Source of the DNA: Streptomyces liliiviolaceus
GTDB taxonomy: Bacteria; Actinomycetota; Actinomycetes; Streptomycetales; Streptomycetaceae
Reading direction: 5' to 3'
DNA length: 64,000 bases
Assembly: GCF_018070025.1 (NCBI RefSeq)
Contig: NZ_JAGPYQ010000001.1
Location: 3,782,001 to 3,846,000, forward strand
The translations under genes and the position numbers were made by a program. Position 1 is the first letter of the stretch; each line of letters starts with the position of its first letter. Shown here in pieces: positions 1 to 64,000 of this stretch. The notes beneath the pieces are model-generated. The model ran no database searches, had not been told where the DNA came from, and was given only the letters and a program-made list of their open reading frames with translations.

Positions 1-27
1 CCCCAACGCACCGGGAGGGCCGCCGAG

Positions 28-1020
28 ATGCGCCGCAAGGCCAGCCTGATCCTGCTCGCCCTCGCCGTGTTCTTCGCGGCGCTGTCCCCGCTGCTGCGCT
101 GGTACGCCTTCCCGCGCGTGGCCAAGATCCCCGCCGACCAGTACCAGGACATGGTCCTGGAGGCGAAGGACGCGACCCTCCTCGACTACGGCTCGATGAC
201 CGCCAAGAAGGTCGACAAGGTCACCGTCGTCCAGACCCTCAAGGGCAACGTCGAGGCCTCCGAGAGGATCGAGCGGACCGCGAACCGCGACGTCGTCGTC
301 TGGGACGGCCTCTCCTACGTCCAGGGCCCCGACGGCGAGATGGTCTCCCGCATCCCCGAGCGGTACATCTTCGACGCGCACACCCAGGAACCCGTCCACG
401 CCACCGGCGAGAGCGTCGACGGCGATCCCGTCCGGCGCGAGGGCATCGAGTTCAAGTGGCCCTTCCTCACGGAGAAGAGGGACTACGAGTACTTCGACGC
501 GCAGGCCCGGATCACCGAACCCATCCACTACAAGGGCACACAGAACTTCAGGGGCGTCGACGTCTACTACTTCGAGCAGACCATCCCCTGGACCAAGGTG
601 CCCTTCCCGAAGGTCATGCCCGTCGAAGGCATCACTCCGGAGTCCGTCGCCAAGACGGGCACGACCCGCTGGTACACCACGGTCCGCAAGTTCTGGGTCG
701 AACCCGTCACCGGAGCACCCGTCTACGGAGAGGAGATCCACCGGGAGGAACTGCGCGGCGGCACCCTCCTGGGCGACCGCGACAAGGTGACCGCCTTCGC
801 CGGACACGTGAAGATGCGCGAGGACTACATCCGCTCGACCGTCGACCTGGTCAAGTCCCAGCGGCTCCTCGTCGCCCTGATGTCCTCGTACCTGCCCTGG
901 GGTTTCCTGATCCTGGGCGTCGGACTCCTGGCGCTCTCCCTGTACCTGGAGGCCCGCAGCCGCCGCCCCGGCGATCCGTCCCCGACGCGGACCCGGGAAC
1001 CGGAACCGCTCAGCGCCTGA
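28..1020 (+). CDS. DUF3068 family membrane protein
   Basis: A 330-residue protein of the actinobacterial DUF3068 (PorA-like) family, whose biochemical role is not established. An N-terminal hydrophobic segment at about residues 7-26 and a second at about 287-308 bracket a large polar domain, so most of the protein should lie outside the membrane, followed by a short Arg/Pro-rich cytoplasmic tail. The ATG start is preceded by GGGAGG 11 nt upstream. The gene is convergent with hrpB, whose stop lies about 25 nt away. The family assignment rests on overall pattern and length, which is normal for the family. Confidence 0.85.
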   Translation: MRRKASLILLALAVFFAALSPLLRWYAFPRVAKIPADQYQDMVLEAKDATLLDYGSMTAKKVDKVTVVQTLKGNVEASERIERTANRDVVVWDGLSYVQGPDGEMVSRIPERYIFDAHTQEPVHATGESVDGDPVRREGIEFKWPFLTEKRDYEYFDAQARITEPIHYKGTQNFRGVDVYYFEQTIPWTKVPFPKVMPVEGITPESVAKTGTTRWYTTVRKFWVEPVTGAPVYGEEIHREELRGGTLLGDRDKVTAFAGHVKMREDYIRSTVDLVKSQRLLVALMSSYLPWGFLILGVGLLALSLYLEARSRRPGDPSPTRTREPEPLSA

Positions 1021-1044
1021 GGCGGACTCGGCGCCGAGGCGGGT

Positions 1045-3639
1045 TCAGGGTCTGTTGCCGCGGGCGGTCGTGTGCCGGGTCGGCCGCGCGCCCGCCGGGT
1101 CCTCCGGCCAGGGGTGCTTCGGATACCGCCCGCGCAACTCCGCCCGTACGCTCCGGTAGCCGTCCTTCCAGAAGGACGCGAGGTCCGAGGTGACAGCGGC
1201 CGGGCGCCCCGCGGGCGACAGCAGATGCACCTGTACGGGCACTCCCGCGACCGTCGGCGACTCCTGCGCCCCGAACATCTCCTGCAGCTTCACGGCGAGC
1301 ACCGGCCGCTCGGGGTCCGCGTAGTCGATCCGGATCCTGGACCCGCTCGGCACCTCGAACCGCTCCGGCGCCAGCTCGTCGAACCGGGCCGCCTCCCCGG
1401 ACGCCCACGGCAGCAGCCGGCCCAGCGCCTGCCCGGCCTGGACGCGCTCCAGATCGGCTCGCCGCCGGGCCCGGCCCAGCTCCGGTTCCAGCCACTCGTC
1501 CACGCGCGCGTGGAGCGCGTCGTCCGACACGTCGGGCCAGGGAGCGCCGACCTGCCGGTGCAGGAAAGCGAGCCGCTGCCGCAGCACCTCGGCGTCCCGC
1601 GACCACCGCAGCAGCCCGAACCCCTCCGCCCTCAGCCCTTCGAGCAACGCCTCCCGTACGAGTACGGGGTCGGCGTCGCGCAACGGCCGTACCGCCAGCT
1701 CCACGGCTCCCAGCCGCCTGACCCGCCGCGCGACGACGTCCCCGCCGTCCCAGCGCACCTCGTCGCCCTCCGCGTACAGGGCTCCCGCCGCCTCGCGCGC
1801 GACCTCCTCGTCGACCACGGCCCCGAGCCGCACGCGCGCGTGCCCGGCGCCCACCGGCCGGTCGGCGACCGCGACGGCGATCCAGGAGGCGTCCCGCAAC
1901 CCACTGCCGTCCCCGACCTCGGCCCGGGTCCCACCCACCATGAGAAAGGACCCCCCTTGCCGCCGGGCAACCCGCTCAGGAAAGGCAAGCGCGGCGACGA
2001 GCCCGGCAACATGGTCGTCGCCGATGCCTCTGACCTCGACCTGGGGCGCCCCGTCAGGGGCGCGGGGAACTGCGCGACCGGCCACGACGGGCCCGCGGCC
2101 GTCGACGGACCCTCCCGCCGCGCCGGGCGCGGCCCGGGACGGGACCGCGGCCCGCAGCCGCCGGACCTCGGCCCGCCACCGCCCGGCATACGCGTCACCC
2201 CCACGGCGCGCGGCCCGCAGCACGGCGGCGAGGTCGTCGCCGTACGACCGCGGCGGCTCCTCGCTCAGCAGAGCGACCACCTCCGCGGCCCGCTCGGCAC
2301 CGAGGGACGCCCCGGCGTCCAGCAGCGCCCGCCCCAGCCGCGGATGCAGCCCGAGCCGCGACATCCGTACACCCCGGTCGGTCGGACGCCCGTCCGAGCC
2401 CACCGCGCGGACGGCCTCCAGAACGCCCCGCGCGGCAGCCATGGCGCCCGCCGGCGGCGGATCCAGCAGAGACAGCCCCGAGGCGTCCGGATCGCCCCAG
2501 CAGGCCGTCTGGAGGGAGAACGCCGTCAGATCGGCCACCTTGATCTCCGGCGCCGGGAAACGCGGCAGACGCCCGTCCTCCGCCTCCGCCCAGCACCGGT
2601 ACACCGCCCCCGGAGCCTCGCGCCCCGCCCGCCCGGCCCGCTGCCTGCCGGCGGCCTGCGAGGCCCGTACGGTCGTCAGCGCGCTCAGGCCGCGCGCGTG
2701 GTCCACGCGCGGTTCGCGCGCCAGCCCGGAGTCCACGACCACCCGCACACCCGGGACCGTAAGCGACGATTCGGCCACCGACGTGGCGAGGACGACCCGG
2801 CGCCGCGTACCGCCGGACAGCACCGCGTCCTGCACGGCGGTCGGCGCCCGTCCGTGCACCTGTAGTACCTCGACATCGCCCAGTGCCCCGAGCTGCCCGG
2901 CGACCCGTGCGATCTCCCCGACCCCGGGGAGGAAACACAGGACATCCCCGTCCCGCTCGGAGAGCGCCCGGCGCACCACCGACGCCACATGGGTCAGCAA
3001 CACAGGGTCCACCCGCATCCCATGGGGTGGCCGCACAGGGCGCACGGACGGCGCCCACACCACCTCGACAGGATGGGAGACCCCCGCCGCCTCGACCACG
3101 GGGACGTCGCCGAGCAGCCGGGCCCAGCCCTCGGCGTCGGTCGTCGCCGAAGCGGCCACCAGCCGCAGCTCGGGGCGCAGCGCGGCCCGGACGTCCAGCA
3201 GGAACGCCGCCGCCGTGTCCGCGTCCAGATGGCGTTCGTGGCACTCGTCGAGCACGACCGCGTCGACGCCCGCCAGCTCGGGGTCCCGCTGCAGCCGTTG
3301 CAGCAGCACCCCGGTCGTGACGACCTCCACGCGCGCGTGCGGCCCGACCACCCGTTCCCCGCGGACGGTGAAACCGACGCTCTGACCGACCTTCTCGCCG
3401 AGCAGCCACGCCATCCGCCGTGCGGCGGCGCGCGCCGCGATGCGCCGCGGCTCGGCCACCACGACCCGCCGCGCCGGCTCCCCGCCGACGAGCCCGGCGA
3501 GCACCAGCGGCACGAGGGTCGTCTTGCCGGTGCCGGGCGGGGCGACGAGGACCGCGGCGCCGCGGTCCTCCAGGGCGTCCCTCAGGCCGGGCAGCGCGTC
3601 GCGTACGGGCAGCGAGTCCAGGGCGTCATGACGGATCAC
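1045..3639 (-). CDS. hrpB: ATP-dependent helicase HrpB
   Basis: An 864-residue DEAH-type (DExH) helicase of the HrpB family, predicted to unwind RNA. Walker A GTGKT is at residues 36-40, DECH at 131-134, SAT at 164-166, and the arginine-finger motif QRAGRAGR lies further on. The HrpB-specific C-terminal domain follows. The start is GTG; I see no good ribosome binding site, but the domain begins immediately. Residues about 522-532 ([11 protein letters not shown]) are encoded by a 33-nt sequence identical to an intergenic repeat upstream of coaE, so a dispersed repeat appears inserted in frame in a linker. The conserved motifs and total length remain intact, so I expect the protein to work. Confidence 0.9.
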   Translation of the reverse strand: MIRHDALDSLPVRDALPGLRDALEDRGAAVLVAPPGTGKTTLVPLVLAGLVGGEPARRVVVAEPRRIAARAAARRMAWLLGEKVGQSVGFTVRGERVVGPHARVEVVTTGVLLQRLQRDPELAGVDAVVLDECHERHLDADTAAAFLLDVRAALRPELRLVAASATTDAEGWARLLGDVPVVEAAGVSHPVEVVWAPSVRPVRPPHGMRVDPVLLTHVASVVRRALSERDGDVLCFLPGVGEIARVAGQLGALGDVEVLQVHGRAPTAVQDAVLSGGTRRRVVLATSVAESSLTVPGVRVVVDSGLAREPRVDHARGLSALTTVRASQAAGRQRAGRAGREAPGAVYRCWAEAEDGRLPRFPAPEIKVADLTAFSLQTACWGDPDASGLSLLDPPPAGAMAAARGVLEAVRAVGSDGRPTDRGVRMSRLGLHPRLGRALLDAGASLGAERAAEVVALLSEEPPRSYGDDLAAVLRAARRGGDAYAGRWRAEVRRLRAAVPSRAAPGAAGGSVDGRGPVVAGRAVPRAPDGAPQVEVRGIGDDHVAGLVAALAFPERVARRQGGSFLMVGGTRAEVGDGSGLRDASWIAVAVADRPVGAGHARVRLGAVVDEEVAREAAGALYAEGDEVRWDGGDVVARRVRRLGAVELAVRPLRDADPVLVREALLEGLRAEGFGLLRWSRDAEVLRQRLAFLHRQVGAPWPDVSDDALHARVDEWLEPELGRARRRADLERVQAGQALGRLLPWASGEAARFDELAPERFEVPSGSRIRIDYADPERPVLAVKLQEMFGAQESPTVAGVPVQVHLLSPAGRPAAVTSDLASFWKDGYRSVRAELRGRYPKHPWPEDPAGARPTRHTTARGNRP
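2044..2076 (-). repeat. Dispersed 33-nt repeat, copy inside hrpB
   Basis: On the minus strand this segment is identical over 33 nt to 7804-7836. It starts CGCGCAGTTCCCC and ends GACGGGGCGCCC, and its GCGCCCCTGACGGGGCGC core is an imperfect inverted repeat. I recognise it as a recurrent intergenic element of Streptomyces chromosomes. Here it is 11 whole codons within hrpB, reading [11 protein letters not shown]. Confidence 0.8.
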
Positions 3640-3707
3640 ACGATCACATGCTCGGTACGGGTCACCCGCTCAGTCTCTCTCCCGGCCTCCGGCCGGGGTG
3701 CCGCCGT

Positions 3708-4568
3708 CTAGCTCCGCTCGCACACGAAGATCGTCGTGCCCGGGATCAGGTTTCCCCGAAGGGGCGACCAGCCGCCCCACTCCTGGGTGTTCCAGGCGGG
3801 CCACTCGGGCTCGACCAGGTCGACCAGCCGGAAACCGCCCGCGACCACGTCCCGGACGCGGTCGCCGACCGTCCTGTGGTGCTCGACGTACACCGCGTTC
3901 CCGTCCTCGTCCTGCTCGACGTACGGCGTGCGGTCGAAGTACGAGGAGGCCACGCTCAGCCCCTCGGGTCCCGGCTCGTCGGGGAAGGCCCAGCGGACCG
4001 GATGCGTGACGGAGAAGACGAACCGGCCGCCCGGCCGCAGCACCCGGTGCACCTCCCGCAGGACCTGCACGGGCTCGGCGACGAAGGGCAGCGCCCCGTA
4101 CGCGGAGCACGCGAGGTCGAAGGAGCCGTCCGCGAAGGGCAGCGCCGTGGCGTCGGCCTCCACGAGCGGGACGCTGTCGGCGCCGATCCGCAGGGCGTGC
4201 TGGAGCTGCCGGTGCGAGAGGTCCAGGGCGACCGGCCGGGCACCCTGGGCGGCCAGCCAGCGCGAGCACTGGGCGGCCCCCGCGCCGATCTCCAGGACGT
4301 CCTTGTCCTTCAGGTCCTCCATCGGGCCCAGCAGCTCGGCCTCGATCTCGTCGAGACCCTCGGGGCACCACACGAAACGGTCGTCGCCGAGGAACGTGCC
4401 GTGCTCGATCTGGTAGTCGTCCGCGTTCCGGTCCCACCAGCCGCGATTGGCACGGGAGCTCTCGGAGCCACCGGCCGCGCGTCGGGTCGCCTCGGGCTCG
4501 GGCGCCTCGAACTCGGACGCCTCCGGAGAGGACGCTTCGGGCCGGGACGGTTCGGGCTCTTGGATGAT
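3708..4568 (-). CDS. Class I SAM-dependent methyltransferase, non-canonical start
   Basis: A Rossmann-fold methyltransferase of unknown substrate. Motif I VLEIGAGAA is at about residues 91-99, counted from the proposed start, and a motif LRPGGRFVFS follows. The only ATG/GTG/TTG in frame is GTG at 4373. Starting there would remove a stretch (RGWWDRNADDYQIEHGTFLG) that belongs to the family's N-terminal region. The frame stays open to the stop at 4593-4595. A GAGGGAG ribosome binding site at 4572-4578 sits just upstream of two ATC codons (4566-4568 and 4563-4565). I place the start at the first, so translation would begin at ATC and give 286 residues with an acidic, low-complexity head. Alternatives are an upstream ATT at 4584-4586, or loss of an original ATG with only the shorter form made. 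Confidence 0.7.
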   Translation of the reverse strand: MIQEPEPSRPEASSPEASEFEAPEPEATRRAAGGSESSRANRGWWDRNADDYQIEHGTFLGDDRFVWCPEGLDEIEAELLGPMEDLKDKDVLEIGAGAAQCSRWLAAQGARPVALDLSHRQLQHALRIGADSVPLVEADATALPFADGSFDLACSAYGALPFVAEPVQVLREVHRVLRPGGRFVFSVTHPVRWAFPDEPGPEGLSVASSYFDRTPYVEQDEDGNAVYVEHHRTVGDRVRDVVAGGFRLVDLVEPEWPAWNTQEWGGWSPLRGNLIPGTTIFVCERS

Positions 4569-4741
4569 CGGCTCCCTCGTATTAATCTGCGGTCACTTCG
4601 GTGCGGCCGTCATGGCGGCGGTCACGAAAGTGGCACTACAGAATCCGCGTGACCCCGTGGCGTTGCCTGATGTACGGCTGCCGCCGCGTGGGTCCTGTGC
4701 CGGGTATGCGGCGATCCGCCCCGGGTGTGCGCCTTCGCGCA

Positions 4742-4770
4742 TTGACCCTGTCCGGCTGCCCCCGTATGCT
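4742..4770 (+). promoter_or_regulatory. Predicted HrdB-type promoter of rpsA
   Basis: TTGACC (4742-4747), a 17-nt spacer and TATGCT (4765-4770) form a near-consensus housekeeping promoter on the coding strand of rpsA. Transcription would start near 4777 and give a leader of about 210 nt before the rpsA ATG at 4988. The 4569-4987 interval otherwise holds no gene. Its left end must also carry the promoter of the divergent methyltransferase gene. Confidence 0.7.
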
Positions 4771-4987
4771 ACAAGTTGCGCTGCGGGCCTGCGCTCCTCA
4801 GACGTAGCAGGCTGCGCTCGCATCTGTCGTATGTCCCCTCGGTTTTCGAGGCGCCACCGGCGAGTGTTCTCATCGAACACGGCCCGGATTCGGCGCTTCC
4901 TTGGCTGTCCGGCTTCTTCAGAGCGAAACGGGCTCCCGGCGTAAGCAGTACCTACGACTCACTGTCCGTACCGGAGCCCTTTCCCAC

Positions 4988-6505
4988 ATGACGAGCAGCA
5001 CCGAGACCACCTCTACCACGCCGCAGGTAGCGGTCAACGACATCGGTAACGAGGAAGCCTTCCTCGCCGCGATCGACGAGACGATCAAGTACTTCAACGA
5101 CGGCGACATCGTCGACGGCGTCATCGTGAAGGTCGACCGGGACGAGGTCCTGCTCGACATCGGTTACAAGACCGAAGGTGTCATCCCGAGCCGCGAGCTC
5201 TCGATCAAGCACGACGTCGACCCGAACGAGGTCGTCAAGGTCGGCGACGAGATCGAAGCCCTTGTTCTCCAGAAGGAGGACAAGGAAGGCCGCCTGATCC
5301 TCTCGAAGAAGCGCGCCCAGTACGAGCGCGCCTGGGGCACCATCGAGAAGATCAAGGAAGAGGACGGCATCGTCACCGGCACCGTCATCGAGGTCGTCAA
5401 GGGTGGTCTCATCCTCGACATCGGCCTCCGTGGCTTCCTGCCGGCATCTCTCGTCGAGATGCGCCGTGTCCGTGACCTCCAGCCCTACGTGGGCAAGGAG
5501 CTCGAAGCCAAGATCATCGAGCTGGACAAGAACCGCAACAACGTGGTCCTGTCCCGCCGTGCCTGGCTGGAGCAGACCCAGTCCGAGGTCCGCCAGACGT
5601 TCCTCACCACCCTCCAGAAGGGTCAGGTCCGTTCCGGCGTCGTCTCCTCGATCGTCAACTTCGGTGCCTTCGTGGACCTGGGTGGCGTCGACGGTCTGGT
5701 GCACGTCTCGGAGCTCTCCTGGAAGCACATCGACCACCCCTCCGAGGTTGTCGAGGTCGGCCAGGAAGTCACCGTCGAGGTCCTCGACGTGGACATGGAC
5801 CGCGAGCGTGTCTCCCTGTCGCTGAAGGCGACGCAGGAAGACCCGTGGCAGCAGTTCGCCCGCACCCACCAGATCGGCCAGGTCGTGCCCGGAAAGGTCA
5901 CGAAGCTGGTTCCGTTCGGTGCGTTCGTCCGCGTGGACGAGGGCATCGAGGGTCTGGTGCACATCTCCGAGCTGGCCGAGCGCCACGTGGAGATCCCGGA
6001 GCAGGTCGTCCAGGTCAACGACGAGATCTTCGTCAAGGTCATCGACATCGACCTTGAGCGTCGTCGCATCAGCCTCTCGCTGAAGCAGGCCAACGAGTCC
6101 TTCGGCGCGGACCCGGCCTCGGTCGAGTTCGACCCGACGCTGTACGGCATGGCCGCGTCGTACGACGACCAGGGCAACTACATCTACCCCGAGGGCTTCG
6201 ACCCCGAGACCAACGACTGGCTCGAAGGTTACGAGTCCCAGCGTGAGGTGTGGGAGAACCAGTACGCCGAGGCGCAGACGCGCTTCGAGCAGCACCAGGC
6301 TCAGGTCATCAAGTCCCGCGAGGCGGACGCCCAGGCCGAGGCCGAGGGTGTCGCCACCCCCGGTGCGGCTCCGGCCGCCTCCGGCGGCAGCGGTGGCGGC
6401 GGTGGCGGTTCGTACTCCTCGGAGTCGGACGACAACTCCGGCGCCCTGGCGTCGGACGAGGCCCTGGCGGCTCTGCGCGAGAAGCTCGCCGGCGGCCAGA
6501 GCTGA
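4988..6505 (+). CDS. rpsA: 30S ribosomal protein S1
   Basis: Ribosomal protein S1, 505 residues, which binds mRNA on the 30S subunit. Four S1 (OB-fold) domains follow one another at roughly residues 38-107, 125-190, 211-279 and 296-365. Each shows the pattern G-x-V-x-x-(I/V)-x-x-F/G-A-F-V-x-(L/V), for example in SSIVNFGAFVDLGGVDGLVH. The acidic C-terminal tail carries a run of glycines. This is the usual actinobacterial form, shorter than the six-domain enterobacterial S1. I take ATG 4988 (MTSSTETTS) rather than upstream in-frame codons because it matches the family N-terminus. It has its own promoter and a strong terminator. Confidence 0.97.
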   Translation: MTSSTETTSTTPQVAVNDIGNEEAFLAAIDETIKYFNDGDIVDGVIVKVDRDEVLLDIGYKTEGVIPSRELSIKHDVDPNEVVKVGDEIEALVLQKEDKEGRLILSKKRAQYERAWGTIEKIKEEDGIVTGTVIEVVKGGLILDIGLRGFLPASLVEMRRVRDLQPYVGKELEAKIIELDKNRNNVVLSRRAWLEQTQSEVRQTFLTTLQKGQVRSGVVSSIVNFGAFVDLGGVDGLVHVSELSWKHIDHPSEVVEVGQEVTVEVLDVDMDRERVSLSLKATQEDPWQQFARTHQIGQVVPGKVTKLVPFGAFVRVDEGIEGLVHISELAERHVEIPEQVVQVNDEIFVKVIDIDLERRRISLSLKQANESFGADPASVEFDPTLYGMAASYDDQGNYIYPEGFDPETNDWLEGYESQREVWENQYAEAQTRFEQHQAQVIKSREADAQAEAEGVATPGAAPAASGGSGGGGGGSYSSESDDNSGALASDEALAALREKLAGGQS

Positions 6506-6535
6506 AAGCTCACCGCCAGCGGTAGCTAGCTGGTA

Positions 6536-6573
6536 ACCGCGGGCCCGCACCCACTTGGGTGCGGGCCCGCGGT
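6536..6573 (+). terminator. rpsA terminator hairpin
   Basis: A perfect 17-bp stem (6536-6552 with 6557-6573) with the loop ACTT lies 30 nt after the rpsA stop. No long T tract follows, as is common in Streptomyces. The rest of the gap to 6787 holds no gene and should contain the promoter of the PAC2 gene. Confidence 0.85.
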
Positions 6574-6787
6574 GCGTTGTCCTCCCGGACCCGGACAGAC
6601 ACGTACCTGCACCCGCTTCGGCTCTCTGCCCCGCACCTGCTCCGGTTCCCGGCGGTGCCGCCGCCTCGCGCGCGGGCCCGTCATGGGCATGAGAAGCCGG
6701 TAAGAGGCGCAGTGAAGCGGGGTGAACCGGGAATGCCCATCTCCTGGCCCGTGTTGTCGATTAGGAACACGAGGAGGAGCGGTCACA

Positions 6788-7726
6788 GTGCTTGATCCGC
6801 AGGGTTTGTACGCATGGGAGCCGAAGGGCCTGGCCGTGGTCGACGTGGCGCTCGCCCAGGAGTCGGCCGGTCTTGTCATGCTCTACCACTTCGACGGATA
6901 CATCGACGCGGGCGAGACCGGCGACCAGATCGTCGACCGGGTGCTCGACTCGCTGCCCCACCAGGTCGTCGCGCGATTCGACCACGACCGGCTCGTGGAC
7001 TACCGCGCCCGCCGCCCGCTGCTGACGTTCAAGCGCGACCGCTGGGCCGACTACGAGGAGCCCACGCTGGACGTGCGGCTCGTCCAGGACGCCACCGGTG
7101 CGCCCTTCCTGCTCCTCTCCGGGCCCGAACCGGACGTCGAGTGGGAGCGCTTCGCCGCGGCCGTCCAGCAGATCGTGGAGCGCCTCGGCGTCCGGCTGTC
7201 CGTGAACTTCCACGGCATCCCCATGGGTGTCCCGCACACCCGGCCCGTGGGCCTCACCCCGCACGGCAACCGCACGGACCTCGTCCCCGGCCACCGCAGC
7301 CCCTTCGACGAGGCCCAGGTGCCCGGCAGTGCCGAGTCGCTGGTCGAGTACCGCCTCATGGAGGCAGGACACGACGTCCTCGGAGTCGCCGCGCACGTGC
7401 CCCACTACATCGCCCGCTCCCCGTACCCGGACGCCGCGTTGACGGTCATGGAGTCGATCACGGCCGCGACCGGCCTGGTCCTGCCGGGCATCGCGCACGG
7501 GCTGCGCACCGAGGCGCACCGTACGCAGACGGAGATCGACCGGCAGATCCAGGAGGGCGACGAGGAACTCGTCGCGCTGGTCCAGGGACTTGAGCACCAG
7601 TACGACGCCGCCGCGGGCGCCGAGACGCGGGGCAACATGCTGGCCGAGCCGGTGGACATCCCGTCCGCGGACGAGATCGGTATGGAGTTCGAGAAGTTCC
7701 TGGCCGAGCGGGAAGGCGATGCGTAG
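6788..7726 (+). CDS. PAC2 family protein
   Basis: A 312-residue member of the PAC2 (proteasome assembly chaperone 2-like) family, widespread in actinobacteria that carry 20S proteasomes. Its bacterial function is not settled. Family features include the opening strand-helix block with [21 protein letters not shown], a central block with [12 protein letters not shown], and [17 protein letters not shown] choose GTG 6788 over the earlier in-frame ATG because GAGGAGGA lies 10-17 nt upstream and the family N-terminus ([12 protein letters not shown]) starts here. It sits between rpsA and coaE, its usual neighbours in Streptomyces. Confidence 0.88.
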
Positions 7727-7728
7727 CT

Positions 7729-7767
7729 CGCTCTTCGCGAGCGGCCACGCGGTAACGCTTCGCGTGG
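7729..7767 (+). terminator. Two short hairpins after the PAC2 gene
   Basis: Two adjacent hairpins follow the stop. CTCGC/GCGAG has a 5-nt loop. CCACGCG (7745-7751) pairs with CGCGTGG (7761-7767) across 9 nt. No T tract follows. They could end the PAC2 transcript before coaE. Confidence 0.45.
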
Positions 7768-7803
7768 GGGCGGTTCGTCGACCGCGGGCCGGTGGGGGCT
7801 GGG

Positions 7804-7836
7804 CGCGCAGTTCCCCGCGCCCCTGACGGGGCGCCC
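7804..7836 (+). repeat. Dispersed 33-nt repeat, intergenic copy
   Basis: Identical over 33 nt to the minus strand of 2044-2076 within hrpB. This copy lies between the PAC2 gene and coaE, ending 27 nt before the coaE start, so it could form part of the coaE leader. A related, longer variant lies at 23798-23859. Confidence 0.8.
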
Positions 7837-7863
7837 GCGGGCCCCGGGCTTATGCTGCTGGGC

Positions 7864-8475
7864 ATGTTGAAGGTGGGGCTGACCGGTGGGATCGGGGCCG
7901 GCAAGAGTGAGGTGTCGCGGCTGCTCGTGGAGCACGGGGCCGTACTGATCGACGCCGACAGGATCGCCCGGGAGGTCGTCGCGCCGGGAACGCCCGGGCT
8001 GGCGGCCGTGGTCGACGCCTTCGGTGAGGAAGTGCTCACCGCAGACGGCACCCTCGACCGGCCGAAGCTCGGCTCCATCGTCTTCGCGGACCCGGACAGG
8101 CTCGCCGTACTGAACTCGATCGTGCACCCCCTGGTGGGCGCCCGCTCCCGTGAACTCGAAGAAGCCGCTTCGGCGGACTCCGTGGTCGTGCACGACGTGC
8201 CCCTGCTCACGGAGAACGGCCTCGCGAAGCTGTACGACCTCGTGATCGTGGTCGACGCCAGTACGGACACACAGCTCGACCGGCTCGTCTGGCTGCGCGG
8301 AATGACCGAGTCCGACGCCCGCGCCCGTATGGCGGCCCAGGCCACCCGCGAGCAGCGCCGAGAGATCGCGGACGTCGTCATCGACAACGACGTACCTTTG
8401 GAAGATCTGCGGCGACGTGTACGGGACGTGTGGGCGGACCTGGAGCGGCGGGCCCGGGAGGGCGGGGAGCAGTAG
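7864..8475 (+). CDS. coaE: Dephospho-CoA kinase
   Basis: Phosphorylates the 3'-hydroxyl of dephospho-CoA with ATP, the last step of coenzyme A synthesis; cytosolic. 203 residues, the usual short form without a C-terminal extension. The P-loop GGIGAGKS is at residues 8-15. Next comes the family block [12 protein letters not shown], then VPLLTENGL and the LID-like region with [13 protein letters not shown] start at ATG 7864 ([15 protein letters not shown]). An in-frame ATG at 7852 would add MLLG. Confidence 0.95.
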
Positions 8476-8539
8476 GCGTCCTCGGAATAGTGGGTGTCCG
8501 CCAGGCGTTGATTCCCCGCAGCGAGGGAAGGAATGTGCC

Positions 8540-8920
8540 GTGCCCGAGACCAGCGGATTCGCCGGACGTACTCCGGAGACGCATGTCATCGACTTCCGCG
8601 CCGCGGAGCAACTGCTCGCCGCGCGGGATCCCAGGGGCGCGGTGAAGCTGCTCGACAACGTCATCGCCGCGTACCCGGAGAACACGGCCGCGCGGCTGCT
8701 GCGCGCGCGGGCCTTCTTCGCCGCGGCGCAGCTGCGGCCCGCCGAGCTGGAGTTCACCATCGTGCTGGAGCGCGAGCCGGACAACGCCTTCGCGCACTTC
8801 GCGCTCGCCCGCACCTACGAGCGCTCCGGGCAGCAGGCGCAGGCCATGCGCCACTTCCGCCTCGCGGCGGCGCTGGACCCGCAGCCGGAGTACCTGGCCG
8901 CGGCACGCTTCGACTCCTGA
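8540..8920 (+). CDS. Tetratricopeptide-repeat protein
   Basis: A 126-residue soluble protein made almost wholly of TPR helices. Units with A-x-x-x-L-D spacing begin at about residues 20, 54 and 88, the last two reading LLRARAFFAAAQLRPAELEF and HFALARTYERSGQQAQAMRH. GTG 8540 is preceded by GGAAGGA. TPRs mediate protein-protein contacts; no partner can be named. It follows coaE by 64 nt in the same direction and may be cotranscribed. Confidence 0.85.
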   Translation: MPETSGFAGRTPETHVIDFRAAEQLLAARDPRGAVKLLDNVIAAYPENTAARLLRARAFFAAAQLRPAELEFTIVLEREPDNAFAHFALARTYERSGQQAQAMRHFRLAAALDPQPEYLAAARFDS

Positions 8921-8966
8921 ACCGAGCCACTGCCGGGTCCAGCGCGGGTGATGGGCCGGGTCAGGG

Positions 8967-9230
8967 TCAGTCGCGGTGGTCCGGTGGTGGGTACGGCGGG
9001 ATGTCGGGCCCCGGCTGATAGTGCGGCCCCTGGCGGAGATGCCTGAGGATCATCGCCAGATCGACGGTGGTGATCAGCCACAGCACACCGCAGGCGACGG
9101 CCCAGCCCGTCCGCCCGGCGAGAGCGAACGCGGCCGTCCCCGCGAGCGCCCAGACGAGCCCCCACACACTCAGCCACAGACGCGCTCGCAGCGCACTGCG
9201 CGCGGTCGTCGGTTCACTGCCCGTACGCAT
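8967..9230 (-). CDS. DUF6343 family small membrane protein
   Basis: An 87-residue protein with two closely spaced transmembrane segments (about residues 18-39 and 42-60) and a C-terminal Pro/Tyr/His-rich tail ending near PPYPPPDHRD. This matches the Streptomyces DUF6343 family, of unknown function. I start at ATG 9230 (MRTGSEPTTARSALR) with AGGAG about 11 nt upstream. An in-frame codon at 9275 would add 15 residues without family support. Divergent from the acyltransferase gene. Confidence 0.75.
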   Translation of the reverse strand: MRTGSEPTTARSALRARLWLSVWGLVWALAGTAAFALAGRTGWAVACGVLWLITTVDLAMILRHLRQGPHYQPGPDIPPYPPPDHRD

Positions 9231-9316
9231 AGGAATCACCACTCCTACCGGAAAAACGTACTCTTCGTAGTGCACATTTCACCTGGGGCGGGCGGACGAG
9301 CGGACGGGGAGCGGCT

Positions 9317-10303
9317 GTGCTGGTGGAGGAGCTGCGGGCGGACGACAGGCTCGCCGGATGGCTGAGGGACCTGGAGAGCGGGGGCGCACCGCGCACGGAG
9401 GCGGTCCTTCCCGACGCCATCGAGCTGCCGGACGTCCTGCTCGACCTGGCGGTACCGCACGAGTGCGTCAACGAACTGGTCGCACTGCGCGCCCGGCTGG
9501 CGGCGGACCCGGAGGCGTCGACGCTGCTCGGGCTGTGCGTCGACCGGTTCGTACGCGACATGGGGAAGATCGGCGGCGGCTGGGAACCGCCGGCGTTCCC
9601 GGAGTCCACCGGGGCCCTGGGCCGTACGTTCCAGGTGTTCGTCTTCATCGCCGCGCTGCCGTACGTGCGTGCCTACCACCGGCAGCGCGACATCCCGGCG
9701 GACGTCTCCCGGCGCACCCTCGCGGACCTGGGCCGGAACCTGGCCGTGCACCGGCGGCGGACCGGCACCACGGGGCTGCTGGTGCCGTGGTGGATCGGGC
9801 TGCACTTCCACGGGGAGCTGTACCAGTTGGGGCGGCTGCAGTTCCAGCGCGCCCGGCTGGGCGGGGCCACCGGGCAGGCGGCGGCGGACGCGGGGCTCGC
9901 CACAGGGCCCGGTGAGCCCTGTCTGAGCCTGCACATCGCCGACTTCCGGGGGCCGCTGTCACCGGAGGCCTGCGACCGGTCGCTGGACCTGGCGCGGGAG
10001 TTCTTCGCGCGCCACTACCCGGAGGAGCACTACGCGGTGGCGGTCTGCCACTCCTGGCTGCTCGACCGGCAGTTGACGCGGTATCTGCCCGATGGCTCCA
10101 ACATCGTGCGTTTCCAGGAGCGGTTCCGGATCGACTGCGAGGAGACGAAGGCCGACGACAAGGTGCCCGTCGCGTTCGTCTTCGGCGACCCCGAGCTGCC
10201 CGTGGCGGAGCTGCCGCGGCGGACCGGCGTGGAGCGGGCGGTGGGGGACCATCTGCGGGCGGGCGGTCACTGGTACGGCGGCCACGGGTGGTTCGCGCTG
10301 TGA
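9317..10303 (+). CDS. Acyltransferase domain-containing protein
   Basis: A 328-residue protein matching actinobacterial proteins with an N-acyltransferase N-terminal domain followed by a GNAT-like C-terminal domain. Visible features are GLLVPWWIGLHFHGELYQLGRLQ near the middle, CLSLHIADFRGPLSPEACDRSL, and the C-terminal block VAVCHSWLLDRQLTRYLP, which is characteristic of this family. The acyl donor and acceptor are unknown. GTG 9317 has GGGGAG upstream. No operon partner is evident. Confidence 0.75.
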   Translation: MLVEELRADDRLAGWLRDLESGGAPRTEAVLPDAIELPDVLLDLAVPHECVNELVALRARLAADPEASTLLGLCVDRFVRDMGKIGGGWEPPAFPESTGALGRTFQVFVFIAALPYVRAYHRQRDIPADVSRRTLADLGRNLAVHRRRTGTTGLLVPWWIGLHFHGELYQLGRLQFQRARLGGATGQAAADAGLATGPGEPCLSLHIADFRGPLSPEACDRSLDLAREFFARHYPEEHYAVAVCHSWLLDRQLTRYLPDGSNIVRFQERFRIDCEETKADDKVPVAFVFGDPELPVAELPRRTGVERAVGDHLRAGGHWYGGHGWFAL

Positions 10304-10377
10304 TCGTCGGCTGGGAGAGTCGCCGTCGGCCGAGGAAACCGCTGCTTCCGCGGGCCGTCTCTTCCGCGTCCTGACCC

Positions 10378-10401
10378 CGTCTCACTCGTACGGGTGAGAC
10401 G
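10378..10401 (+). terminator. Hairpin after the acyltransferase gene
   Basis: CGTCTCAC (10378-10385) pairs perfectly with GTGAGACG (10394-10401) around an 8-nt loop. It lies in the 144-nt gap before the next methyltransferase and is a plausible terminator. Confidence 0.45.
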
Positions 10402-10447
10402 TGGTGGGGAGGGGAACGACTGTGCGGGCGTGGGCCGTTGGGCGGGT

Positions 10448-11143
10448 ATGACGATCGAGATGCGTGAGGGGTACGAAGGGACGGGGCCCGGCGCCATCAC
10501 GCCGGACGGCTGCGCGGTGGAGCTGTACGCGCGGTTGTCCGTCGGGGACGAGCCGGACATCATCGCCTCGGCCGTGCCGGCGGGGGCGCACATCCTCGAA
10601 CTGGGCAGTGGCGTGGGGCGTATGACCCATCCGCTCCTGGAGCGCGGCTTCACGGTGACGGCCGTGGACGAGTCCGCCGAGATGCTGGAGCGGGTACGGG
10701 GGGCGCGCACGATACGCGGTGCCATCGAGACGCTCGACCTGGGCGAGAAGTTCGACGTGGTGATGCTCGCGTCGTTCCTCGTGCACGCCGGGGACGTCGA
10801 GGTGCGGCGCGGAATGCTGGACGCGTGCCGGAGCCATGTCACGGACGGCGGCTGTGTGCTGATCCAGCGCGAGGGCGAGAACTACCACACCGACCTGCCG
10901 CGCGAGCGGCTCGATCCGAGCGGGTTCACGATTCGCATGCTGTCCGCGGAGCCGGTCGGGGACGGGGTCAACTCGGTGCGGGCCGAGTATGTGTTCCCGG
11001 ACGCGGTGTGGACGCAGACGTTCCTGGCCCGGCCGCTCGGCAAGGAGGAGTTCGAGGCGGCGCTGGCAGAGGCAGGGCTGCGGGTCGACCGGTATCTCAC
11101 GGAGGACCGGGTGTGGGTGCGGGCGGTGCCGGTGGAGGTGTGA
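10448..11143 (+). CDS. Class I SAM-dependent methyltransferase
   Basis: A 231-residue methyltransferase. Motif I is HILELGSGVGR with the acidic VTAVDESAEML following at the end of strand 2. The post-motif segment FDVVMLASFLVHAGD and the GGCVLIQREGENYH strand fit the Methyltransf_25 type. The substrate cannot be inferred. ATG 10448 begins MTIEMREGYEG; upstream in-frame codons lie in the preceding hairpin region. It stands alone in direction and spacing. Confidence 0.85.
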   Translation: MTIEMREGYEGTGPGAITPDGCAVELYARLSVGDEPDIIASAVPAGAHILELGSGVGRMTHPLLERGFTVTAVDESAEMLERVRGARTIRGAIETLDLGEKFDVVMLASFLVHAGDVEVRRGMLDACRSHVTDGGCVLIQREGENYHTDLPRERLDPSGFTIRMLSAEPVGDGVNSVRAEYVFPDAVWTQTFLARPLGKEEFEAALAEAGLRVDRYLTEDRVWVRAVPVEV

Positions 11144-11177
11144 CCTGCCGTGTCCGCGGGGCGAGTTGCCGTGAAGC

Positions 11178-11207
11178 GATGAGTTTCGGAGGGCGGGCCG
11201 GTCTACC
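11178..11207 (+). promoter_or_regulatory. Candidate ECF-type promoter of the DoxX gene
   Basis: GATGAGTTTC (11178-11187) and GTCTACC (11201-11207) are separated by 13 nt, with the start codon 50 nt further on. I recall similar paired elements before small DoxX or dihydrofolate-reductase-like genes in actinobacteria and suspect an ECF sigma factor. This is a pattern impression only. Confidence 0.3.
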
Positions 11208-11257
11208 TCTGTGACAGCAACGCGCGCCGTTGCCCCCGGAGAACCCAGGAGAACCTC

Positions 11258-11740
11258 ATGTCCGAGACCACCGTTCCCGCCGCCTCCGCCCCGGCAGCCG
11301 CCTCCGCCCCGGCCGCCGCGTCCGGCACGGTCGTTGCCGAGTCGGCGACCGCCCGTGGGCGCCGCGCCCGCCTCGCCCTCAAGGGGCTGCAGATCCTGCT
11401 CGCGCTCTTCTACGTGATCGCGAGCGCGCTGCCCAAGCTCGTCGCGCACTCCTCGGCGGTCGAGTCGTTCGACGAGATCGGCTGGGGCAGCGCCGGGATG
11501 TACACCATCGGACTGCTCGAACTGGCCGGCGGCATCGCGCTGCTGATACCCGTGCTGGCCTCCGTGGCCGCGGTGTCGCTGAGCGCGCTGATGGTGGGCG
11601 CGTTCATCACCCAGGTCACCGTGTTCGACGGGGAGTACGCGGCGACCCCGCTCATCCTGATAGTGCCGCTCGCACTGATCGCCTGGGCGCGACGGGGGCG
11701 GACCGCGGACCTCGTGAAGCTCCTGCGGCGCCGGTCCTGA
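11258..11740 (+). CDS. DoxX family membrane protein
   Basis: A 160-residue DoxX-like protein with an Ala/Pro-rich N-terminus and four hydrophobic segments at about residues 44-62, 84-104, 106-126 and 130-147. The pattern LFYVIASALPKLVAH followed by LELAGGIALLIPVLA is typical of DoxX. Members are small inner-membrane proteins, some linked to oxidoreductases or redox stress; the role here is unknown. A GGAG-containing site lies 10 nt before ATG 11258. Confidence 0.85.
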   Translation: MSETTVPAASAPAAASAPAAASGTVVAESATARGRRARLALKGLQILLALFYVIASALPKLVAHSSAVESFDEIGWGSAGMYTIGLLELAGGIALLIPVLASVAAVSLSALMVGAFITQVTVFDGEYAATPLILIVPLALIAWARRGRTADLVKLLRRRS

Positions 11741-11770
11741 GGCGTGGGACGAGTGGGCGGTGCCGTCCGC

Positions 11771-12307
11771 CTACTCGGCCGAGCCGGGACCCCGCAGGCG
11801 TTCCATCTCGCGGCGGTCGCGCTTGGTGGGGCGGCCCGCGCCCCGGTCGCGGATGCCCGCGGGGGCGACGGCCTCGCGGGGCGGCGGCGGGGGACTGTTG
11901 TCGACGTAGCACTCGGCGGCGACCGGGGGCCCGACCCGCTTGCGGATCACGCGCTTCACGATGACGATCCGCTCCCGGTCCGCGTGCCGGAGGCGGACCT
12001 CGTCACCGACGCGGACGGAGTACGCGGGCTTGACCCGTTCGCCGTTCACCCGGACGTGGCCGCCACGGCAGGCGGTGGCGCCCATGGAGCGGGTCTTCAC
12101 CAGACGGACGGACCAGATCCAGCTGTCGACGCGCACGCTCTCGCCGCTCGCGGGCGCGGCCGCCTTCGCAACGGCCACGGCGTCGGCCACCGCGTCCGTC
12201 GCGTCACCGGTCGCGGAACCGTCGGCGCCCGGCCCGGCGTCTCCGCGCCGCCCCGCCTCGTTCCTCCGAGTCCCCGATCCAGTCCCCGACTGAGTCCCTG
12301 AAGCCAT
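11771..12307 (-). CDS. S4-domain RNA-binding protein (Hsp15-like)
   Basis: A 178-residue protein. The first 60 residues are Gly/Ala/Thr-rich and disordered. An S4 domain follows (about residues 59-105) with RVDSWIWSVRLVKTRSMG and HVRVNGERVKPAYSVRVGDEV. The tail is basic with GRPTKRDRREMERLRG. This is the layout of Hsp15-like heat-shock RNA-binding proteins, which in E. coli act on stalled 50S subunits. It is convergent with the DoxX gene and divergent from the uracil-DNA glycosylase gene. Confidence 0.85.
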   Translation of the reverse strand: MASGTQSGTGSGTRRNEAGRRGDAGPGADGSATGDATDAVADAVAVAKAAAPASGESVRVDSWIWSVRLVKTRSMGATACRGGHVRVNGERVKPAYSVRVGDEVRLRHADRERIVIVKRVIRKRVGPPVAAECYVDNSPPPPPREAVAPAGIRDRGAGRPTKRDRREMERLRGPGSAE

Positions 12308-12394
12308 GGTCCGACCTTAGTCCTCGGCGGGCGTGGAGCCGGAATCGTTTTCCGTCGCATGGAGCCGGGTTCTCGCCGGGCATACCGTGACGGC

Positions 12395-13114
12395 ATGGAG
12401 CAGGAGCGCAGCGTGGCGGAACTGGACCGGCGGATCGCCGGGTGCCGGGCCTGCCCACGGCTGGTCGAGTGGCGGGAGGAAGTGGCCCGGACGAAACGGG
12501 CCGCCTTCGTGGACCAGACGTACTGGGGCCGCCCGGTGCCGGGGTTCGGACCGCCGGACGCCCCGCTCCTCGTGATCGGGCTCGCGCCCGCGGCGCACGG
12601 CGGGAACCGGACCGGCCGGATGTTCACGGGAGACCGGTCCGGGGACGTGCTGTACGCGGCGCTGCACGACGTGGGCCTCGCCTCGCAGCCCACGTCCGAG
12701 AGCGCCGACGACGGACTGACCCTGTACGGCGTCCGCGTCACCTCGCCCGTGCACTGCGCGCCGCCCGCCAACAAGCCGACGCCCGAGGAACGCGACACGT
12801 GCCGCCCCTGGCTCGTGAACGAACTGCGGCTGCTCGCACCCACCCTCCGCGCGGTCGTCGTGCTCGGCGGTTTCGGCTGGCAGGCGGCGCTGCCCGCGTT
12901 CACCGAGGCGGGCCGGCAGGTACCCCGGCCCCGTCCGGCCTTCGCCCACGGAGCACAGGTCGTCCTGGAGGGCCCGGAGGCCCACCCCCTCCACCTCTTC
13001 GGCTGCTACCACGTGAGCCAGCGCAACACCTTCACCGGCCGGCTGACCCCGGAGATGCTCCGGGACACACTGCGCACGGCGGCCCGAGCGGCGGGGCTGC
13101 CCGCAACCCCATGA
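12395..13114 (+). CDS. Uracil-DNA glycosylase, family 5 (UdgB type)
   Basis: Removes uracil and some other deaminated bases from DNA. 239 residues. Motif 1 GLAPAAHGGNRTGRMFTG begins at about residue 62; the Ala/His environment in place of a catalytic Asp is typical of family 5 rather than family 4. Four cysteines that could hold a 4Fe-4S cluster are visible: C17 and C20, and two in HCAPPANKPTPEERDTCRPW. The late motif HLFGCYHVSQRNTFTGRLT fits the family's H-x-S/V-x-x-N block. I use ATG 12395; an in-frame ATG at 12359 adds 12 residues. Confidence 0.88.
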   Translation: MEQERSVAELDRRIAGCRACPRLVEWREEVARTKRAAFVDQTYWGRPVPGFGPPDAPLLVIGLAPAAHGGNRTGRMFTGDRSGDVLYAALHDVGLASQPTSESADDGLTLYGVRVTSPVHCAPPANKPTPEERDTCRPWLVNELRLLAPTLRAVVVLGGFGWQAALPAFTEAGRQVPRPRPAFAHGAQVVLEGPEAHPLHLFGCYHVSQRNTFTGRLTPEMLRDTLRTAARAAGLPATP

Positions 13115-13187
13115 CCGGCCCAGGGCGGTGCCCCCCCCCGCCACATCCTCCCCGCGCCCGGGCGCGCGGCCTCCCCCGGGCGCGGGG

Positions 13188-13595
13188 CTACCGACGCGCC
13201 CGGTCCCGTTCGCCCGCCGACTGGACGAACTGCAGTTCCAGGGTGGCCGGGGGAGCGGTGATGCCGGGGCCGCCCGATTCCGCCCAGCGGAGTATCTCGT
13301 CGGTGCAGTCGTCGCCCATCGACCAGCCGATCCAGACGGCCTTGCCGCCCCGCCTGCGGCCCTCGCCCGACGGCTGTACGACGATGATGTTGGCCTGGTC
13401 GCAGGGGCCGAGGCAGTCCGCCGTACGGACCGCCAGGCGGCCACCGGAGGCGTCGGCGGCGGCGCGCAGGCGGGCCAGTTGCCAGTCGTGGTCGTAGCCG
13501 GGGTACTTGCGCGCGTCGCCGCAGCAGCAGCCGCGGCAGACGACGAGCGTGCAGGGCCGGGTCCTCGCGGCACCGATCGCCGTACGGGCAGTCAC
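13188..13595 (-). CDS. Thioredoxin-like (2Fe-2S) ferredoxin domain protein
   Basis: A 135-residue protein. Cysteines C15, C20 and a CRGCCCG cluster near residue 23, then TADCLGPCDQAN (C61, C65), match the thioredoxin-like 2Fe-2S ferredoxin pattern. The unusual CCC triplet leaves the exact ligand set open. Its GTG start overlaps the stop of the upstream GntR regulator by 4 nt (GTGA), with GAAGGAG as binding site, so the two are translationally coupled. It may serve electron transfer or iron sensing; no substrate pathway is clear. Confidence 0.8.
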   Translation of the reverse strand: MTARTAIGAARTRPCTLVVCRGCCCGDARKYPGYDHDWQLARLRAAADASGGRLAVRTADCLGPCDQANIIVVQPSGEGRRRGGKAVWIGWSMGDDCTDEILRWAESGGPGITAPPATLELQFVQSAGERDRARR

Positions 13596-14281
13596 ACTTC
13601 TCCTTCGAGATCAGTACCGGTGAGGACGGGGGCGTCCGTGTCGCCGAAGAGGTGGCGCACCGTCGAGCGGTAGTTGGCCCGGACGTGTGCCAGCGCGTGG
13701 GCGCGGGCCCGTTCGCGGTCGCCGGAGGCGATGGCCGCGTACAGCTCCCGGTGTTCGGCGAGGAGTTGCGGCCACTCCTCGTTCTGGCGGGTGAGCCAGC
13801 GCAGGCGGCCGTCGACCGGTTCCATCACGGAGATCAGCAGGCTGTTTCCGGCCATCGCCAGGATGCGGTCGTGGAAGCGGGTGTTGATGTCGGTGATCGC
13901 CTCGGCGTCGTCCGCGGCGGTCGCGTCCGCCGCGCGGTCGAGGAGTTCGTCGAGCTCGGCCAGGTCGGCCCGGGTGGCGCGCCGGGCGGCGAGCCCGGTG
14001 GCGTACACCTCAAGGGCCTCGCGGAGTTCGAAGAGTTCCGCGACGTCCGTGCGGGTCAGCCGGCGTACGACCGCGCGGCGCGGGGTCTCGAAGAGGACGA
14101 AACCCTCGGTGACCAGCGCCCGGATCGCCTCGCGGACCGGTACCCGGGAGACCCCGAACCGCTCGGCCAGCTCGCGCTCGACCAACCGGTCGCCGGGCAG
14201 CAGCCGCCCGGCGATGATCTCCTGCCGCAGCGAGCTGAGCACCCGCTCGCGCACCGCCCCCAGCGGTTCCACCGTCGTCAT
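13592..14281 (-). CDS. GntR-family regulator, FadR subfamily
   Basis: A 229-residue repressor-type regulator. The N-terminal winged helix holds LVERELAERFGVSRVPVREAIRAL at about residues 34-57. The C-terminal FCD all-helical ligand domain has the metal-site pattern ELREALE, then DINTRFHD and HRELYAAI. It is transcribed away from an NCS1 permease and racemase gene, with a perfect palindrome TTTGGTATACCAAA between them. By analogy with FadR-type regulators of uptake systems, I infer that it represses both itself and the permease operon and responds to a hydantoin- or purine-related ligand. Confidence 0.88.
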   Translation of the reverse strand: MTTVEPLGAVRERVLSSLRQEIIAGRLLPGDRLVERELAERFGVSRVPVREAIRALVTEGFVLFETPRRAVVRRLTRTDVAELFELREALEVYATGLAARRATRADLAELDELLDRAADATAADDAEAITDINTRFHDRILAMAGNSLLISVMEPVDGRLRWLTRQNEEWPQLLAEHRELYAAIASGDRERARAHALAHVRANYRSTVRHLFGDTDAPVLTGTDLEGEV

Positions 14282-14373
14282 GCGTCCATCCTCGCCGACC
14301 CGTGGACTGTTTTACCGAGCTGTTACCGCCCGGACATGGCGAGATGTCATCGGGAGCGGGACCATGACCACAG

Positions 14374-14387
14374 TTTGGTATACCAAA
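14374..14387. promoter_or_regulatory. Candidate FadR-type operator
   Basis: TTTGGTATACCAAA is a perfect 14-nt palindrome lying 92 nt from the regulator start and 98 nt from the permease start. Its TGGTATACCA core fits the FadR-subfamily pattern t-GT-N(0-3)-AC-a. Its AT content stands out in this sequence. Confidence 0.75.
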
Positions 14388-14485
14388 GCGGTCTGCAGCC
14401 GTCCCCGTCCTCCTCTCACTCATCCACTCGCGCATCCCCCCACCCCAGTCCTCCCGTCGTCCCCGACCACGCTCATGGAGGCCCT

Positions 14486-15979
14486 GTGTCACTCGCCGAT
14501 CCCGCCGCTGCCACCGGCACGCCGGCATTCGTCCCCGATCCCAGGCTCACCAATGAGGACCTCGCCCCCGCGGGCAAGCGCAACTGGAAGGTCTTCGACC
14601 TCTTCGCCATGTGGATGTCCGACGTCCACAACCTCGGCAACTACACGTTCGCGGCCGGGCTGCTGGTCCTCGGCATGAACGTCTGGCAGATCTTCACGTC
14701 CCTGCTCGTCGGCTTCGTGCTCATCTACATAGGCATGAACTGGATGGGGAGGATCGGACAGGCACACGGCGTGCCCTTCCCGGTCGTCAGCCGCATCAGC
14801 TTCGGCGTCTGGGGTGCCAACATCCCGGCGCTGATCAGGGCCGTCATCGCCATCATGTGGTACGGCATCCAGACCTATCTGGCCTCCGTCGCCGTCAACA
14901 TCATGCTGCTCGCGGCCTGGCCGGGGCTGGAATCCTGGACCCACAGCTCGTTCCTCGGGCTCGACGCGCTCGGCTGGGTGTCCTTCGTCTCGCTGTGGCT
15001 GGTCCAGGCGCTGATCATCAGCCAGGGCATGGAATCCGTACGGAAGTTCCAGGACTTCTGCGGTCCCGCCATCTGGCTCGTGATGATCGCCCTCGCCATC
15101 TGGATCCTCGCGAAGGCCGGCTGGACCATCTCGCTCACCTCGACCCCGAACCCGGTCTCCGTGGGCGAGCAGTGGCGGCAGTGGTTCGGCGCGATCGGCC
15201 TGATCCTGGCCACGTACGGCACGCTGATGCTCAACTTCTGCGACTTCTCGCGCTTCGCGCCCAGCTACCGGACCGTCAAGCGCGGCAACTTCTGGGGTCT
15301 GCCGATCAACTCGACCGCCTTCGTGATCGTGTCGGTCATCGTCACGGCCGGCTCCATCGAGGTGTTCGGCAAGGCGATCACCGACCCGGCCCACCTCGTC
15401 GCCGAGATCGGCAACAAGTGGGTGCTCATCCTGGGGGCGCTGACCTTCGCCATCGCCACCATGGGCGTCAACATCGTCGCCAACTTCGTCTCGCCCGCGT
15501 ACGACCTGGCCAACGTCTGGCCGCAGAAGATCACCTTCAAGGTCGGCGGCATGATCAGTACGGTCGCCGCGTTGGTCGTGACGCCGTGGAACCTCTTCTC
15601 CAACCCCACCGTCGTCAACTACTTCCTCGGCGGCCTCGGCGCCTTCCTCGGCCCGCTGTTCGGTGTGATCATGCTCGACTACTTCTGGGTCAAGCGCGGT
15701 CGCATCGACGTGAACGAGCTGTTCAACGCTCAGCCCGGGTCGCGCTACTACTACCGCAAGGGCGTCAACCCCAAGGCCCTGTGGGCGTTCCTGCCCGCGG
15801 CGGCGGTCTCGGCGGTCCTCGCGCTGGTGAAGACCTTCAGCGACGTGGCCCCGTACTCCTGGTTCATCGGTACGGCGCTGGCCGCCGGGCTGTACGCGCT
15901 GCTGTGCCGCTCCGAGCGCGCCGCCGCCGACACCGCCGTGTCCGAGCCGGTCGCGGCCGTCACTCCCCAGGAGGGCTGA
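14486..15979 (+). CDS. NCS1-family nucleobase/hydantoin/allantoin permease
   Basis: A 497-residue secondary transporter of the NCS1 family with about twelve hydrophobic segments. Family hallmarks are the N-terminal LTNEDLAPAGKRNWKVFDLF, then MSDVHNLGNYTFAAGL (TM1), ISFGVWGANIPALIRAV and NFCDFSRFAPS. Such permeases take up allantoin, hydantoins or nucleobases with H+ or Na+. The downstream racemase argues for a 5-substituted hydantoin or allantoin. GTG 14486 has GGAG 5 nt upstream. The next gene starts 2 nt after the stop, so the two form an operon under the divergent GntR regulator. Confidence 0.9.
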   Translation: MSLADPAAATGTPAFVPDPRLTNEDLAPAGKRNWKVFDLFAMWMSDVHNLGNYTFAAGLLVLGMNVWQIFTSLLVGFVLIYIGMNWMGRIGQAHGVPFPVVSRISFGVWGANIPALIRAVIAIMWYGIQTYLASVAVNIMLLAAWPGLESWTHSSFLGLDALGWVSFVSLWLVQALIISQGMESVRKFQDFCGPAIWLVMIALAIWILAKAGWTISLTSTPNPVSVGEQWRQWFGAIGLILATYGTLMLNFCDFSRFAPSYRTVKRGNFWGLPINSTAFVIVSVIVTAGSIEVFGKAITDPAHLVAEIGNKWVLILGALTFAIATMGVNIVANFVSPAYDLANVWPQKITFKVGGMISTVAALVVTPWNLFSNPTVVNYFLGGLGAFLGPLFGVIMLDYFWVKRGRIDVNELFNAQPGSRYYYRKGVNPKALWAFLPAAAVSAVLALVKTFSDVAPYSWFIGTALAAGLYALLCRSERAAADTAVSEPVAAVTPQEG

Positions 15980-15981
15980 GC

Positions 15982-16698
15982 GTGCGGATCGTCGTCACCA
16001 ACTGCAATACGACGCAGGGGATGACCGAGGAGATCGTGCGAGGTGCCCGGGCCGCCGCAGGCCCGGGCACCACCGTGCTCGGACTCACCCCCGCCTGGGG
16101 CCCCGAGTCCGCGGAGGGCTGGCTCGACAGCTATCTGTCGGCCGCCGCCGTCCTCGACACCCTGCGCACGTACGAGGGCCCGTACGACGCCGTCGTCATG
16201 GCCGGTTTCGGTGAACACGGGCGCGAGGGCGTACGGGAACTCGTGGACGTACCCGTCGTCGACATCACCGAGGCCGCCGCCCACCTCGCGTGCCTGCTCG
16301 GGCGGCGGTACGGAGTCGTCACCACGCTGGAGCGCTCCGCCGGGCAGATCGAGGACAGCCTGTACACGGCGGGGGTCGCCCGGAACTGCGCCGTGGTCGT
16401 GGGTACGGGGCTCGGTGTGCTCGACCTCGGAGACCAGGAGCGTACGGAGGCGGCCTTCGTCGCCGCGGCCGAGCGGGCCCGGGACGCCGGCGCCGAGGTC
16501 CTGGTCCTCGGATGTGCCGGGATGACCGGCCTGCAGCGGGCCGTGGGCGAGAAGCTGGGGCTGCCCGTCGTCGACGGGGTGGGCGCCGCGGTGAAGCTCG
16601 CCGAGTCGCTGGTGTCCCTGGGTCTCACGACGAGCCGCGCGGGCGGTTGGGCGAAGCCGCTGCCGAAGCGGCGGATCTGGTCGCCGCCGCGGGAGTGA
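15982..16698 (+). CDS. Asp/Glu/hydantoin racemase family protein
   Basis: A 238-residue member of the Asp/Glu/hydantoin racemase superfamily. The N-terminal strand RIVVTNCNTTQGMTE and the C-terminal LGCAGM (Cys178) fit hydantoin and allantoin racemases, which use two cysteines as general acid and base. The first catalytic Cys, expected in an A-C-F motif, is Gly75 here (VMAGFGEHG). The enzyme may therefore be altered in mechanism or not a racemase. GTG 15982 starts 2 nt after the permease stop. Confidence 0.82.
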   Translation: MRIVVTNCNTTQGMTEEIVRGARAAAGPGTTVLGLTPAWGPESAEGWLDSYLSAAAVLDTLRTYEGPYDAVVMAGFGEHGREGVRELVDVPVVDITEAAAHLACLLGRRYGVVTTLERSAGQIEDSLYTAGVARNCAVVVGTGLGVLDLGDQERTEAAFVAAAERARDAGAEVLVLGCAGMTGLQRAVGEKLGLPVVDGVGAAVKLAESLVSLGLTTSRAGGWAKPLPKRRIWSPPRE

Positions 16699-16866
16699 CG
16701 GCTGCGGCGGGCGCCGCCGTCGGAGTGATTCCGGGGGCGGCGGAGGCGGCGGGCACGGCGGTGGATCCCGGGGGACCGCAGACTCCCGGAGAGAGCCGCC
16801 GGCAGCCGGCCGGCCGCTCGCGGACGAGCCGCCGCCGGTGCCGCGGCGGCGGGAACGGAGTCGGTC
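16699..16866 (+). other. Intergenic gap before the GH6 gene
   Basis: GC-rich gap without a supported gene. Near its right end a GC-only hairpin (CCGCCGC with GCGGCGG, about 16830-16850) could end the racemase transcript or lie in the GH6 leader. Confidence 0.35.
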
Positions 16867-17934
16867 GTGCCCCCAGCTGTCGGAGCCCGCGTCAGCGCCC
16901 GTCGCCGTCCACGCCGTCGGGACGAGGCCAGGGGCAGAGCCGAAAGCACGAGGGAGAGGGACAGGGGCAGGGGCCGTGTACGGATGTTCGTCGTCGGGCT
17001 GGTCGCCTCGGGGGTGGCCGCGTCGGCCGCTCTGTGGGGCGGCGAGGTGTCCGGCGCCGACGCCGAGACCGTCCTCTGGGTGAATCCCGACTCCGGCGCC
17101 GCCCGGCAGGCGGTCGAATGGCGTAGTACGGGACGGACCGCGGACGCCCTGCTGATGGAACGTATCTCCACCCGTCCCCAGGCCGAATGGCTGGTCGGCT
17201 CCGAGCCCCGGGCCGTCGTGGAGGCGCGCACCACCGCCGCCGCACGGGAAGGGCGTACGGCGGTACTCGTCGCCTACTACATCCCGTACCGCGACTGCGG
17301 CTCGTACTCGGGCGGCGGAGCCTGGAGCGCCACGGAGTACCGGGAGTGGGTCGAAGAGTTCGCGGCGGGGCTCGGGGACCGGGGCGCGTACGTGATCGTC
17401 GAGCCGGACGCGGTGGCGCACAGCGTGGACGGCTGCGGCCCGGTCGTGCCGGACGAGCGGTACGCGCTGCTGGCGTACGCCGTCGACCGGTTCAAGCGGC
17501 AGGCGAACACCCGCGTCTACCTCGACGCGGGCAACCCCGCCTGGCACCCGGACACGTCGAGGCTGATCGCGCCGCTGAAGCAGTCGGGTATCGCCCGCGC
17601 CGACGGCTTCGCGCTGAACGTCGCCAACTTCCGCACGGACGCGGACAGTTCGGCGTACGGCGACAAGCTGTCCGCGGCCCTCGGCGGTAAGCACTTCGTG
17701 ATCGACAGCAGCCGCAACGGCAACGGGCCCCGGGCCGGTACGGATTCCTGGTGCAACCCGCCGGGCCGGGCGCTGGGCGTGGCACCCACCACCGTCACGG
17801 GCGCGCCGCTGATCGACGCCTATCTGTGGGTCAAGCGGCCGGGCGAGTCGGACGGCACCTGCCGGGGCGGCCCGGCGGCCGGCCAGTGGTGGCCGTCGTA
17901 CGCGCTGGAGCTGGCGCGCAATGCCCGGGGGTGA
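16867..17934 (+). CDS. Glycoside hydrolase family 6 protein (secreted)
   Basis: A secreted beta-1,4-glucanase-type protein, 355 residues with the chosen start. GH6 motifs are AYYIPYRDCGSYSGGG, VIVEPDAVAHSVDGC (with the catalytic-region Asp), the strand YLDAGNPAWHP and, near the end, DAYLWVKRPGESDGTC. Two pairs of Cys match the family disulfides. No cellulose-binding module is present. The N-terminus has about 38 mostly Arg-rich residues before a hydrophobic segment (FVVGLVASGVAASAALW). The start could be GTG 16867 or ATG 16984, and the latter would lack a basic n-region. Confidence 0.85.
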   Translation: MPPAVGARVSARRRPRRRDEARGRAESTRERDRGRGRVRMFVVGLVASGVAASAALWGGEVSGADAETVLWVNPDSGAARQAVEWRSTGRTADALLMERISTRPQAEWLVGSEPRAVVEARTTAAAREGRTAVLVAYYIPYRDCGSYSGGGAWSATEYREWVEEFAAGLGDRGAYVIVEPDAVAHSVDGCGPVVPDERYALLAYAVDRFKRQANTRVYLDAGNPAWHPDTSRLIAPLKQSGIARADGFALNVANFRTDADSSAYGDKLSAALGGKHFVIDSSRNGNGPRAGTDSWCNPPGRALGVAPTTVTGAPLIDAYLWVKRPGESDGTCRGGPAAGQWWPSYALELARNARG

Positions 17935-17947
17935 ACGACGGACGGCT

Positions 17948-18367
17948 CTAGGCGTGTTCGCCCTCGGAGCCCGGGATCACAGCTGTCGCGGTGATCTCCA
18001 CGAGCTGGCCCCGATAGCCGAGGCAGGCGACGCCGAGGAGGGTGGAGGCGTGCGGGCCGACGCTCAGCCGGGAGGCCTCCACGACCTTCCAGACCTCGGA
18101 GAGCACGGCGGGGTCGGCGCTCACCACGTACACGTCGGTGTACGCGACATGCTCGAAGTCGCTCCCGACCGCCCGTAGTTGCTCACCCAGGTTCGCGATC
18201 ACCTGCTCGGCCTGCCGTACGGGGTCGCCGGGGCCGACGAGTTCGCCGTCCGCGTCGAGGGGCACGGACCCGGCGAGCAGGGCGAGGCGCGTGCCGGTCT
18301 CGACCACGGAGGCGTGGGAGTACGTGGGCGGGGTGAAGAGGCTGGGGACGGTGACGCGCTTCAGCAC
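17948..18367 (-). CDS. RidA family protein
   Basis: A 139-residue YjgF/RidA-fold protein. Canonical RidA hydrolyses reactive enamine/imine intermediates released by PLP enzymes. Seen here are the N-terminal strand with LALLAGSVPLDADGELVG, the EQVIANLGEQLRAVGSDFEHV helix, TDVYVVSADPA, and RSR-like ASTLLGVACLGYRGQLVEI. The Arg of the typical R-x-x-V-x-V-x-x-L-P-x-x-x-x-V-E-I block is not in its usual place, so catalytic activity is uncertain. Start GTG 18367. Divergent from the amidase gene. Confidence 0.85.
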   Translation of the reverse strand: MLKRVTVPSLFTPPTYSHASVVETGTRLALLAGSVPLDADGELVGPGDPVRQAEQVIANLGEQLRAVGSDFEHVAYTDVYVVSADPAVLSEVWKVVEASRLSVGPHASTLLGVACLGYRGQLVEITATAVIPGSEGEHA

Positions 18368-18556
18368 GGTGGTCGCCTTTCGGAGTGCGGCGGGACGGGG
18401 CGGGACAGCGGGCGGATGGGCCGATGATGCGGTCCCGGCGCACGGGTCCGCATCCGAATATCCGCCCGGTCGGCGACCTATGATCCTTTGCGTCTTTGCA
18501 CCTTCGAACGCGCAGGAACGGCCGGCAAGACGGCCGGCAAGACCAAAGGAACCCCC
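18368..18556. other. Divergent promoter region of ridA-like and amidase genes
   Basis: Gene-free 189 nt that must hold promoters for both flanking genes. A short direct repeat GACGGCCGGCAA overlaps the leader of the amidase gene (around 18523-18545). I cannot pick convincing -35/-10 pairs. Confidence 0.35.
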
Positions 18557-19729
18557 ATGACTGTTCCCCCCAGCACCCCCACATCCACCCCCACCCCCGC
18601 TCCCTCCGCTCCTCCCGCTTCCCGCCGCGCCGGGTCACGCGTGACGCGGCGTGGGCTGATCGGCGCAGCGGGCGCGGTCGCGGCGGGCGCCGCGCTCACT
18701 CCCGTCGCGACGGCCGGCACCCCCGAGGAAGCGGCCACCGCGGACACCGCCGCCCCGGAACCCGGCACGACCTCCGAGACGTTCCCCACGACCCGCGCCG
18801 AGACGGCCACCGGCGAGGCACCCGTCGAGACCGCCTTCCCCATCGGCTACGTCGGGGTGCGCTGGACCGGCCCCCGCGGGACGACCGGCGGCGGCATCAG
18901 GCTGACCGGCGCCGACGGTGCCAGGAGCGCCTGGCAGCCGCTGAGCGATTGCGGCTGCTCGGACGGCGACGGCGGCGCGCTGCTCATCCCCGTGGACCGG
19001 GCCTCGGGGTACGAGCTGAAGGCCCCGGACGGCGCGACGGATCTGCGGTCGACGGCCCTCGACACCACCCGGGGCCCGGCGCGCAAGGTCGCCGTGCCCC
19101 GCGACCGCACCCGGCTGCGCGGCGTCGCCTACCTCTCGCGCGCGGCCTGGGGCGCGGACGAGAAACTCCGCTTCAAGCCGGACGGCACGGAGAACTCCCC
19201 GCAGACGTACTACAAGTTCCAGACCCTCACGGTGCACCACACCGCCACGGCCAACGGCGACGCGAACCCGGCCGCCACGGTGCGCGCGATGTACCACCTG
19301 CACGCCGTCACCAACGACTGGGGTGACATCGGCTACCACTTCCTCGTCGACGAGAAGGGCGAGATCTACGAGGGCCGCTACTCGGGCGAGGGCGGTACTC
19401 CCGCCCATGACGCGAACGGCAAACTCGTGACCGCCTTCCACACGGGCGGCTACAACGCGGGCAACCTCGGCATCGCGCTGATCGGCAACCTGGTGAAGCA
19501 GGGCCCGACCGCGGCCGCCCGCGGCGCCCTCACCGACCTGGTCCGGTCCCTGGTCCGCTTCCACGGGGTCGACCCGCAGGCCAAGGTCACGTACACCAAC
19601 CCGATCAGCGGGGCGAAGAAGGAGGTCGACGAGATCAGCGGCCACCGCGACTGGCTGGCGACGGAGTGCCCGGGGGCGGTGATGTACGGAGAGCTGGCCG
19701 CTCTGCGGAAGGCGGTGGCGGCCGGCTGA
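18557..19729 (+). CDS. PGRP-type N-acetylmuramoyl-L-alanine amidase, Tat-exported
   Basis: A 390-residue exported amidase that would cut the bond between muramic acid and L-Ala in peptidoglycan. A Tat signal with TRRGLIG at about residues 31-37 is followed by a hydrophobic Ala/Gly stretch. A Thr/Ala-rich linker and a strand domain precede the peptidoglycan-recognition/Amidase_2 domain (about residues 190-385). Zn and catalytic positions are visible in LTVHHTATANGD, GWGDIGYHFLVDEKGEIYEGR (as NDWGDIGYHF) and EISGHRDWLATECPG. ATG 18557 follows an AAGGA site. Likely role: cell-wall turnover. Confidence 0.92.
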   Translation: MTVPPSTPTSTPTPAPSAPPASRRAGSRVTRRGLIGAAGAVAAGAALTPVATAGTPEEAATADTAAPEPGTTSETFPTTRAETATGEAPVETAFPIGYVGVRWTGPRGTTGGGIRLTGADGARSAWQPLSDCGCSDGDGGALLIPVDRASGYELKAPDGATDLRSTALDTTRGPARKVAVPRDRTRLRGVAYLSRAAWGADEKLRFKPDGTENSPQTYYKFQTLTVHHTATANGDANPAATVRAMYHLHAVTNDWGDIGYHFLVDEKGEIYEGRYSGEGGTPAHDANGKLVTAFHTGGYNAGNLGIALIGNLVKQGPTAAARGALTDLVRSLVRFHGVDPQAKVTYTNPISGAKKEVDEISGHRDWLATECPGAVMYGELAALRKAVAAG

Positions 19730-19854
19730 GTGCGGGAAGGGCGCGTCCCCGGCGGGCGCGCCCTCCCGGTAAGAGGTTGCCGTCCCGGTACGGGGTTGCC
19801 GCCCGTGCCGCTCCCACTACCGTGGGTACCCGCAGACGCGACGAAGGGGGCCCG

Positions 19855-20286
19855 ATGGACGCGGAGTTGGCGGCGCTGGCGGCGGCGGGGGCGACGGCTC
19901 TCGTGCAGCAGATGGTGACCGACGGGTGGGGGAACGTGCGGGACCGGGCCGTCGCCCTCTTCTCGCGGGGGCGGGACGACGAGTCGGTCCAGGGGGAGTT
20001 GGAGGAGTCCCGCGCGGACCTGGTCGCGGCGCGGGACGCCGACGACGAGGACGCGGCGGCCGACATCCAGGCGTCCTGGCGTGCCAGACTCCGGCGAACC
20101 CTCCGCGACGATCCGCGGGCGGCGGCCGAACTCCGCGCACTTCTCGACGAGTTGGACCCGCAGCCCACGGGTCCCACGACGCTCACCGTCCACAACACCG
20201 TCAGCGGCGGGGCGTCCGGTGTGGTGGTCCAGGGCGGCACGTTCAACGGCGGGCTGACGATCGGGGAGTCCTGGCGCCGTACATGA
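19855..20286 (+). CDS. Conserved hypothetical protein with beta-repeat tail
   Basis: A 143-residue protein I cannot name. The first 110 residues are helical and charged (MDAELAALAAAGATALVQQM, then DDESVQGELEESRADL). The last 35 switch to HNTVSGGASGVVVQGGTFNGG, a strand-turn pattern rich in N, G and V. I have seen such N-T-(V/I)-S-G-x-V-x-G-x-V-V-Q tails joined to helical modules in actinobacterial conflict or signalling (effector-associated) proteins; this is an analogy. GAAGGGGG precedes ATG 19855. It is followed 58 nt later by the next gene. Confidence 0.6.
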   Translation: MDAELAALAAAGATALVQQMVTDGWGNVRDRAVALFSRGRDDESVQGELEESRADLVAARDADDEDAAADIQASWRARLRRTLRDDPRAAAELRALLDELDPQPTGPTTLTVHNTVSGGASGVVVQGGTFNGGLTIGESWRRT

Positions 20287-20344
20287 CGCGGCTCGTCGAA
20301 TAACCCTTCGATCAGTCCCCGTCCGCACTGCTACCGTCACCGAC

Positions 20345-21076
20345 GTGGCGAAACTCAATCAGATCATCGCAGTGGAGAAGGGCGTCAAGTCCAAGTCGCA
20401 CCAGGACCTGACGGCCGCGCATCACGGGCTCCAGAAGCCTGCCCTGCTGGCCGGAATCTCGCGTACGTACCAGCCCAAGGACGAAGAGGGCGAGCAGTTG
20501 CCGCCCGAGTCGACCCGGGTGCAGGTGCGGGCCGAGAACGTGCTGCGGGACACCGCGGCCACGCTGACCCGGCTGTTCGACGTGACCGCCACCAAGGACT
20601 GGGCTAACTGCACCGCCCGCGCGGACGTCAAGGTCGACGGGCGGGTGCTCGTCGCCGACGTTCCGGTGTCCTACCTGCTCTTCCTTGAGAAGCAGCTCAC
20701 CGACCTCAACACCTTCGTACGGAAGCTGCCCGTGCTCGACGCCTCCGAGTCGTGGGTCCAGGACCCGTCGACCGACGCGTGGAAGACCGAGCCGGTGCGC
20801 ACGCTCCGTACGAAGAAGGTCCCGCGGAACCACGTCAAGGCCGAGGCCACCGACAAGCACCCCGCCCAGGTCGAGGTGTACTACGAGGACATTCCCGTCG
20901 GGTACTGGACGACCGTGAAGTTCTCCGGCGCCCTGCCCGCGCGGCGTGTCAACGAACTGCTCGACCGGGTCGAGAAGCTGCAGCAGGCCGTCAAGTTCGC
21001 CCGGGAAGAGGCGAACGGCGCGGAGGTCACCGACGAGCGTGTCGGAGACGCTGTGTTCGGCTACCTGTTCGGGTAG
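20345..21076 (+). CDS. Conserved actinobacterial protein of unknown function (DUF7873-like)
   Basis: A 243-residue soluble protein that I recognise only as conserved in actinobacteria; the DUF7873 label is from memory. Notable blocks are SHQDLTAAHHGLQKPALLAGISRTY, the VPVSYLLFLEKQLTDLNTFV helix, LDASESWVQD, TKKVPRNHVKAEATDKHPAQ and YEDIPVGYWTTVKFSG. No signal peptide or membrane segment is present. GTG 20345 starts MAKLNQIIAVEKGVK. Directly downstream are two permuted tRNA-like units with no other gene before 21820, so a link with their processing is worth testing; that is inference from position alone. Confidence 0.7.
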   Translation: MAKLNQIIAVEKGVKSKSHQDLTAAHHGLQKPALLAGISRTYQPKDEEGEQLPPESTRVQVRAENVLRDTAATLTRLFDVTATKDWANCTARADVKVDGRVLVADVPVSYLLFLEKQLTDLNTFVRKLPVLDASESWVQDPSTDAWKTEPVRTLRTKKVPRNHVKAEATDKHPAQVEVYYEDIPVGYWTTVKFSGALPARRVNELLDRVEKLQQAVKFAREEANGAEVTDERVGDAVFGYLFG

Positions 21077-21135
21077 CCTCACCATCTCCCCGGTCATCGC
21101 CTATGAAGGCCGAAGGCCGGGGTGCGCGAGGAGCG

Positions 21136-21155
21136 CAAGCTGAACCTGAAGCTTG
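21136..21155 (+). other. Small hairpin leading the permuted tRNA region
   Basis: CAAGCT (21136-21141) pairs perfectly with AGCTTG (21150-21155) around the 8-nt loop GAACCTGA, nine nt before the first tRNA-like unit. It could cap the 5' end of the transcript or mark a processing site. Confidence 0.5.
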
Positions 21156-21163
21156 TCGTGACC

Positions 21164-21250
21164 GCGCGGTTCCAGTGGAGGTTCAAGTCCTCCCCGCGGC
21201 ACCCTTCGCGCCGCGGTAGCCCAATCGGCAGAGGCAGACCGCGCTCAATC
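21164..21250 (+). tRNA. Circularly permuted tRNA-like unit 1
   Basis: The 3' portion comes first. T-arm: stem 21177-21181/21189-21193, loop TTCAAGT. 3' acceptor strand: CCGCGGC (21194-21200), then A and CCC. After an 8-9 nt linker comes the 5' acceptor strand GCCGCGG (21210-21216), a perfect 7-bp match. Then T8 A9 and a D-arm with stem GCC/GGC (21219-21221/21233-21235) and AATCGG in the loop. Tertiary partners are present: U8-A14, A15-U48, G18-U55, G19-C56, U54-A58. GACCG (21237-21241) pairs with CGGTT (21167-21171), leaving a 5-nt variable region, and the helix runs on for three more pairs. No standard 7-nt anticodon loop with U33 follows from a 5-bp stem. If the stem has 7 bp, the loop would be CTCAATC with anticodon CAA. 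The anticodon is unresolved. Confidence 0.72.
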
Positions 21251-21300
21251 TCAGACTATTGCTCCAGACTCAGCATTCGCCGCCGATCGCCGGATCGACC

Positions 21301-21406
21301 GGACCCAGGCTCCGGGCGTCGAAATGCCGGTTCAAGTCCGGCCCGCACAGCTCGATGTGCGGTGGTCCAAAGGCAGGACGCGGCGACATGAAACTGACCT
21401 GGGTCC
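21301..21406 (+). tRNA. Circularly permuted tRNA-like unit 2, anticodon CCG (Arg)
   Basis: Order: outer-helix strand GGACCCAGG (21301-21309), anticodon loop CTCCGGG (21310-21316), anticodon stem 3' CGTCG, variable AAAT, T-stem GCCGG/CCGGC with loop TTCAAGT (21326-21342), 3' acceptor CCGCACA (21343-21349). The 6-nt linker GCTCGA is next. Then 5' acceptor TGTGCGG (21356-21362), perfect 7 bp; T8 G9; D-arm GTCC/GGAC with loop AAAGGCA (21365-21379); G26; anticodon stem 5' CGGCG (21381-21385), 5 bp with one G-U. CCTGGGTCC (21398-21406) closes a perfect 9-bp helix with 21301-21309. Joining 21385 to 21310 gives a standard cloverleaf with U33, anticodon CCG and G37. All usual tertiary partners (8-14, 15-48, 18-55, 19-56, 54-58) are present. 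No CCA is encoded. Confidence 0.82.
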
Positions 21407-21447
21407 TCAAGCGTGCCGGCGTGCCGCATGGGTGGCATCACAGGGCT

Positions 21448-21483
21448 CGGGGGCCGGCTACGCCCCCGGGCCCGCTCCCTTTT
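21448..21483 (+). terminator. Terminator-like hairpin after the permuted tRNA units
   Basis: CGGGGGC and GCCCCCG form a 7-bp hairpin around CGGCTA-like loop bases (about 21448-21470), followed 10 nt later by a TTT run, unusual in this GC-rich sequence. It would end a transcript covering both tRNA-like units. Confidence 0.5.
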
Positions 21484-21538
21484 CCGGCCCGACCCGGCCC
21501 AGCCCGGCCCGACCCGGCCCAGCCCGGCCCGACCCGGC
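21484..21538. repeat. 10/20-nt tandem repeat
   Basis: A C/G-only array of a 20-nt period made of two 10-nt halves (GACCCGGCCC and AGCCCGGCCC), about 2.7 periods with no mismatch. It does not encode a supported protein and lies between the terminator-like hairpin and the FUSC gene. Confidence 0.85.
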
Positions 21539-21652
21539 GCACTCGCGCCCGCGCCCGCGATTGCGATTGCGTTCATAAAGAACCCGGCTCTCGCCGAAAT
21601 CGTCACACCGTGGAAACGCTCATGTCCGGTTTCGCCACCGGACACGATCTAC

Positions 21653-21733
21653 CGTGGAGAACCGGTCCTCCGTAGAGGCCCGCTCCACCACAGAGAACCG
21701 ATCCGCCGCAGAGAACCGATCCGCCGCAGAGAA
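21653..21733. repeat. 18-nt tandem repeat upstream of the FUSC gene
   Basis: Two exact copies of CAGAGAACCGATCCGCCG (21691-21708 and 21709-21726), a third partial copy and a degenerate copy upstream containing GAGAACCGGTCCTCCG. It ends 86 nt before the FUSC start and so lies in its leader or promoter. Confidence 0.8.
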
Positions 21734-21819
21734 GCAGGCAAGGACCCCACCGACACCGCCCGGCCGATGTCGCCCGAAGGCATGCCATCCGCAACCGCCC
21801 TCGTCTCGACAGGAGCCCC

Positions 21820-23766
21820 GTGCCCGTGCCGCGACCGTTGCTCAACGTCCTCCCCGTCGTCCTCCCGCCCTGGCTCACGCATGCGCTGCGCGCGCAGCGG
21901 GGGCCCGTGCCGTGGAACGCCGTGCTGCGCGGGACGCTCGCCGCCGGGCCCCTGCTCGTCGTCGCCGTTCTCGTGGGGCGGGAGCCCCTCGGTGTGATGG
22001 CCGCCCTCGGAGCCATGTTCGCCGGGATCAACGACCGGCCGGGGAGCCGCCGCACCGCCGTGCCCCGGATCGGCGTCCCCGGGCTGGCCGGAGCGGCCGG
22101 GATCGCCGTCGGCACGTACGCCGGGGAGGGCCTCGGCGCCGCCCCGCTGACCCTGACGCTCACCGCGCTCGGACTGCTCGCCGGAGCCGTCAGCGCGGTG
22201 GGGCCCGTGGCGTCCGGGGCCGGCACCCAGCTGCTCGTCGCCGCGGCCATCGGCGCCGGGATGCCGTTGCCCGAACCGGGCTGGCAGCGGGCCCTGTTCT
22301 TCCTCGCCGGCACCGGCTGGCTGATCGCGCTGCGGCTCGCGCTGCCCACGCCCGGGGCCCTGGCCAACGACTTCCGTTTCGACGGGGAGCGCGCCGGGGT
22401 GGCCGGTGTGTACGACGCGATCGCCGACCTGCTCGCCGCCGTGGGCGGGGAGCAGGCCGCCGCCAGACGGGCCGCGCTGACCGCCGCGCTCGATCACGCC
22501 CAGGACGCGCTGGCGGGGCCACGGCTGCGGCGGTACGCCAGTTCCGCGGCCGAGCGGCGGCTGCGGGCCCAGTACGCCGCCGCGCTGCCGCTCGCCGAGG
22601 CAGCGACCGCGCTGGCCTGGGCCGGTGAGGCGCTGCCCGCCCGCACGGCCCGGGGACCGCGGCGGCTCGCCGTCGCCGTGCGGACGGGGGAGCCCTGCGG
22701 GCCGCTGCCCGCGCCCGCCCGGACCGTCCCCGGACTGCGGGCCCTCGACGACGCCCTGCTGCACGCCGCCGAGACCTTCGACCGCGGCGGCCCGCAGCCC
22801 CGGAAGGCGAGCGGCGGCCACCCCCTCGGGCTCGGCGCCGAGCGGACCGCCCACAAGGGCCTGCATCTGCGGCCCCCGCGCGCCCGGGCGCTCCTGCGCA
22901 CCGTCACCGGCACCGGAGGGCGGGAGTACGGCCTGCGCGTGGCCCTCTGCTACGGCGCCGCCGTCGCCGTCGCCCAGGCACTGCACCACGTCCACTGGTA
23001 CTGGCTTCCCGCGACCGCCGTGTTCCTCGTGAAGCCGGACCTCGGCCCGCTCGTCTCGCGCGTACTGAACCGGGCGGCCGGAACCGTCCTGGGCGCCCTC
23101 GTCTTCGCGGGCTTCGCGGCCGTACTGCCCCGGCCCGAGGGCCTCGTCGCGCTCGTGGCGGTCAGCGGAGCCCTCATCCCCGTCGCCACCCGGCACTTCG
23201 CCGCGCAGACGGCCGTCGTCACCGTCCTCGTGCTCGCCCTCGTCATGGTCGGCGGCGAGCCGGAGGCCTCCTGGAGCCGGATCGGCGAGACGCTGCTGGC
23301 CTGCGCGATCGTGCTCGTCGTCGGACATCTCCCGGCGCCGGGGCAGCGCGGCGGGAACGTACGGGCCCGGCTGACGGCCGCCACCGACGCGGCGCACGCC
23401 TATCTCACGCACGTCCTGAGCGTCGTCGACGGGGGCGTCGACGGCGTCGTCGGCGGGGGCACCGACCGCGGCGCCGCCGACGACCGGGCCACCCGCTGGG
23501 CGCTGCGCCGCGAGGCCTACCGGACGCTGGCGGAGGCCCGCGCGGCGATCGACCGTTCCGCCGCCGAACTCCCCACGCTGGCCCGGCACACGGCGGGCAC
23601 CGACGAGGTCGCGGCCACGCTCGAACGGCTCGTGGACACCACCACCGCCTGCGCCGTGCATCTCGACGACACGGGACGGCTCACTCCGCGGCACACCGAG
23701 CGCCTCGCCGTGCTTCTCGACGAGCTCGTGGATCGGCGGGAGGGTGCTGGGCTGCGCATCGCCTGA
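21820..23766 (+). CDS. FUSC family (aromatic acid exporter-like) membrane protein
   Basis: A 648-residue integral membrane protein of the fusaric-acid-resistance (FUSC/AaeB-like) family, which exports aromatic acids or similar toxic compounds. Two hydrophobic bundles (about residues 30-180 and 370-510) are each followed by a cytoplasmic helical region, the usual FUSC two-repeat layout. The C-terminal bundle contains FLVKPDLGPLVSRVLNRAAG and GTVLGALVFAGFA, typical of FUSC_2. GTG 21820 has AGGAG 5 nt upstream. It has no partner gene, so the substrate is unknown. Confidence 0.85.
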   Translation: MPVPRPLLNVLPVVLPPWLTHALRAQRGPVPWNAVLRGTLAAGPLLVVAVLVGREPLGVMAALGAMFAGINDRPGSRRTAVPRIGVPGLAGAAGIAVGTYAGEGLGAAPLTLTLTALGLLAGAVSAVGPVASGAGTQLLVAAAIGAGMPLPEPGWQRALFFLAGTGWLIALRLALPTPGALANDFRFDGERAGVAGVYDAIADLLAAVGGEQAAARRAALTAALDHAQDALAGPRLRRYASSAAERRLRAQYAAALPLAEAATALAWAGEALPARTARGPRRLAVAVRTGEPCGPLPAPARTVPGLRALDDALLHAAETFDRGGPQPRKASGGHPLGLGAERTAHKGLHLRPPRARALLRTVTGTGGREYGLRVALCYGAAVAVAQALHHVHWYWLPATAVFLVKPDLGPLVSRVLNRAAGTVLGALVFAGFAAVLPRPEGLVALVAVSGALIPVATRHFAAQTAVVTVLVLALVMVGGEPEASWSRIGETLLACAIVLVVGHLPAPGQRGGNVRARLTAATDAAHAYLTHVLSVVDGGVDGVVGGGTDRGAADDRATRWALRREAYRTLAEARAAIDRSAAELPTLARHTAGTDEVAATLERLVDTTTACAVHLDDTGRLTPRHTERLAVLLDELVDRREGAGLRIA

Positions 23767-23797
23767 GCTTGGGGACCTTGTCTGCGGGTGCGTCGTG

Positions 23798-23859
23798 GCT
23801 GGGCGCGCCCACGCGGCGCAGCCGCAAAATGTCACAGCCCCGCGCCCCTACGGGGGCGC
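23798..23859. repeat. Variant of the dispersed repeat
   Basis: Shares GCTGGGCGCGC at its left and CCCCGCGCCCCT-ACGGGG at its right with the copy at 7804-7836, but about 29 nt (beginning CCACGCGGCGCAGCC) replace the short centre AGTT. It lies between convergent FUSC and hydrolase genes and may also act as terminator. Confidence 0.6.
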
Positions 23860-23870
23860 TGCCGGACCGC

Positions 23871-24827
23871 TCAGGGCGCTATCCGTGCCCACACCGGCGC
23901 GTGGTCCGAGCCCGTCGCGTCCCGGCGGGTGGCCGGATCCGTGTCGACCGACGGCAGCGGTGTCTCCTGGACCGGTGCCCCCGTCCCCGCCCCGGTCACC
24001 CGGTCGAGGAGCCGGTGGCTGACCAGGATGTGGTCGATCAGTTCGGGGCGCCCGGAGTGGACGCGGGAGAAACGCTGCTTCTCCGGGATGAGGGGAGCGA
24101 TGTTCCAGAGCCGCGTCGCGTCACCCCGGTCGGGCCGGCCGAACCCGGGAGTGCCGATCTCGGAGCCGGGCGGGCCCTGCAGGATCTGTGTCGTCGCGGC
24201 GGCGACCTCGTCGTTGAGGTCGCCGAGCACGGCCACGTCTCGCTCCCCGCCCTTGCCGTCCAGGAGGCGGTCGGCGACGGCACGCAGTGTCGTGGCCTCC
24301 GCGGCCCGCCGGTACAGGGCGTACGCGCCGTAGCGGGCCCGCTCGCCCTCGTTCCGTGGCTGGAACCGGCCGCCCGGGTACGTCAGCAGCTTCGACTTCA
24401 GATGGCAGACCGCCACCGACAGGGTCACGCCCGTGCCCGGAAGCACCGCCTCCACCGCCAGGAGACCGCGACCCGTCCGGGGCACCGGTTCGCCGTCGTC
24501 GTCGCCCTGGACGGGCCGCAGCGGCGCGGGGAACTCATTGGTGTCGACGAGCGTCCGCGGTACCGGCCGGCTGAGGAAACCGACCCGGATGCCCCGGCCG
24601 TCCGGATGCGCCGAGAGCACGGTGTGCCAGTCGCCCTCCAGCATCCCGGCCAGGTCCTCCAGCGCGGCCGGGTCGCCGACCTCCTGCACACCGAGCAGCG
24701 TGGGATCCAGTTCCCTGACGACCCCGGCCAGCGTGGTGAGCTTCGCCTTGTACGCGGCCTCGGTACGCGGGCCGAACGCCCCGCCGGGCCGGTACAGGTT
24801 CTCCAGGTTCCAGGTGCCGAGGAGCAT
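23871..24827 (-). CDS. Endonuclease/exonuclease/phosphatase family protein
   Basis: A 318-residue metal-dependent phosphoesterase of the EEP superfamily. Motifs in order: TWNLENL at the N-terminus, LLGVQEV (metal-binding Glu), AVCHLKSKL, VLGDLNDE (the D-x-N pair), ELIDHILVSHRL and the final GSDHAPVWARI with the catalytic His. No signal peptide is visible, so it is probably cytosolic. Substrate cannot be told: it could be DNA, a nucleotide or a phospholipid. Divergent from the amidohydrolase gene. Confidence 0.88.
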   Translation of the reverse strand: MLLGTWNLENLYRPGGAFGPRTEAAYKAKLTTLAGVVRELDPTLLGVQEVGDPAALEDLAGMLEGDWHTVLSAHPDGRGIRVGFLSRPVPRTLVDTNEFPAPLRPVQGDDDGEPVPRTGRGLLAVEAVLPGTGVTLSVAVCHLKSKLLTYPGGRFQPRNEGERARYGAYALYRRAAEATTLRAVADRLLDGKGGERDVAVLGDLNDEVAAATTQILQGPPGSEIGTPGFGRPDRGDATRLWNIAPLIPEKQRFSRVHSGRPELIDHILVSHRLLDRVTGAGTGAPVQETPLPSVDTDPATRRDATGSDHAPVWARIAP

Positions 24828-24997
24828 GCCGGGCTCCTTCCCGGACGGGCCTTCCCAAGGGCGCCGCCCGTCGAATGGTGAGGCCGAGGGACGGTCCTCG
24901 GGCTCAGAGTGCGCGCGAAACCGCCCCCGGGACAGGGCGGGGACAGGATGCGCGGTTCACGTCACCCGGCGGCACGATCCCGCCGTACCGTGGCGTG

Positions 24998-26419
24998 ATG
25001 ACCTCGCCCGAGCCCACGCCCGACGCGACGACCGACCCACCGGGTTCCCCGGCCGCCCGCGCGCCGGAGGCCGCCGATCTCGTCATCACCGGGTGCACCG
25101 CCCTCGTGCACGACGAACGCGAAGAGATCGGCTTCGTCGAGGACGCCACCATCGTCGTACGCGGCGGCCGTATCGCGACGATCGCCGGCGGCCCGGCCGA
25201 CCTCCTCGCAGCCGGCCTCGCCGACGCCGAGCACATCGACGCCCGTGGCCAGGTCGCGATGCCCGGCCTGGTCAACTGCCACACCCACACCCCGATGGTG
25301 ACCCTGCGCGGCATCGCGGAGGACCTGCCCATCGAGGAGTGGTTCAACGAATACGTCTGGCCCATCGAGTCCAACCTCCAGGAGCGGGACGTCGAGTTGG
25401 GGGCGCGGCTGGCCTGCGCCGAGATGATCCGCGGCGGGGTCACCTGCTTCGCGGACCACTACTTCTCGATGGACACCGTCGCCGCCGTGACCGCCGAGAG
25501 CGGTCTGCGCGCCAACCTCGGGCAGGCCTTCTTCTCCTCTCAGGGCGCCGAGGGCCGTGAGCGGTCGCTCGACTTCGCCCTGAGGCACCGCGACACCGCC
25601 GACGGCCGGATCACCACCTCGCTCGCCCCGCACGCGCCCTACACCGTGGACGACGCCGACCTCGCGGCGACCGCCGGGCTCGCCCGCGAACACGGCCTGC
25701 TCGTGCACCTCCACGCCGCCGAGAACCGCGCCCAGACCGACGCGAGCCTCGCCCGCCACGGCCGTACCCCGATCGAGGTGCTGGCCGAGGCCGGCCTGCT
25801 CGACACCGATCTGCTCATCGCGCACGGCACCGGCATCGTGGAGCGCGACCTGCCCGTGCTCGCCCGCGCGACCGGCCGTGTCGGCGTGGCCAGCGCGCCC
25901 CGCGGCTACCTCAAGTTCGCCTGGCCCACGACCACTCCGGTACGCGCCCTGCGTGAACTCGGCATCCCCGTGGGGCTCGCCACCGACGGGGCCGCCTCCA
26001 ACAACTCCCTGGACGTATGGGAGTCCATGGCGCTCACCGCGCTGGCGCAGAAGTTCACCGAGGCCGACCCGCGCCGGCTCACGTCCCGACAGGCCCTGCA
26101 CCACGCGACGCTGCAGAGCGCGCGGGCGGTCGGGCTCGGCGAGCGGATCGGCAGCCTCGCACCGGGGCGCCGGGCCGACATTGTCCTGGTGGACCTGAGC
26201 GGCCCGCACACCCAGCCCGTGCACGATCTCGCCGCCACCCTGGTGCACAGCGCCCGCTCCGGTGACGTACGCACGACGATCGTCGACGGGCGGATCCTCA
26301 TGCGTGACCGGGAACTCCTGACCCTCGACGTCCCGGCGGTGGTACGGGAGATGAACGAACGCATGCCCACCCTCATCGACCGCGCCCACGGCAGGCGCGT
26401 CCAGGAGTACGAGACCTGA
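24998..26419 (+). CDS. Amidohydrolase (MTA/SAH deaminase-like, TRZ/ATZ type)
   Basis: A 473-residue metal-dependent hydrolase related to 5'-methylthioadenosine/S-adenosylhomocysteine deaminases and chlorohydrolases. Metal and catalytic motifs: GLVNCHTHTPM, LAPHAPYTVDD, HLHAAENRAQ, LIAHGTGI and LATDGAASNN, in the right order. A family region DLPIEEWFNEYVWPIE follows the first motif. It probably deaminates a purine-like or triazine-like ring; the substrate is unproven. ATG 24998 sits 170 nt from the divergent hydrolase gene, and the earlier in-frame codons lie in that promoter region. Confidence 0.85.
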   Translation: MTSPEPTPDATTDPPGSPAARAPEAADLVITGCTALVHDEREEIGFVEDATIVVRGGRIATIAGGPADLLAAGLADAEHIDARGQVAMPGLVNCHTHTPMVTLRGIAEDLPIEEWFNEYVWPIESNLQERDVELGARLACAEMIRGGVTCFADHYFSMDTVAAVTAESGLRANLGQAFFSSQGAEGRERSLDFALRHRDTADGRITTSLAPHAPYTVDDADLAATAGLAREHGLLVHLHAAENRAQTDASLARHGRTPIEVLAEAGLLDTDLLIAHGTGIVERDLPVLARATGRVGVASAPRGYLKFAWPTTTPVRALRELGIPVGLATDGAASNNSLDVWESMALTALAQKFTEADPRRLTSRQALHHATLQSARAVGLGERIGSLAPGRRADIVLVDLSGPHTQPVHDLAATLVHSARSGDVRTTIVDGRILMRDRELLTLDVPAVVREMNERMPTLIDRAHGRRVQEYET

Positions 26420-26545
26420 GACGCACCCGGCCCCGTGCCGGCAGGCCCGGAAGAGAACGTCCCGAAAAGAATTTCCGGCCCACCGATGAGTTCCGGCGCT
26501 CCCCGCGGTCCACCCCTGACAAGGCACCGCACCGAAGGAGTAGCG

Positions 26546-27250
26546 ATGACGCTTCCGCGGATCGTGTCGCGCGAGGAATGGCAGGCCGCGCGCGAGGAAC
26601 TGCTGGTCAGGGAGAAGGCCGCGACCCGGGCCCGGGACGCGCTCAACGCCGACCGGCGACGGCTGCCCATGGTCGGGATCGACAAGGAGTACGTCTTCGA
26701 GGGCGGCGACGGCAAGGCGACCCTGCTGGACCTCTTCGAAGGGCGGCGGCAACTCGTCGTCTACCACTTCATGTTCGCGCCCGAGTGGGACGCGGGCTGC
26801 CGCAGCTGCTCGGCGTTCGTCGACCAGATCGGGCACCTGGCGCATCTGCGCGCGCGGGGCACCGAGTTCGCGGTGATCTCCAGGGCGCCGTACACGAAGA
26901 TCCTGCCCTTCAAGGCGCGGATGGGGTGGACGCTGCCCTGGTACTCGTCGTACGACAACGACTTCTCCTACGACTTCCAGGCCTCGTTCGGGACGGGCGC
27001 GGGCGACGACGGCCAGGAGCCCTACGAGCGGCCGGGGGTGAGCTGTTTCCTGCGGGAGCGGGACCGGATCTTCCACACGTACTCGACGTACGCGCGCGGA
27101 CTCGACGGGCTGGGCTCCACCACGAGCTTCCTGGACCTCACGGCACTCGGCCGGCAGGAGGAGTGGGAGAAGCCGGAGGGGCGCGCGTCGGCACTGGGGG
27201 CGCCCGCGGGCAGCGAGGGCATCCGATATCACGACGAGTACGAGGACTGA
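26546..27250 (+). CDS. DUF899 family thioredoxin-like protein
   Basis: A 234-residue DUF899 protein with a thioredoxin-like fold of unknown reaction. Seen: MTLPRIVSREEWQAAREELL at the start, RLPMVGIDKEYVFEG, QLVVYHFMFAPEWDAGCRSCSAF carrying a C-x-x-C pair, FAVISRAPYTKI, and YDNDFSYDF followed by GVSCFLRERDRIFHTYSTYARG. GAAGGAG lies 6 nt before ATG 26546. A single-gene unit 126 nt after the amidohydrolase. Confidence 0.88.
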   Translation: MTLPRIVSREEWQAAREELLVREKAATRARDALNADRRRLPMVGIDKEYVFEGGDGKATLLDLFEGRRQLVVYHFMFAPEWDAGCRSCSAFVDQIGHLAHLRARGTEFAVISRAPYTKILPFKARMGWTLPWYSSYDNDFSYDFQASFGTGAGDDGQEPYERPGVSCFLRERDRIFHTYSTYARGLDGLGSTTSFLDLTALGRQEEWEKPEGRASALGAPAGSEGIRYHDEYED

Positions 27251-27395
27251 GAGCGATCGCCCGGATGTTCCCCCATCCGTTGTGACCGTGTGTCGACTAC
27301 GTCTCAGTGACGTCACTTCGCGAGACCTACACCCCATGATGAGCGTTTAACTCTTCAAGGGCTCTTACGGGAGCAGCGCTACATGGAGGTACAGG

Positions 27396-27566
27396 ATGGT
27401 GAACGGTCGAACGGTGCTGGAGCGCTTTCCGGCCGGTGGGCCGCGTGGTTCCTGGCCCGCGGAGGAGTTCGCGCATGCGCGCCGCCTCGAAGGGCAGCAC
27501 GTGGACGTCGTGATGGACCTGTCGACGGACACCTTCCTGGTCGTCGTGCGGGAACTCGTCGAGTAA
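27396..27566 (+). CDS. Small conserved-looking protein, 56 residues
   Basis: A 56-residue ORF, MVNGRTVLERFPAGGPRGSW and on to an acidic end. It starts at ATG 27396, with a strong GGAGGT site 5 nt upstream, and ends at TAA. Codon use has the high third-position GC of real genes here. The second half (VDVVMDLSTDTFLVVVRELVE) looks like a beta-strand plus helix. I do not know its function. The 145 nt upstream are AT-richer, include TGACGTCA, and probably carry its promoter. It is convergent with the ABC transporter. Confidence 0.65.
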   Translation: MVNGRTVLERFPAGGPRGSWPAEEFAHARRLEGQHVDVVMDLSTDTFLVVVRELVE

Positions 27567-27606
27567 GCCGCGCGAGCGGGCGCCGCCGGGTCGGCCGCCG
27601 GGCGTC

Positions 27607-29595
27607 TCACCCCGCTTTCGGCGCCGGCACCTGCACCGAGAACTGCCCGGCCTGCAGTCCGTACAGCTCGGCGTAGACACCGCCCGTGGACAGGAGCTCG
27701 TCCGGAGTGCCGGATTCCACGAGTCGGCCCTGGTCGAGGACGTGCACGAGATCAGCATGGCGCACCGACGCCAGCCGGTGCGTGATGAGGATGACCGTCT
27801 GACCGGTACCCGCCAGGGCCCGGATCTTCTCGAAGACCTCCAGCTCGGCGCGCGCGTCGAGGGCCGCCGTCGGCTCGTCCACGACCAGGATCGCGCCGCG
27901 CCGGTACGCCGCCCGTGCGATGCCGAGCCGCTGCCACTGGCCGCCCGACAGCTCGTGCCCGCCGCTGAACATCCGGGCCAGCAGTGTGTCGAGGCCCCGC
28001 GGCAGATCCGCCACCACGTCCTCGGCGCCCGCCTCCGCGACGGACGTGCCCAGCCGCTCGTCGGTGAGCGGCGCGGAGGCCCGGCCGATCGCGACGTTCA
28101 CCCGGGCCGTGAACGGCCACCGCTTGAAGTCCTGCGCCACCATCGCGATCCGCTCCGCGAGCTGATGCCGGTCGGCGGTCGCCGCGTCCACGTCGTCCCA
28201 CAGGATCCGGCCGCGCTGCGGGGCGTACAGGCCCGACAGCAGTTTGACCAGGGTGGTCTTCCCGGAACCGTTCTCCCCGACGAGTGCCACGATCTTGCCG
28301 AGCGGCACGCTGAGCGTCAGGTCCGACAGCGCGGGCCGGGCCGCGCTGCCCGGATAGGTGAACGTGACGTTCTCGAAGCGGATCTCACGCGGCCGCTCGG
28401 GCAGCACCGCGCCGCCGACCGGGATCGTGCGCTCGGCCGCCTCCACGTGCAGGCGTTGCAGATCCCCGACGAACAGCGCCTCCTCGTGGAGGGTGTTGAC
28501 CTCCAGGACGAGCGTGTCGAGGTTCGCGGAGCCGGTACGGATCGCGATGACCGCCGTACCCGCCACGGACAGCGCCATCGCCCCGGCCAGCAGCAGCCCG
28601 CCGAGCGTCGCGTACGTCGCCACGGTGGCGAGGCCCGTCCAGGCGGCCGCGATCAGGCCCGTCCGGGCCTCCAGACGGGCGAGCCGGGCCTGCTCGGCCT
28701 CGGCGGCCTCCGACATCGCGCGGAAGTGCCGCAGTAGGAAGGGTCCGACGCCGTGGACGCGGATCTCCGGCGCTGCGGCGGGCTCGGTGAGCAGACTGCC
28801 GATCAGCCGGCCGGCCCGCGCGTGCTGCACCCAGGCGTGCCACGACGCGTACCGGCGCCGGGCGATGGTCAGCGCGCTCCAGGCGCTCGGCAGCGTCATC
28901 GTCATCAGCAGGGGCAGCAGCGCCGGGTGCAGCACGGTGAGGACGCCCGCCGCCGCGATCAGCGAGATCATCGCGTTCACCACGCGCGTGGCGATCCCGA
29001 TCATCCGCCGGGCGGACGAGGCGCCGTACTGCGCGGTGTCGAGCAGCTTGTGGAACGCCTCGTCCTCGATCGCCGACAGCTCGACCGTCGCGGCCCGCTC
29101 CAGGTACAGCTCCGTCGCGACGCGCTCCACCTTCGGTTCGAGGCGGCCGGTCGCGTACGTCGAGGCGCCCCGCAGCAGGGCGGCGAGCAGCGTCACCGCG
29201 GCGACCGTGACGAGCGCGGGCGCCGCGTCCCGCAGCCGGTCCGCGACCGGGCCGCTCGCCATCAGCCGGCCCAGGACGCTGTTGACCGCCAGCAGGCTCA
29301 CCGCCTGGGCCAGACCGCGGCCCACCTCCGCGCCCAGGACGGTCCGCGCGGCCCGGCGGTCCGCCTGCCAGGCCAGCCGGAAACTGGACGCGAGCAGTGC
29401 GGGCAGCCGCGTCACCATGGCACGGAAGTTCAGCTCCATGAACGCGTCGGAGTGCTGCGACCAGCCCATGTCGTAGCGGAGCGGACCGCCGAACAGAAGC
29501 CGCTCGGACTCGGAGGGTTCGGGCCCGTCCGCACCGGGTTTCTCGCTGTCGCGCGTGACCTTCTTCGACGATCCCGCCGACTCGGCAGACCCCAC
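27607..29595 (-). CDS. ABC transporter, fused permease and ATPase
   Basis: A 662-residue half-transporter, normally a homodimer, of the ABC exporter type. A membrane domain of about 360 residues with six hydrophobic segments is followed by an ATPase domain: Walker A GENGSGKTTL, Q-loop MVAQDFKRWP, signature LSGGQWQRLG, Walker B ILVVDEPTAALD and switch ILITHRL. The substrate is unknown. I choose GTG 29595, since GGGGAGG lies 6 nt upstream; the open frame extends to 29760 but those residues are Arg/Ala filler. The N-terminal ESERLLFGGPLRYDMGWSQH block is then retained. Confidence 0.85.
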   Translation of the reverse strand: MGSAESAGSSKKVTRDSEKPGADGPEPSESERLLFGGPLRYDMGWSQHSDAFMELNFRAMVTRLPALLASSFRLAWQADRRAARTVLGAEVGRGLAQAVSLLAVNSVLGRLMASGPVADRLRDAAPALVTVAAVTLLAALLRGASTYATGRLEPKVERVATELYLERAATVELSAIEDEAFHKLLDTAQYGASSARRMIGIATRVVNAMISLIAAAGVLTVLHPALLPLLMTMTLPSAWSALTIARRRYASWHAWVQHARAGRLIGSLLTEPAAAPEIRVHGVGPFLLRHFRAMSEAAEAEQARLARLEARTGLIAAAWTGLATVATYATLGGLLLAGAMALSVAGTAVIAIRTGSANLDTLVLEVNTLHEEALFVGDLQRLHVEAAERTIPVGGAVLPERPREIRFENVTFTYPGSAARPALSDLTLSVPLGKIVALVGENGSGKTTLVKLLSGLYAPQRGRILWDDVDAATADRHQLAERIAMVAQDFKRWPFTARVNVAIGRASAPLTDERLGTSVAEAGAEDVVADLPRGLDTLLARMFSGGHELSGGQWQRLGIARAAYRRGAILVVDEPTAALDARAELEVFEKIRALAGTGQTVILITHRLASVRHADLVHVLDQGRLVESGTPDELLSTGGVYAELYGLQAGQFSVQVPAPKAG

Positions 29596-29831
29596 CGATG
29601 ACCTCCCCGATCGAGGGCGAACGGCCACTATCGCGGTGCCGGGCGCTCTCGGGCAGGGCGCGCACCCGCTCCCGCACGGCGTATCCGGGGCACGCCCGGC
29701 GCTTGTCGCCGCGCGATGTGCCATGCCGTGCCATGCCCTGGAACGCGTGCTTCCACGCACATGGGGTCGCGGGATTCAGCTCGTACGACTCGGCTCGTAC
29801 GAGCCGGCCCGTACGGATCAGCCCGTACGGA
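29596..29831 (-). other. Gap upstream of the ABC transporter with short repeats
   Basis: Gene-free 236 nt. Near its right end are a 14-nt tandem direct repeat GCCCGTACGGATCA (29807-29820 and 29821-29834, the second overlapping the next gene's stop) and two TCGTACGA palindromes at about 29780-29802. It must contain the ABC transporter promoter. Confidence 0.5.
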
Positions 29832-30284
29832 TCACGCGCTGATCGGTCGGGACCAGGCCGGCGGCGTCCCGGTCACCCGGCACAGGGCCAGGTAGAGGGG
29901 GATCGGCGGGGTGTACGGCAGCGTGCCGTCCGGTGTGTGTATCAGCCCGGGGAACGTGGGCGAGGCGGGAACGAGCGCTCCCGTGGCGTAGTGCGCGGGC
30001 GAGGGCCACTCCAGGGCGACGTCCGAGTCGGAGGGCACGAGCCACCACCAGTGCGTGCTGTCGGCGTACACACAGCCGACGCGCGGCAGGCGGGGCATCA
30101 GCAGCGGGCCGAGTCTCGCGGGCATCGCCACCGCGTCGCAGCCCAGCGGGGCCTGCATGCCCTCGGGCACGGCCAGCGGCCGCGAAGCGCCCGGGCCCGA
30201 CGCCGTCCGGCCGCGTTCGATGCGGACCAGCGTGTTCAGGTTCAGCACCCTTGGCGTACCGGCCGAGGTAGCCCTCACACCCAT
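29832..30284 (-). CDS. Conserved hypothetical protein
   Basis: A 150-residue protein with the pattern of a conserved Streptomyces unknown: CDAVAMPARLGPLLMPRLP, VGCVYADSTHWWWLVPSDSD and a proline-rich end with LPYTPPIPLYLALC. The first part faintly resembles the N-terminal strand-helix of the bifunctional primase/polymerase fold, but no catalytic DxD is seen and I do not assign it. ATG 30284 is preceded by a GGGGG run; an in-frame codon at 30365 would add 27 residues of low-complexity sequence. Confidence 0.6.
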   Translation of the reverse strand: MGVRATSAGTPRVLNLNTLVRIERGRTASGPGASRPLAVPEGMQAPLGCDAVAMPARLGPLLMPRLPRVGCVYADSTHWWWLVPSDSDVALEWPSPAHYATGALVPASPTFPGLIHTPDGTLPYTPPIPLYLALCRVTGTPPAWSRPISA

Positions 30285-30488
30285 GCAGCCCCCGTTCGTG
30301 TTCCCAATGTCTTCGGTCCCGTCCGGTCGGTCCTGGCTCTTCGGTGTCGCGACGCCCGCGCCCACCCGCCGAGGCCGATGCCGGTGACGACGGCGGCGAC
30401 GGTGTCGCCACCGGTGCTCGTGCTCAGGCGCTGATGCTCAGGTGCTGATGCTCATGCCGATGTGCGGCCGGGGACGGAACGGTTCGGG
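30285..30488 (-). other. Gene-poor gap with a 14-nt direct repeat
   Basis: No supported gene. A short repeat GCTCAGG(C/T)GCTGAT occurs twice in tandem (30422-30449) with a third decayed copy. On the minus strand one frame reads a hydrophobic VAAVVTGIGLGGWARASRH but lacks a usable start codon. Confidence 0.4.
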
Positions 30489-31088
30489 TCAGAACCATTC
30501 GTTCCCGGCCGGGGGTATGTGCACCCCCGTCGGCGAGGAGCCGGCAGGGGCCGGCCGGCTCCTCGCACTCCAGCCCAGGTCCGACCGCGGCTCGACGCCG
30601 TTGTTCGCCGTCCGCGGCAGTTCCGCCCAGACCAGCAGTCCGGGACCGGTTTCCTGGGCGCCCCAGGCAGTGCACATCGCCGCCACGAGAAGCAGTCCCC
30701 TCCCATGCTCCTCATCGGGACGCTGTGGCGACGGGTGGGGCTCACCCGGCGCACATCCCTCGTCACGGACGGCTATCCGGACCAGGTCACCGCCGTCGTG
30801 CAGCTCGCACACCACATGGCGGCTCGCGGTGTGCACGATGGCGTTGGTGACCAGTTCGGAGACGACGAGCTCTGCCGTGTCGCAGGTGTCCTCGCAGACC
30901 GCCCAGCCCGACAGCCGGGCCCGCGTCAGGTGCCGGGCCTGGGCCGCTGAGCCCGGGTGTGCGGCCAGCTCGAAGCGGAACCGGCGCTCGGCCGCCGTGT
31001 CGGGGCGTACCCCGGCGGTGGCAGTAAGACGGTCTCGGTTCACGGCTGCGGCTGTTCCTAACGGCGCGGACGGAATCACGTTTGCCAC
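30489..31088 (-). CDS. ATP-binding protein, RsbW/HATPase_c_2 type
   Basis: A 199-residue GHKL ATPase of the anti-sigma/serine-kinase type, abundant in Streptomyces. The ATP-binding N-box ELVVSELVTNAIVHT lies near the middle, followed by VRIAVRDEGCAPG and HGRGLLLVAAMC. The C-terminal 45 residues are a disordered extension. It is divergent from a Scr1-type regulator and DUF397 gene. This trio recurs across Streptomyces around development-related loci such as whiJ-like clusters. Start GTG 31088 is 3 nt after GGGGAG, which is close; TTG 31115 is the alternative. Confidence 0.8.
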   Translation of the reverse strand: MANVIPSAPLGTAAAVNRDRLTATAGVRPDTAAERRFRFELAAHPGSAAQARHLTRARLSGWAVCEDTCDTAELVVSELVTNAIVHTASRHVVCELHDGGDLVRIAVRDEGCAPGEPHPSPQRPDEEHGRGLLLVAAMCTAWGAQETGPGLLVWAELPRTANNGVEPRSDLGWSARSRPAPAGSSPTGVHIPPAGNEWF

Positions 31089-31104
31089 TATCTCCCCGTC
31101 GTGA

Positions 31105-31139
31105 ACACTTGGCAAGTGTCACTCTGAAAATTGCAGAGT
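31105..31139. promoter_or_regulatory. Two adjacent inverted repeats in the divergent promoter
   Basis: ACACTT-GGC-AAGTGT (31105-31119) and ACTCTG-AAAATTG-CAGAGT (31121-31139) are both perfect 6-bp inverted repeats, separated by a single base. They lie between the ATPase start and the Scr1-type regulator gene, so they are candidate operators for that regulator. Confidence 0.6.
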
Positions 31140-31266
31140 GCAGTGTTCTGAGCGGTATGGCCATGGCACACTGCTCGCAACAGCACGTGGCGCGGCGTCA
31201 GTTGGGTACCCGTACGGGGCCCGAACGGGCGCCGCCCCGGCTGTCTGGACAAAAGTGGAGGTGGAC

Positions 31267-32127
31267 GTGAGCGAGCCGCGGTCCGCGCCGACGGTGGGGC
31301 AGGTCGTCCTCGGACGGCGCCTGCTCGACCTGCGGGAACGCGCGGGGCTCAAGCGTGAGGAGGCGGCACGCATTCTGCGTGTCACCGCCGCCACCGTCCG
31401 CCGTATGGAGATGGCCGAGGTAACCCTCAAGATCCCGTACCTCCAGCTTCTGCTGAAGTCGTACGGCGTCTCCGACGACGAGGCCGACGCTTTCGTCATG
31501 CTCGCGGAGGAGGCGAACCAGCCGGGCTGGTGGCAGCGGTTCCACGACATCCTGCCGGGCTGGTTCTCGATGTATGTCAGCCTGGAGGGTGCGGCCGCCC
31601 TCATCCGTTCGTACGAACCCCACTTCGTGCCCGGAGTGCTGCAGACCGAGGAGTACGCGCGTGGCGTCATGCTTTCCGGCGCCGTCGGCCAGACTAGACC
31701 CGAGGACATCGAGCGGCACGTGGCGCTGCGCATGCAACGCCAGGAGCTGCTGACGCGCGAGGGCGCGCCCCGGTTCTGGGCCGTGATGGACGAGACCGCC
31801 CTGCGCCGCCCGGTCGGCGGCCCGGAGGTCATGCGCGGCCAGATCGACAGACTGCTGGAAGCCACGACACTGCCCAACGTGACCCTGCAGGTCGCCCCCT
31901 TCTCCTCGGGGCCGCACGCGGGCACGTACGGGCCGTTCGTGCTCTTCCGCTTTGCCATGCCCGAACTGCCGGACATGGTCTACAGCGAGTACCTGACCGG
32001 CGCCGTCTATCTGGACGCGCGTACCGAGGTGGCAACCCACCTTGAGGTCATGGACCGCATGGCGGCCCAGGCCGCCACGGCACATCGCACGAAGGAGATC
32101 CTGATGGATCTCCGCAAGGAGCTGTGA
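31267..32127 (+). CDS. Helix-turn-helix regulator with DUF5753 (Scr1/WhiJ-like)
   Basis: A 286-residue regulator. An XRE-type helix-turn-helix (about residues 14-70, with LRERAGLKREEAARILRVTA) is followed by the DUF5753 domain, which begins near FHDILPGWFSMYVSLEGAA and includes YEPHFVPGVLQTEEYARG and MPDMVYSEYLTGAVYLD-like sequence (ELPDMVYSEYLTGAVYLD). Scr1-type proteins pair with a small DUF397 protein, as WhiJ does, to control development or antibiotic genes; some pairs act as toxin-antitoxin-like sets. GTG 31267 has GGAGGTG upstream. The DUF397 gene starts immediately after its stop. Confidence 0.9.
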   Translation: MSEPRSAPTVGQVVLGRRLLDLRERAGLKREEAARILRVTAATVRRMEMAEVTLKIPYLQLLLKSYGVSDDEADAFVMLAEEANQPGWWQRFHDILPGWFSMYVSLEGAAALIRSYEPHFVPGVLQTEEYARGVMLSGAVGQTRPEDIERHVALRMQRQELLTREGAPRFWAVMDETALRRPVGGPEVMRGQIDRLLEATTLPNVTLQVAPFSSGPHAGTYGPFVLFRFAMPELPDMVYSEYLTGAVYLDARTEVATHLEVMDRMAAQAATAHRTKEILMDLRKEL

Positions 32128-32391
32128 ATGGATCGCATCAAGTCCCGGATACGCCTCGCGCGGATCTACAACGGCATGCCCGCCAGGGAACTGGGCAGCG
32201 AGGGCTGGCACAAGCCGTGGAGCGGTGGGAACGGCGGCAACTGCCTGGAGGCGATGAAGCTCGCCGACGGCCGGATCGCGGTCCGTCAGTCGGCCGACCC
32301 GGACGGTCCGGCTCTCATCTACACCCCCGGCGAGATGACCGCGTTCATTCAGGGTGCCAAGGCGGGGGAGGCGGACTTCCTGCTCTCCTGA
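32128..32391 (+). CDS. DUF397 domain protein
   Basis: An 87-residue DUF397 protein. The core W-x-K-x-x-x-S-x-x-x-G-x-x-C-x-E pattern is visible as WHKPWSGGNGGNCLEAMKLADG, followed by AVRQSADPDGPALIYTPGEM and the final FIQGAKAGEADFLL. DUF397 proteins are the partners of Scr1/WhiJ regulators. The ATG directly abuts the TGA of the regulator gene, so the two are cotranscribed and translationally coupled. The N-terminal 20 residues (RIKSRIRLARIYNGMPARE) are slightly longer than in many members. Confidence 0.92.
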   Translation: MDRIKSRIRLARIYNGMPARELGSEGWHKPWSGGNGGNCLEAMKLADGRIAVRQSADPDGPALIYTPGEMTAFIQGAKAGEADFLLS

Positions 32392-32419
32392 GGTCGCCGA
32401 CGAATCCGCCGGCCGGTTG

Positions 32420-32502
32420 CTGAAGAACCGATTCTTCAGGCGGTCGTCGCAAGGAAGTCGAGACCGCTTCAGAAGTCGAGACCGCTGTCGAAACCGCTTC
32501 AG
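32420..32502. terminator. Hairpin and 18-nt repeats between convergent genes
   Basis: CTGAAGAA (32420-32427) pairs perfectly with TTCTTCAG (32432-32439) around CCGA. It probably terminates transcription from both sides. Next come two 18-nt copies AAGTCGAGACCGCT(TCAG/GTCG) at 32455-32490 and a third partial copy reaching the phosphatase stop. Confidence 0.65.
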
Positions 32503-33215
32503 AACCAGGACCACATGCGGCGCGGTGCGTCCACGAGGCGGCTGACCGCCACCACCGGCAACGGCGGCTGCTCGGCCCGGTCCGGGCCGAGGCTCAGCGC
32601 GTAGTAGATCTGCTCGATGGACGGCGGTCCGACCGCGAGGTTGCGGCGGACCGCGCCCGACGGGGATTCCCGCCCGGCCCGCACGAGGTAGGCCGCGGCC
32701 ATCGTCCCCGTACGGCCCACTCCCGCCCCGCAGTGCACGAACACCGGCCCCGGGGCCGCACCGACGACGCCCAGAAAGCGTCGTACCTGGTGCGGCGTCG
32801 GGGTCTGTCCGTCCCGCACGGGCAGCCGTACGACGTCCAGGCCCGCCCTGCGCGGCCCGGCGAGCCGCTCGGCGGACAGGTCCTCGGCGCGCAGGTCGAC
32901 CACGGTGGTGAAGCCGAGCCGGGCCAGTTCCCGGTAGCCCTCGCGCGAGGGGGCGCCGCCGCGCCACAGCCCCCCTGCGGCGTCCACCGGCTGGAAGTGG
33001 TCGATTCCCCGCACCGGGTGGGTGCCTGCGGGCGGCGGTGTCTGTTCGCGCGCCCAGTACGACAGCGCGAGGATGCCGAGGGCGCCGGTGGCCCAGAGGG
33101 CGAGGTAGCAGATACCGAGGGCCGCGAGCGCGCGCGGCAGCGTCCGGCGCAGGGTGCGGCGGGAACGGGTCCCGCGCGGTGTGAGGCGGGGCGGCGGCGG
33201 GGCGAGGACAGCCAT
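32499..33215 (-). CDS. Membrane-anchored protein tyrosine/dual-specificity phosphatase
   Basis: A 238-residue protein. One transmembrane segment (about residues 32-54) is preceded by an Arg-rich cytoplasmic N-terminus. The phosphatase domain follows and so probably lies outside the membrane. The signature HCGAGVGRTG (Cys162, Arg168) gives the CX5R active site, and a candidate general-acid Asp lies in PVRDGQTPTPHQ. FTTVVDLRAEDLSAERL is the usual preceding strand-helix. The substrate could be a phosphoprotein or phosphoinositide-like lipid. A region of three degenerate repeats separates it from the next minus-strand gene upstream. Confidence 0.88.
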   Translation of the reverse strand: MAVLAPPPPRLTPRGTRSRRTLRRTLPRALAALGICYLALWATGALGILALSYWAREQTPPPAGTHPVRGIDHFQPVDAAGGLWRGGAPSREGYRELARLGFTTVVDLRAEDLSAERLAGPRRAGLDVVRLPVRDGQTPTPHQVRRFLGVVGAAPGPVFVHCGAGVGRTGTMAAAYLVRAGRESPSGAVRRNLAVGPPSIEQIYYALSLGPDRAEQPPLPVVAVSRLVDAPRRMWSWF

Positions 33216-33290
33216 GGGCGACCCGGAGGCTCGGGGACGAGGCGCGCGTCGGCATCGTAACCCCGGGCGCCGGTAACGGGCGGTGCGCTG

Positions 33291-33352
33291 GCGCCGACTA
33301 CGGGCGGTGCCAGGGGTCGACTACGGGCGGGGCCGGGGGGTCGACAACGGTG
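33291..33352. repeat. Three degenerate copies of a GACTACGGGCGG-type unit
   Basis: The segment GTCGAC/GCCGAC-TACGGGCGG(T/G)GCC occurs three times in about 60 nt, the last copy diverged (GACAACGGTGGCGCC). It occupies the 151-nt gap between the phosphatase gene and the membrane protein gene; nothing else is seen there. Confidence 0.6.
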
Positions 33353-33366
33353 GCGCCCGACCGCGC

Positions 33367-34275
33367 TCAGTCGTCGTCCGCGTCCGCGTCGCCGATACCG
33401 ACCACCGTCAGGTGCGTACGGTCCAGGCCGGTGTCCTCCAGACAGCCGCGCAGGCGCATCCGGTCGTGGTTGCTCAGTGCGGGCCGGACCACTCCGGCGA
33501 AGAGGCCGTCGCCCAGCTCGCCGAGGCTGGCCCGGCTCAGCGGTGCGGACGTCGAGTCCCGGCAGCTTTCCCAGAGCTGGCGCGCGGCGAGCGACTGCCG
33601 TTCGGCGGTCATGTCCGTACCGCGCATGTCGACCCGCAGGAGCAGGGAGGTCGCCTCGGAGTCCGCGGCCTCCTCCTCGCGGGTCTGCGTGAGGTCGGCG
33701 AGCCCGACGACGAGCGCCGCCAGCAACGCGCTTGCGACCACGCCCGCGGCGAGTACGCGCAGGGTACGGCCGCGGTCCCGCCGGGCGCCGGGCCGCGGCA
33801 GGTCGTCCAGGTCGGTCCCGCCGTCCGGATCGGGGGCGGCCAGGACGGAGAGGCGCCCGGCCAGCCGCCGTTCCGCCATGGGGCGGGCCGTGGCGGACGC
33901 GATCCGCTGCACCAGCCAGGCGAGCCCGGAGAGCAGTACGCCGGTGACCATCAGGACCGGTACGAAGACGTAGGTGGGGCTGGTCGGTTCGTCGTCCAGC
34001 CAGCGGAACCGGTCCCCGCTCGGAGCCGTCGGGGCCTCCTTCTCCCGCAATCGCGCGAGGACGTCCTCCTGCCGCCGGTCGGCGTCGCGCATCCGCTCCT
34101 CGATCCGCGCGAGCCGCCCGAGCAGCACGATCCCGAGGAGCAGCACCTCGACGACGAGCAGCAGCACCCCGCACAGAATGGCTCGTTGCCACTGCCACCG
34201 GTAGAGATAGACGACGACGTACGTGCCGGCTCCGGCGGCCGCCGCGCCGCCGAAGAGGTAGGCGACGCGCCTCAT
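33367..34275 (-). CDS. Membrane protein of unknown function
   Basis: A 302-residue protein with hydrophobic segments at about residues 7-25, 31-54, 101-122 and 172-193, separated by a charged, probably coiled segment (RIEERMRDADRRQEDVLARLREKE). The C-terminal 100 residues are soluble, with a Cys pair (LWESCRDS and RLRGCLEDTG). I do not recognise the family. Its ATG overlaps the stop of the PEP-synthase-like gene by 4 nt (ATGA), so the two are coexpressed, and it may anchor or regulate that enzyme; this is inference. Confidence 0.65.
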   Translation of the reverse strand: MRRVAYLFGGAAAAGAGTYVVVYLYRWQWQRAILCGVLLLVVEVLLLGIVLLGRLARIEERMRDADRRQEDVLARLREKEAPTAPSGDRFRWLDDEPTSPTYVFVPVLMVTGVLLSGLAWLVQRIASATARPMAERRLAGRLSVLAAPDPDGGTDLDDLPRPGARRDRGRTLRVLAAGVVASALLAALVVGLADLTQTREEEAADSEATSLLLRVDMRGTDMTAERQSLAARQLWESCRDSTSAPLSRASLGELGDGLFAGVVRPALSNHDRMRLRGCLEDTGLDRTHLTVVGIGDADADDD

Positions 34276-36698
34276 CGGGTACCTCGGGTGGGTGCGGGTG
34301 CGGGTGCGGGTGCGGGTGTGGGGGCTGGCGCTGGTGGGGGTGCGGTCCCTTCCGGGGGCACGTCGCCGTCCGCGCGTACGTCCCCGTCCGTGTGTACGTC
34401 GCCGGTCGCGCGTACGTCACCGTCCGTGTGTACGTCGCCGGTCGCGCCGTCGATCGTGAGGCGGGAGTCTGCCGGGAATCGGCGTACGGCGTCCGTGGCC
34501 CCCACGACCGTGGGCAGACCGAACTCCCTTGCCAGAAGCGCCAGATGGGAGAGAGGGCTGCCGGTCTGCGCGACGAGTCCCGCGAGCCCGGGCAGCAGCG
34601 GGGCGAGCGCGGGGTCGAGGGTGCGGACGACGAGCACGGGGTCCGGTGGGCGTGGGCCGGTGCCGTCCCAGGCCGTCCCGGTGGCCCGGCCTCCGGACAC
34701 GCCCTGTCCCTCGCGCCTGCCCGCGCCGCCGCCGCTGCTGTGGCCCGTGGTGCGCTCGGCGACCACCGTGCCGTTCTCCGCGAGCCGGAACGCGTCGGGC
34801 AGCGGTGCCGACACGGCCCTCGGCAGCCGCTCGCCGAAGTCACCGGGCAGGAAGCCGTGTTCGAGCGCGTCGACGAGTTCCGGCCAACGCAGCAGCGCCA
34901 CTTTTGATCCGGCCGGAGCATGGGGCGGATCTCCGGTCACGGTCAGTCGCCGCGCGGCGTCCCGGACGAGCCGGACCTGCAGCTCCTGAACCCAGCGGAC
35001 GCGCAGCCGCAGGGCCTCACGAGGGGGGAGTGAGGGTGTCGCCGGCCTGATGTGTCCGGCGTCCGCCCCTTCGGGGCCGGCAGGACTGGCGGGACTGGCG
35101 GCGGGGCGAGCGGGACTCGCCGGGAGTCTCAGGGGGCGGCTCAGGCTGGGAGCGGCCAAGGCCAGCACCACCGGTTGCGCGGCCACCACCTGGTGGTCGG
35201 GTACGCCGCGAGCACGCGCCTCCGCGAGGACGACGAGGGCCGTACCCGCGGCCGTACGAGATGAGGTGCTCAGAGCTGCTGTGTCCGGTGCCGCGCCCGG
35301 CGTCCTGTTCGTGGCCGTTGCCCGTGGCTCGGGCAGCAGCGCGCCGGCGAGGGCTTCCTGGGCGTGCAGGGAGACCAGGACGGTCCGGGTCCAGCGCAGG
35401 GCGGCGACGAGTTCGCGGCGGGTGAGCCGGTCCGGGGGCGGTGTCCCGGCGAGCCGACGGTCGACATCGGCGACGAGGTCCGTCGAGAGACCGGGCAGCG
35501 CCGCGGTCAGCCGGCCCACCCGCCACGCGGCGGCCAGCCTGCGGGCACCCGGCGCCGGATTGAGCAGCGCCGCCCATCGATGCCGTGGCGGGGCGGCGCC
35601 CAGCAGCCGCAGATCCGCCGCGGCCCGCCCGCCGACCGTCGTGACGACCGGCAACGCCCGCAGTTGCCGCCGTGGCGCGGTGCCCCCGATGTCGAGCGCG
35701 GTGGCCAGTCCCCGGGCCATGGGTGCCACCCACAAGTCCTGCTCCAGCGGCTCCAGTTGACCCGGCAGGGTCTCCGCGACCGGGCCGGGGCCGAGCAGCC
35801 GTGCCCCGCGCGCGGGCCGCGCCGCCATCGCCGTGATGGGCCGGCTCTGGAACAGCCACAGCCGCCCCGCCGCGTCGAACCCGAACTCGATGTCCTGCGG
35901 CCCGCCGAAGACCCCGCGCGCCTGCCGGGCCAGCCGCGCGAGTCGGCGCAGTTCGGCGGCCCCGAGCAGCTGTTCGGCGCCCGCGGGTCCGGTGCGCGAC
36001 AAGCGGCCCCGACGGGTCAACCAGTAGGTGGTGCCCGGCTGTTCGCCGCTGACCAGTGAGTCGGGTCCGCCTCGCACCGCGCTCACCAGCATCCGGTCGG
36101 ACCGCCCCTCCAGCGGATCGGCGCCGAACAGCACCCCTCCCACCCGGGCCGTGAGCATGGGCTGCACCAGCACGGCCATCGGCGCGACCGAGCCGTCCGG
36201 CCGGTGGGCCGAGTCGAGCACGGTCCGTACGGCCGCACGGAAGTCGTGCCAGCCCCGCACATCCAGCACGGACGCGAACTGGCCCGCAAGGGACGACTCC
36301 TGGGTGTCCTCCTGCGGCGACGAGGACCGTACGACGAGGGGGAGGGCACCACCGTCGGAGAGCCGCAGCCAGGCGCGGCGCAGCGTTTCGGAGTCCCCGT
36401 GGGCCGCCTGCCACGGTTCGTCGTGCCCCTGTCGGCCCCGCCGTGGATCGCCCTGTCTTGGTTCGTCCTTGTCGTCCGGCCCGCTGGACCGGGGCCCGCC
36501 GGTCCACGGCAGGACGAACCCCGGCAGCACGGGCAGTCCGGCCCGCGCCGCACGCGCGAGATGCGCCGCCTTGGAACCGGCGAGCACGACGCGCGTGGCC
36601 TGTGGATCGCTCAAGGGGACGGCGTACGCGGGACGGCGTGCGCCCCGTTCCTCCCCGTCGCACGCACCGTCTTCGTGACGTTCGTCAACCGTCGTCAT
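34272..36698 (-). CDS. PEP synthase-like protein (PPDK_N plus PEP-utilising domain)
   Basis: An 808-residue protein. The N-terminal pyruvate,phosphate dikinase ATP-grasp region includes AGSKAAHLARAARAGLPVLPGF, VRSSSPQEDTQESSLAGQF and IEFGFDAAGRLWLFQSRPI. A long less-conserved middle follows. The C-terminal phosphohistidine domain has TGSPLSHLALLAREFGLPTVVG, with the phosphorylated His. This is the layout of PEP synthase and rifampicin phosphotransferase, but the PEP-binding TIM barrel is absent. I infer an ATP-dependent phosphotransfer to an unknown acceptor. The tail carries amino-acid repeats (GDVHTDGDVRA) and an Ala-Pro run. ATG 36698 has GGAGG 7 nt upstream. Confidence 0.8.
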   Translation of the reverse strand: MTTVDERHEDGACDGEERGARRPAYAVPLSDPQATRVVLAGSKAAHLARAARAGLPVLPGFVLPWTGGPRSSGPDDKDEPRQGDPRRGRQGHDEPWQAAHGDSETLRRAWLRLSDGGALPLVVRSSSPQEDTQESSLAGQFASVLDVRGWHDFRAAVRTVLDSAHRPDGSVAPMAVLVQPMLTARVGGVLFGADPLEGRSDRMLVSAVRGGPDSLVSGEQPGTTYWLTRRGRLSRTGPAGAEQLLGAAELRRLARLARQARGVFGGPQDIEFGFDAAGRLWLFQSRPITAMAARPARGARLLGPGPVAETLPGQLEPLEQDLWVAPMARGLATALDIGGTAPRRQLRALPVVTTVGGRAAADLRLLGAAPPRHRWAALLNPAPGARRLAAAWRVGRLTAALPGLSTDLVADVDRRLAGTPPPDRLTRRELVAALRWTRTVLVSLHAQEALAGALLPEPRATATNRTPGAAPDTAALSTSSRTAAGTALVVLAEARARGVPDHQVVAAQPVVLALAAPSLSRPLRLPASPARPAASPASPAGPEGADAGHIRPATPSLPPREALRLRVRWVQELQVRLVRDAARRLTVTGDPPHAPAGSKVALLRWPELVDALEHGFLPGDFGERLPRAVSAPLPDAFRLAENGTVVAERTTGHSSGGGAGRREGQGVSGGRATGTAWDGTGPRPPDPVLVVRTLDPALAPLLPGLAGLVAQTGSPLSHLALLAREFGLPTVVGATDAVRRFPADSRLTIDGATGDVHTDGDVRATGDVHTDGDVRADGDVPPEGTAPPPAPAPTPAPAPAPAPTRGTR
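34290..34446. repeat. Tandem repeats in the 3' end of the PEP synthase-like gene
   Basis: Two arrays. A six-nt GTGCGG run (34290-34320) encodes Ala-Pro repeats. An 18/36-nt array (about 34362-34446) of GTACGTC(G/A)CCG units encodes alternating GDVHTD and GDVRAT. Both stay in frame, so copy number can vary without breaking the gene. Confidence 0.75.
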
Positions 36699-37049
36699 CG
36701 AGCACCCTCCAGGACCGACCGCCAACAGGGGGGACGCGCGGGGGTGGCCCTGCGCCTGACGGCGGAACGAAGGATGGGGGCGGGTTCCTGCCGGACCGGC
36801 CGATGAAGCCGACCGATGAGACGGCCGCGTCAACAACGCGCCTCCTGAAACGATGATCCCACCGCGCGTTGCATCGCAGGCCGTCACAGGGTCGCCTTCC
36901 GGCCACCTGCCCGACGGCCCGTACGGATGCGGTCCCACCTCGGTCGGGCTCTGGGAAGAGAGCGGAGGCCTACGAAGGGGGCGGGGCCTGGAGGCGGCGG
37001 CGGGCCCTCGCCGGAGGTGGCGGGGGGCTTTACGGAGGCGGCGGGGCCT
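36699..37049 (-). other. Gap upstream of the PEP synthase-like gene
   Basis: A 351-nt gene-free interval on the minus strand side of two genes. It must hold the promoter of the PEP-synthase-like gene, but I see no clear -35/-10. At its right end CTTTACGGAGG occurs twice with a 20-nt period (37028-37038, 37048-37058), the second overlapping the MocR gene's 3' end. Confidence 0.4.
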
Positions 37050-38459
37050 TTACGGAGGTGGCAGCGCGGCGCACAGCGCGTCCAGCGCGGCTCCGTAGGC
37101 ATGCTCCGAAGGCGTGGCATAACCCACGACGAGGCCGTCCGGCGCGGTCATGGCCGCCTCCGGGTGCCGGAACTCCGCGAGCCCGTCCAGCGAGAGCCCC
37201 TGCCACACGGCGGCTTTCACCGCGGACCGCTCACTGCCGGGCGGCAACCGCAGCACCGCGTGGAGCCCGGCCGCGATCCCGGTGACCTCGACATGAGGCG
37301 CCTGCGCGGCGAGCGCCTCGACCAGCCGGTCCCGCCGCCTCCGGTACCGCTGCCGCATCCGCCGCACATGACGGTCGTACGAGCCCGACTCGACGAAGTC
37401 CGCGAGCGTCAACTGGTCCAGGACGCTCGCCCACGCCTCCCGATCGCCCTTCGCCACCAGTACGTCGTCGACGTACCGCTCGGGAAGGACCATCCAGCCC
37501 AGCCGCAACGCGGGCGACAGGCTCTTGCTGACCGAGCCGATATGGACGACCCGTTCCGGATCCAGGCCCTGCAGGGCTCCGACGGGCTTGCGGTCGTACC
37601 TGAACTCCCCGTCGTAGTCGTCCTCCAGAATCACCCCTCCACGCGCGCGTGCCCAGTCGACGACGGCGGCACGCCGTGCGGGATGCAAGGGCCCGCCCGT
37701 CGGGAACTGGTGCGCCGGCGTGAGCAGCACCGCCCGCTCCCCGCCGAGGTCACCGACCCGGGCGCCGTCCTCGTCGAGGGCCAGCGGGACGGTTCGTACT
37801 CCCGCCGCCGTCAACAGCTCCCGGTGGAAGGGGAGCCCGTACGCCTCGACGGCCAGGGAGCCCCGCAGCACCGCGGGGAAGAGCAGCCGCAGCGCGTGCG
37901 CGAACCCCGAACAGATCACGATCCGCCCCGGCTCGGTACGGACCCCACGCGCGCGTGCCAGATACTCCGCGAGCGCCTCCCGCAGCTCGGGCCGCCCCGC
38001 GGGATCACCGGGCCCGAACGCCTCCGTGGGAGCCCGCTGAAGAGCCCGCCGGTACGAGGCGAGCCAGGCGGTGCGCGGGAACGCCGACGCGTCCGGGGTG
38101 CCCTGCCGCAGGTCGTGCCGCGGCCCACGCGCGCGTGGAGGGGCTTTTCTCGGTACGCGCCCCTTGGCGCCCGGCGGTTCGGCCCGCTCGGCGACCCTGG
38201 TCCCCGAACCCTGGCGCGCCGTGAGCCAGCCCTCCGCGACCAGCTCGGCGTAGGCGTCGGCCACCGTGTTGCGTACGACTCCGAGGTCGGCGGCGAGCGA
38301 ACGGTACGGCGGGAGACGGGTGCCCGGAGCGAGCCGCCCGCTGCGGATCGCCTCGCGCAGCGCATGGATCAGGGCGGCACGGCGACCACCCGGACCGGAC
38401 AGTTCCAGATGCAGATCGACGCCGATGCGCTCCGCCGAATTGACCCATGAATCTGTCAT
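37050..38459 (-). CDS. MocR-type regulator (GntR plus aminotransferase fold)
   Basis: A 469-residue MocR/PdxR-family regulator. The N-terminal winged helix contains LRLPPYRSLAADLGVVRNTVADAYAEL-type sequence (LPPYRSLAADLGVVRNTVAD, about residues 49-68). The class-I aminotransferase-like domain follows, with ILEDDYDGEFRYD and the PLP-lysine motif HIGSVSKSLSPALRLGW. Such proteins bind PLP and regulate vitamin B6, GABA or other amine genes. It is divergent from an AhpD-like gene across a 47-nt interval with repeated elements, so that gene is the likely target. Confidence 0.92.
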   Translation of the reverse strand: MTDSWVNSAERIGVDLHLELSGPGGRRAALIHALREAIRSGRLAPGTRLPPYRSLAADLGVVRNTVADAYAELVAEGWLTARQGSGTRVAERAEPPGAKGRVPRKAPPRARGPRHDLRQGTPDASAFPRTAWLASYRRALQRAPTEAFGPGDPAGRPELREALAEYLARARGVRTEPGRIVICSGFAHALRLLFPAVLRGSLAVEAYGLPFHRELLTAAGVRTVPLALDEDGARVGDLGGERAVLLTPAHQFPTGGPLHPARRAAVVDWARARGGVILEDDYDGEFRYDRKPVGALQGLDPERVVHIGSVSKSLSPALRLGWMVLPERYVDDVLVAKGDREAWASVLDQLTLADFVESGSYDRHVRRMRQRYRRRRDRLVEALAAQAPHVEVTGIAAGLHAVLRLPPGSERSAVKAAVWQGLSLDGLAEFRHPEAAMTAPDGLVVGYATPSEHAYGAALDALCAALPPP

Positions 38460-38509
38460 GGAAATGCACCCTACTGTGGGTCGCTGACACTCATAGATTC
38501 ATCTGCATG
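38447..38509. promoter_or_regulatory. Candidate MocR operator elements
   Basis: An 8-nt inverted pair ATGAATCT (38447-38454) / AGATTCAT (38495-38502) flanks the interval, and a direct repeat ATCTG(T)CATG occurs at 38451-38460 and 38501-38509. MocR proteins usually bind direct repeats in the divergent promoter. The elements overlap both start codons. Confidence 0.5.
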
Positions 38510-39007
38510 ACGACGAACACGATGGCCCCGATCGACGCGAGCACCTCCGGGGTGGCCGAAAATGTCCGCCTCGACTTCGCGAAGTCCGCTCCCAAGGTCT
38601 TCCGCGCCCTCATCGGCTTCGACGCCGCGGCCCGTGAAGGGCTGGACCCCGCCCTCGTCGAGCTGATCCAGATACGCGCCTCGCATCTCAACCACTGCGC
38701 GTACTGCCTCCACATGCACACCAACGACGCCCGCAAGGCAGGCGAGAGCGAGGACCGGCTGCACATGGTCGCGGTGTGGCGCGAGGTCCCGCACTTCTTC
38801 TCCGCGCGGGAACGGGCGGCCCTCGCACTGACGGAGGCGGTCACCCTGGTCGCGGCCGACGGCGTACCGGACGACGTCTACGCCGAGGCCGCCAAGCACT
38901 TCGACGACCGGGAACTGGCCCAGGTCCTGGCCCTGACCTTCGCGATCAACACCTGGAACCGCGTCGCCCTGTCGACGGCGAAGAGGGCGGGCACGGACCA
39001 GCGCTGA
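38507..39007 (+). CDS. Carboxymuconolactone decarboxylase (AhpD-like) family protein
   Basis: A 166-residue AhpD-like protein. The core motif HLNHCAYCLHMHTNDARKAGE has the C-x-x-C-x-x-x-H relay of alkylhydroperoxidase-type members, which reduce peroxides or act as disulfide reductases. The C-terminal helix AQVLALTFAINTWNRVA fits the family. It starts at ATG 38507 and leaves only 47 nt to the divergent MocR gene, so it is probably controlled by that regulator. The physiological reductant is unknown. Confidence 0.9.
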   Translation: MTTNTMAPIDASTSGVAENVRLDFAKSAPKVFRALIGFDAAAREGLDPALVELIQIRASHLNHCAYCLHMHTNDARKAGESEDRLHMVAVWREVPHFFSARERAALALTEAVTLVAADGVPDDVYAEAAKHFDDRELAQVLALTFAINTWNRVALSTAKRAGTDQR

Positions 39008-39064
39008 GCGTTGTCGGGGGAGAGGGGCGGGGCGGGGCTCGGTGGGCGTTGACGAGGGCTGGGG

Positions 39065-40552
39065 CTAGGCCGTCATGGGCCGGTCGTGCGGCCCGATGGG
39101 TGCGGGCAGCCGCGAGTCGCCCGTCAGCCGGCGGTCCACCGCTGCCGCCACCGCCCGGCCCTCGGCGATCGCCCACACGATGAGCGACTGGCCGCGCGCC
39201 GCGTCCCCGGCGGCGTACACCCCCGGCACATTGGTCGCGAAGTCCGCGTCCCGGGTGATCGTGCCACGCGGGCCGAGGTCGAGGCCGAGCTGGTCGACGA
39301 GGCCGTCGGTGCGGTCTGGGCCCGAGAACCCGAGGGCCAGCAGTACGAGGTCGGCGGGGAGCACCCGCTCGCTGCCGGGACGCGGGCGGCGGTCGGCGTC
39401 GACCTCGACGAGGTGCAGCGAACTCACCCGGCCGGACGCGTCCCCCGTGAAGCGGAGCGTGGACGCCGCGAAGAGCCGGGCGTCCGCGTCCGCCGCGGGC
39501 GAGGTCTCCAGGGCCCCGGCCTCCTCGTGCGCGGCCGACAGCCGGTAGATCTTCGGATACACCGGCCACGGCTCGGAAGCCTCGTCGCGCTCCGCACCGG
39601 GCTGAGCGTAGATGTCCAGCTGGGTCACGGACTTCGCGCCCTCGCGCACCGCCGTACCCAGACAGTCGGCCCCGGTGTCGCCACCGCCGACGATCACGAC
39701 ATCCTTGCCCGCCGCCGACAACGGAGACGCCTCCAGATCCCCCTCGCACACCCGATTGGCCAGCGGCAGATACTCCATCGCCTGATGGATACCGCTCAAC
39801 TCCCTCCCCTCCACAGTCAGTTCACGCCACGCCGTGGCGCCCACGGCGAGTACGACCGCGTCGTGGCGCGCCCGCAGCTCGGCCGCCCCGATGTCCCGGC
39901 CGACGGCCGTCGACGTACGGAACTTCGTACCCTCCGCCCGCATCTGCGTGATCCGTTGCTCCAGATGCCGCTTCTCCATCTTGAACTCGGGGATGCCGTA
40001 CCGCATCAGCCCGCCGATCCGGTCGTCGCGCTCGTACACGACGACGGTGTGCCCGGCCCGGGTCAGCTGCTGCGCCGCCGCCAGCCCCGTCGGACCCGAG
40101 CCGATCACCGCGACGGTCCGCCCCGACAACCGGTCCGGCGGCTGCGGCGGCGCGAACCCGTCCGCCCAGGCCCGGTCGGCGATGGCCACCTCGACGTTCT
40201 TGATGGTGACCGCGGGCTGGTTGATCGCCAGCACACAGCCCGCCTCGCACGGCGCGGGGCACAGCCGCCCGGTGAACTCGGGAAAATTGTTCGTCGCGTG
40301 CAACCGGTCGCTCGCCCCACGCCAGTCGTCGCGCGCGACCAGGTCGTTCCACTCGGGGATCAGATTGCCCAGCGGACAGGCGTCGTGACAGAAGGGGATG
40401 CCGCAGTCCATGCACCGGTCGGCCTGTGTCCGGACGATCGGCAGCAGCGCCCCGGGGACGTACACCTCGTCCCAGTCACGGACCCGGTCCTCGACGGGCC
40501 GACGCGGCCATTCCTCGCGGGAGGAGTTCAGGAAACCCTTGGGATCGGCCAT
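39065..40552 (-). CDS. gltD: Glutamate synthase small-subunit-like flavoprotein
   Basis: A 495-residue protein of the GltD type: NADPH-oxidising, FAD-binding, two 4Fe-4S clusters. Cysteine-rich N-terminal blocks CMDCGIPFCHDACPLGN and CPAPCEAGC bind the clusters. VAVIGSGPTGLAAAQQLTRAG binds FAD, VVIVGGGDTGADCLGTA binds NADPH, and GVYAAGDAARGQSLIVWA closes the FAD site. No large-subunit gene (gltB) is adjacent. The protein may work with a distant GltB, or feed electrons to another partner as several GltD paralogues do. I use ATG 40552; the frame reaches 40573. Confidence 0.9.
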   Translation of the reverse strand: MADPKGFLNSSREEWPRRPVEDRVRDWDEVYVPGALLPIVRTQADRCMDCGIPFCHDACPLGNLIPEWNDLVARDDWRGASDRLHATNNFPEFTGRLCPAPCEAGCVLAINQPAVTIKNVEVAIADRAWADGFAPPQPPDRLSGRTVAVIGSGPTGLAAAQQLTRAGHTVVVYERDDRIGGLMRYGIPEFKMEKRHLEQRITQMRAEGTKFRTSTAVGRDIGAAELRARHDAVVLAVGATAWRELTVEGRELSGIHQAMEYLPLANRVCEGDLEASPLSAAGKDVVIVGGGDTGADCLGTAVREGAKSVTQLDIYAQPGAERDEASEPWPVYPKIYRLSAAHEEAGALETSPAADADARLFAASTLRFTGDASGRVSSLHLVEVDADRRPRPGSERVLPADLVLLALGFSGPDRTDGLVDQLGLDLGPRGTITRDADFATNVPGVYAAGDAARGQSLIVWAIAEGRAVAAAVDRRLTGDSRLPAPIGPHDRPMTA

Positions 40553-40730
40553 GGCCGTCTCCCTCACGTACACGCACGGGGCCCCGTACGGCGCTCGCCA
40601 CCGTCTACGACTCCATCCTGTCCGACGCCGTCGTCGGGGCGGTGGGCCGCGAGGCCTGTTGGCAGACTCTTCCCGCCACGATACGACTCCGCGGCCGCGT
40701 CCGCCCCAGCTGGACGCCGCACCCGTGCCC
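40553..40730 (-). other. Gap upstream of the gltD-like gene
   Basis: A 178-nt interval between two minus-strand genes with no gene I can support. It should carry the gltD-like promoter; no clear hairpin or operator is visible. Confidence 0.3.
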
Positions 40731-41210
40731 TCAGGTCAGCGCCAGCACGTACAGGACGGTTCCGGCCGACGCGGCGACCATCCGTATGTGGTTCCACATC
40801 GACCACTCGCTCACATACGTGGGCCAGTACGCGATGGCCTCCGGGGTGCCGGGGTCCATCTCGGCCAGCTTGTTGTTCCGCGGGACGTTCGCCGCGATAG
40901 TGACCCCGAAGCAGCCGAACAGATACAGCGCGCTGCCCAGCAGCAGTTCCACCGTGCCCTCCTCGGGCCACAGCACGAAGGTGACCACCGCGATCACGGC
41001 ACACAGCGCGGCCGACCCGATGAACACAACCATGAAGGCCGGCGTCAGCGCGGTCACATTGATCGCCTGCATCGCCGCGACACCCTGCGCAGGCGGCAAC
41101 GAGGCCAGTCCCTTCATCACGAACGTCGAGAACGCGCAGAACGCCCCGGCCACCAGCCCGGTGCCGAGCACGCCCACCACGGTGAGCACGAAGTACGGTC
41201 CCTCGATCAT
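40731..41210 (-). CDS. DUF1772 (anthrone oxygenase-like) membrane protein
   Basis: A 159-residue membrane protein with four hydrophobic segments (about residues 6-28, 51-75, 84-103 and 137-157). The motif FSTFVMKGLASLP and the polar block NVPRNNKLAEMD between segments three and four are the DUF1772 signature. The C-terminal W-x-x-W-N-H-I-R is also typical. DUF1772 includes fungal anthrone oxygenases, but most bacterial members are uncharacterised. ATG 41210 has GGGAG 5 nt upstream. Confidence 0.88.
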   Translation of the reverse strand: MIEGPYFVLTVVGVLGTGLVAGAFCAFSTFVMKGLASLPPAQGVAAMQAINVTALTPAFMVVFIGSAALCAVIAVVTFVLWPEEGTVELLLGSALYLFGCFGVTIAANVPRNNKLAEMDPGTPEAIAYWPTYVSEWSMWNHIRMVAASAGTVLYVLALT

Positions 41211-41402
41211 GGCAACTCCCGCGTAAGCAGAACCACTGGTCAACAACTCGCGCACCGTTCCCGAAACCATGAGGGCCGGACCACCCCGAACCTCAGGATC
41301 CTGCCCGGCGCCCCCTGTCACCACAAGTGAAATGCCGGACGGTGAGGGCGGCCATGGCCGAAGTGCTCGACACCATGTCCAGGCGTCTCGGACCCGCCGC
41401 CG

Positions 41403-42110
41403 TCAGCCGTCCTCCCCCTCCCCGGTCGGCCCGCCCTCGCGCCAGTCCGCCAGCGTCGCCTCGACCGCGGAGGCGATCCGGCGGCGGGCCTCGTGGCGCG
41501 CCACACCGCTCATCAACAACTCGTCGTACGGAGTCTCCGTGTGCCGCACGGCCGCGCGCACCGCCGAGACCACCGCGGCTTCGGACAGCGCCCGCCCGGC
41601 GGCGCTGCGCCCCACCCGCCCGCTGCCCCGCACCGAGGCGTGCGCGGCGATCGCGTACGCCCGGCCGGTCGGACAGCCGGGAAACAGCTGCCGGATGTTC
41701 CGCGCGAACGCGTCCGTGAACCGCACATCCTCGACGGCCCGCCGCCGCGCGTCCCGCAGTCTGCGCCGCCGTCTCGCCTCCGCGTCCGCCAGGCACCGCT
41801 CCTCCGCCCGAGCGAGTGCCGCCTCCTCGACCAGCACCCCCTGCCGCTCGTACCGGCTGCGCCGCCGGTTGAACCGCACCACGACCGCGGACAGCCCGCT
41901 CTCCTCCCGCGACCTCCGCGTCAACGCCGTGTCACCGCGGGGCAGGAACACCAGATGCCCGAGGTCGGCGCAGTCGAGGCATCTCGGCGCCCCCTCCTCC
42001 ATGACCAGCAGCGGGAGCGGCCCACGCCCGCACTCGCCGCAGTGCCGTCTCTTCAACGGCTGGACGACGAGAGGCCCGGTACGGGACGGGGGAGTAGCCA
42101 TGGTCGCCAT
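41403..42110 (-). CDS. DUF2293 domain protein
   Basis: A 235-residue protein. The N-terminal third carries a C-x-x-C pair (HCGECGRGPL) and a second (RCLDCADLGH), which look like a small zinc-binding site. A basic helical region follows (RFNRRRSRYERQGVLVEE and AEARRRRRLRDARRR), then the DUF2293 core with FTDAFARNIRQLFPGCP and VRAAVRHTETPYDELL. The function is unknown; the zinc-like site and basic helices suggest nucleic-acid binding (inference). Divergent from the uridine kinase-like gene. The preceding 192-nt gap (41211-41402) holds nothing I recognise. Confidence 0.82.
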   Translation of the reverse strand: MATMATPPSRTGPLVVQPLKRRHCGECGRGPLPLLVMEEGAPRCLDCADLGHLVFLPRGDTALTRRSREESGLSAVVVRFNRRRSRYERQGVLVEEAALARAEERCLADAEARRRRRLRDARRRAVEDVRFTDAFARNIRQLFPGCPTGRAYAIAAHASVRGSGRVGRSAAGRALSEAAVVSAVRAAVRHTETPYDELLMSGVARHEARRRIASAVEATLADWREGGPTGEGEDG

Positions 42111-42261
42111 GGGCGGTTCCTTCCCGAACGACACCCGCCTGTACGCCGACACGCGCACCCCTTCTCCTCTCGCCGCCGCACCGCCCGTCACGCCCACCCG
42201 ATGCCGTCGAACGGCTCCGCACGGGCACGCGGTCGCCGTACAGGTGTGCCCGCGCGGCATC

Positions 42262-42915
42262 ATGGGCCGTGTGCGACTCGAAGCGATCACCTGGGACCGG
42301 CTCGGCGACCTCATCGCCGAGCGCCTGCTCGAACTGAAGCCGGCCGACGGCAGCCCCTGGCCGCGCATCGCCTTCGACGGGGCCCCGGCGGCCCACCCCG
42401 GTGACCTTGCCGAACGCGTCGCCGAGGCCCTTCGCCCACGCGGTCGCTCCGCCCTGGTCGTCGGCACGGAAGGCTATCTGCGGCCCGCCTCGCTCCGCTT
42501 CGAGTACGGCCGCCAGGACGTGGACACCTACTACGACGGCTGGTTCGACACCGGCGCCCTGTGGCGAGAGGTCTTCGGCCCCCTGGAACCCGGCGGTGAC
42601 GGGCGTGTCCTGCCCGACCTCCTGGACCCGGCGACCGACCGCGCCACCCGTTCCCCATACGTCCAACTCCCTCCCAACGCGCTGCTGTTGCTGCACGGGC
42701 CGCTGCTCCTGCACCACTGGTTCCCCTTCGACTTCACCGTCCATGTACGGCTCTCACCGGCCGCGCTGCGCCGCCGCACCCCGCAGGACGAGCACTGGAC
42801 GCTCCCCGCGTTCGAGCGGTACGAGACCGACACGTCTCCGGGCGACACGGCCGATGTCCTGGTCCGGGCGGACGACCCGCGCCATCCGGCATGGAACGGC
42901 TCAAGAGAGGCGTGA
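42262..42915 (+). CDS. Uridine kinase-like protein
   Basis: A 217-residue protein of the actinobacterial uridine-kinase-like family. VRLEAITWDRLGDLIAERLL opens the protein. The position of the P-loop reads IAFDGAPAAHPGDLAERV, which lacks the GKS/T of Walker A, so ATP binding is doubtful. RFEYGRQDVDTYYDGWFD and NALLLLHGPLLLHHWFPFDF are the family's recognisable blocks. It may be a pseudo-enzyme. Start ATG 42262 or GTG 42271. Confidence 0.75.
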   Translation: MGRVRLEAITWDRLGDLIAERLLELKPADGSPWPRIAFDGAPAAHPGDLAERVAEALRPRGRSALVVGTEGYLRPASLRFEYGRQDVDTYYDGWFDTGALWREVFGPLEPGGDGRVLPDLLDPATDRATRSPYVQLPPNALLLLHGPLLLHHWFPFDFTVHVRLSPAALRRRTPQDEHWTLPAFERYETDTSPGDTADVLVRADDPRHPAWNGSREA

Positions 42916-43077
42916 GGCGTGAGGCGTGAGCCATGAGCGACGGGCGGGGCGGGGACGTCAGGCCGAAGCCGGGGCCGTCCGGGTGCGTATCTCCGCGTAC
43001 CCGGCGAGAATGTAGGGCGCCGGGACTAGCGGTGCGTCTCCGCGCCGCGCCGGCCGTCCGGCACCGGGAGGTACTAC

Positions 43078-43506
43078 ATGACCACCGCCGGAGACATCAT
43101 GCACCGCGGCGCCCAGTGGATCCCCGCCCACGAGACCCTGGACCGGGCGGCACAGCTGATGCGTGAACTCAAAGTGGGCGCCCTGCCCATCAGCGACGAG
43201 AACGAACGGCTCTGCGGCATCCTCACGGACCGCGACATCGTGATCGGCTGCGTGGCCATGGGGCATGACCCCGCTCGTGTCACCGCGGGCGAGATGGCCA
43301 AGGGCACCCCGCGCTGGATCGACGCGGACGCCGACGTCAGCGACGTACTCGGTGAAATGCAGGAACATCAGATCCGTCGCCTCCCTGTGATCGAGAACAA
43401 GCGCCTGGTCGGAATGATCAGCGAGGCCGATCTGGCCTCGCACCTGACGGACGGACAACTCGCGAGCTGGGTCGAGAGCGTCTACGCGAAGAGCGACTCG
43501 CGCTGA
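43078..43506 (+). CDS. CBS-domain protein
   Basis: A 142-residue protein made of two CBS domains (about residues 7-62 and 70-125). Each shows the pattern of the family: IPAHETLDRAAQLMRELKVGALPI and LCGILTDRDIVIGC, then VSDVLGEMQEHQIRRLPVIE and LVGMISEADLASHL. CBS pairs bind adenosine nucleotides or similar ligands and regulate partner proteins. No partner is fused or adjacent. GGGAGG lies 9 nt before ATG 43078. Confidence 0.93.
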   Translation: MTTAGDIMHRGAQWIPAHETLDRAAQLMRELKVGALPISDENERLCGILTDRDIVIGCVAMGHDPARVTAGEMAKGTPRWIDADADVSDVLGEMQEHQIRRLPVIENKRLVGMISEADLASHLTDGQLASWVESVYAKSDSR

Positions 43507-43604
43507 GGAGAGGGACGCCGCGACAGCGGACACCGACGCCTCCGTGCCCTACGGGCACACCGTGAACTCCCGCTCGTCCGGCGAGCCGTGCCGGACGAGC
43601 GCGG

Positions 43605-44732
43605 TCACAGCCAGCCGTTCCGCTTGAACCCCCGGTAGAGGGTGAAGCACGCGACGGCGATCACGCCGACCGCCAAGGGATACCCGAACTTCCAGTGCAG
43701 CTCCGGCATGTGCTCGAAGTTCATGCCGTAGACACCGCAGACCATCGTCGGCACGGCGATCAGCGCGGCCCACGCCGTGATCTTCCGCATGTCCTCGTTC
43801 TGCGCCACGCTCACCTGCGCGAGGTGCGCCTGCAGGATCGAGTTGAGCAGTTCGTCGAAGGCGGCTATCTGCTCGGCGGCCCGCAGCTGGTGGTCGGAGA
43901 CGTCCCGGAAGTAGGCCTGTATCTCCGGGTCGATCACCCGTATCGGCCGCGTGGCCAGATCCATGATGGGCCGGCCCAGCGGGACCACCGCCCGCTTCAG
44001 TTCCAGGAGTTCACGCTTGAGCTGGTAGATGTGCCCGGGGTCGGCCCGTGCGCCGTCCGCCGCGAACACGGCCGTCTCGACCTCGTCGATGTCCTCCTGC
44101 ACGGAGGCCGTGACATTCAGATAGTCGTCCACCACATGGTCCGCGATCGCGTGCAGTACGGCGGCCGGCCCCTTGGAGAGCTGCTGGGGGTTGGCTTCCA
44201 GCTCCTCGCGCAGCGGGCCCAGCGAACCGTGTCGACCGTGACGGACCGTCACCACGAAGTCCCGGCCGACGAACACCATGATCTCGCCGGTGTTCACCAC
44301 TTCGCTGGTCGCGGTCAGTTCGGTGTGCTCGACATAGCAGACCGTCTTGAACACCGCGAACAGCGTGTCGCCGTACCGCTCCAGCTTCGGGCGCTGGTGG
44401 GCGTCGACCGCGTCCTCGACCGCCAGCGGGTGCAGGTCGAAGAGCTCGGCGATGCCCGCGAACTCCACCTCCGTCGGCTCGTGCAGCCCGAGCCAGACGA
44501 AACCGCCGTCGGCCTTGCGGACCCGCTCCACCGTCTCGACCAGATCGCGGCCGGCGGGGACCCTGGCCCCTTCCTCGTACGCCACGCAGTTCACCACCGC
44601 GGAGCCCAGCGGTGACCGGGCGGGGTGGCTCAGGTCGACACGGGCACGCCGTCGTGTCAGCCGTGCCACTTTGCGCAGGCCGCCGACCTTGCTCAGGCCC
44701 GTGACCTTCCGCAGATTCCCTGCCATGGACAT
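43605..44732 (-). CDS. corA: CorA family magnesium/cobalt transporter
   Basis: A 375-residue divalent-cation channel of the CorA family. A large cytoplasmic domain of strands and long helices is followed by two C-terminal transmembrane segments (about residues 312-331 and 348-367). The signature YGMN lies between them, followed by the short outer loop FEHMPELHW and a cytoplasmic K-R-rich end. It would bring in Mg2+ (or Co2+/Ni2+). ATG 44732 has AAGGAG 6 nt upstream. The open frame extends far upstream but that part is not coding. Confidence 0.93.
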   Translation of the reverse strand: MSMAGNLRKVTGLSKVGGLRKVARLTRRRARVDLSHPARSPLGSAVVNCVAYEEGARVPAGRDLVETVERVRKADGGFVWLGLHEPTEVEFAGIAELFDLHPLAVEDAVDAHQRPKLERYGDTLFAVFKTVCYVEHTELTATSEVVNTGEIMVFVGRDFVVTVRHGRHGSLGPLREELEANPQQLSKGPAAVLHAIADHVVDDYLNVTASVQEDIDEVETAVFAADGARADPGHIYQLKRELLELKRAVVPLGRPIMDLATRPIRVIDPEIQAYFRDVSDHQLRAAEQIAAFDELLNSILQAHLAQVSVAQNEDMRKITAWAALIAVPTMVCGVYGMNFEHMPELHWKFGYPLAVGVIAVACFTLYRGFKRNGWL

Positions 44733-44966
44733 CTGGATCTCCTTGCGTGGATCTCCTCGCGCCGCACTCTGCGCCTTGCCGCGGCCAGTCTGCCAGGATT
44801 GTTTCGACGGCCGGTTCGGCCTGTGGGAACGGAACATTCCGCTCCGGAAACCGGTGGTCGGGGCGGTGTGAAGTCGTCTCCGGCGGCGCGGGCCCCCGCA
44901 CGCGAAGAGTCCACGCCGGGAGCGTCGCCCCTCGGAGAAAAGCCTGACAAATGGGATGATCGGGGC
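44733..44966. other. Divergent promoter region of corA and a methyltransferase gene
   Basis: Gene-free 234 nt with promoters for both neighbours. I found neither an M-box-like structure nor a clear operator. A short pair CGGAAC/GTTCCG-like around 44828-44842 (GGAACGGAACATTCC) gives a weak inverted repeat. Confidence 0.35.
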
Positions 44967-45761
44967 ATGACGCGAACCGACGGACACCTCCTCGACAACC
45001 GCCCGCCCGGGGCGGGGCAGCGATTCGACGCCCTCGCCGCTCTCTTCGACCCCACGACCTTCCGGCACATGGAACGGTTCGGCATCGGATCCGGCTGGCG
45101 CTGCTGGGAGGTGGGAGCGGGCGGCATGTCGGTGGTGTCCTGGCTCGCCAAGAGAGTCGGGCCCACCGGCCGGGTCCTCGCGACCGACCTCGACATCTCC
45201 TGGGCACCCCTGGCCGTGCGGCCGCCGATTCAGCTGCGCGTCCACGACGTGGGCGTCGACGAGCCGCCGGCGGAGGGTTTCGACCTCGTGCACGCCCGGC
45301 TCGTTCTCGCCGATGTCCCGGACAGGGAGCGGGCGTTGCGCACGATGATCAGGGCTCTGCGGCCCGGCGGCCGGCTCCTGGTCGAGGACGCGGACCCCAC
45401 CCTGCAGCCGCTGGCCTGCCCGGACGAGCAGGGTCCCGAGCAGCAGCTGGCCAACCGGGTGCGCCATGCGATGCGCGACGTGCTCGCCGAGCGGGGCGCC
45501 GAACTCTCGTACGGGCGGCGGCTTCCCCGGCTGCTCCGCGAGGCCGGACTGCGGCAGGTCGAGGCGGACGCGTACTTCCCGCTCACCGCGCCCGCCTGCG
45601 GGGCCCTGGAGTCCGCGACGGTCGGCCAGGTCCGCGATCAGCTCGTCACGGCGGGCCTCGTCACCGACCAGGACATCGACCGGCACCTCGCGAACGTGGC
45701 CGCGGGCGGCATGGACCTGGCCACGGCACCGCTGATCTCGGCATGGGGGCGCAAGGTGTAG
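44967..45761 (+). CDS. Class I SAM-dependent methyltransferase
   Basis: A 264-residue methyltransferase. Motif I is CWEVGAGGMSVVSWLA, followed by GRVLATDLDISW for the acidic loop. LVHARLVLADVPDRERAL and LRPGGRLLVEDADPT follow as the post-motif strands. This resembles the UbiE/Methyltransf_25 members of actinobacteria; the substrate is unknown. ATG 44967 is preceded by GGG-rich sequence (GATCGGGGC). It stands alone, divergent from corA and convergent with the psuK gene. Confidence 0.87.
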   Translation: MTRTDGHLLDNRPPGAGQRFDALAALFDPTTFRHMERFGIGSGWRCWEVGAGGMSVVSWLAKRVGPTGRVLATDLDISWAPLAVRPPIQLRVHDVGVDEPPAEGFDLVHARLVLADVPDRERALRTMIRALRPGGRLLVEDADPTLQPLACPDEQGPEQQLANRVRHAMRDVLAERGAELSYGRRLPRLLREAGLRQVEADAYFPLTAPACGALESATVGQVRDQLVTAGLVTDQDIDRHLANVAAGGMDLATAPLISAWGRKV

Positions 45762-45850
45762 TGCCGTGCGACGGGGATGTCGCGCAGCGGCGGTGAGGGA
45801 GTGCGGGGTGTGGGTGCGGGTGCGGCGGTGCGAGGGCTCGGAGGTCGGGC

Positions 45851-46813
45851 TTATGCCTTCGCGCCCGGTGCGCTCGGTGCGTCCGGCGCCTCTGCGGTCC
45901 GTCCGTGCGGCCTGCCGCCCACCTGTTCCACCGCCCGCGCCCCGGCCCGGCATCCCTCCGCTGCCGCCTCCTCCGGTCGGCCGCCCGCGAGCAGGGCGGC
46001 CAGGAAGGCTCCCGTGAAGGCGTCGCCGGCGCCCGTGGTGTCGACAGGAGTCGCCGCTTCCGCCGGAACCCGGGCCCGAACCGTCCCCGACCGGGCGACA
46101 AGGGCTCCGGCATCGCCCTGCTTGACCACCACCAGCGGAAAGTGGCGGCTCAGCTTGGCCGCCGCGTCCGCCGTATCGGGCAGACCTGTCAGCAGACGGG
46201 CCTCGTCCCGGCTCGGCAGCAGGACGTCGACCCCCTCGGCGAGCGAGAGGAAACGGTCCACTCCCAGTTCGGCGAGGAAACCCGACGACGCCGGATCCAC
46301 GCTCACCGGTACTCCACGCGCGCGTGCCGACTCCACCGCCGCCGACACCAGCGCCCGGCACGGCTCGGAGAAGAACAGATACCCCGACAGATGCAGCCGT
46401 GCGACACCGTCGAGCAGCGCGGGCGACCAGTCGTCGGCGTCCAGACGCAAGGAAGCGCCGCTGTCCGTGAGGAAGGTGCGTTCCGCCGAGGCACCCGCGT
46501 CCACCAGGCAGATCACCGTCCCCGTCGGTGCCCGTGGGTCGACGACCAGGAGGGGACGCACCCCACAGGCCACCAGCGCCCGCTCGTGCCACGCTGCCGA
46601 GTCGGCGCCCACCCGGCCGAGAAACCGCACCTGCGTACCGGCTCGACGGGCCGCCCAGCACGCCACGTTGGCGCCCGCACCGCCCGGCACGGTCCGTACG
46701 GCCGCGGCGGTGTCGGTGCCCGGGGCGAGCGGTCCGCGATGCCGGGCGACGACGTCGGTGATGACGTCACCGACGACAAGAAGAGCCCCGCCGGAACCGC
46801 CCGCTCCCGTCAC
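45851..46813 (-). CDS. psuK: PfkB-family sugar kinase, probable pseudouridine kinase
   Basis: A 320-residue ribokinase-like enzyme. The N-terminal VVGDVITDVVARH and GGAGANVACWAARRAG signatures, and the C-terminal anion-hole motif DTTGAGDAFTGAFLA with the catalytic Asp, are the PfkB hallmarks. The gene starts with GTGA overlapping the stop of psuG by 4 nt, so it is coupled to it. That pairing indicates pseudouridine phosphorylation at the 5' position before PsuG cleaves the product. Without the neighbour it would only be called a PfkB kinase. Confidence 0.85.
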   Translation of the reverse strand: MTGAGGSGGALLVVGDVITDVVARHRGPLAPGTDTAAAVRTVPGGAGANVACWAARRAGTQVRFLGRVGADSAAWHERALVACGVRPLLVVDPRAPTGTVICLVDAGASAERTFLTDSGASLRLDADDWSPALLDGVARLHLSGYLFFSEPCRALVSAAVESARARGVPVSVDPASSGFLAELGVDRFLSLAEGVDVLLPSRDEARLLTGLPDTADAAAKLSRHFPLVVVKQGDAGALVARSGTVRARVPAEAATPVDTTGAGDAFTGAFLAALLAGGRPEEAAAEGCRAGARAVEQVGGRPHGRTAEAPDAPSAPGAKA

Positions 46814-47715
46814 ACCTGTGCCCAGGCCGCCGCGATCCGCCCCGCGAGCCGTACGTTGCCGCGTACGGCCGCCAGATTGGCCTCAAGCGACGCCCCGTCG
46901 GTGTGGCGCACCAGGTGGTCGAGCAGGAACGGCGTGACCGCCTGGCCGCTCACACCCTCCGCCTCGCACGCGTGCAGCGCGTCGGCGAGCACGCGCGCGT
47001 GCAGTGCAGGGTCCAACTGCTGCGCCTGGGGCACGGGATTGGCGACGATCAGTGCCGCCGCCGGCCCGTCCAGCGTGTCCTGCGCGCGCATGACGCCCGC
47101 GACCTCGCCCGGCGACTCCAGCGTCCACTCCACCGGGTGTCCGGAGTCCGAGAGATAGAAGCCGGGAAAACGGTCCGTGCCGTATCCCGCGACCGCGACG
47201 CCCAGCGTCTCCAGGCGCTGCAGCGTCGCAGGCACGTCCAGGATCGACTTTACTCCCGCGCACACCACGGTGATCCGGGTCCGTGCGAGGAGCCCCAGGT
47301 CGGCGGACTCGTCCTGCGTCAGTGTCCATTCCCGATGTACGCCTCCGAGGCCGCCCGTGGCGAACACCCGCACCCCGGCCTGCGCGGCCAGCAGGGCCGT
47401 CGCCGACACCGTGGTCGCCCCGCTGGCCCCGGTGGCGATCGCCAGGGGCAGATCGCGATGTCCCAGCTTGCGGATGCCGTCCTCGTTGGCGATCCGCTCC
47501 ACCTGCTCCTTGTCGAGGCCCACCCGGGGCTGCCCGTCGAGCACGGCGATCGTCGCCGGAACGGCGCCCTCCTGGCGTACGGCGTCCTCCAGCTCCAGCG
47601 CTATCTGGAGATTGCGCGGACGCGGCAGCCCGTGCGCGATGATCGTGGACTCCAGCGCCACCACGGGCCGACCCGTGGCGAGCGCCTCCCGAACCTCTTC
47701 GGACACCATCAGCAC
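46810..47715 (-). CDS. psuG: Pseudouridine-5'-phosphate glycosidase
   Basis: A 301-residue enzyme that cleaves the C-glycosidic bond of pseudouridine 5'-phosphate into uracil and ribose 5-phosphate. Signature blocks: VVALESTIIAHGLPRPRNL, AVLDGQPRVGL, ASGATTVSATALLAAQAGV, FATGGLGGVHRE, VCAGVKSILDVPATLQRLET and VSGQAVTPFLLDHL. These cover the active-site Glu, Lys and Asp regions. Start GTG 47715 has AGGAGG 7 nt upstream. With psuK it forms a two-gene pseudouridine salvage operon. Confidence 0.95.
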   Translation of the reverse strand: MLMVSEEVREALATGRPVVALESTIIAHGLPRPRNLQIALELEDAVRQEGAVPATIAVLDGQPRVGLDKEQVERIANEDGIRKLGHRDLPLAIATGASGATTVSATALLAAQAGVRVFATGGLGGVHREWTLTQDESADLGLLARTRITVVCAGVKSILDVPATLQRLETLGVAVAGYGTDRFPGFYLSDSGHPVEWTLESPGEVAGVMRAQDTLDGPAAALIVANPVPQAQQLDPALHARVLADALHACEAEGVSGQAVTPFLLDHLVRHTDGASLEANLAAVRGNVRLAGRIAAAWAQV

Positions 47716-47801
47716 GCGCGTGCCTCCTGTCTGTCGGTTCTCCTCTCATCCCTGGCGGGCGGCGCGCCCGGCCAAACCCCCGCACGCACGCGAGGTGCGA
47801 A

Positions 47802-47833
47802 AAGGGGTGCCCACGCGCGCGTGGACACCCCTT
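47802..47833 (-). terminator. fdhA intrinsic terminator
   Basis: On the minus strand AAGGGGTG pairs with CACCCCTT and the inner CCACGCG with CGCGTGG, with one mismatch between them (8+7 bp). It lies 19 nt after the fdhA stop and is followed by TTTT in the direction of transcription. Confidence 0.85.
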
Positions 47834-47851
47834 ATCGCTCGCCGGCAGTGC

Positions 47852-49078
47852 TCAGACAGGCCGTACGCCGGTCAGCGCGCCATGCGGGTCGAGGACGTAC
47901 TTACGGCTGGCGCCCTGGTCGAACTCGGCGTAGCCGCGCGGCGCGTCCTCCAGACCGATCACCGTCGCGTTGACGGCCTTGGCGATGTGCACCCGCTCGT
48001 GGAGGATCGCCTTCATCAGCCCCCGGTGGTACTGCATCACCGGACACTGACCTGTGGTGAAGCGGTGGCTCTTCGCCCACCCCAGACCGAGCCGCACCTT
48101 GAGCGTGCCGGTCCGCGCGTCCTGGTCGACCCCACCGGGATCGTCCGTGACGTACAGACCCGGGATGCCCAGCGAGCCGCCCGCGCGCGTGAGGCCCATC
48201 AGCGAGTTGAGGACCGTGGCGGGTGCCTCCGGGGCGTCGGGGCCGTGGGCCCGCGCCTCGAAGCCGACCGCGTCGACGGCCACGTCCACCTCCGGCTCGC
48301 CCAGGATCTGGTCGATCTGCTCGCCCACGTCGCCCTGGCTGACGTCGACCGTCTCGCAGCCGAAGCTCCTGGCCTGCGCGAGGCGTTCGGCGTTGAGGTC
48401 GCCGACGATGACGACGGCGGCGCCGAGCAGCTGCGCCGATGCGGCGGCGGCGAGACCGACCGGCCCCGCACCGGCCACGTACACCGTCGAGCCGACCCCG
48501 GCGCCCGCGCTCACCGCGCCGTGGAAGCCCGTCGGGAAGATGTCCGACAGCATGGTCAGATCGAGCAGTTTCTCCCGCGCCTGGTCCCGGTCGGGGAACC
48601 GCAGCAGATTGAAGTCCGCGTACGGGATCATCGCGTACTCCGCCTGACCGCCGACCCAGCCGCCCATGTCGACATAGCCGTAGGCCGCCCCGGGACGGGC
48701 CGGGTTGACGTTCAGACAGATGCCGGTCTTGCGCTCCTTGCAGTTGCGGCACCGCCCGCAGGCGATGTTGAAGGGCACCGAGACGATGTCCCCGACTTCG
48801 AGGAACTCGACGTCCGGGCCCCGCTCGATGACCTCTCCGGTGATTTCGTGCCCGAGGACGAGCCCCTCGGGCGCGGTCGTACGGCCGCGCACCATGTGCT
48901 GGTCGCTGCCGCAGATGTTGCTGGCGAGTACCTTCAGGATGACTCCGTGCCGGCACTTGCGGCCGATGTTCGCGGAGGCCACCCCTGGTCCGTCCTGCAG
49001 TTCGAGCGTCGGATGGTCGATGGTCCTGACTTCCACCGCGCCCGGCTTCAGGTACGCGACTGCCCTGTTCCCGCTCAT
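47852..49078 (-). CDS. fdhA: Glutathione-independent formaldehyde dehydrogenase
   Basis: A 408-residue zinc-dependent medium-chain dehydrogenase that oxidises formaldehyde to formate with NAD+. Catalytic zinc ligands lie in SNICGSDQHMVRG and GLVLGHEITGEV. The structural zinc site is CGRCRNCKERKTGIC. The NAD-binding motif is VYVAGAGPVGLAAAASAQLLGA. The insertion FEARAHGPDAPEAPATVLN and the LGWAKSHRF block mark the glutathione-independent FDH group rather than ordinary alcohol dehydrogenases. Start ATG 49078. It has its own terminator and is not joined to psuG. Confidence 0.92.
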   Translation of the reverse strand: MSGNRAVAYLKPGAVEVRTIDHPTLELQDGPGVASANIGRKCRHGVILKVLASNICGSDQHMVRGRTTAPEGLVLGHEITGEVIERGPDVEFLEVGDIVSVPFNIACGRCRNCKERKTGICLNVNPARPGAAYGYVDMGGWVGGQAEYAMIPYADFNLLRFPDRDQAREKLLDLTMLSDIFPTGFHGAVSAGAGVGSTVYVAGAGPVGLAAAASAQLLGAAVVIVGDLNAERLAQARSFGCETVDVSQGDVGEQIDQILGEPEVDVAVDAVGFEARAHGPDAPEAPATVLNSLMGLTRAGGSLGIPGLYVTDDPGGVDQDARTGTLKVRLGLGWAKSHRFTTGQCPVMQYHRGLMKAILHERVHIAKAVNATVIGLEDAPRGYAEFDQGASRKYVLDPHGALTGVRPV

Positions 49079-49195
49079 ACGTGATCGCCGTCCCTTCGGC
49101 CCCCGTGCCTTCGGATGCCAGTGGCTGTGCGCACGGCGGAGTCTGCTACCGGCGAACCGTTCCGGCCAGCCTTCGCGCGGGCCCCATCGGGCACA

Positions 49196-50476
49196 TCACG
49201 GACGGGACTTCCCGAGCCGGGTGAGCAGCGCCAGCGCGCCGAGCGGCAGGAGAAGGCACGCGGCGACGGCGTTCAGCCAGCCGTAGCTCGCCTGGGCGAC
49301 GACGAGTCCCGCGGCGGCCCCGCCGAGCCCCGCCGAGGCGTTCATGGTCAGGTCGGAGAGCCCCTGCGCGGCGGCGCGCGCCGGCTGGGGCACGGAGTCG
49401 GTCAGGAGCGCGGAGCCGGAGACGAGACCGGCGGACCAGCCGAGACCCAGCAGAAACAGCCCGGCGGCGGTCTGCCGGTGGTCGGCGCCGGCGGTGCCCG
49501 CGAGGAGGGCCGCACAGGCCAGCAGGGCCACGGCGAGGGCTATCCCCGAGAGCCGCCCGAACCGGTCGGACAGCCTTCCCATCAGGGGCGAGAACGCATA
49601 CATCCCCGCGATGTGGACGCTGATGACGAGCCCGATCAGATCGATGCCCGCCCCGTGGTGGCCGAGGTCCAGTGGTGTCATCGACATGACCGAGACCATC
49701 GCCGTGTGCGACACCGCCACCGTCACCAGAGCCAGCCGCGCACGCGGGGACGCCCGGACGGCGGCCGCCCCCGCCCTGATGGACCGCGCCGCGGGGGACC
49801 GCTCCTCGACCGGTGCCAGCGCGCGGGCGGTGAGCAGCGGATCGGGCCGCAGCAGCACCGCGACCAGCAGCGCGGACATGAGGAACACGCCGGCCGCCCA
49901 CACGAAGGGGCCCGCCGCCTCCGGTATGCCGAGCCCGGAGACGCTGCGGCCCGCGGGCGCGGCGATGTTGGGGCCGAGGACCGCGCCGATCGTGGTGGCC
50001 CACACGACGTTCGAGATGGCCCGTGCCCGTCGCTTCGGCTCGGCCAGATCGGCGGCGGCGAACCGCGCCTGCAGATTCGCCGACGAGGCGGCGCCGAAAC
50101 CCGCCATGCCGACCAGCAGCAGCGGGAAGCTGCCCATGACCGCGCCCGCCACCACGATCCCGGCCCCCGACGCGCCGATGAGATAGGCCAGCACGAGCCC
50201 CGGCCGGCGACCGCGCGCGGTCATCAGGGCGGCCAGCGGCACCGACAGCACCGCCGTCCCGGTGACGGTCGCGGTGGGCGCGAGCCCGGCGAGCGACTCC
50301 GTACCGGCGACCTCCTGGGCCAGGACCACGGCGAGCGCGATGCCCGTGGCCACGCCGAGCCCGCCGAGGATCTGACTGGCGATGAGCACGGCGGAGGTCC
50401 GGCGCCGCAGCGCGGGCAGACCGGCCGCGTCGAAGGGCACGGCGACCGGCCGCTCGACAGCGGTCACCGCGAACAC
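49196..50476 (-). CDS. MFS transporter
   Basis: A 426-residue major facilitator with about twelve hydrophobic segments. The loop motif between TM2 and TM3 reads ALMTARGRRPGLVLAY, and between TM8 and TM9 GRLSDRFGRLSGIAL, both fitting MFS motif A. TM4-5 region has NLQARFAAADLAEPKRRAR. It most resembles drug/sugar exporters of the YceL/YnfM-like types; the substrate is unknown. GTG 50476 starts MFAVTAVERPV. The gap to the ogt stop (50477-50661, 185 nt) contains its promoter and nothing else recognisable. Confidence 0.88.
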   Translation of the reverse strand: MFAVTAVERPVAVPFDAAGLPALRRRTSAVLIASQILGGLGVATGIALAVVLAQEVAGTESLAGLAPTATVTGTAVLSVPLAALMTARGRRPGLVLAYLIGASGAGIVVAGAVMGSFPLLLVGMAGFGAASSANLQARFAAADLAEPKRRARAISNVVWATTIGAVLGPNIAAPAGRSVSGLGIPEAAGPFVWAAGVFLMSALLVAVLLRPDPLLTARALAPVEERSPAARSIRAGAAAVRASPRARLALVTVAVSHTAMVSVMSMTPLDLGHHGAGIDLIGLVISVHIAGMYAFSPLMGRLSDRFGRLSGIALAVALLACAALLAGTAGADHRQTAAGLFLLGLGWSAGLVSGSALLTDSVPQPARAAAQGLSDLTMNASAGLGGAAAGLVVAQASYGWLNAVAACLLLPLGALALLTRLGKSRP

Positions 50477-50661
50477 GCCCGAGCGAGCGGAACGAGGGCG
50501 CGCACACGGCCCGGATCCGCGAACGGCACCGGGTCGGACGCGTACACACGAGTGAAGTCGGGCGTGGTCACCGGCGCAGTCTCCCCCTCGTCCCGAGCCC
50601 AGGACACCCCCACGACAACAACGGCGACCCCGAAGCCGAGCCCTTCAAGGGCCCCTCGCCC

Positions 50662-51216
50662 CTAGAACAACGGCTCCGGCAGCACCCCTTCCAGTGCCAG
50701 GAGCTTCCGCTTGGTCTCCACGCCGCCTCCGAACCCGCCGATGCCGCCGTCCCTCTCCACGACCCGGTGACAGGGCACGACGACCGGCAGCGGATTGGCT
50801 CCCATGGCCATTCCCACCGCCTGGGCCGCCCCCGGCTGGCCGACGCGCCGCGCCAGATCGCCGTAGCCCACCACCGCCCCGTACGGAACGCCGGACGCCA
50901 GCTCGCGCAGCACCTGGCGGTTGAAGCCGGAGATCAGCGACCAGTCCAGGGGCAGCTCGAAGTCGCGGCGCTCGCCCGCGAAGTACGCCGCGAACTGACG
51001 TATCGCCTCGGTCAGCAGCGGGGACTCCGGCGCTTCGACGGGCTCGGTGGCGAACCGCGACGCGAGCCGCTCCAGGGTCTTGTCGCGCACCTCGTCCGAG
51101 GCGTGGAAGACCACGCAGACCAGGCCCTCGCCGGTCGCCGCCAGCAGCAGCGGGCCGATGGAGCTGTCGACGACGGCCCACACCACCCGCTGCTCGTCCC
51201 GCCCATGGCTGTTCAT
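50662..51216 (-). CDS. ogt: Methylated-DNA--protein-cysteine S-methyltransferase
   Basis: A 184-residue suicide DNA-repair protein that takes the alkyl group from O6-alkylguanine onto its own cysteine. The active-site motif PVVVPCHRVVERDGGIGGFGG contains PCHRV; the Arg-finger region FNRQVLRELASGVPYG and the AQAVGMAMGANP helix (minor-groove binding) are present. Length matches Ogt without an AdaA fusion. ATG 51216 begins MNSHGRDEQRVV. It lies 3' of the GDPD gene with two strong hairpins between them. Confidence 0.95.
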   Translation of the reverse strand: MNSHGRDEQRVVWAVVDSSIGPLLLAATGEGLVCVVFHASDEVRDKTLERLASRFATEPVEAPESPLLTEAIRQFAAYFAGERRDFELPLDWSLISGFNRQVLRELASGVPYGAVVGYGDLARRVGQPGAAQAVGMAMGANPLPVVVPCHRVVERDGGIGGFGGGVETKRKLLALEGVLPEPLF

Positions 51217-51247
51217 GCGCTCCACGGTACGGCGCACCACTGACAAC

Positions 51248-51351
51248 GCCGGTGGCGCGGACGCGCACGGACGCCGGGGACGCGGACGCGTACGGGCGTC
51301 CGCGCCACCGGCGACGGGCGGTCGGAGACGGCCGGTCGGCGACCGGCCGTC
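51248..51351 (-). terminator. Two large inverted repeats after the GDPD gene
   Basis: GACGGCCGGTC/GACCGGCCGTC (51327-51337 with 51341-51351, 11 bp, 3-nt loop) lies 12 nt after the GDPD stop. Further on, a perfect 17-bp inverted repeat (51248-51264 with 51296-51312) encloses a 31-nt loop. Together they make a strong double terminator separating GDPD from ogt. Confidence 0.8.
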
Positions 51352-51362
51352 GGCCCGCGGGC

Positions 51363-52235
51363 TCAGTCCTCGCGCAGCGCCTTCCGCACCACGTCGGGCT
51401 TGTTCGTGATGATGCCGTTCACACCGAGACCCGTGACACGCCGTGTGTCCGCAGCGGTGTCGACGGTCCAGGTGAAGATCTCCAGCGGCTTGCCGTGCGG
51501 CCCTTCGAGCGCGTGGATCGCGGCGACGTATCCGAGGGAGATCGTCGTGTGCGACGAGTTGATCTGGTCGGCGAACCGCGCGTACGCGGGCAGCTCCGCG
51601 ACCGAGGGGGTGCCCAGGAAACCCGTCTTGATGTCGGGACGCAGGGCGTGCACCTTGCGCACACTGTCCGCGCTGAAGCTCTGGATCACCAGCTTGCGCC
51701 GCACATGGGCCGGGCCCAGCCAGCCCTCGTTGCTGAGGGTCTTGAGGGTCTCCCGCTCGATGCCCGGGTACAGCTCGGGGTTCTTGATCTCCAGGACGAG
51801 CTTCTGATGGTTGTGCGAGACCCGGTTCATGTACTGCTTCAGCGTCGGAACGCGAGCGCCCTTGTAGCGGGCGCTGAACCAGCTGCCCGCGTCCAGGCGG
51901 GCGATCTCCTTCGCGGTGAAGTCCTTCACCTTCCAGGGGGCCCGGTCGGGGAAGACCTCCTCCACATCGGTCGTACGGGCCAGGCTGTCGTCGTGGATCA
52001 CGACGAGCTTGCCGTCCTTGGTGCGCTGGACGTCGTTCTCGACCCAGGTGAAGCCGAGACGGGCCGCCCGGTCGATGGCGGCGAGGGTGTTCTCGGGGGC
52101 TTGGGCCGAAGCTCCGCGGTGTGCGATGACCAGGGGCTGGTCGGTGCTCACGGCTGCGTGAGCGAAGGGGGCGGGGAGAACGACGGCGGCTCCCAGGAGC
52201 GCGGTGGTCGTGGCGGCGGCAGCGCGCGCGTGCAT
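51363..52235 (-). CDS. Glycerophosphodiester phosphodiesterase, secreted
   Basis: A 290-residue GDPD that releases glycerol-3-phosphate from deacylated phospholipids. A Sec signal (about residues 1-28, ending PFAHAA) is followed by the TIM-barrel domain: VIAHRGASAQAPENTLAAI with the catalytic His and Glu, WVENDVQRTKDGKLVVIHDD with metal ligands, and the C-terminal GVNGIITNKPDVV. Such genes often belong to the phosphate-starvation (PhoP) regulon in Streptomyces. The upstream GTTGACC on its coding strand only weakly recalls a Pho box. Confidence 0.93.
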   Translation of the reverse strand: MHARAAAATTTALLGAAVVLPAPFAHAAVSTDQPLVIAHRGASAQAPENTLAAIDRAARLGFTWVENDVQRTKDGKLVVIHDDSLARTTDVEEVFPDRAPWKVKDFTAKEIARLDAGSWFSARYKGARVPTLKQYMNRVSHNHQKLVLEIKNPELYPGIERETLKTLSNEGWLGPAHVRRKLVIQSFSADSVRKVHALRPDIKTGFLGTPSVAELPAYARFADQINSSHTTISLGYVAAIHALEGPHGKPLEIFTWTVDTAADTRRVTGLGVNGIITNKPDVVRKALRED

Positions 52236-52512
52236 GCGTACTCCTAGCGTCTGCGATCACGGACGGTCTCAGAGTGACAGCAGGGGGTCAACTTTAGGGG
52301 GGTACAGGATGGCCATAAATTGAATGGAGTTGCCCAAGCCCGATCACGTGTGCCGCACAACTGGGGCAAGGTCGTGATTCTTTGCCGGAAAATCGTTCGA
52401 CCGTTCAGGTGCGAGTCATACTCTCTGCGACAACCCTGGTCGCTGAGGCGCTCCTGGGGCGGGGGCATTTCACGGAATTCCGGGATGTAACAGGGCGGAA
52501 AGGCAACCGCGC
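52236..52512. other. Divergent GDPD/MHYT promoter region
   Basis: A 277-nt interval, distinctly more AT-rich than its surroundings (for example AAATTGAATGGAG and GGAAAATCG). It must hold both promoters. TTGACC reading toward GDPD lies at about 52286-52291. No operator is evident. Confidence 0.5.
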
Positions 52513-53373
52513 ATGCAGGGCACGGTCGACGGATTCAGCTACGGACTCGTCACGCCGCTCGTGGCGTATCTGATGGCGTGTCTCGGCGGAGCGCTCGGTC
52601 TGCGCTGCACCACGAGGTCGATGCTCGTCACCCGCTCCTGGCGGCCGGGCTGGCTCGCTCTCGGCTCCGCGGCGATCGGCTCCGGCATCTGGACCATGCA
52701 CTTCATCGCGATGATGGGGTTCTCCGTCCGGGAGACCCCGGTGAACTACGACATGCTGATGACCTTCGCGAGCCTCGGCGTCGCGATCGTCATGGTCGGC
52801 ATCGGCATCTTCATCGTCGGATACCGGGGAGCCTCCGGAACGGCCCTGTTCACCGGGGGCACCATCACCGGACTGGGCGTCGCCTCCATGCACTACCTGG
52901 GCATGGCCGGAATGCGCCTCAACGGGAAGCTTGAGTACAACACCCTCACCGTCGCCGCCTCGGTCGTCATAGCCGTCGCCGCCGCCATCGCCGCCCTGTG
53001 GGCGGCGGGACAGGTCCGCGGCTTCCTGTGGAGCGTGGGCGCGAGCCTCGTCATGGGCCTCGCCGTCAGCGGGATGCACTACACGGGCATGGCCGCCCTC
53101 AGCGTCCATCTGCACGGCGCCACCAGCGCCCCCGCCGGGGACTCGCCCGCCTCCCTGCTGGCGCCCCTGATGATCGGCCCGCTGGCCTTCCTGCTGCTCG
53201 CCGGCGTCGTCGTGATGTTCGACCCGCTGATGGTCATGGGCAAGCCCGACTGGAGCGCCGCCGAGCAGAAGCCCGGCATCCCGGCCCACACGGTCCACCC
53301 CACCCGGCGCGGGCACGTCCCCGGCCCGCGCTCCCGCCACCACGACGATTCACGGACCCCGCAGAACTGGTGA
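52513..53373 (+). CDS. MHYT-domain integral membrane sensor
   Basis: A 286-residue protein with seven hydrophobic segments and three M-H-Y/F-x motifs: [25 protein letters not shown] and [11 protein letters not shown]. The His and Met residues of MHYT are thought to bind copper or another metal and sense O2, CO or NO. It lacks the GGDEF/EAL or kinase output domain often fused to MHYT, and ends in a His/Arg/Pro-rich cytoplasmic tail, so signalling would need a partner. ATG 52513 follows a GGGCGGAAAGG site. Confidence 0.93.
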
Positions 53374-53413
53374 GAGGACCCCGTTGTCAGTGCGGGGTCG
53401 TACGGTTGATTCC

Positions 53414-55546
<2,133 letters not shown>

Positions 55547-55637
55547 CGCCCGCCCACCGCACAGTGTTGCAAGACCGACACAAAGTGTGCACCGGGCTTC
55601 GAGGGTGTCAGTGGCTCTGCGTAGGGTTGCTGGTCAA

Positions 55638-55653
55638 CCGCAGGATTCTGCGG
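55638..55653 (+). other. Small hairpin in the terD leader
   Basis: CCGCAG (55638-55643) pairs with CTGCGG (55648-55653) around GATT, 35 nt before the terD start. A possible promoter lies just upstream: TTCGAG, an 18-nt spacer and TAGGGT near 55597-55626. Confidence 0.4.
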
Positions 55654-55687
55654 CAACAGGGGAGACAGTCCGAGAAGGGAACAGCGC

Positions 55688-56266
55688 GTGACGGTCAACA
55701 TGACCAAGGGTCAGGCCATCAGTCTGCAGAAGAACGACGGAGGCACGCTGACCGCGGTGCGCATGGGGCTCGGCTGGCAGGCCGCCCCGCGACGTGGCCT
55801 GTTCGGCTCGCGCACCCGCGAGATCGACCTCGACGCGTCCGCCGTGCTGTTCGCCGACAAGCAGCCGGTCGACGTGGTGTTCTTCCGCCACCTCGTCAGC
55901 GACGACGGCTCCGTGCGGCACACCGGTGACAACCTCGTGGGCGGTGCGGGTCAGGGCGGCGACGACGAGTCCATCCTCGTCGACCTCGCGCGCGTCCCGG
56001 TCCACATCGACCAGATCGTCTTCACCGTGAACTCGTTCACGGGCCAGACGTTCCAGGAGGTGCAGGACGCGTTCTGCCGTCTGGTCGACGAGACCAACGG
56101 CCAGGAGCTCGCCCGCTACACCCTGGCGGGTGGCGGTCAGTACACCGCGCAGATCATGGCGAAGGTCCACCGCGCGGGCGCGGGCTGGCAGATGACGGCC
56201 CTCGGCACGCCTGCCAACGGCCGTACCTTCCAGGACCTGATGCCGGCGATCCTGCCGCACCTGTAG
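55688..56266 (+). CDS. TerD family protein
   Basis: A 192-residue TerD-domain protein. Blocks LTAVRMGLGWQAAP, REIDLDASAVLF, VVFFRHLVSDDGSVRHTGDN, GGDDESILVDLARVP and VDQIVFTVNSF-like sequence (IDQIVFTVNSFTGQTFQEV) match the family. The D-x-D-S/A and GDN-(L/R) segments form the calcium-binding sites of TerD. These proteins are tied to tellurite and general stress resistance and are common in Streptomyces. Start GTG 55688; ATG 55700 would remove four residues. The long TerD-type gene and terC follow in the same direction. Confidence 0.93.
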   Translation: MTVNMTKGQAISLQKNDGGTLTAVRMGLGWQAAPRRGLFGSRTREIDLDASAVLFADKQPVDVVFFRHLVSDDGSVRHTGDNLVGGAGQGGDDESILVDLARVPVHIDQIVFTVNSFTGQTFQEVQDAFCRLVDETNGQELARYTLAGGGQYTAQIMAKVHRAGAGWQMTALGTPANGRTFQDLMPAILPHL

Positions 56267-56324
56267 TCAAGTCCGGCCAGCCGGCCCGGCGCCGGCACAT
56301 GAGCACACAGGGGGAACGAAGGCG

Positions 56325-58362
56325 ATGACGGCTGAGCTGGTCCGGGGGCAGAACCACCCGCTTTCCCAGGCCCGACTTGAGATCCGGGTGTCGGCCGGCA
56401 AGCCGGTCGTGGCCGGGGCCACGCTCAGCGACGAGCGCGGCAAGGTGCACGGAGTCGAGTGGGTGGCCCATCCGGGCTCACCCACTCTGCCGGGCATAGA
56501 GGTGTCCAAGCAGGCCGCCGCCGATCACCGGCTGGCCTGCGACCTGGACGCCCTGCCGGAGACCGTGCACCGGGTCAGCGTGCTCCTGGCCCTGCCGTCC
56601 GGAGTGGGCGGCCCGGTCCGGTTCGGGGCCGTCGCCGCTCCCTTCGTCGCGGTCACCGGACTCGACGGCTCCGAGGTCGCCAGCTACACGGTCACCGGTC
56701 TCGACGCCGAGTCGGCCGTCGTCGCACTGGAGCTCTACCGCAGGCAGGGCGCCTGGAAGGTGCGCGCCGTGGGCCAGGGGTACGCGGGCGGCCTCGCCGA
56801 GCTCCTCACCGACCAGGGCCTTCCCCAGGCCCGTCAACTCGCGGGCAGTATCAACGAGGCGGTCGTCCAGGGCCTCGCGCGCTCGGTGGCGGCGCCACCG
56901 CCGCGCGCGGCCGACGGCGACCGCTCCCGGCACGCCGCGGCACCCGCGCTGGGACAGGACCAGAGCGGCTCGACGTCCCCCGGCACGCCCGGCCAGGTGT
57001 CACCGCAGCACGGACACCCCGGCGGGCAGGGGGCCACCGCGCCCGGCGGCGGGTCCGGGGCACCGCAGCCCGCGTACCCGTCGGCCTCCGCACCGGCGGA
57101 CCCGTCCGCCGTGACACAGCCCGCCGGTCCCGGAGCCGGCGGCCCCGTCAACTACAGCCACCCCGGCCGGCAGGCCGCCGCACCCTCCGCCCCCGCCCAC
57201 CGCGCCCCCGGCCCAGCCGGGGCAGCCCGCACAGCCCGTGGCGGGCGACGCGACCGGCTGGTCCATGGAGGAGCGCCTGTACAACCAGGTGTGGGGCATG
57301 TTCGAGGACCTGGCCCGCACCACCGCCGCGTACCGCAGCGCGGTCGACTTCGCCGAGTCCCGCATGGAGCAGGAGCTCGACAAGGTCCTGTCCGACCCGC
57401 GCGCCCGGATCGGCGGACAGGGCGACGCCGCCCGCGAGGCGGCCCGCGCCAAGCAGGCCGAGCTGGTCGACCGGGCCAGGGAGGCGCTCGACCGAGACCT
57501 CGCCCAGCTCACCGCGGAGGCCGAGGTCGTCGAACCGGCACTGCCACCCGCGTTCGCCCGCTGGGACAACCCCTCCTGGCACGGCTACCGCGTCCCGATG
57601 GAGATCCCCATGGCCGTGCGCCTGGGAGACCTGCACCTGCCCGAGAGCGCAGGCCTCAGCATTCCGATGCTGGTGCGGCTGCCGCTGGAGCGCGGACTGT
57701 GGATCGACAGCGGCCGTACGGCGTCCTTCGAGGGTTCGATCGCGGACTCCGACGACCTGCGCCGCCTCGCCATGGACACGGCCGTGGCGCACGCGGCCCG
57801 GCTGCTCGCCGTCTATCCGGCGGGCGAATACACCGTGCACGTCATCGACGCGGCGGGCTCGGCGGCCTCGTCCCTCGCGCCGCTGGTGACCACCGGGGTG
57901 CTCGCCGCGCCGCCCGCCGTGGGCGCCGCGGGGGTGAACGAGGTGCTGGCCCGGCTGACCCAGCGGGTCGACCTGGTGCAGATGGCCATCCGGGGCGGGG
58001 CGGCCGACTCACTGCCGTCCGATCTCGACCCGGCCGAGCAACTGCTGATCGTCAACGACTTCCCGCACGGCTTCGACGACCGTGCCGTGACCCAGCTGCG
58101 CTATCTCGCGGACGAGGGACCCGCCGTCGGGGTGCACCTCATGCTGGTCGCCGACCGGGAGGACGCCGCCGCCTACGGGCCGCTGCTCGACCCGCTGTGG
58201 AGGTCTTTGCTCCGGCTCACGCCGGTGCCCGACGACCACCTCGCCGACCCCTGGGTCGGACACACCTGGACCTACGACCCCTCGCGTGTCCCGCCCGGCA
58301 GCCAGGTGCTCCAGCACGTCCTCACCCAGGTCGCGACCGCCCGTCGCTCCTGGAACCGCTGA
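56325..58362 (+). CDS. Long TerD-type protein, apparent frameshift near 57181
   Basis: The first part (56325 to about 57180, frame 3) encodes a TerD-like domain: SQARLEIRVSAGKPVVAGATL, LDALPETVHRVSVLLALPSG and VVALELYRRQGAWKVRAVGQGYAGGL. A Gly/Pro/Ser-rich linker follows. The second part (about 57181-58362, frame 1) continues the linker and then a conserved soluble domain starting MEERLYNQVWGMFEDLARTTAAYRS and ending LTQVATARRSWNR. The two frames are offset by one base within the C-rich run at 57178-57200. Removing a single base there restores one continuous 678-residue protein of the type seen in Streptomyces. Read in frame 3 alone, it runs to 58436 through Arg/Gly-rich nonsense. It is either a sequencing error, a real mutation or, less likely, slippage. 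Confidence 0.8.
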
Positions 58363-58468
58363 GGTCCACCGGGGTTCACCCGCTGAGCCCCGTCAGGCCC
58401 TCCCAAGCTTTCCCATGGGTTCGTCAAGTCCTCTGACCAGCACACTTGTCCTTTTCTTTACCAATCTC

Positions 58469-58498
58469 TTTACCTTTCCTTGGTGATTGGGGTACTGT
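58469..58498 (+). promoter_or_regulatory. Predicted promoter of terC
   Basis: TTTACC (58469-58474), an 18-nt spacer and TACTGT (58493-58498) lie in a T-rich, GC-poor stretch just before the riboswitch. Transcription would begin close to the first base-paired region of the leader RNA. Confidence 0.5.
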
Positions 58499-58507
58499 CA
58501 TGAGTGC

Positions 58508-58634
58508 GGAGGGGAGTACTCCCTACCTACTGCGACGTACCCGTCAATACGGATCCGGCCGGATCCCGGGGCGTCGGCCCGGATAACCCCGGGCGCATCA
58601 AGCGCCCCGGACACATCGGGTGGAAGAGACCTCC
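58508..58634 (+). ncRNA. yybP-ykoY-type manganese riboswitch
   Basis: The leader of terC contains the conserved yybP-ykoY elements in order: GGGGAGTA just after the 5' P1 strand (58511-58518), CCGTCAATACGG in the middle (near 58540-58552), and GAAGAGACCTCC at the end. P1 is GGAGG (58508-58512) pairing with CCTCC (58630-58634). A GC-rich arm with GCGCC/GGCGC pairs lies between. This RNA class binds Mn2+ and is the usual regulator of TerC/Alx and other Mn exporters. The assignment is by motif recognition, not by covariance scoring. Confidence 0.82.
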
Positions 58635-58681
58635 AGCAGCGACGACGCTGACATTTGCCGTTACGAACTGCCGGAGGCGCA

Positions 58682-59695
58682 GTGGATGTTTCCGTGACCC
58701 TTTGGGTCCTGACGATCGTGGGCCTAGCAGCCCTCATCGCGGTCGATTTCTTTATCGGCCGCAAGCCGCACGACGTATCCATCAAGGAAGCCGGGATCTG
58801 GACGGTCGTCTGGATCGTCCTGGCCGCGCTGTTCGGACTCGGACTGCTGCTCTTCTCCGGCGGCCAGCCCGCCGGTGAGTTCTTCGCCGGCTTCATCACC
58901 GAGAAGTCGCTGAGCGTCGACAACCTCTTCGTCTTCGTCCTGATCATGGCGAAGTTCGCGGTGCCCACGCAGTACCAGCAGCGCGTACTGCTGATCGGTG
59001 TGCTCATTGCCCTCGTCCTGCGCGCGGTCTTCATCGCCGCGGGTGCCGCGATCCTGGCGAGCTTCGCGTGGGTCTTCTACATCTTCGGCGCGTTCCTCAT
59101 CTACACCGCGTGGAAGCTGATCCAGGAAGCCCGCGCCGACGACGAGGACGAGGAGTTCGAGGAGAACCGGCTGCTCAAGGCTGCCGAGCGCCGCTTCGGT
59201 GTCGCCGACCGATACCACGGCACCAAGCTGTGGATCCAGGAGAACGGCAAGCGGGTCATGACCCCGATGCTGGTCGTGATGCTCGCGATCGGCACCACCG
59301 ACGTGCTCTTCGCACTCGACTCGATCCCCGCGATCTTCGGCCTCACGCAGGACCCGTACATCGTGTTCACGGCCAACGCGTTCGCGCTCATGGGCCTGCG
59401 ACAGCTGTACTTCCTCATCGGCGGACTGCTCAGGAAGCTGGTCCACCTCAGCTACGGCCTGTCGGTCATCCTCGGATTCATCGGCATCAAGCTGGTGCTG
59501 CACGCGCTGCACGAGTCCGGCGTCCATGTCCCGGAGATCTCCATCCCCGTCTCCCTCGGCGTGATCTGCGGTGTCCTCGTGATCACCACGATCACCAGCC
59601 TCATGGCCTCCAAGAAGCAGGCTGCCGCAGAGGCGCAGCAGACCGAAGGCCCTCAGAAGGGCGACGGGTCCCAGAAGGACAGCATCGACGTCTGA
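58682..59695 (+). CDS. TerC/Alx family integral membrane protein
   Basis: A 337-residue membrane protein of the TerC/Alx family with about nine transmembrane segments. Key sites are LLLFSGGQPAGEFFAGFITEK, the acidic SVDNLFVFVLIM (Glu/Asp for metal) and the second acidic cluster TTDVLFALDSIPAIFGLT. The central cytoplasmic loop is DDEDEEFEENRL. It is most probably a manganese exporter, as inferred from the leader riboswitch. GGAGG lies 5 nt before GTG 58682. The C-terminal tail is Gln/Glu/Lys-rich. Confidence 0.93.
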   Translation: MDVSVTLWVLTIVGLAALIAVDFFIGRKPHDVSIKEAGIWTVVWIVLAALFGLGLLLFSGGQPAGEFFAGFITEKSLSVDNLFVFVLIMAKFAVPTQYQQRVLLIGVLIALVLRAVFIAAGAAILASFAWVFYIFGAFLIYTAWKLIQEARADDEDEEFEENRLLKAAERRFGVADRYHGTKLWIQENGKRVMTPMLVVMLAIGTTDVLFALDSIPAIFGLTQDPYIVFTANAFALMGLRQLYFLIGGLLRKLVHLSYGLSVILGFIGIKLVLHALHESGVHVPEISIPVSLGVICGVLVITTITSLMASKKQAAAEAQQTEGPQKGDGSQKDSIDV

Positions 59696-59718
59696 CCGCG
59701 TCGGACGTAGAAACAACC

Positions 59719-59767
59719 AGCACCGGGAGCGACGCTCGGCGAATTGCCGACGACCGCTCCCGGTGCT
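59719..59767 (+). terminator. terC terminator
   Basis: AGCACCGGGAGCG (59719-59731) pairs perfectly over 13 bp with CGCTCCCGGTGCT (59755-59767); within the loop TCGGC and GCCGA form a second small stem. TGCTTGTG follows. Confidence 0.85.
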
Positions 59768-59823
59768 TGCTTGTGTGCTGAGCGGTCCCCGGCCCGGGGG
59801 CGCCCGGCCGAGTGGAGGTACCC

Positions 59824-60126
59824 ATGAAGTTCGCGCAGATCATCGACTTCGAGACCGAGCGCATCGACGAACTGCGGGAGCTGGTCCGCGAGGCCGAGAA
59901 GGGCTCGGCCGGACACAGCGGCGGCCCCACGCACCGTATGGTCCTGCAGGACCGGAACACACCGAACCGCTACTTCGTGGTCCTTGAGTTCGAGTCGTTC
60001 GACGAGGCGATGCGCAACAGCCAGGACCCCGGAACGACCAGGATGGCGGAGCGCATGGCGGAGCTGTGCAGCCGGCCGCCCCGGTTCACCGACTGCGACG
60101 TACGCGAGTCGTCCGAGCTGAAGTAG
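59824..60126 (+). CDS. Small dimeric alpha/beta-barrel protein
   Basis: A 100-residue protein with the size and strand-helix pattern of the antibiotic biosynthesis monooxygenase/dimeric alpha-beta-barrel fold: MKFAQIIDFETERIDELREL, then HRMVLQDRNTPNRYFVVLEF and SFDEAMRNSQDPGT. No catalytic residue can be named, so the function is unknown. GGAGG precedes ATG 59824. It lies downstream of the terC terminator in the same direction. Confidence 0.75.
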   Translation: MKFAQIIDFETERIDELRELVREAEKGSAGHSGGPTHRMVLQDRNTPNRYFVVLEFESFDEAMRNSQDPGTTRMAERMAELCSRPPRFTDCDVRESSELK

Positions 60127-60249
60127 GCACTGAACCGGCAACCGGGGCAGCAGGGGTGCCCGCGGCGAGGGCACCGGGCACGGCTCCGAGTTCCGCGCTC
60201 CGCCAGCCGCCGGAGTGCGGGGCTCGCGTGTGGCTGCGACGATCGCTGC

Positions 60250-61350
60250 ATGATCGTTCGGCTTCGGTCACTCGCGACGCAGTGGACGGCCGTCGTGCCC
60301 GTGATCGCGATCGTCCTGCTTGCCCTCACCTGGGGGCGTGGTCTGCCCGGCGTGATCGTGGCCCTGGTGACGCTGGTGCTGGCCGGCGCCGTGCTGGCCG
60401 CGGTCCACCACGCCGAGGTGGTCGCCCACCGGGTCGGGGAACCCTTCGGCTCACTGGTCCTCGCCGTCGCCGTCACGATCATCGAGGTGGCGCTGATCGT
60501 CACTCTCATGGCGGACGGCGGGGACAAGAGCGCCACACTGGCCCGTGACACCGTTTTCGCGGCCGTGATGATCACCTGCAACGGCATCGTCGGCCTGAGC
60601 CTGCTCGTCGCCTCCCTGCGGCACGGCCTGGCCGTCTTCAACGCGGAGGGCACCGGCGCCGCCCTCGCGACCGTGGCGACCCTGGCGACGCTCAGCCTGG
60701 TGCTGCCGACCTTCACCACCAGCAAGCCGGGGCCGGAGTTCTCCACGGCCCAGCTCACCTTCGCCGCGCTTTCGTCGCTCGTCCTGTACGGCATGTTCGT
60801 GGCCACACAGACCGTGCGGCACCGCGACTACTTCCTGCCGATCACCCGGCAGGGGGAGGTGATCGACGCGGACGACCACGCCGACACCCCGACCTCCAGG
60901 ACCGCCCTGATCAGTCTGGGCTTTCTCGGCGTGGCGCTCGTCGGCGTGGTCGGACTCGCCAAGGGCGTCTCGCCCACCATCGAGTCCGGCGTGGAGGCGG
61001 CCGGGATGCCGCACGCCGTGGTCGGCGTGGTCATCGCTCTGCTCGTGCTGCTCCCCGAGACGATCGCCGCGCTGCGGTCCGCCCGACGAGACCGGGTGCA
61101 GACCAGTCTGAACCTCGCTCTCGGCTCGGCGATGGCGAGCATCGGCCTGACCATCCCGGCCGTGGCGGTCGCGTCCATCTGGCTCTCCGGCCCTCTCGTT
61201 CTCGGCCTGAGCTCGACCCATATGGTGCTGCTCACGCTGACCGTGGTGGTCAGCTCGCTCACGGTGGTCCCCGGCCGGGCGACCCCGCTGCAGGGCGGGG
61301 TGCATCTGGTGCTGTTCGCGGCGTATCTGGAGCTTGCGATCAATCCGTAG
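60250..61350 (+). CDS. Calcium/proton antiporter (CaCA/ChaA type)
   Basis: A 366-residue cation antiporter with about eleven hydrophobic segments in two related halves. The ion-binding helices read AVAVTIIEVALIVTLM (with Glu) and ALLVLLPETIAALRSA (with Glu), as in ChaA-like Ca2+/H+ and Na+(K+)/H+ exchangers. The central loop HRDYFLPITRQGEVIDADDHAD is cytoplasmic. The ion is inferred from family. GTG/ATG choices upstream are less likely than ATG 60250. Confidence 0.9.
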   Translation: MIVRLRSLATQWTAVVPVIAIVLLALTWGRGLPGVIVALVTLVLAGAVLAAVHHAEVVAHRVGEPFGSLVLAVAVTIIEVALIVTLMADGGDKSATLARDTVFAAVMITCNGIVGLSLLVASLRHGLAVFNAEGTGAALATVATLATLSLVLPTFTTSKPGPEFSTAQLTFAALSSLVLYGMFVATQTVRHRDYFLPITRQGEVIDADDHADTPTSRTALISLGFLGVALVGVVGLAKGVSPTIESGVEAAGMPHAVVGVVIALLVLLPETIAALRSARRDRVQTSLNLALGSAMASIGLTIPAVAVASIWLSGPLVLGLSSTHMVLLTLTVVVSSLTVVPGRATPLQGGVHLVLFAAYLELAINP

Positions 61351-61427
61351 GAGCCGGGAGCCGGGAGCCAGGAGGCGGGGCTGGGAGCGGCGTACGTACA
61401 CCGGCGGCAGGACTCGCGGAGTCAGTG

Positions 61428-61457
61428 CGCGTAAACGCTTGCGCAAGCGTTTACGCG
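61428..61457. terminator. Perfect 30-nt palindrome between convergent genes
   Basis: Two 15-nt arms, starting CGCGTAAACGCTTGC, meet with no spacer. Lying between the ends of the antiporter (+) and MHS transporter (-) genes, it would form a bidirectional terminator hairpin. It also contains AACG-CTTGCGCAAG-CGTT, which resembles LacI-family operators, and its central AT content is high for the region. Confidence 0.7.
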
Positions 61458-61491
61458 TGAACAAGAACGCGAGCGCGACCGCCGACGCCGC

Positions 61492-62796
61492 TCAGCTCGT
61501 CGCCGGTTCCACCGCCGCCACCTTCACGAACCGTGTCTCCGGGAGCAGCGCGAAGCAGCCGAGGCTGAGCAGCGCGATGCCCGTCAGATAGGCGGCCACG
61601 CCCCACGGGACCCGCCCGCTCTGGTCGGCGATCGCGGTCGCCACAATTGGGGTGAGCGCGCCCCCGAGCACCCCGCCCAGGTTGTAGCCCACCGCCGCGC
61701 CCGTGCAGCGCACCCGCGGCTCGTACAACTCCGGCAGATACGCGGCGATCACGGCGAACATCGTCACGAACGAGATCAGGGCCACCAGGAAACCGAGGAA
61801 CATCAGCAGCGGTTCGCCCGTCGACAGCAGCGCGATCATCGGGAACATCCACACGGCGGCGCCCGCGCAGCCGGCCAGGCACAGGGGCCGCCGCCCGTAC
61901 CGGTCGCTCAGAACGGCCACCAGGGGAGTGAGCGCACCCTTCACCACGACGGCCGCCATGATGATGGCCAGCATGACGGTACGGCTCACCCCGAGCCGTT
62001 CGGTCGCGTAGGCGAGGGACCAGGTCGTCACCGCGTAGAACAGCGCGTATCCCACGGAGAGCGCCCCGGCGGTCAGCAGGACGAGACGCCAGTGGCCGCG
62101 GACCACCTCGACGAGCGGCACGCGCGCGTGCTCCCGCATTTCGAGGAACCTCGGGCTCTCGGCGAGCGAGGAGCGCAGCCACAGCCCGGCCGCCGCCAGG
62201 ACGCCCGCCGCCCAGAACGGCACCCGCCAGCCCCAGGACGCGAACTGCGCGTCGGAGAGCATCGCCGACAGCGCCAGCATCACGCCGTTGGCGAGGACGA
62301 ACCCCAGTGCCGGCCCGATCTGCGGGAAGCTCGACCACAGTCCGCGACGGTCCGGGGGCGCGTGCTCGGCGGTCAGCAGCACCGCCCCGCCCCACTCCCC
62401 GCCGAGCCCGAGTCCCTGCAGAAAACGCAGCACGAGGAGCAGCACGGGAGCGGCCGTACCGATGGAGGCGTACGTCGGTACGCAGCCGACCGCGACGGTC
62501 GAGGCGCCGGTCAGCAGCAGGGAGGCGACGAGCACGGGCCGCCGGCCGTGCCGGTCCCCGATGTGCCCGAACAGGACCGAGCCGAGGGGCCGTGCCACGA
62601 ACCCGACACCGAAGGTTCCGAAGGCCGCCAGGGTCCCCGCCAGCGGCGAGAACGTCGGGAAGAACAGCGGGCCGAGGACGAGCGCCGCCGCCGTCCCGTA
62701 GATGAAGAAGTCGTAGAACTCGATGGCCGTCCCGGCGAGTGCCGCGGCCGCGAGTCGCAGCATGGAAGGGGGCTTTACTGTGCGTGCACGGTGCAT
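61492..62796 (-). CDS. MHS-family MFS transporter (metabolite:H+ symporter)
   Basis: A 434-residue transporter of the MFS metabolite:H+ symporter group. The N-terminal [19 protein letters not shown] and the A-type motif [18 protein letters not shown] are family hallmarks, together with [14 protein letters not shown] in TM4 and the second A-like motif [17 protein letters not shown]. Members carry shikimate, citrate, alpha-ketoglutarate or proline-type solutes. Here the substrate is unknown. It ends 35 nt from the perfect palindrome. ATG 62796 starts [10 protein letters not shown]. Confidence 0.9.
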
Positions 62797-62981
62797 GCCG
62801 CGTCAACTACCCACGGTCACCACGGGTTACGGGGGCGCGCGGGGGCCCGGGCGGCCTCGGTGCGCCCCCGTCACGCGCCGGGCACCCCAGGGGGCCCGTT
62901 CCGGTGTCCGCGCACCGTGATAGACCGGGTCCGAGCAGCGGTCCTGAACGGGCCGACCCATCCGATCGGACCGGAGGAACC

Positions 62982-63455
62982 GTGCCCCGCACCCTGGCCA
63001 GCGCCCCCATCATGATTCTCAACGGCCCCAACCTGAACCTCCTGGGCCAGCGGCAGCCGGAGATCTACGGTTCCGACACCCTCGCCGACGTAGAGGCGTT
63101 GTGCGCCAAGGCGGCGGCCGCGCACGGCGGGACGGTCGACTTCCGGCAGTCCAACCACGAGGGCGAACTGGTCGACTGGATCCACGAGGCACGCCTGAAC
63201 CACTCCGGCATCGTGATCAACCCGGGCGCCTACTCGCACACCTCCGTGGCGATCCTGGACGCCCTCAACACCTGTGACGGCCTGCCCGTGTTGGAGGTCC
63301 ACATCTCCAACATCCATCAGCGCGAGGCCTTCCGGCACCACTCGTACGTCTCCCTCCGCGCCGACGGTGTCATCGCGGGCTGCGGAGTGCAGGGGTACGT
63401 GTTCGGCGTCGAGCGGGTCGCGGCGCTGGCGGGGACGGGGCAGGCGGAGGCCTGA
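62982..63455 (+). CDS. aroQ: Type II 3-dehydroquinate dehydratase
   Basis: A 157-residue enzyme that dehydrates 3-dehydroquinate to 3-dehydroshikimate; type II enzymes act as dodecamers. [19 protein letters not shown] holds the catalytic Tyr (near Arg of RQPE); [34 protein letters not shown] and [20 protein letters not shown] (catalytic His) follow in order. GTG 62982 has GGAGG 4 nt upstream. Isolated paralogues serve quinate use or secondary metabolism; with no aro neighbours the role here is not fixed. Confidence 0.95.
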
Positions 63456-63515
63456 CGGTGGACGGCGGACCGCGGTCGATGTCAGTGGCGGGTGCCACCA
63501 TCGACACATGACCGT

Positions 63516-64000
63516 TCAGAGCCGTCCCGCCTCCACGATCCGGCGCAGGAAACGCCGCGTGCGCTCCTCCCGGGGCTCGCCGAAGACCTCCTCGGCCGTG
63601 CCGCGCTCCAGCACGACCCCGCCGTCGAGGAAGCAGACCTGGTCCGCGACATCCCGGGCGAAGCCCATCTCGTGCGTGGCCAGCACCATGGTCATGCCGT
63701 CCTCCTTCAAGTCCCGGACGACGTTCAGGACCTCACCCACCAGCTCCGGGTCGAGCGCGGCCGTGACCTCGTCGAGGAGCAGCAGCCGGGGGCGTACGGC
63801 CAGGGCCCGGACGATCGCGGCCCGCTGCTGCTGGCCGCCGCTCAGCCGGTCCGGGTACTCGCCGGCCTTGGCGCCCAGCCCCAGCCGGTCGAGCAGCTCA
63901 CGGGCGCGCGCCTCGGCCTCGGCCCGCCCCGTGCCGTGCACGCGCCGCGGGGCGAGCGTGATGTTCTCCAGGACGGTCATGTGCGGGAACAGGTTGTACG
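63516..64000 (-). CDS. Amino-acid ABC transporter ATP-binding protein (partial)
   Basis: The C-terminal 160 residues or so of a GlnQ/HisP-type ATPase; the gene continues past the window edge, so Walker A is missing. Visible are the Q-loop region NLFPHMTVLENITLAP, the signature LSGGQQQRAAIVRALA, Walker B LLLLDEVTAALDPELV and the switch His in VLATHEMGFARDV. EEVFGEPREERTRRFL ends the domain. It would energise import of a polar amino acid with a membrane protein beyond the edge. Confidence 0.93.
   Translation of the reverse strand, partial: YNLFPHMTVLENITLAPRRVHGTGRAEAEARARELLDRLGLGAKAGEYPDRLSGGQQQRAAIVRALAVRPRLLLLDEVTAALDPELVGEVLNVVRDLKEDGMTMVLATHEMGFARDVADQVCFLDGGVVLERGTAEEVFGEPREERTRRFLRRIVEAGRL

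Follow-up and report, generated by a model that had tools for sequence, protein, structure and literature searches.

Does this stretch of Streptomyces DNA encode a transfer RNA whose two halves stand in reversed order? The initial annotation of the window, by which we mean the whole 64,000-nucleotide stretch analysed here, read positions 21301-21406 as a circularly permuted gene whose transcript would be cut and ligated into a translating tRNA-Arg(CCG). Every helix named in that reading exists where it was placed: the outer helix, the anticodon-like stem, the T-arm, an acceptor closed over a 6-nt linker and the D-stem (21365-21368/21376-21379). ARAGORN called no tRNA on the native window, in keeping with the claim that none is present in normal order, and called tRNA-Arg(ccg) on the rotated sequence (21356-21385 joined to 21310-21349), for which a tRNA-model check had been proposed. 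The tRNA halves do occur in reversed order. A strict permuted-tRNA detector (T-stem 5/5, acceptor 7/7, linker 3-12, U8, A14, D-stem at least 3/4) gave two matches in the 64-kb window, both at this locus, and 0 matches on 60 dinucleotide-Markov copies of the window searched on both strands. The second match, with its T-loop at 21182, is a further tRNA-like head, here called head A. The annotated segment is thus half of the structure: another head lies upstream in tandem, and the stems reach far beyond. The locus is laid out as follows, in window coordinates.

20345-21076, + strand: DUF7873 gene (PF25283, 243 aa; Pfam 406.5 bits), a constant neighbour of the RNAs and probably their protein partner
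21088-21122, + strand: leader hairpin 3' of the DUF7873 stop codon (stem 21088-21095/21115-21122; 81-sequence consensus fold, some double changes)
21123-21137, + strand: small hairpin whose UGCGC/GCGCA stem pairs are invariant in 81 of 81 sequences
21139-21274, + strand: Y-like RNA A, in which the first permuted tRNA-like head caps a long basal stem (81-sequence consensus fold)
21177-21235, + strand: head A (T-arm 21177-21193; acceptor 21194-21200/21210-21216 with a 9-nt linker; D-arm 21219-21235)
21279-21436, + strand: Y-like RNA B, with the second head on a long basal stem that includes the outer helix 21301-21309/21398-21406 (consensus fold, covariation)
21317-21385, + strand: inner, anticodon-like stem (21317-21321/21381-21385) with head B (T-arm 21326-21342; acceptor 21343-21349/21356-21362; D-arm 21365-21379)
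21443-21473, + strand: hairpin resembling an intrinsic terminator, the presumed transcript end (12-pair stem followed by GCTCCCTTTT; stem conserved, some double changes)

The consensus fold combines the window with the best 80 of 540 DUF7873 loci of Streptomyces type; across these 80 relatives, the region 3' of the DUF7873 stop codon is a single conserved stretch. A sigma-70-like promoter was sought in 20200-21800 and none was found. We measured covariation on 49 domain-B sequences (48 distinct) chosen out of 154, namely 20 of 81 from Streptomyces, window included, and 29 of 73 from viruses; in this alignment, which omits most long-linker copies as well as L153, L217 and L222 and whose Streptomyces rows are mutually related, both sides have changed in 29 of 31 pairs and 94.9% of cells are paired. 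The covariation score was 0.720, compared with 0.238 for shuffled alignments and 0.10-0.15 for slid partners. Paired cells amount to 99.7% in the acceptor, 100% in the T-stem, 99.5% in the D-stem, 84.3% in the outer helix and 97.6% in the basal stem, and all nine pairs of the outer helix carry double-sided changes. A covariation check had been proposed for five helices: the acceptor, T, D and outer helices covary strongly, while the anticodon-like stem lies outside the tested structure and is near-constant in Streptomyces, its middle pair being UA in 44 copies, UG in 33 and CG in 3 with little variation otherwise. Chance folding was considered as an explanation and is ruled out by the covariation together with the detector's result on the Markov copies. 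A covariance model, R1, trained on the same 49-sequence alignment (window included), also matches head A, with 44.8 bits at 21176-21253.

The permuted order is thus conserved by covariation, whereas the functional tRNA-Arg(CCG) gene built upon it does not hold up. Such a gene would fit the ARAGORN call, the tRNA-like T- and D-loops of the heads and the RtcB encoded in the genome. CCG is also the most frequent triplet, occurring in 19 of 67 distinct Streptomyces B copies when the loop is taken entirely from the upstream strand, as in the initial annotation, and the best helix is chosen per copy. Counted in this same way, however, U33 is present in just 8 of those 67 copies, which carry 12 different triplets, and in 0 of 29 distinct Streptomyces copies of head A; when the geometry is held exactly to that of the window, 4 of 36 distinct loops have U at position 33. 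Further, the outer helix, which maturation would have to remove, is conserved by covariation, and the proposed junction is an asymmetric internal loop in the consensus fold. A genome search for the tRNA-splicing endonuclease (tRNA_int_endo, PF01974) gave 0 matches, the same search being positive in four control archaea. A 2014 review (PMC3978253) describes 34 permuted tRNA genes with BHB junctions, found in six algae and one archaeon; permuted RNAs in general are treated elsewhere (PMC10085705). The present locus resembles the permuted genes of that 2014 account in that the 3' half precedes the 5' half across a short acceptor linker, and differs from them in its varying anticodon, the splicing endonuclease that our search did not find and its long covarying outer stem. 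The non-conservation of U33 and the anticodon across Streptomyces copies speaks against a functional tRNA-Arg(CCG), and we regard a cut-and-ligated translating tRNA as extremely improbable.

The fold is instead Y-RNA-like, of the YrlA type: a T-arm, a closed acceptor and a D-arm sit on a long stem that takes the place of the anticodon arm. Read this way, the heads need no excision or ligation. The initial annotation had not considered the Y RNA class. YrlA is described as a stem of paired ends bearing a domain that resembles the D, T and acceptor arms of tRNA (PMC8394870), in a scheme that places Rsr/Ro60 on the stem and PNPase on the head (PMC6181284, PMC8394870). In Salmonella, two Y RNAs are reported within one rsr-yrlBA-rtcBA operon (PMC7790460), yrlA has been predicted in some mycobacteria, probably through transfer (PMC9569102), and Y RNAs have been proposed for a Listeria phage (PMC12282133). 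Compared with the YrlA particle containing Ro60/Rsr and PNPase (RYPER), the locus shows the same order of T-arm, closed acceptor and D-arm, long stems formed by the paired ends (21139-21274 and 21279-21436, with covariation computed for B) and paired RNAs as in Salmonella. It departs from YrlA in having DUF7873 rather than a Ro60/Rsr gene adjacent, in its stem motifs, in the NCCA encoded by many phage copies and in its Rfam score. RNA A matches the Rfam YrlA family (RF02553) with 23 bits (E 0.025, at 21153-21261) against a gathering score of 69, and no YrlA match to RNA B is listed at E <= 5. Ro60-linked Y RNAs of Streptomyces likewise fall under this gathering score, at 54.3, 40.6 and 37.4 bits. 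Since the sub-threshold Rfam score coincides with the absence of an adjacent Ro60 gene, we do not claim membership in the Ro60-Y RNA family. Among the weak YrlA matches elsewhere in the genome, L002 was rejected as two ordinary tRNA-Asn genes; L003, L004 and L006 each have one tRNA overlapping or beside the match by ARAGORN, which called no tRNA at L005. A pattern search of the genome found nothing.

We then turned to the neighbouring protein gene. DUF7873 is present in 93 of 199 Streptomyces genomes, and the best 93 R1 matches over these 199 genomes fall in exactly those 93, on the same strand and 19-344 nt downstream of the gene. With 15 candidates scored per genome, the score gap is wide for most of them and thin at the end: the 92nd match reaches 67.7 bits, the 93rd 55.7 and the first in a genome without DUF7873 55.3. 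Weaker R1 matches bring the total to 186 of 199 genomes at E <= 0.001, including Ro60-linked Y RNAs and probably tRNAs. A direct search of the best 80 of 540 Streptomyces loci plus the window located a permuted head no more than 700 nt downstream of DUF7873 in all 81 of them. In 296 genomes drawn across the phylum, DUF7873 occurred in six, all of them Streptomyces. Ro60 was scored by TROVE, found in 94 of the 199 Streptomyces genomes: 48 carry both TROVE and DUF7873, 45 only DUF7873, 46 only TROVE and 60 neither, so that the two occur independently of each other (Fisher p 0.26).

This distribution bears on whether a Ro60 gene located elsewhere supplies the protein that binds these RNAs, which would make them ordinary Y RNAs and DUF7873 an accessory. 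The 48 of 93 DUF7873-bearing genomes with TROVE would suit such an arrangement, as would the head that these RNAs share with TROVE-linked Y RNAs; yet 45 of the 93 genomes and 11 of 12 phage records give no TROVE match, the RNA tracks DUF7873 rather than TROVE, and the stem sequences differ. The last point comes from eight chosen TROVE-linked loci (L001 and L232-L238, the latter seven picked for an R1 match near TROVE), in six of which the top-scoring R1 match is confined to the head (model positions 46-109 or 46-103); in the other two, L238 and L001, it spans the full model at lower scores (52.0 and 32.2 bits). Ro60-linked Streptomyces Y RNAs are therefore alike in the head, which matches R1, and unlike in their stems, which are of the TACTTC ... 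GATCTCTGGACA type and not of the DUF7873-linked type. Two tandem permuted heads also occur at TROVE-linked L232-L235 and L237. In the S. liliiviolaceus genome itself, a profile search gave no TROVE match. About 79 kb past the window (L008:8180-8884), we noted a 235-aa ORF with no Pfam match that matches TROVE proteins over their first part only (9l5y, E 4e-13), with a YrlA-like RNA directly upstream (40.6 bits, L001). Given this truncated ORF and its adjoining RNA, the genome's own Ro60 looks like a remnant. The truncated ORF counts in favour of a Ro60 client, an arrangement that we judge distinctly unlikely overall.

The loci also vary in a manner that separates stems from heads. Of 81 Streptomyces loci, 25 gave no head A, yet the pairs of its stem are retained in nearly every row. 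Direct reading of the same 81 loci identified head A in 53 and a piece of 21-44 nt in its place in 12, with 16 unmatched by the pattern; four of the 12 pieces were folded, all into hairpins. The exchange of head A for a short piece on a retained stem is seen in L017, L019, L027, L082, L089 and others. One member of the Salmonella Y RNA pair may be without a tRNA-like head. In stem B, the motif AUC[GA]A occurs in 60 of 69 distinct Streptomyces and 50 of 68 viral copies, and U[UC]AA[AG] in 64 of 69 and 60 of 68; in the flanks of A, the first motif occurs in 0 of 36 Streptomyces and 9 of 58 viral copies and the second in 2 and 23, respectively. Stem A is marked by tandem CUGA-type hexamers. Of 51 Streptomyces copies, 50 carry them on the 5' side (0 in shuffles) and 3 on the 3' side; of 58 viral copies, 34 carry them on the 5' side (0.002 in shuffles) and 31 on the 3' side. 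The 6-nt periodicity appears as a lag-6 peak (window 21139-21171; among viral stems, L147 for example), which Streptomyces stems show on the 5' side and many viral stems on both. The loss of head A from retained stems, together with the conservation of stem motifs, suggests a division of labour in which the stems are read by a protein and the heads by another factor.

We consider it probable, at roughly 0.6, that the locus encodes two tandem Y-like RNAs that act as Y RNAs with DUF7873, in place of Ro60, as their partner. By analogy with the Ro60-Y RNA particle, the product is likely an RNA-protein particle that lacks Ro60. DUF7873 and RNAs A and B would be co-transcribed as far as the terminator-like hairpin. 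Constant adjacency and stem conservation lead us to infer that DUF7873 binds conserved loops in the stems, AUCGA facing UUAAACG in B and the CUGA-type repeats in A. The heads may engage a tRNA-binding enzyme, either PNPase, by analogy with RYPER, or one that processes or cleaves tRNA, and the particle could thereby steer or block that enzyme. Bacterial Y RNAs have been described as partners of Ro60, and what is new here is DUF7873 as the neighbour. If our reading is correct, the tRNA-mimicking head is a reusable module of which Ro60 is just one carrier, a view that follows from a covarying Y-like RNA tracking DUF7873 one-to-one in the sampled genomes, including genomes and phages that gave no TROVE match. 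DUF7873, a family named by number only, would gain a concrete and testable role, and deletion of the locus should be feasible given that it is absent from 106 of the 199 sampled Streptomyces genomes.

Other approaches to DUF7873 were less informative. An alignment was made from 47 proteins, and the predicted structure (pLDDT 90, pTM 0.63) resembled nothing convincingly in a fold comparison. We found no corresponding family in PHROGs, NCBIfam or PADLOC, no match in a PDB sequence search and no publication in a literature search on DUF7873; a literature search combining Y RNA, Streptomyces and tRNA-like likewise returned none. In the papers covered here we saw no DUF7873-linked Y-like RNAs in print; Chen et al. 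2014 may already list such copies. A small ORF 5' of DUF7873 (19735-20286) has no Pfam match, ends in a TVHNTVSGGASGVVVQGGTFNGG stretch and has a homologue at 4 of 80 DUF7873 loci.

DUF7873 also occurs in 73 phage records, 12 of which we examined at the sequence level. All 12 contain an R1 match at E <= 1, two Vibrio records reaching only 0.0025 and 0.0057 at best, and one contains TROVE, which has been reported from a small subset of jumbo phages (PMC7824862). The permuted-head pairing is also found in phages whose hosts are actinobacteria, cyanobacteria, Vibrio, Klebsiella and Rhizobium. In the best 80 of 257 viral contigs, 72 have a head within 700 nt downstream of DUF7873 and 50 have two, compared with matches in 9 of 80 upstream control stretches from the same contigs; viral and phage loci combined give 83 of 92. 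In a Microcoleus phage (L096), the best R1 match lies about 2 kb from DUF7873, beyond a HEARO RNA (129 bits, L096:2950-3159) that stands between the gene and the nearest R1 match.

Viral heads encode NCCA directly 3' of the acceptor far above chance, in 25 of 57 distinct A heads and 31 of 64 distinct B heads (44-48%) against a CCA background at later linker offsets of 3/380 and 29/1096, respectively. Streptomyces A heads follow at 10 of 52 distinct copies (background 13/827). An encoded CCA is what would be expected if the locus produced two-piece tRNA-like RNAs, with RNase P and 3' processing removing the acceptor linker, so that the heads would end in CCA and be either charged with an amino acid or bound by a CCA-recognizing factor, as in permuted tmRNA. 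NCCA is, however, present in 0 of 39 distinct Streptomyces B heads, the window's own linkers start with ACCC (A) and GCTC (B), and a CCA could be left over from a tRNA ancestor or be mimicry and nothing more. The G3-U70 pair that gives tmRNA its alanine identity is also missing from both window heads, which have C3-G70 (A) and U3-A70 (B). Permuted two-piece tmRNA shares with these RNAs an acceptor formed across a linker, whereas a canonical D-arm and a Y stem set the present RNAs apart; the Rfam tmRNA models gave no match at this locus at E <= 5, and weak beta_tmRNA matches were seen at the phage heads of L097, L098 and L101. We think it unlikely that the heads are processed into two pieces. 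It is also an improbable speculation that DUF7873 marks a second, Ro60-independent and phage-spread Y-RNP whose heads, with their genomically encoded CCA, are opened at the acceptor and become two-piece tRNA mimics through which a tRNA-handling enzyme is loaded onto the DUF7873 particle. The CCA encoded by the phage copies makes acceptor opening directly testable.

In several phages, DUF7873 sits among tRNA genes, a setting in which the heads could serve as decoys that, when a phage infects or a toxin attacks, absorb enzymes that cleave or modify tRNA; competitive nuclease inhibition has been proposed for YrlA (PMC7790460). A decoy would require neither a conserved stem nor a partner protein, though, and the Streptomyces genomes carry the locus outside any array seen, so we hold this role to be very unlikely and retain a Y-like RNA partnered by DUF7873 as our preferred reading. 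GOLLD and ROOL are large RNAs of phage tRNA arrays. The RNAs described here share that setting with them in several phages and differ in their permuted tRNA heads; neither family gave an Rfam match here. In Gordonia phage Phendrix, the tRNA array that holds DUF7873 also includes a tmRNA match of 89 bits (L091:72-600).
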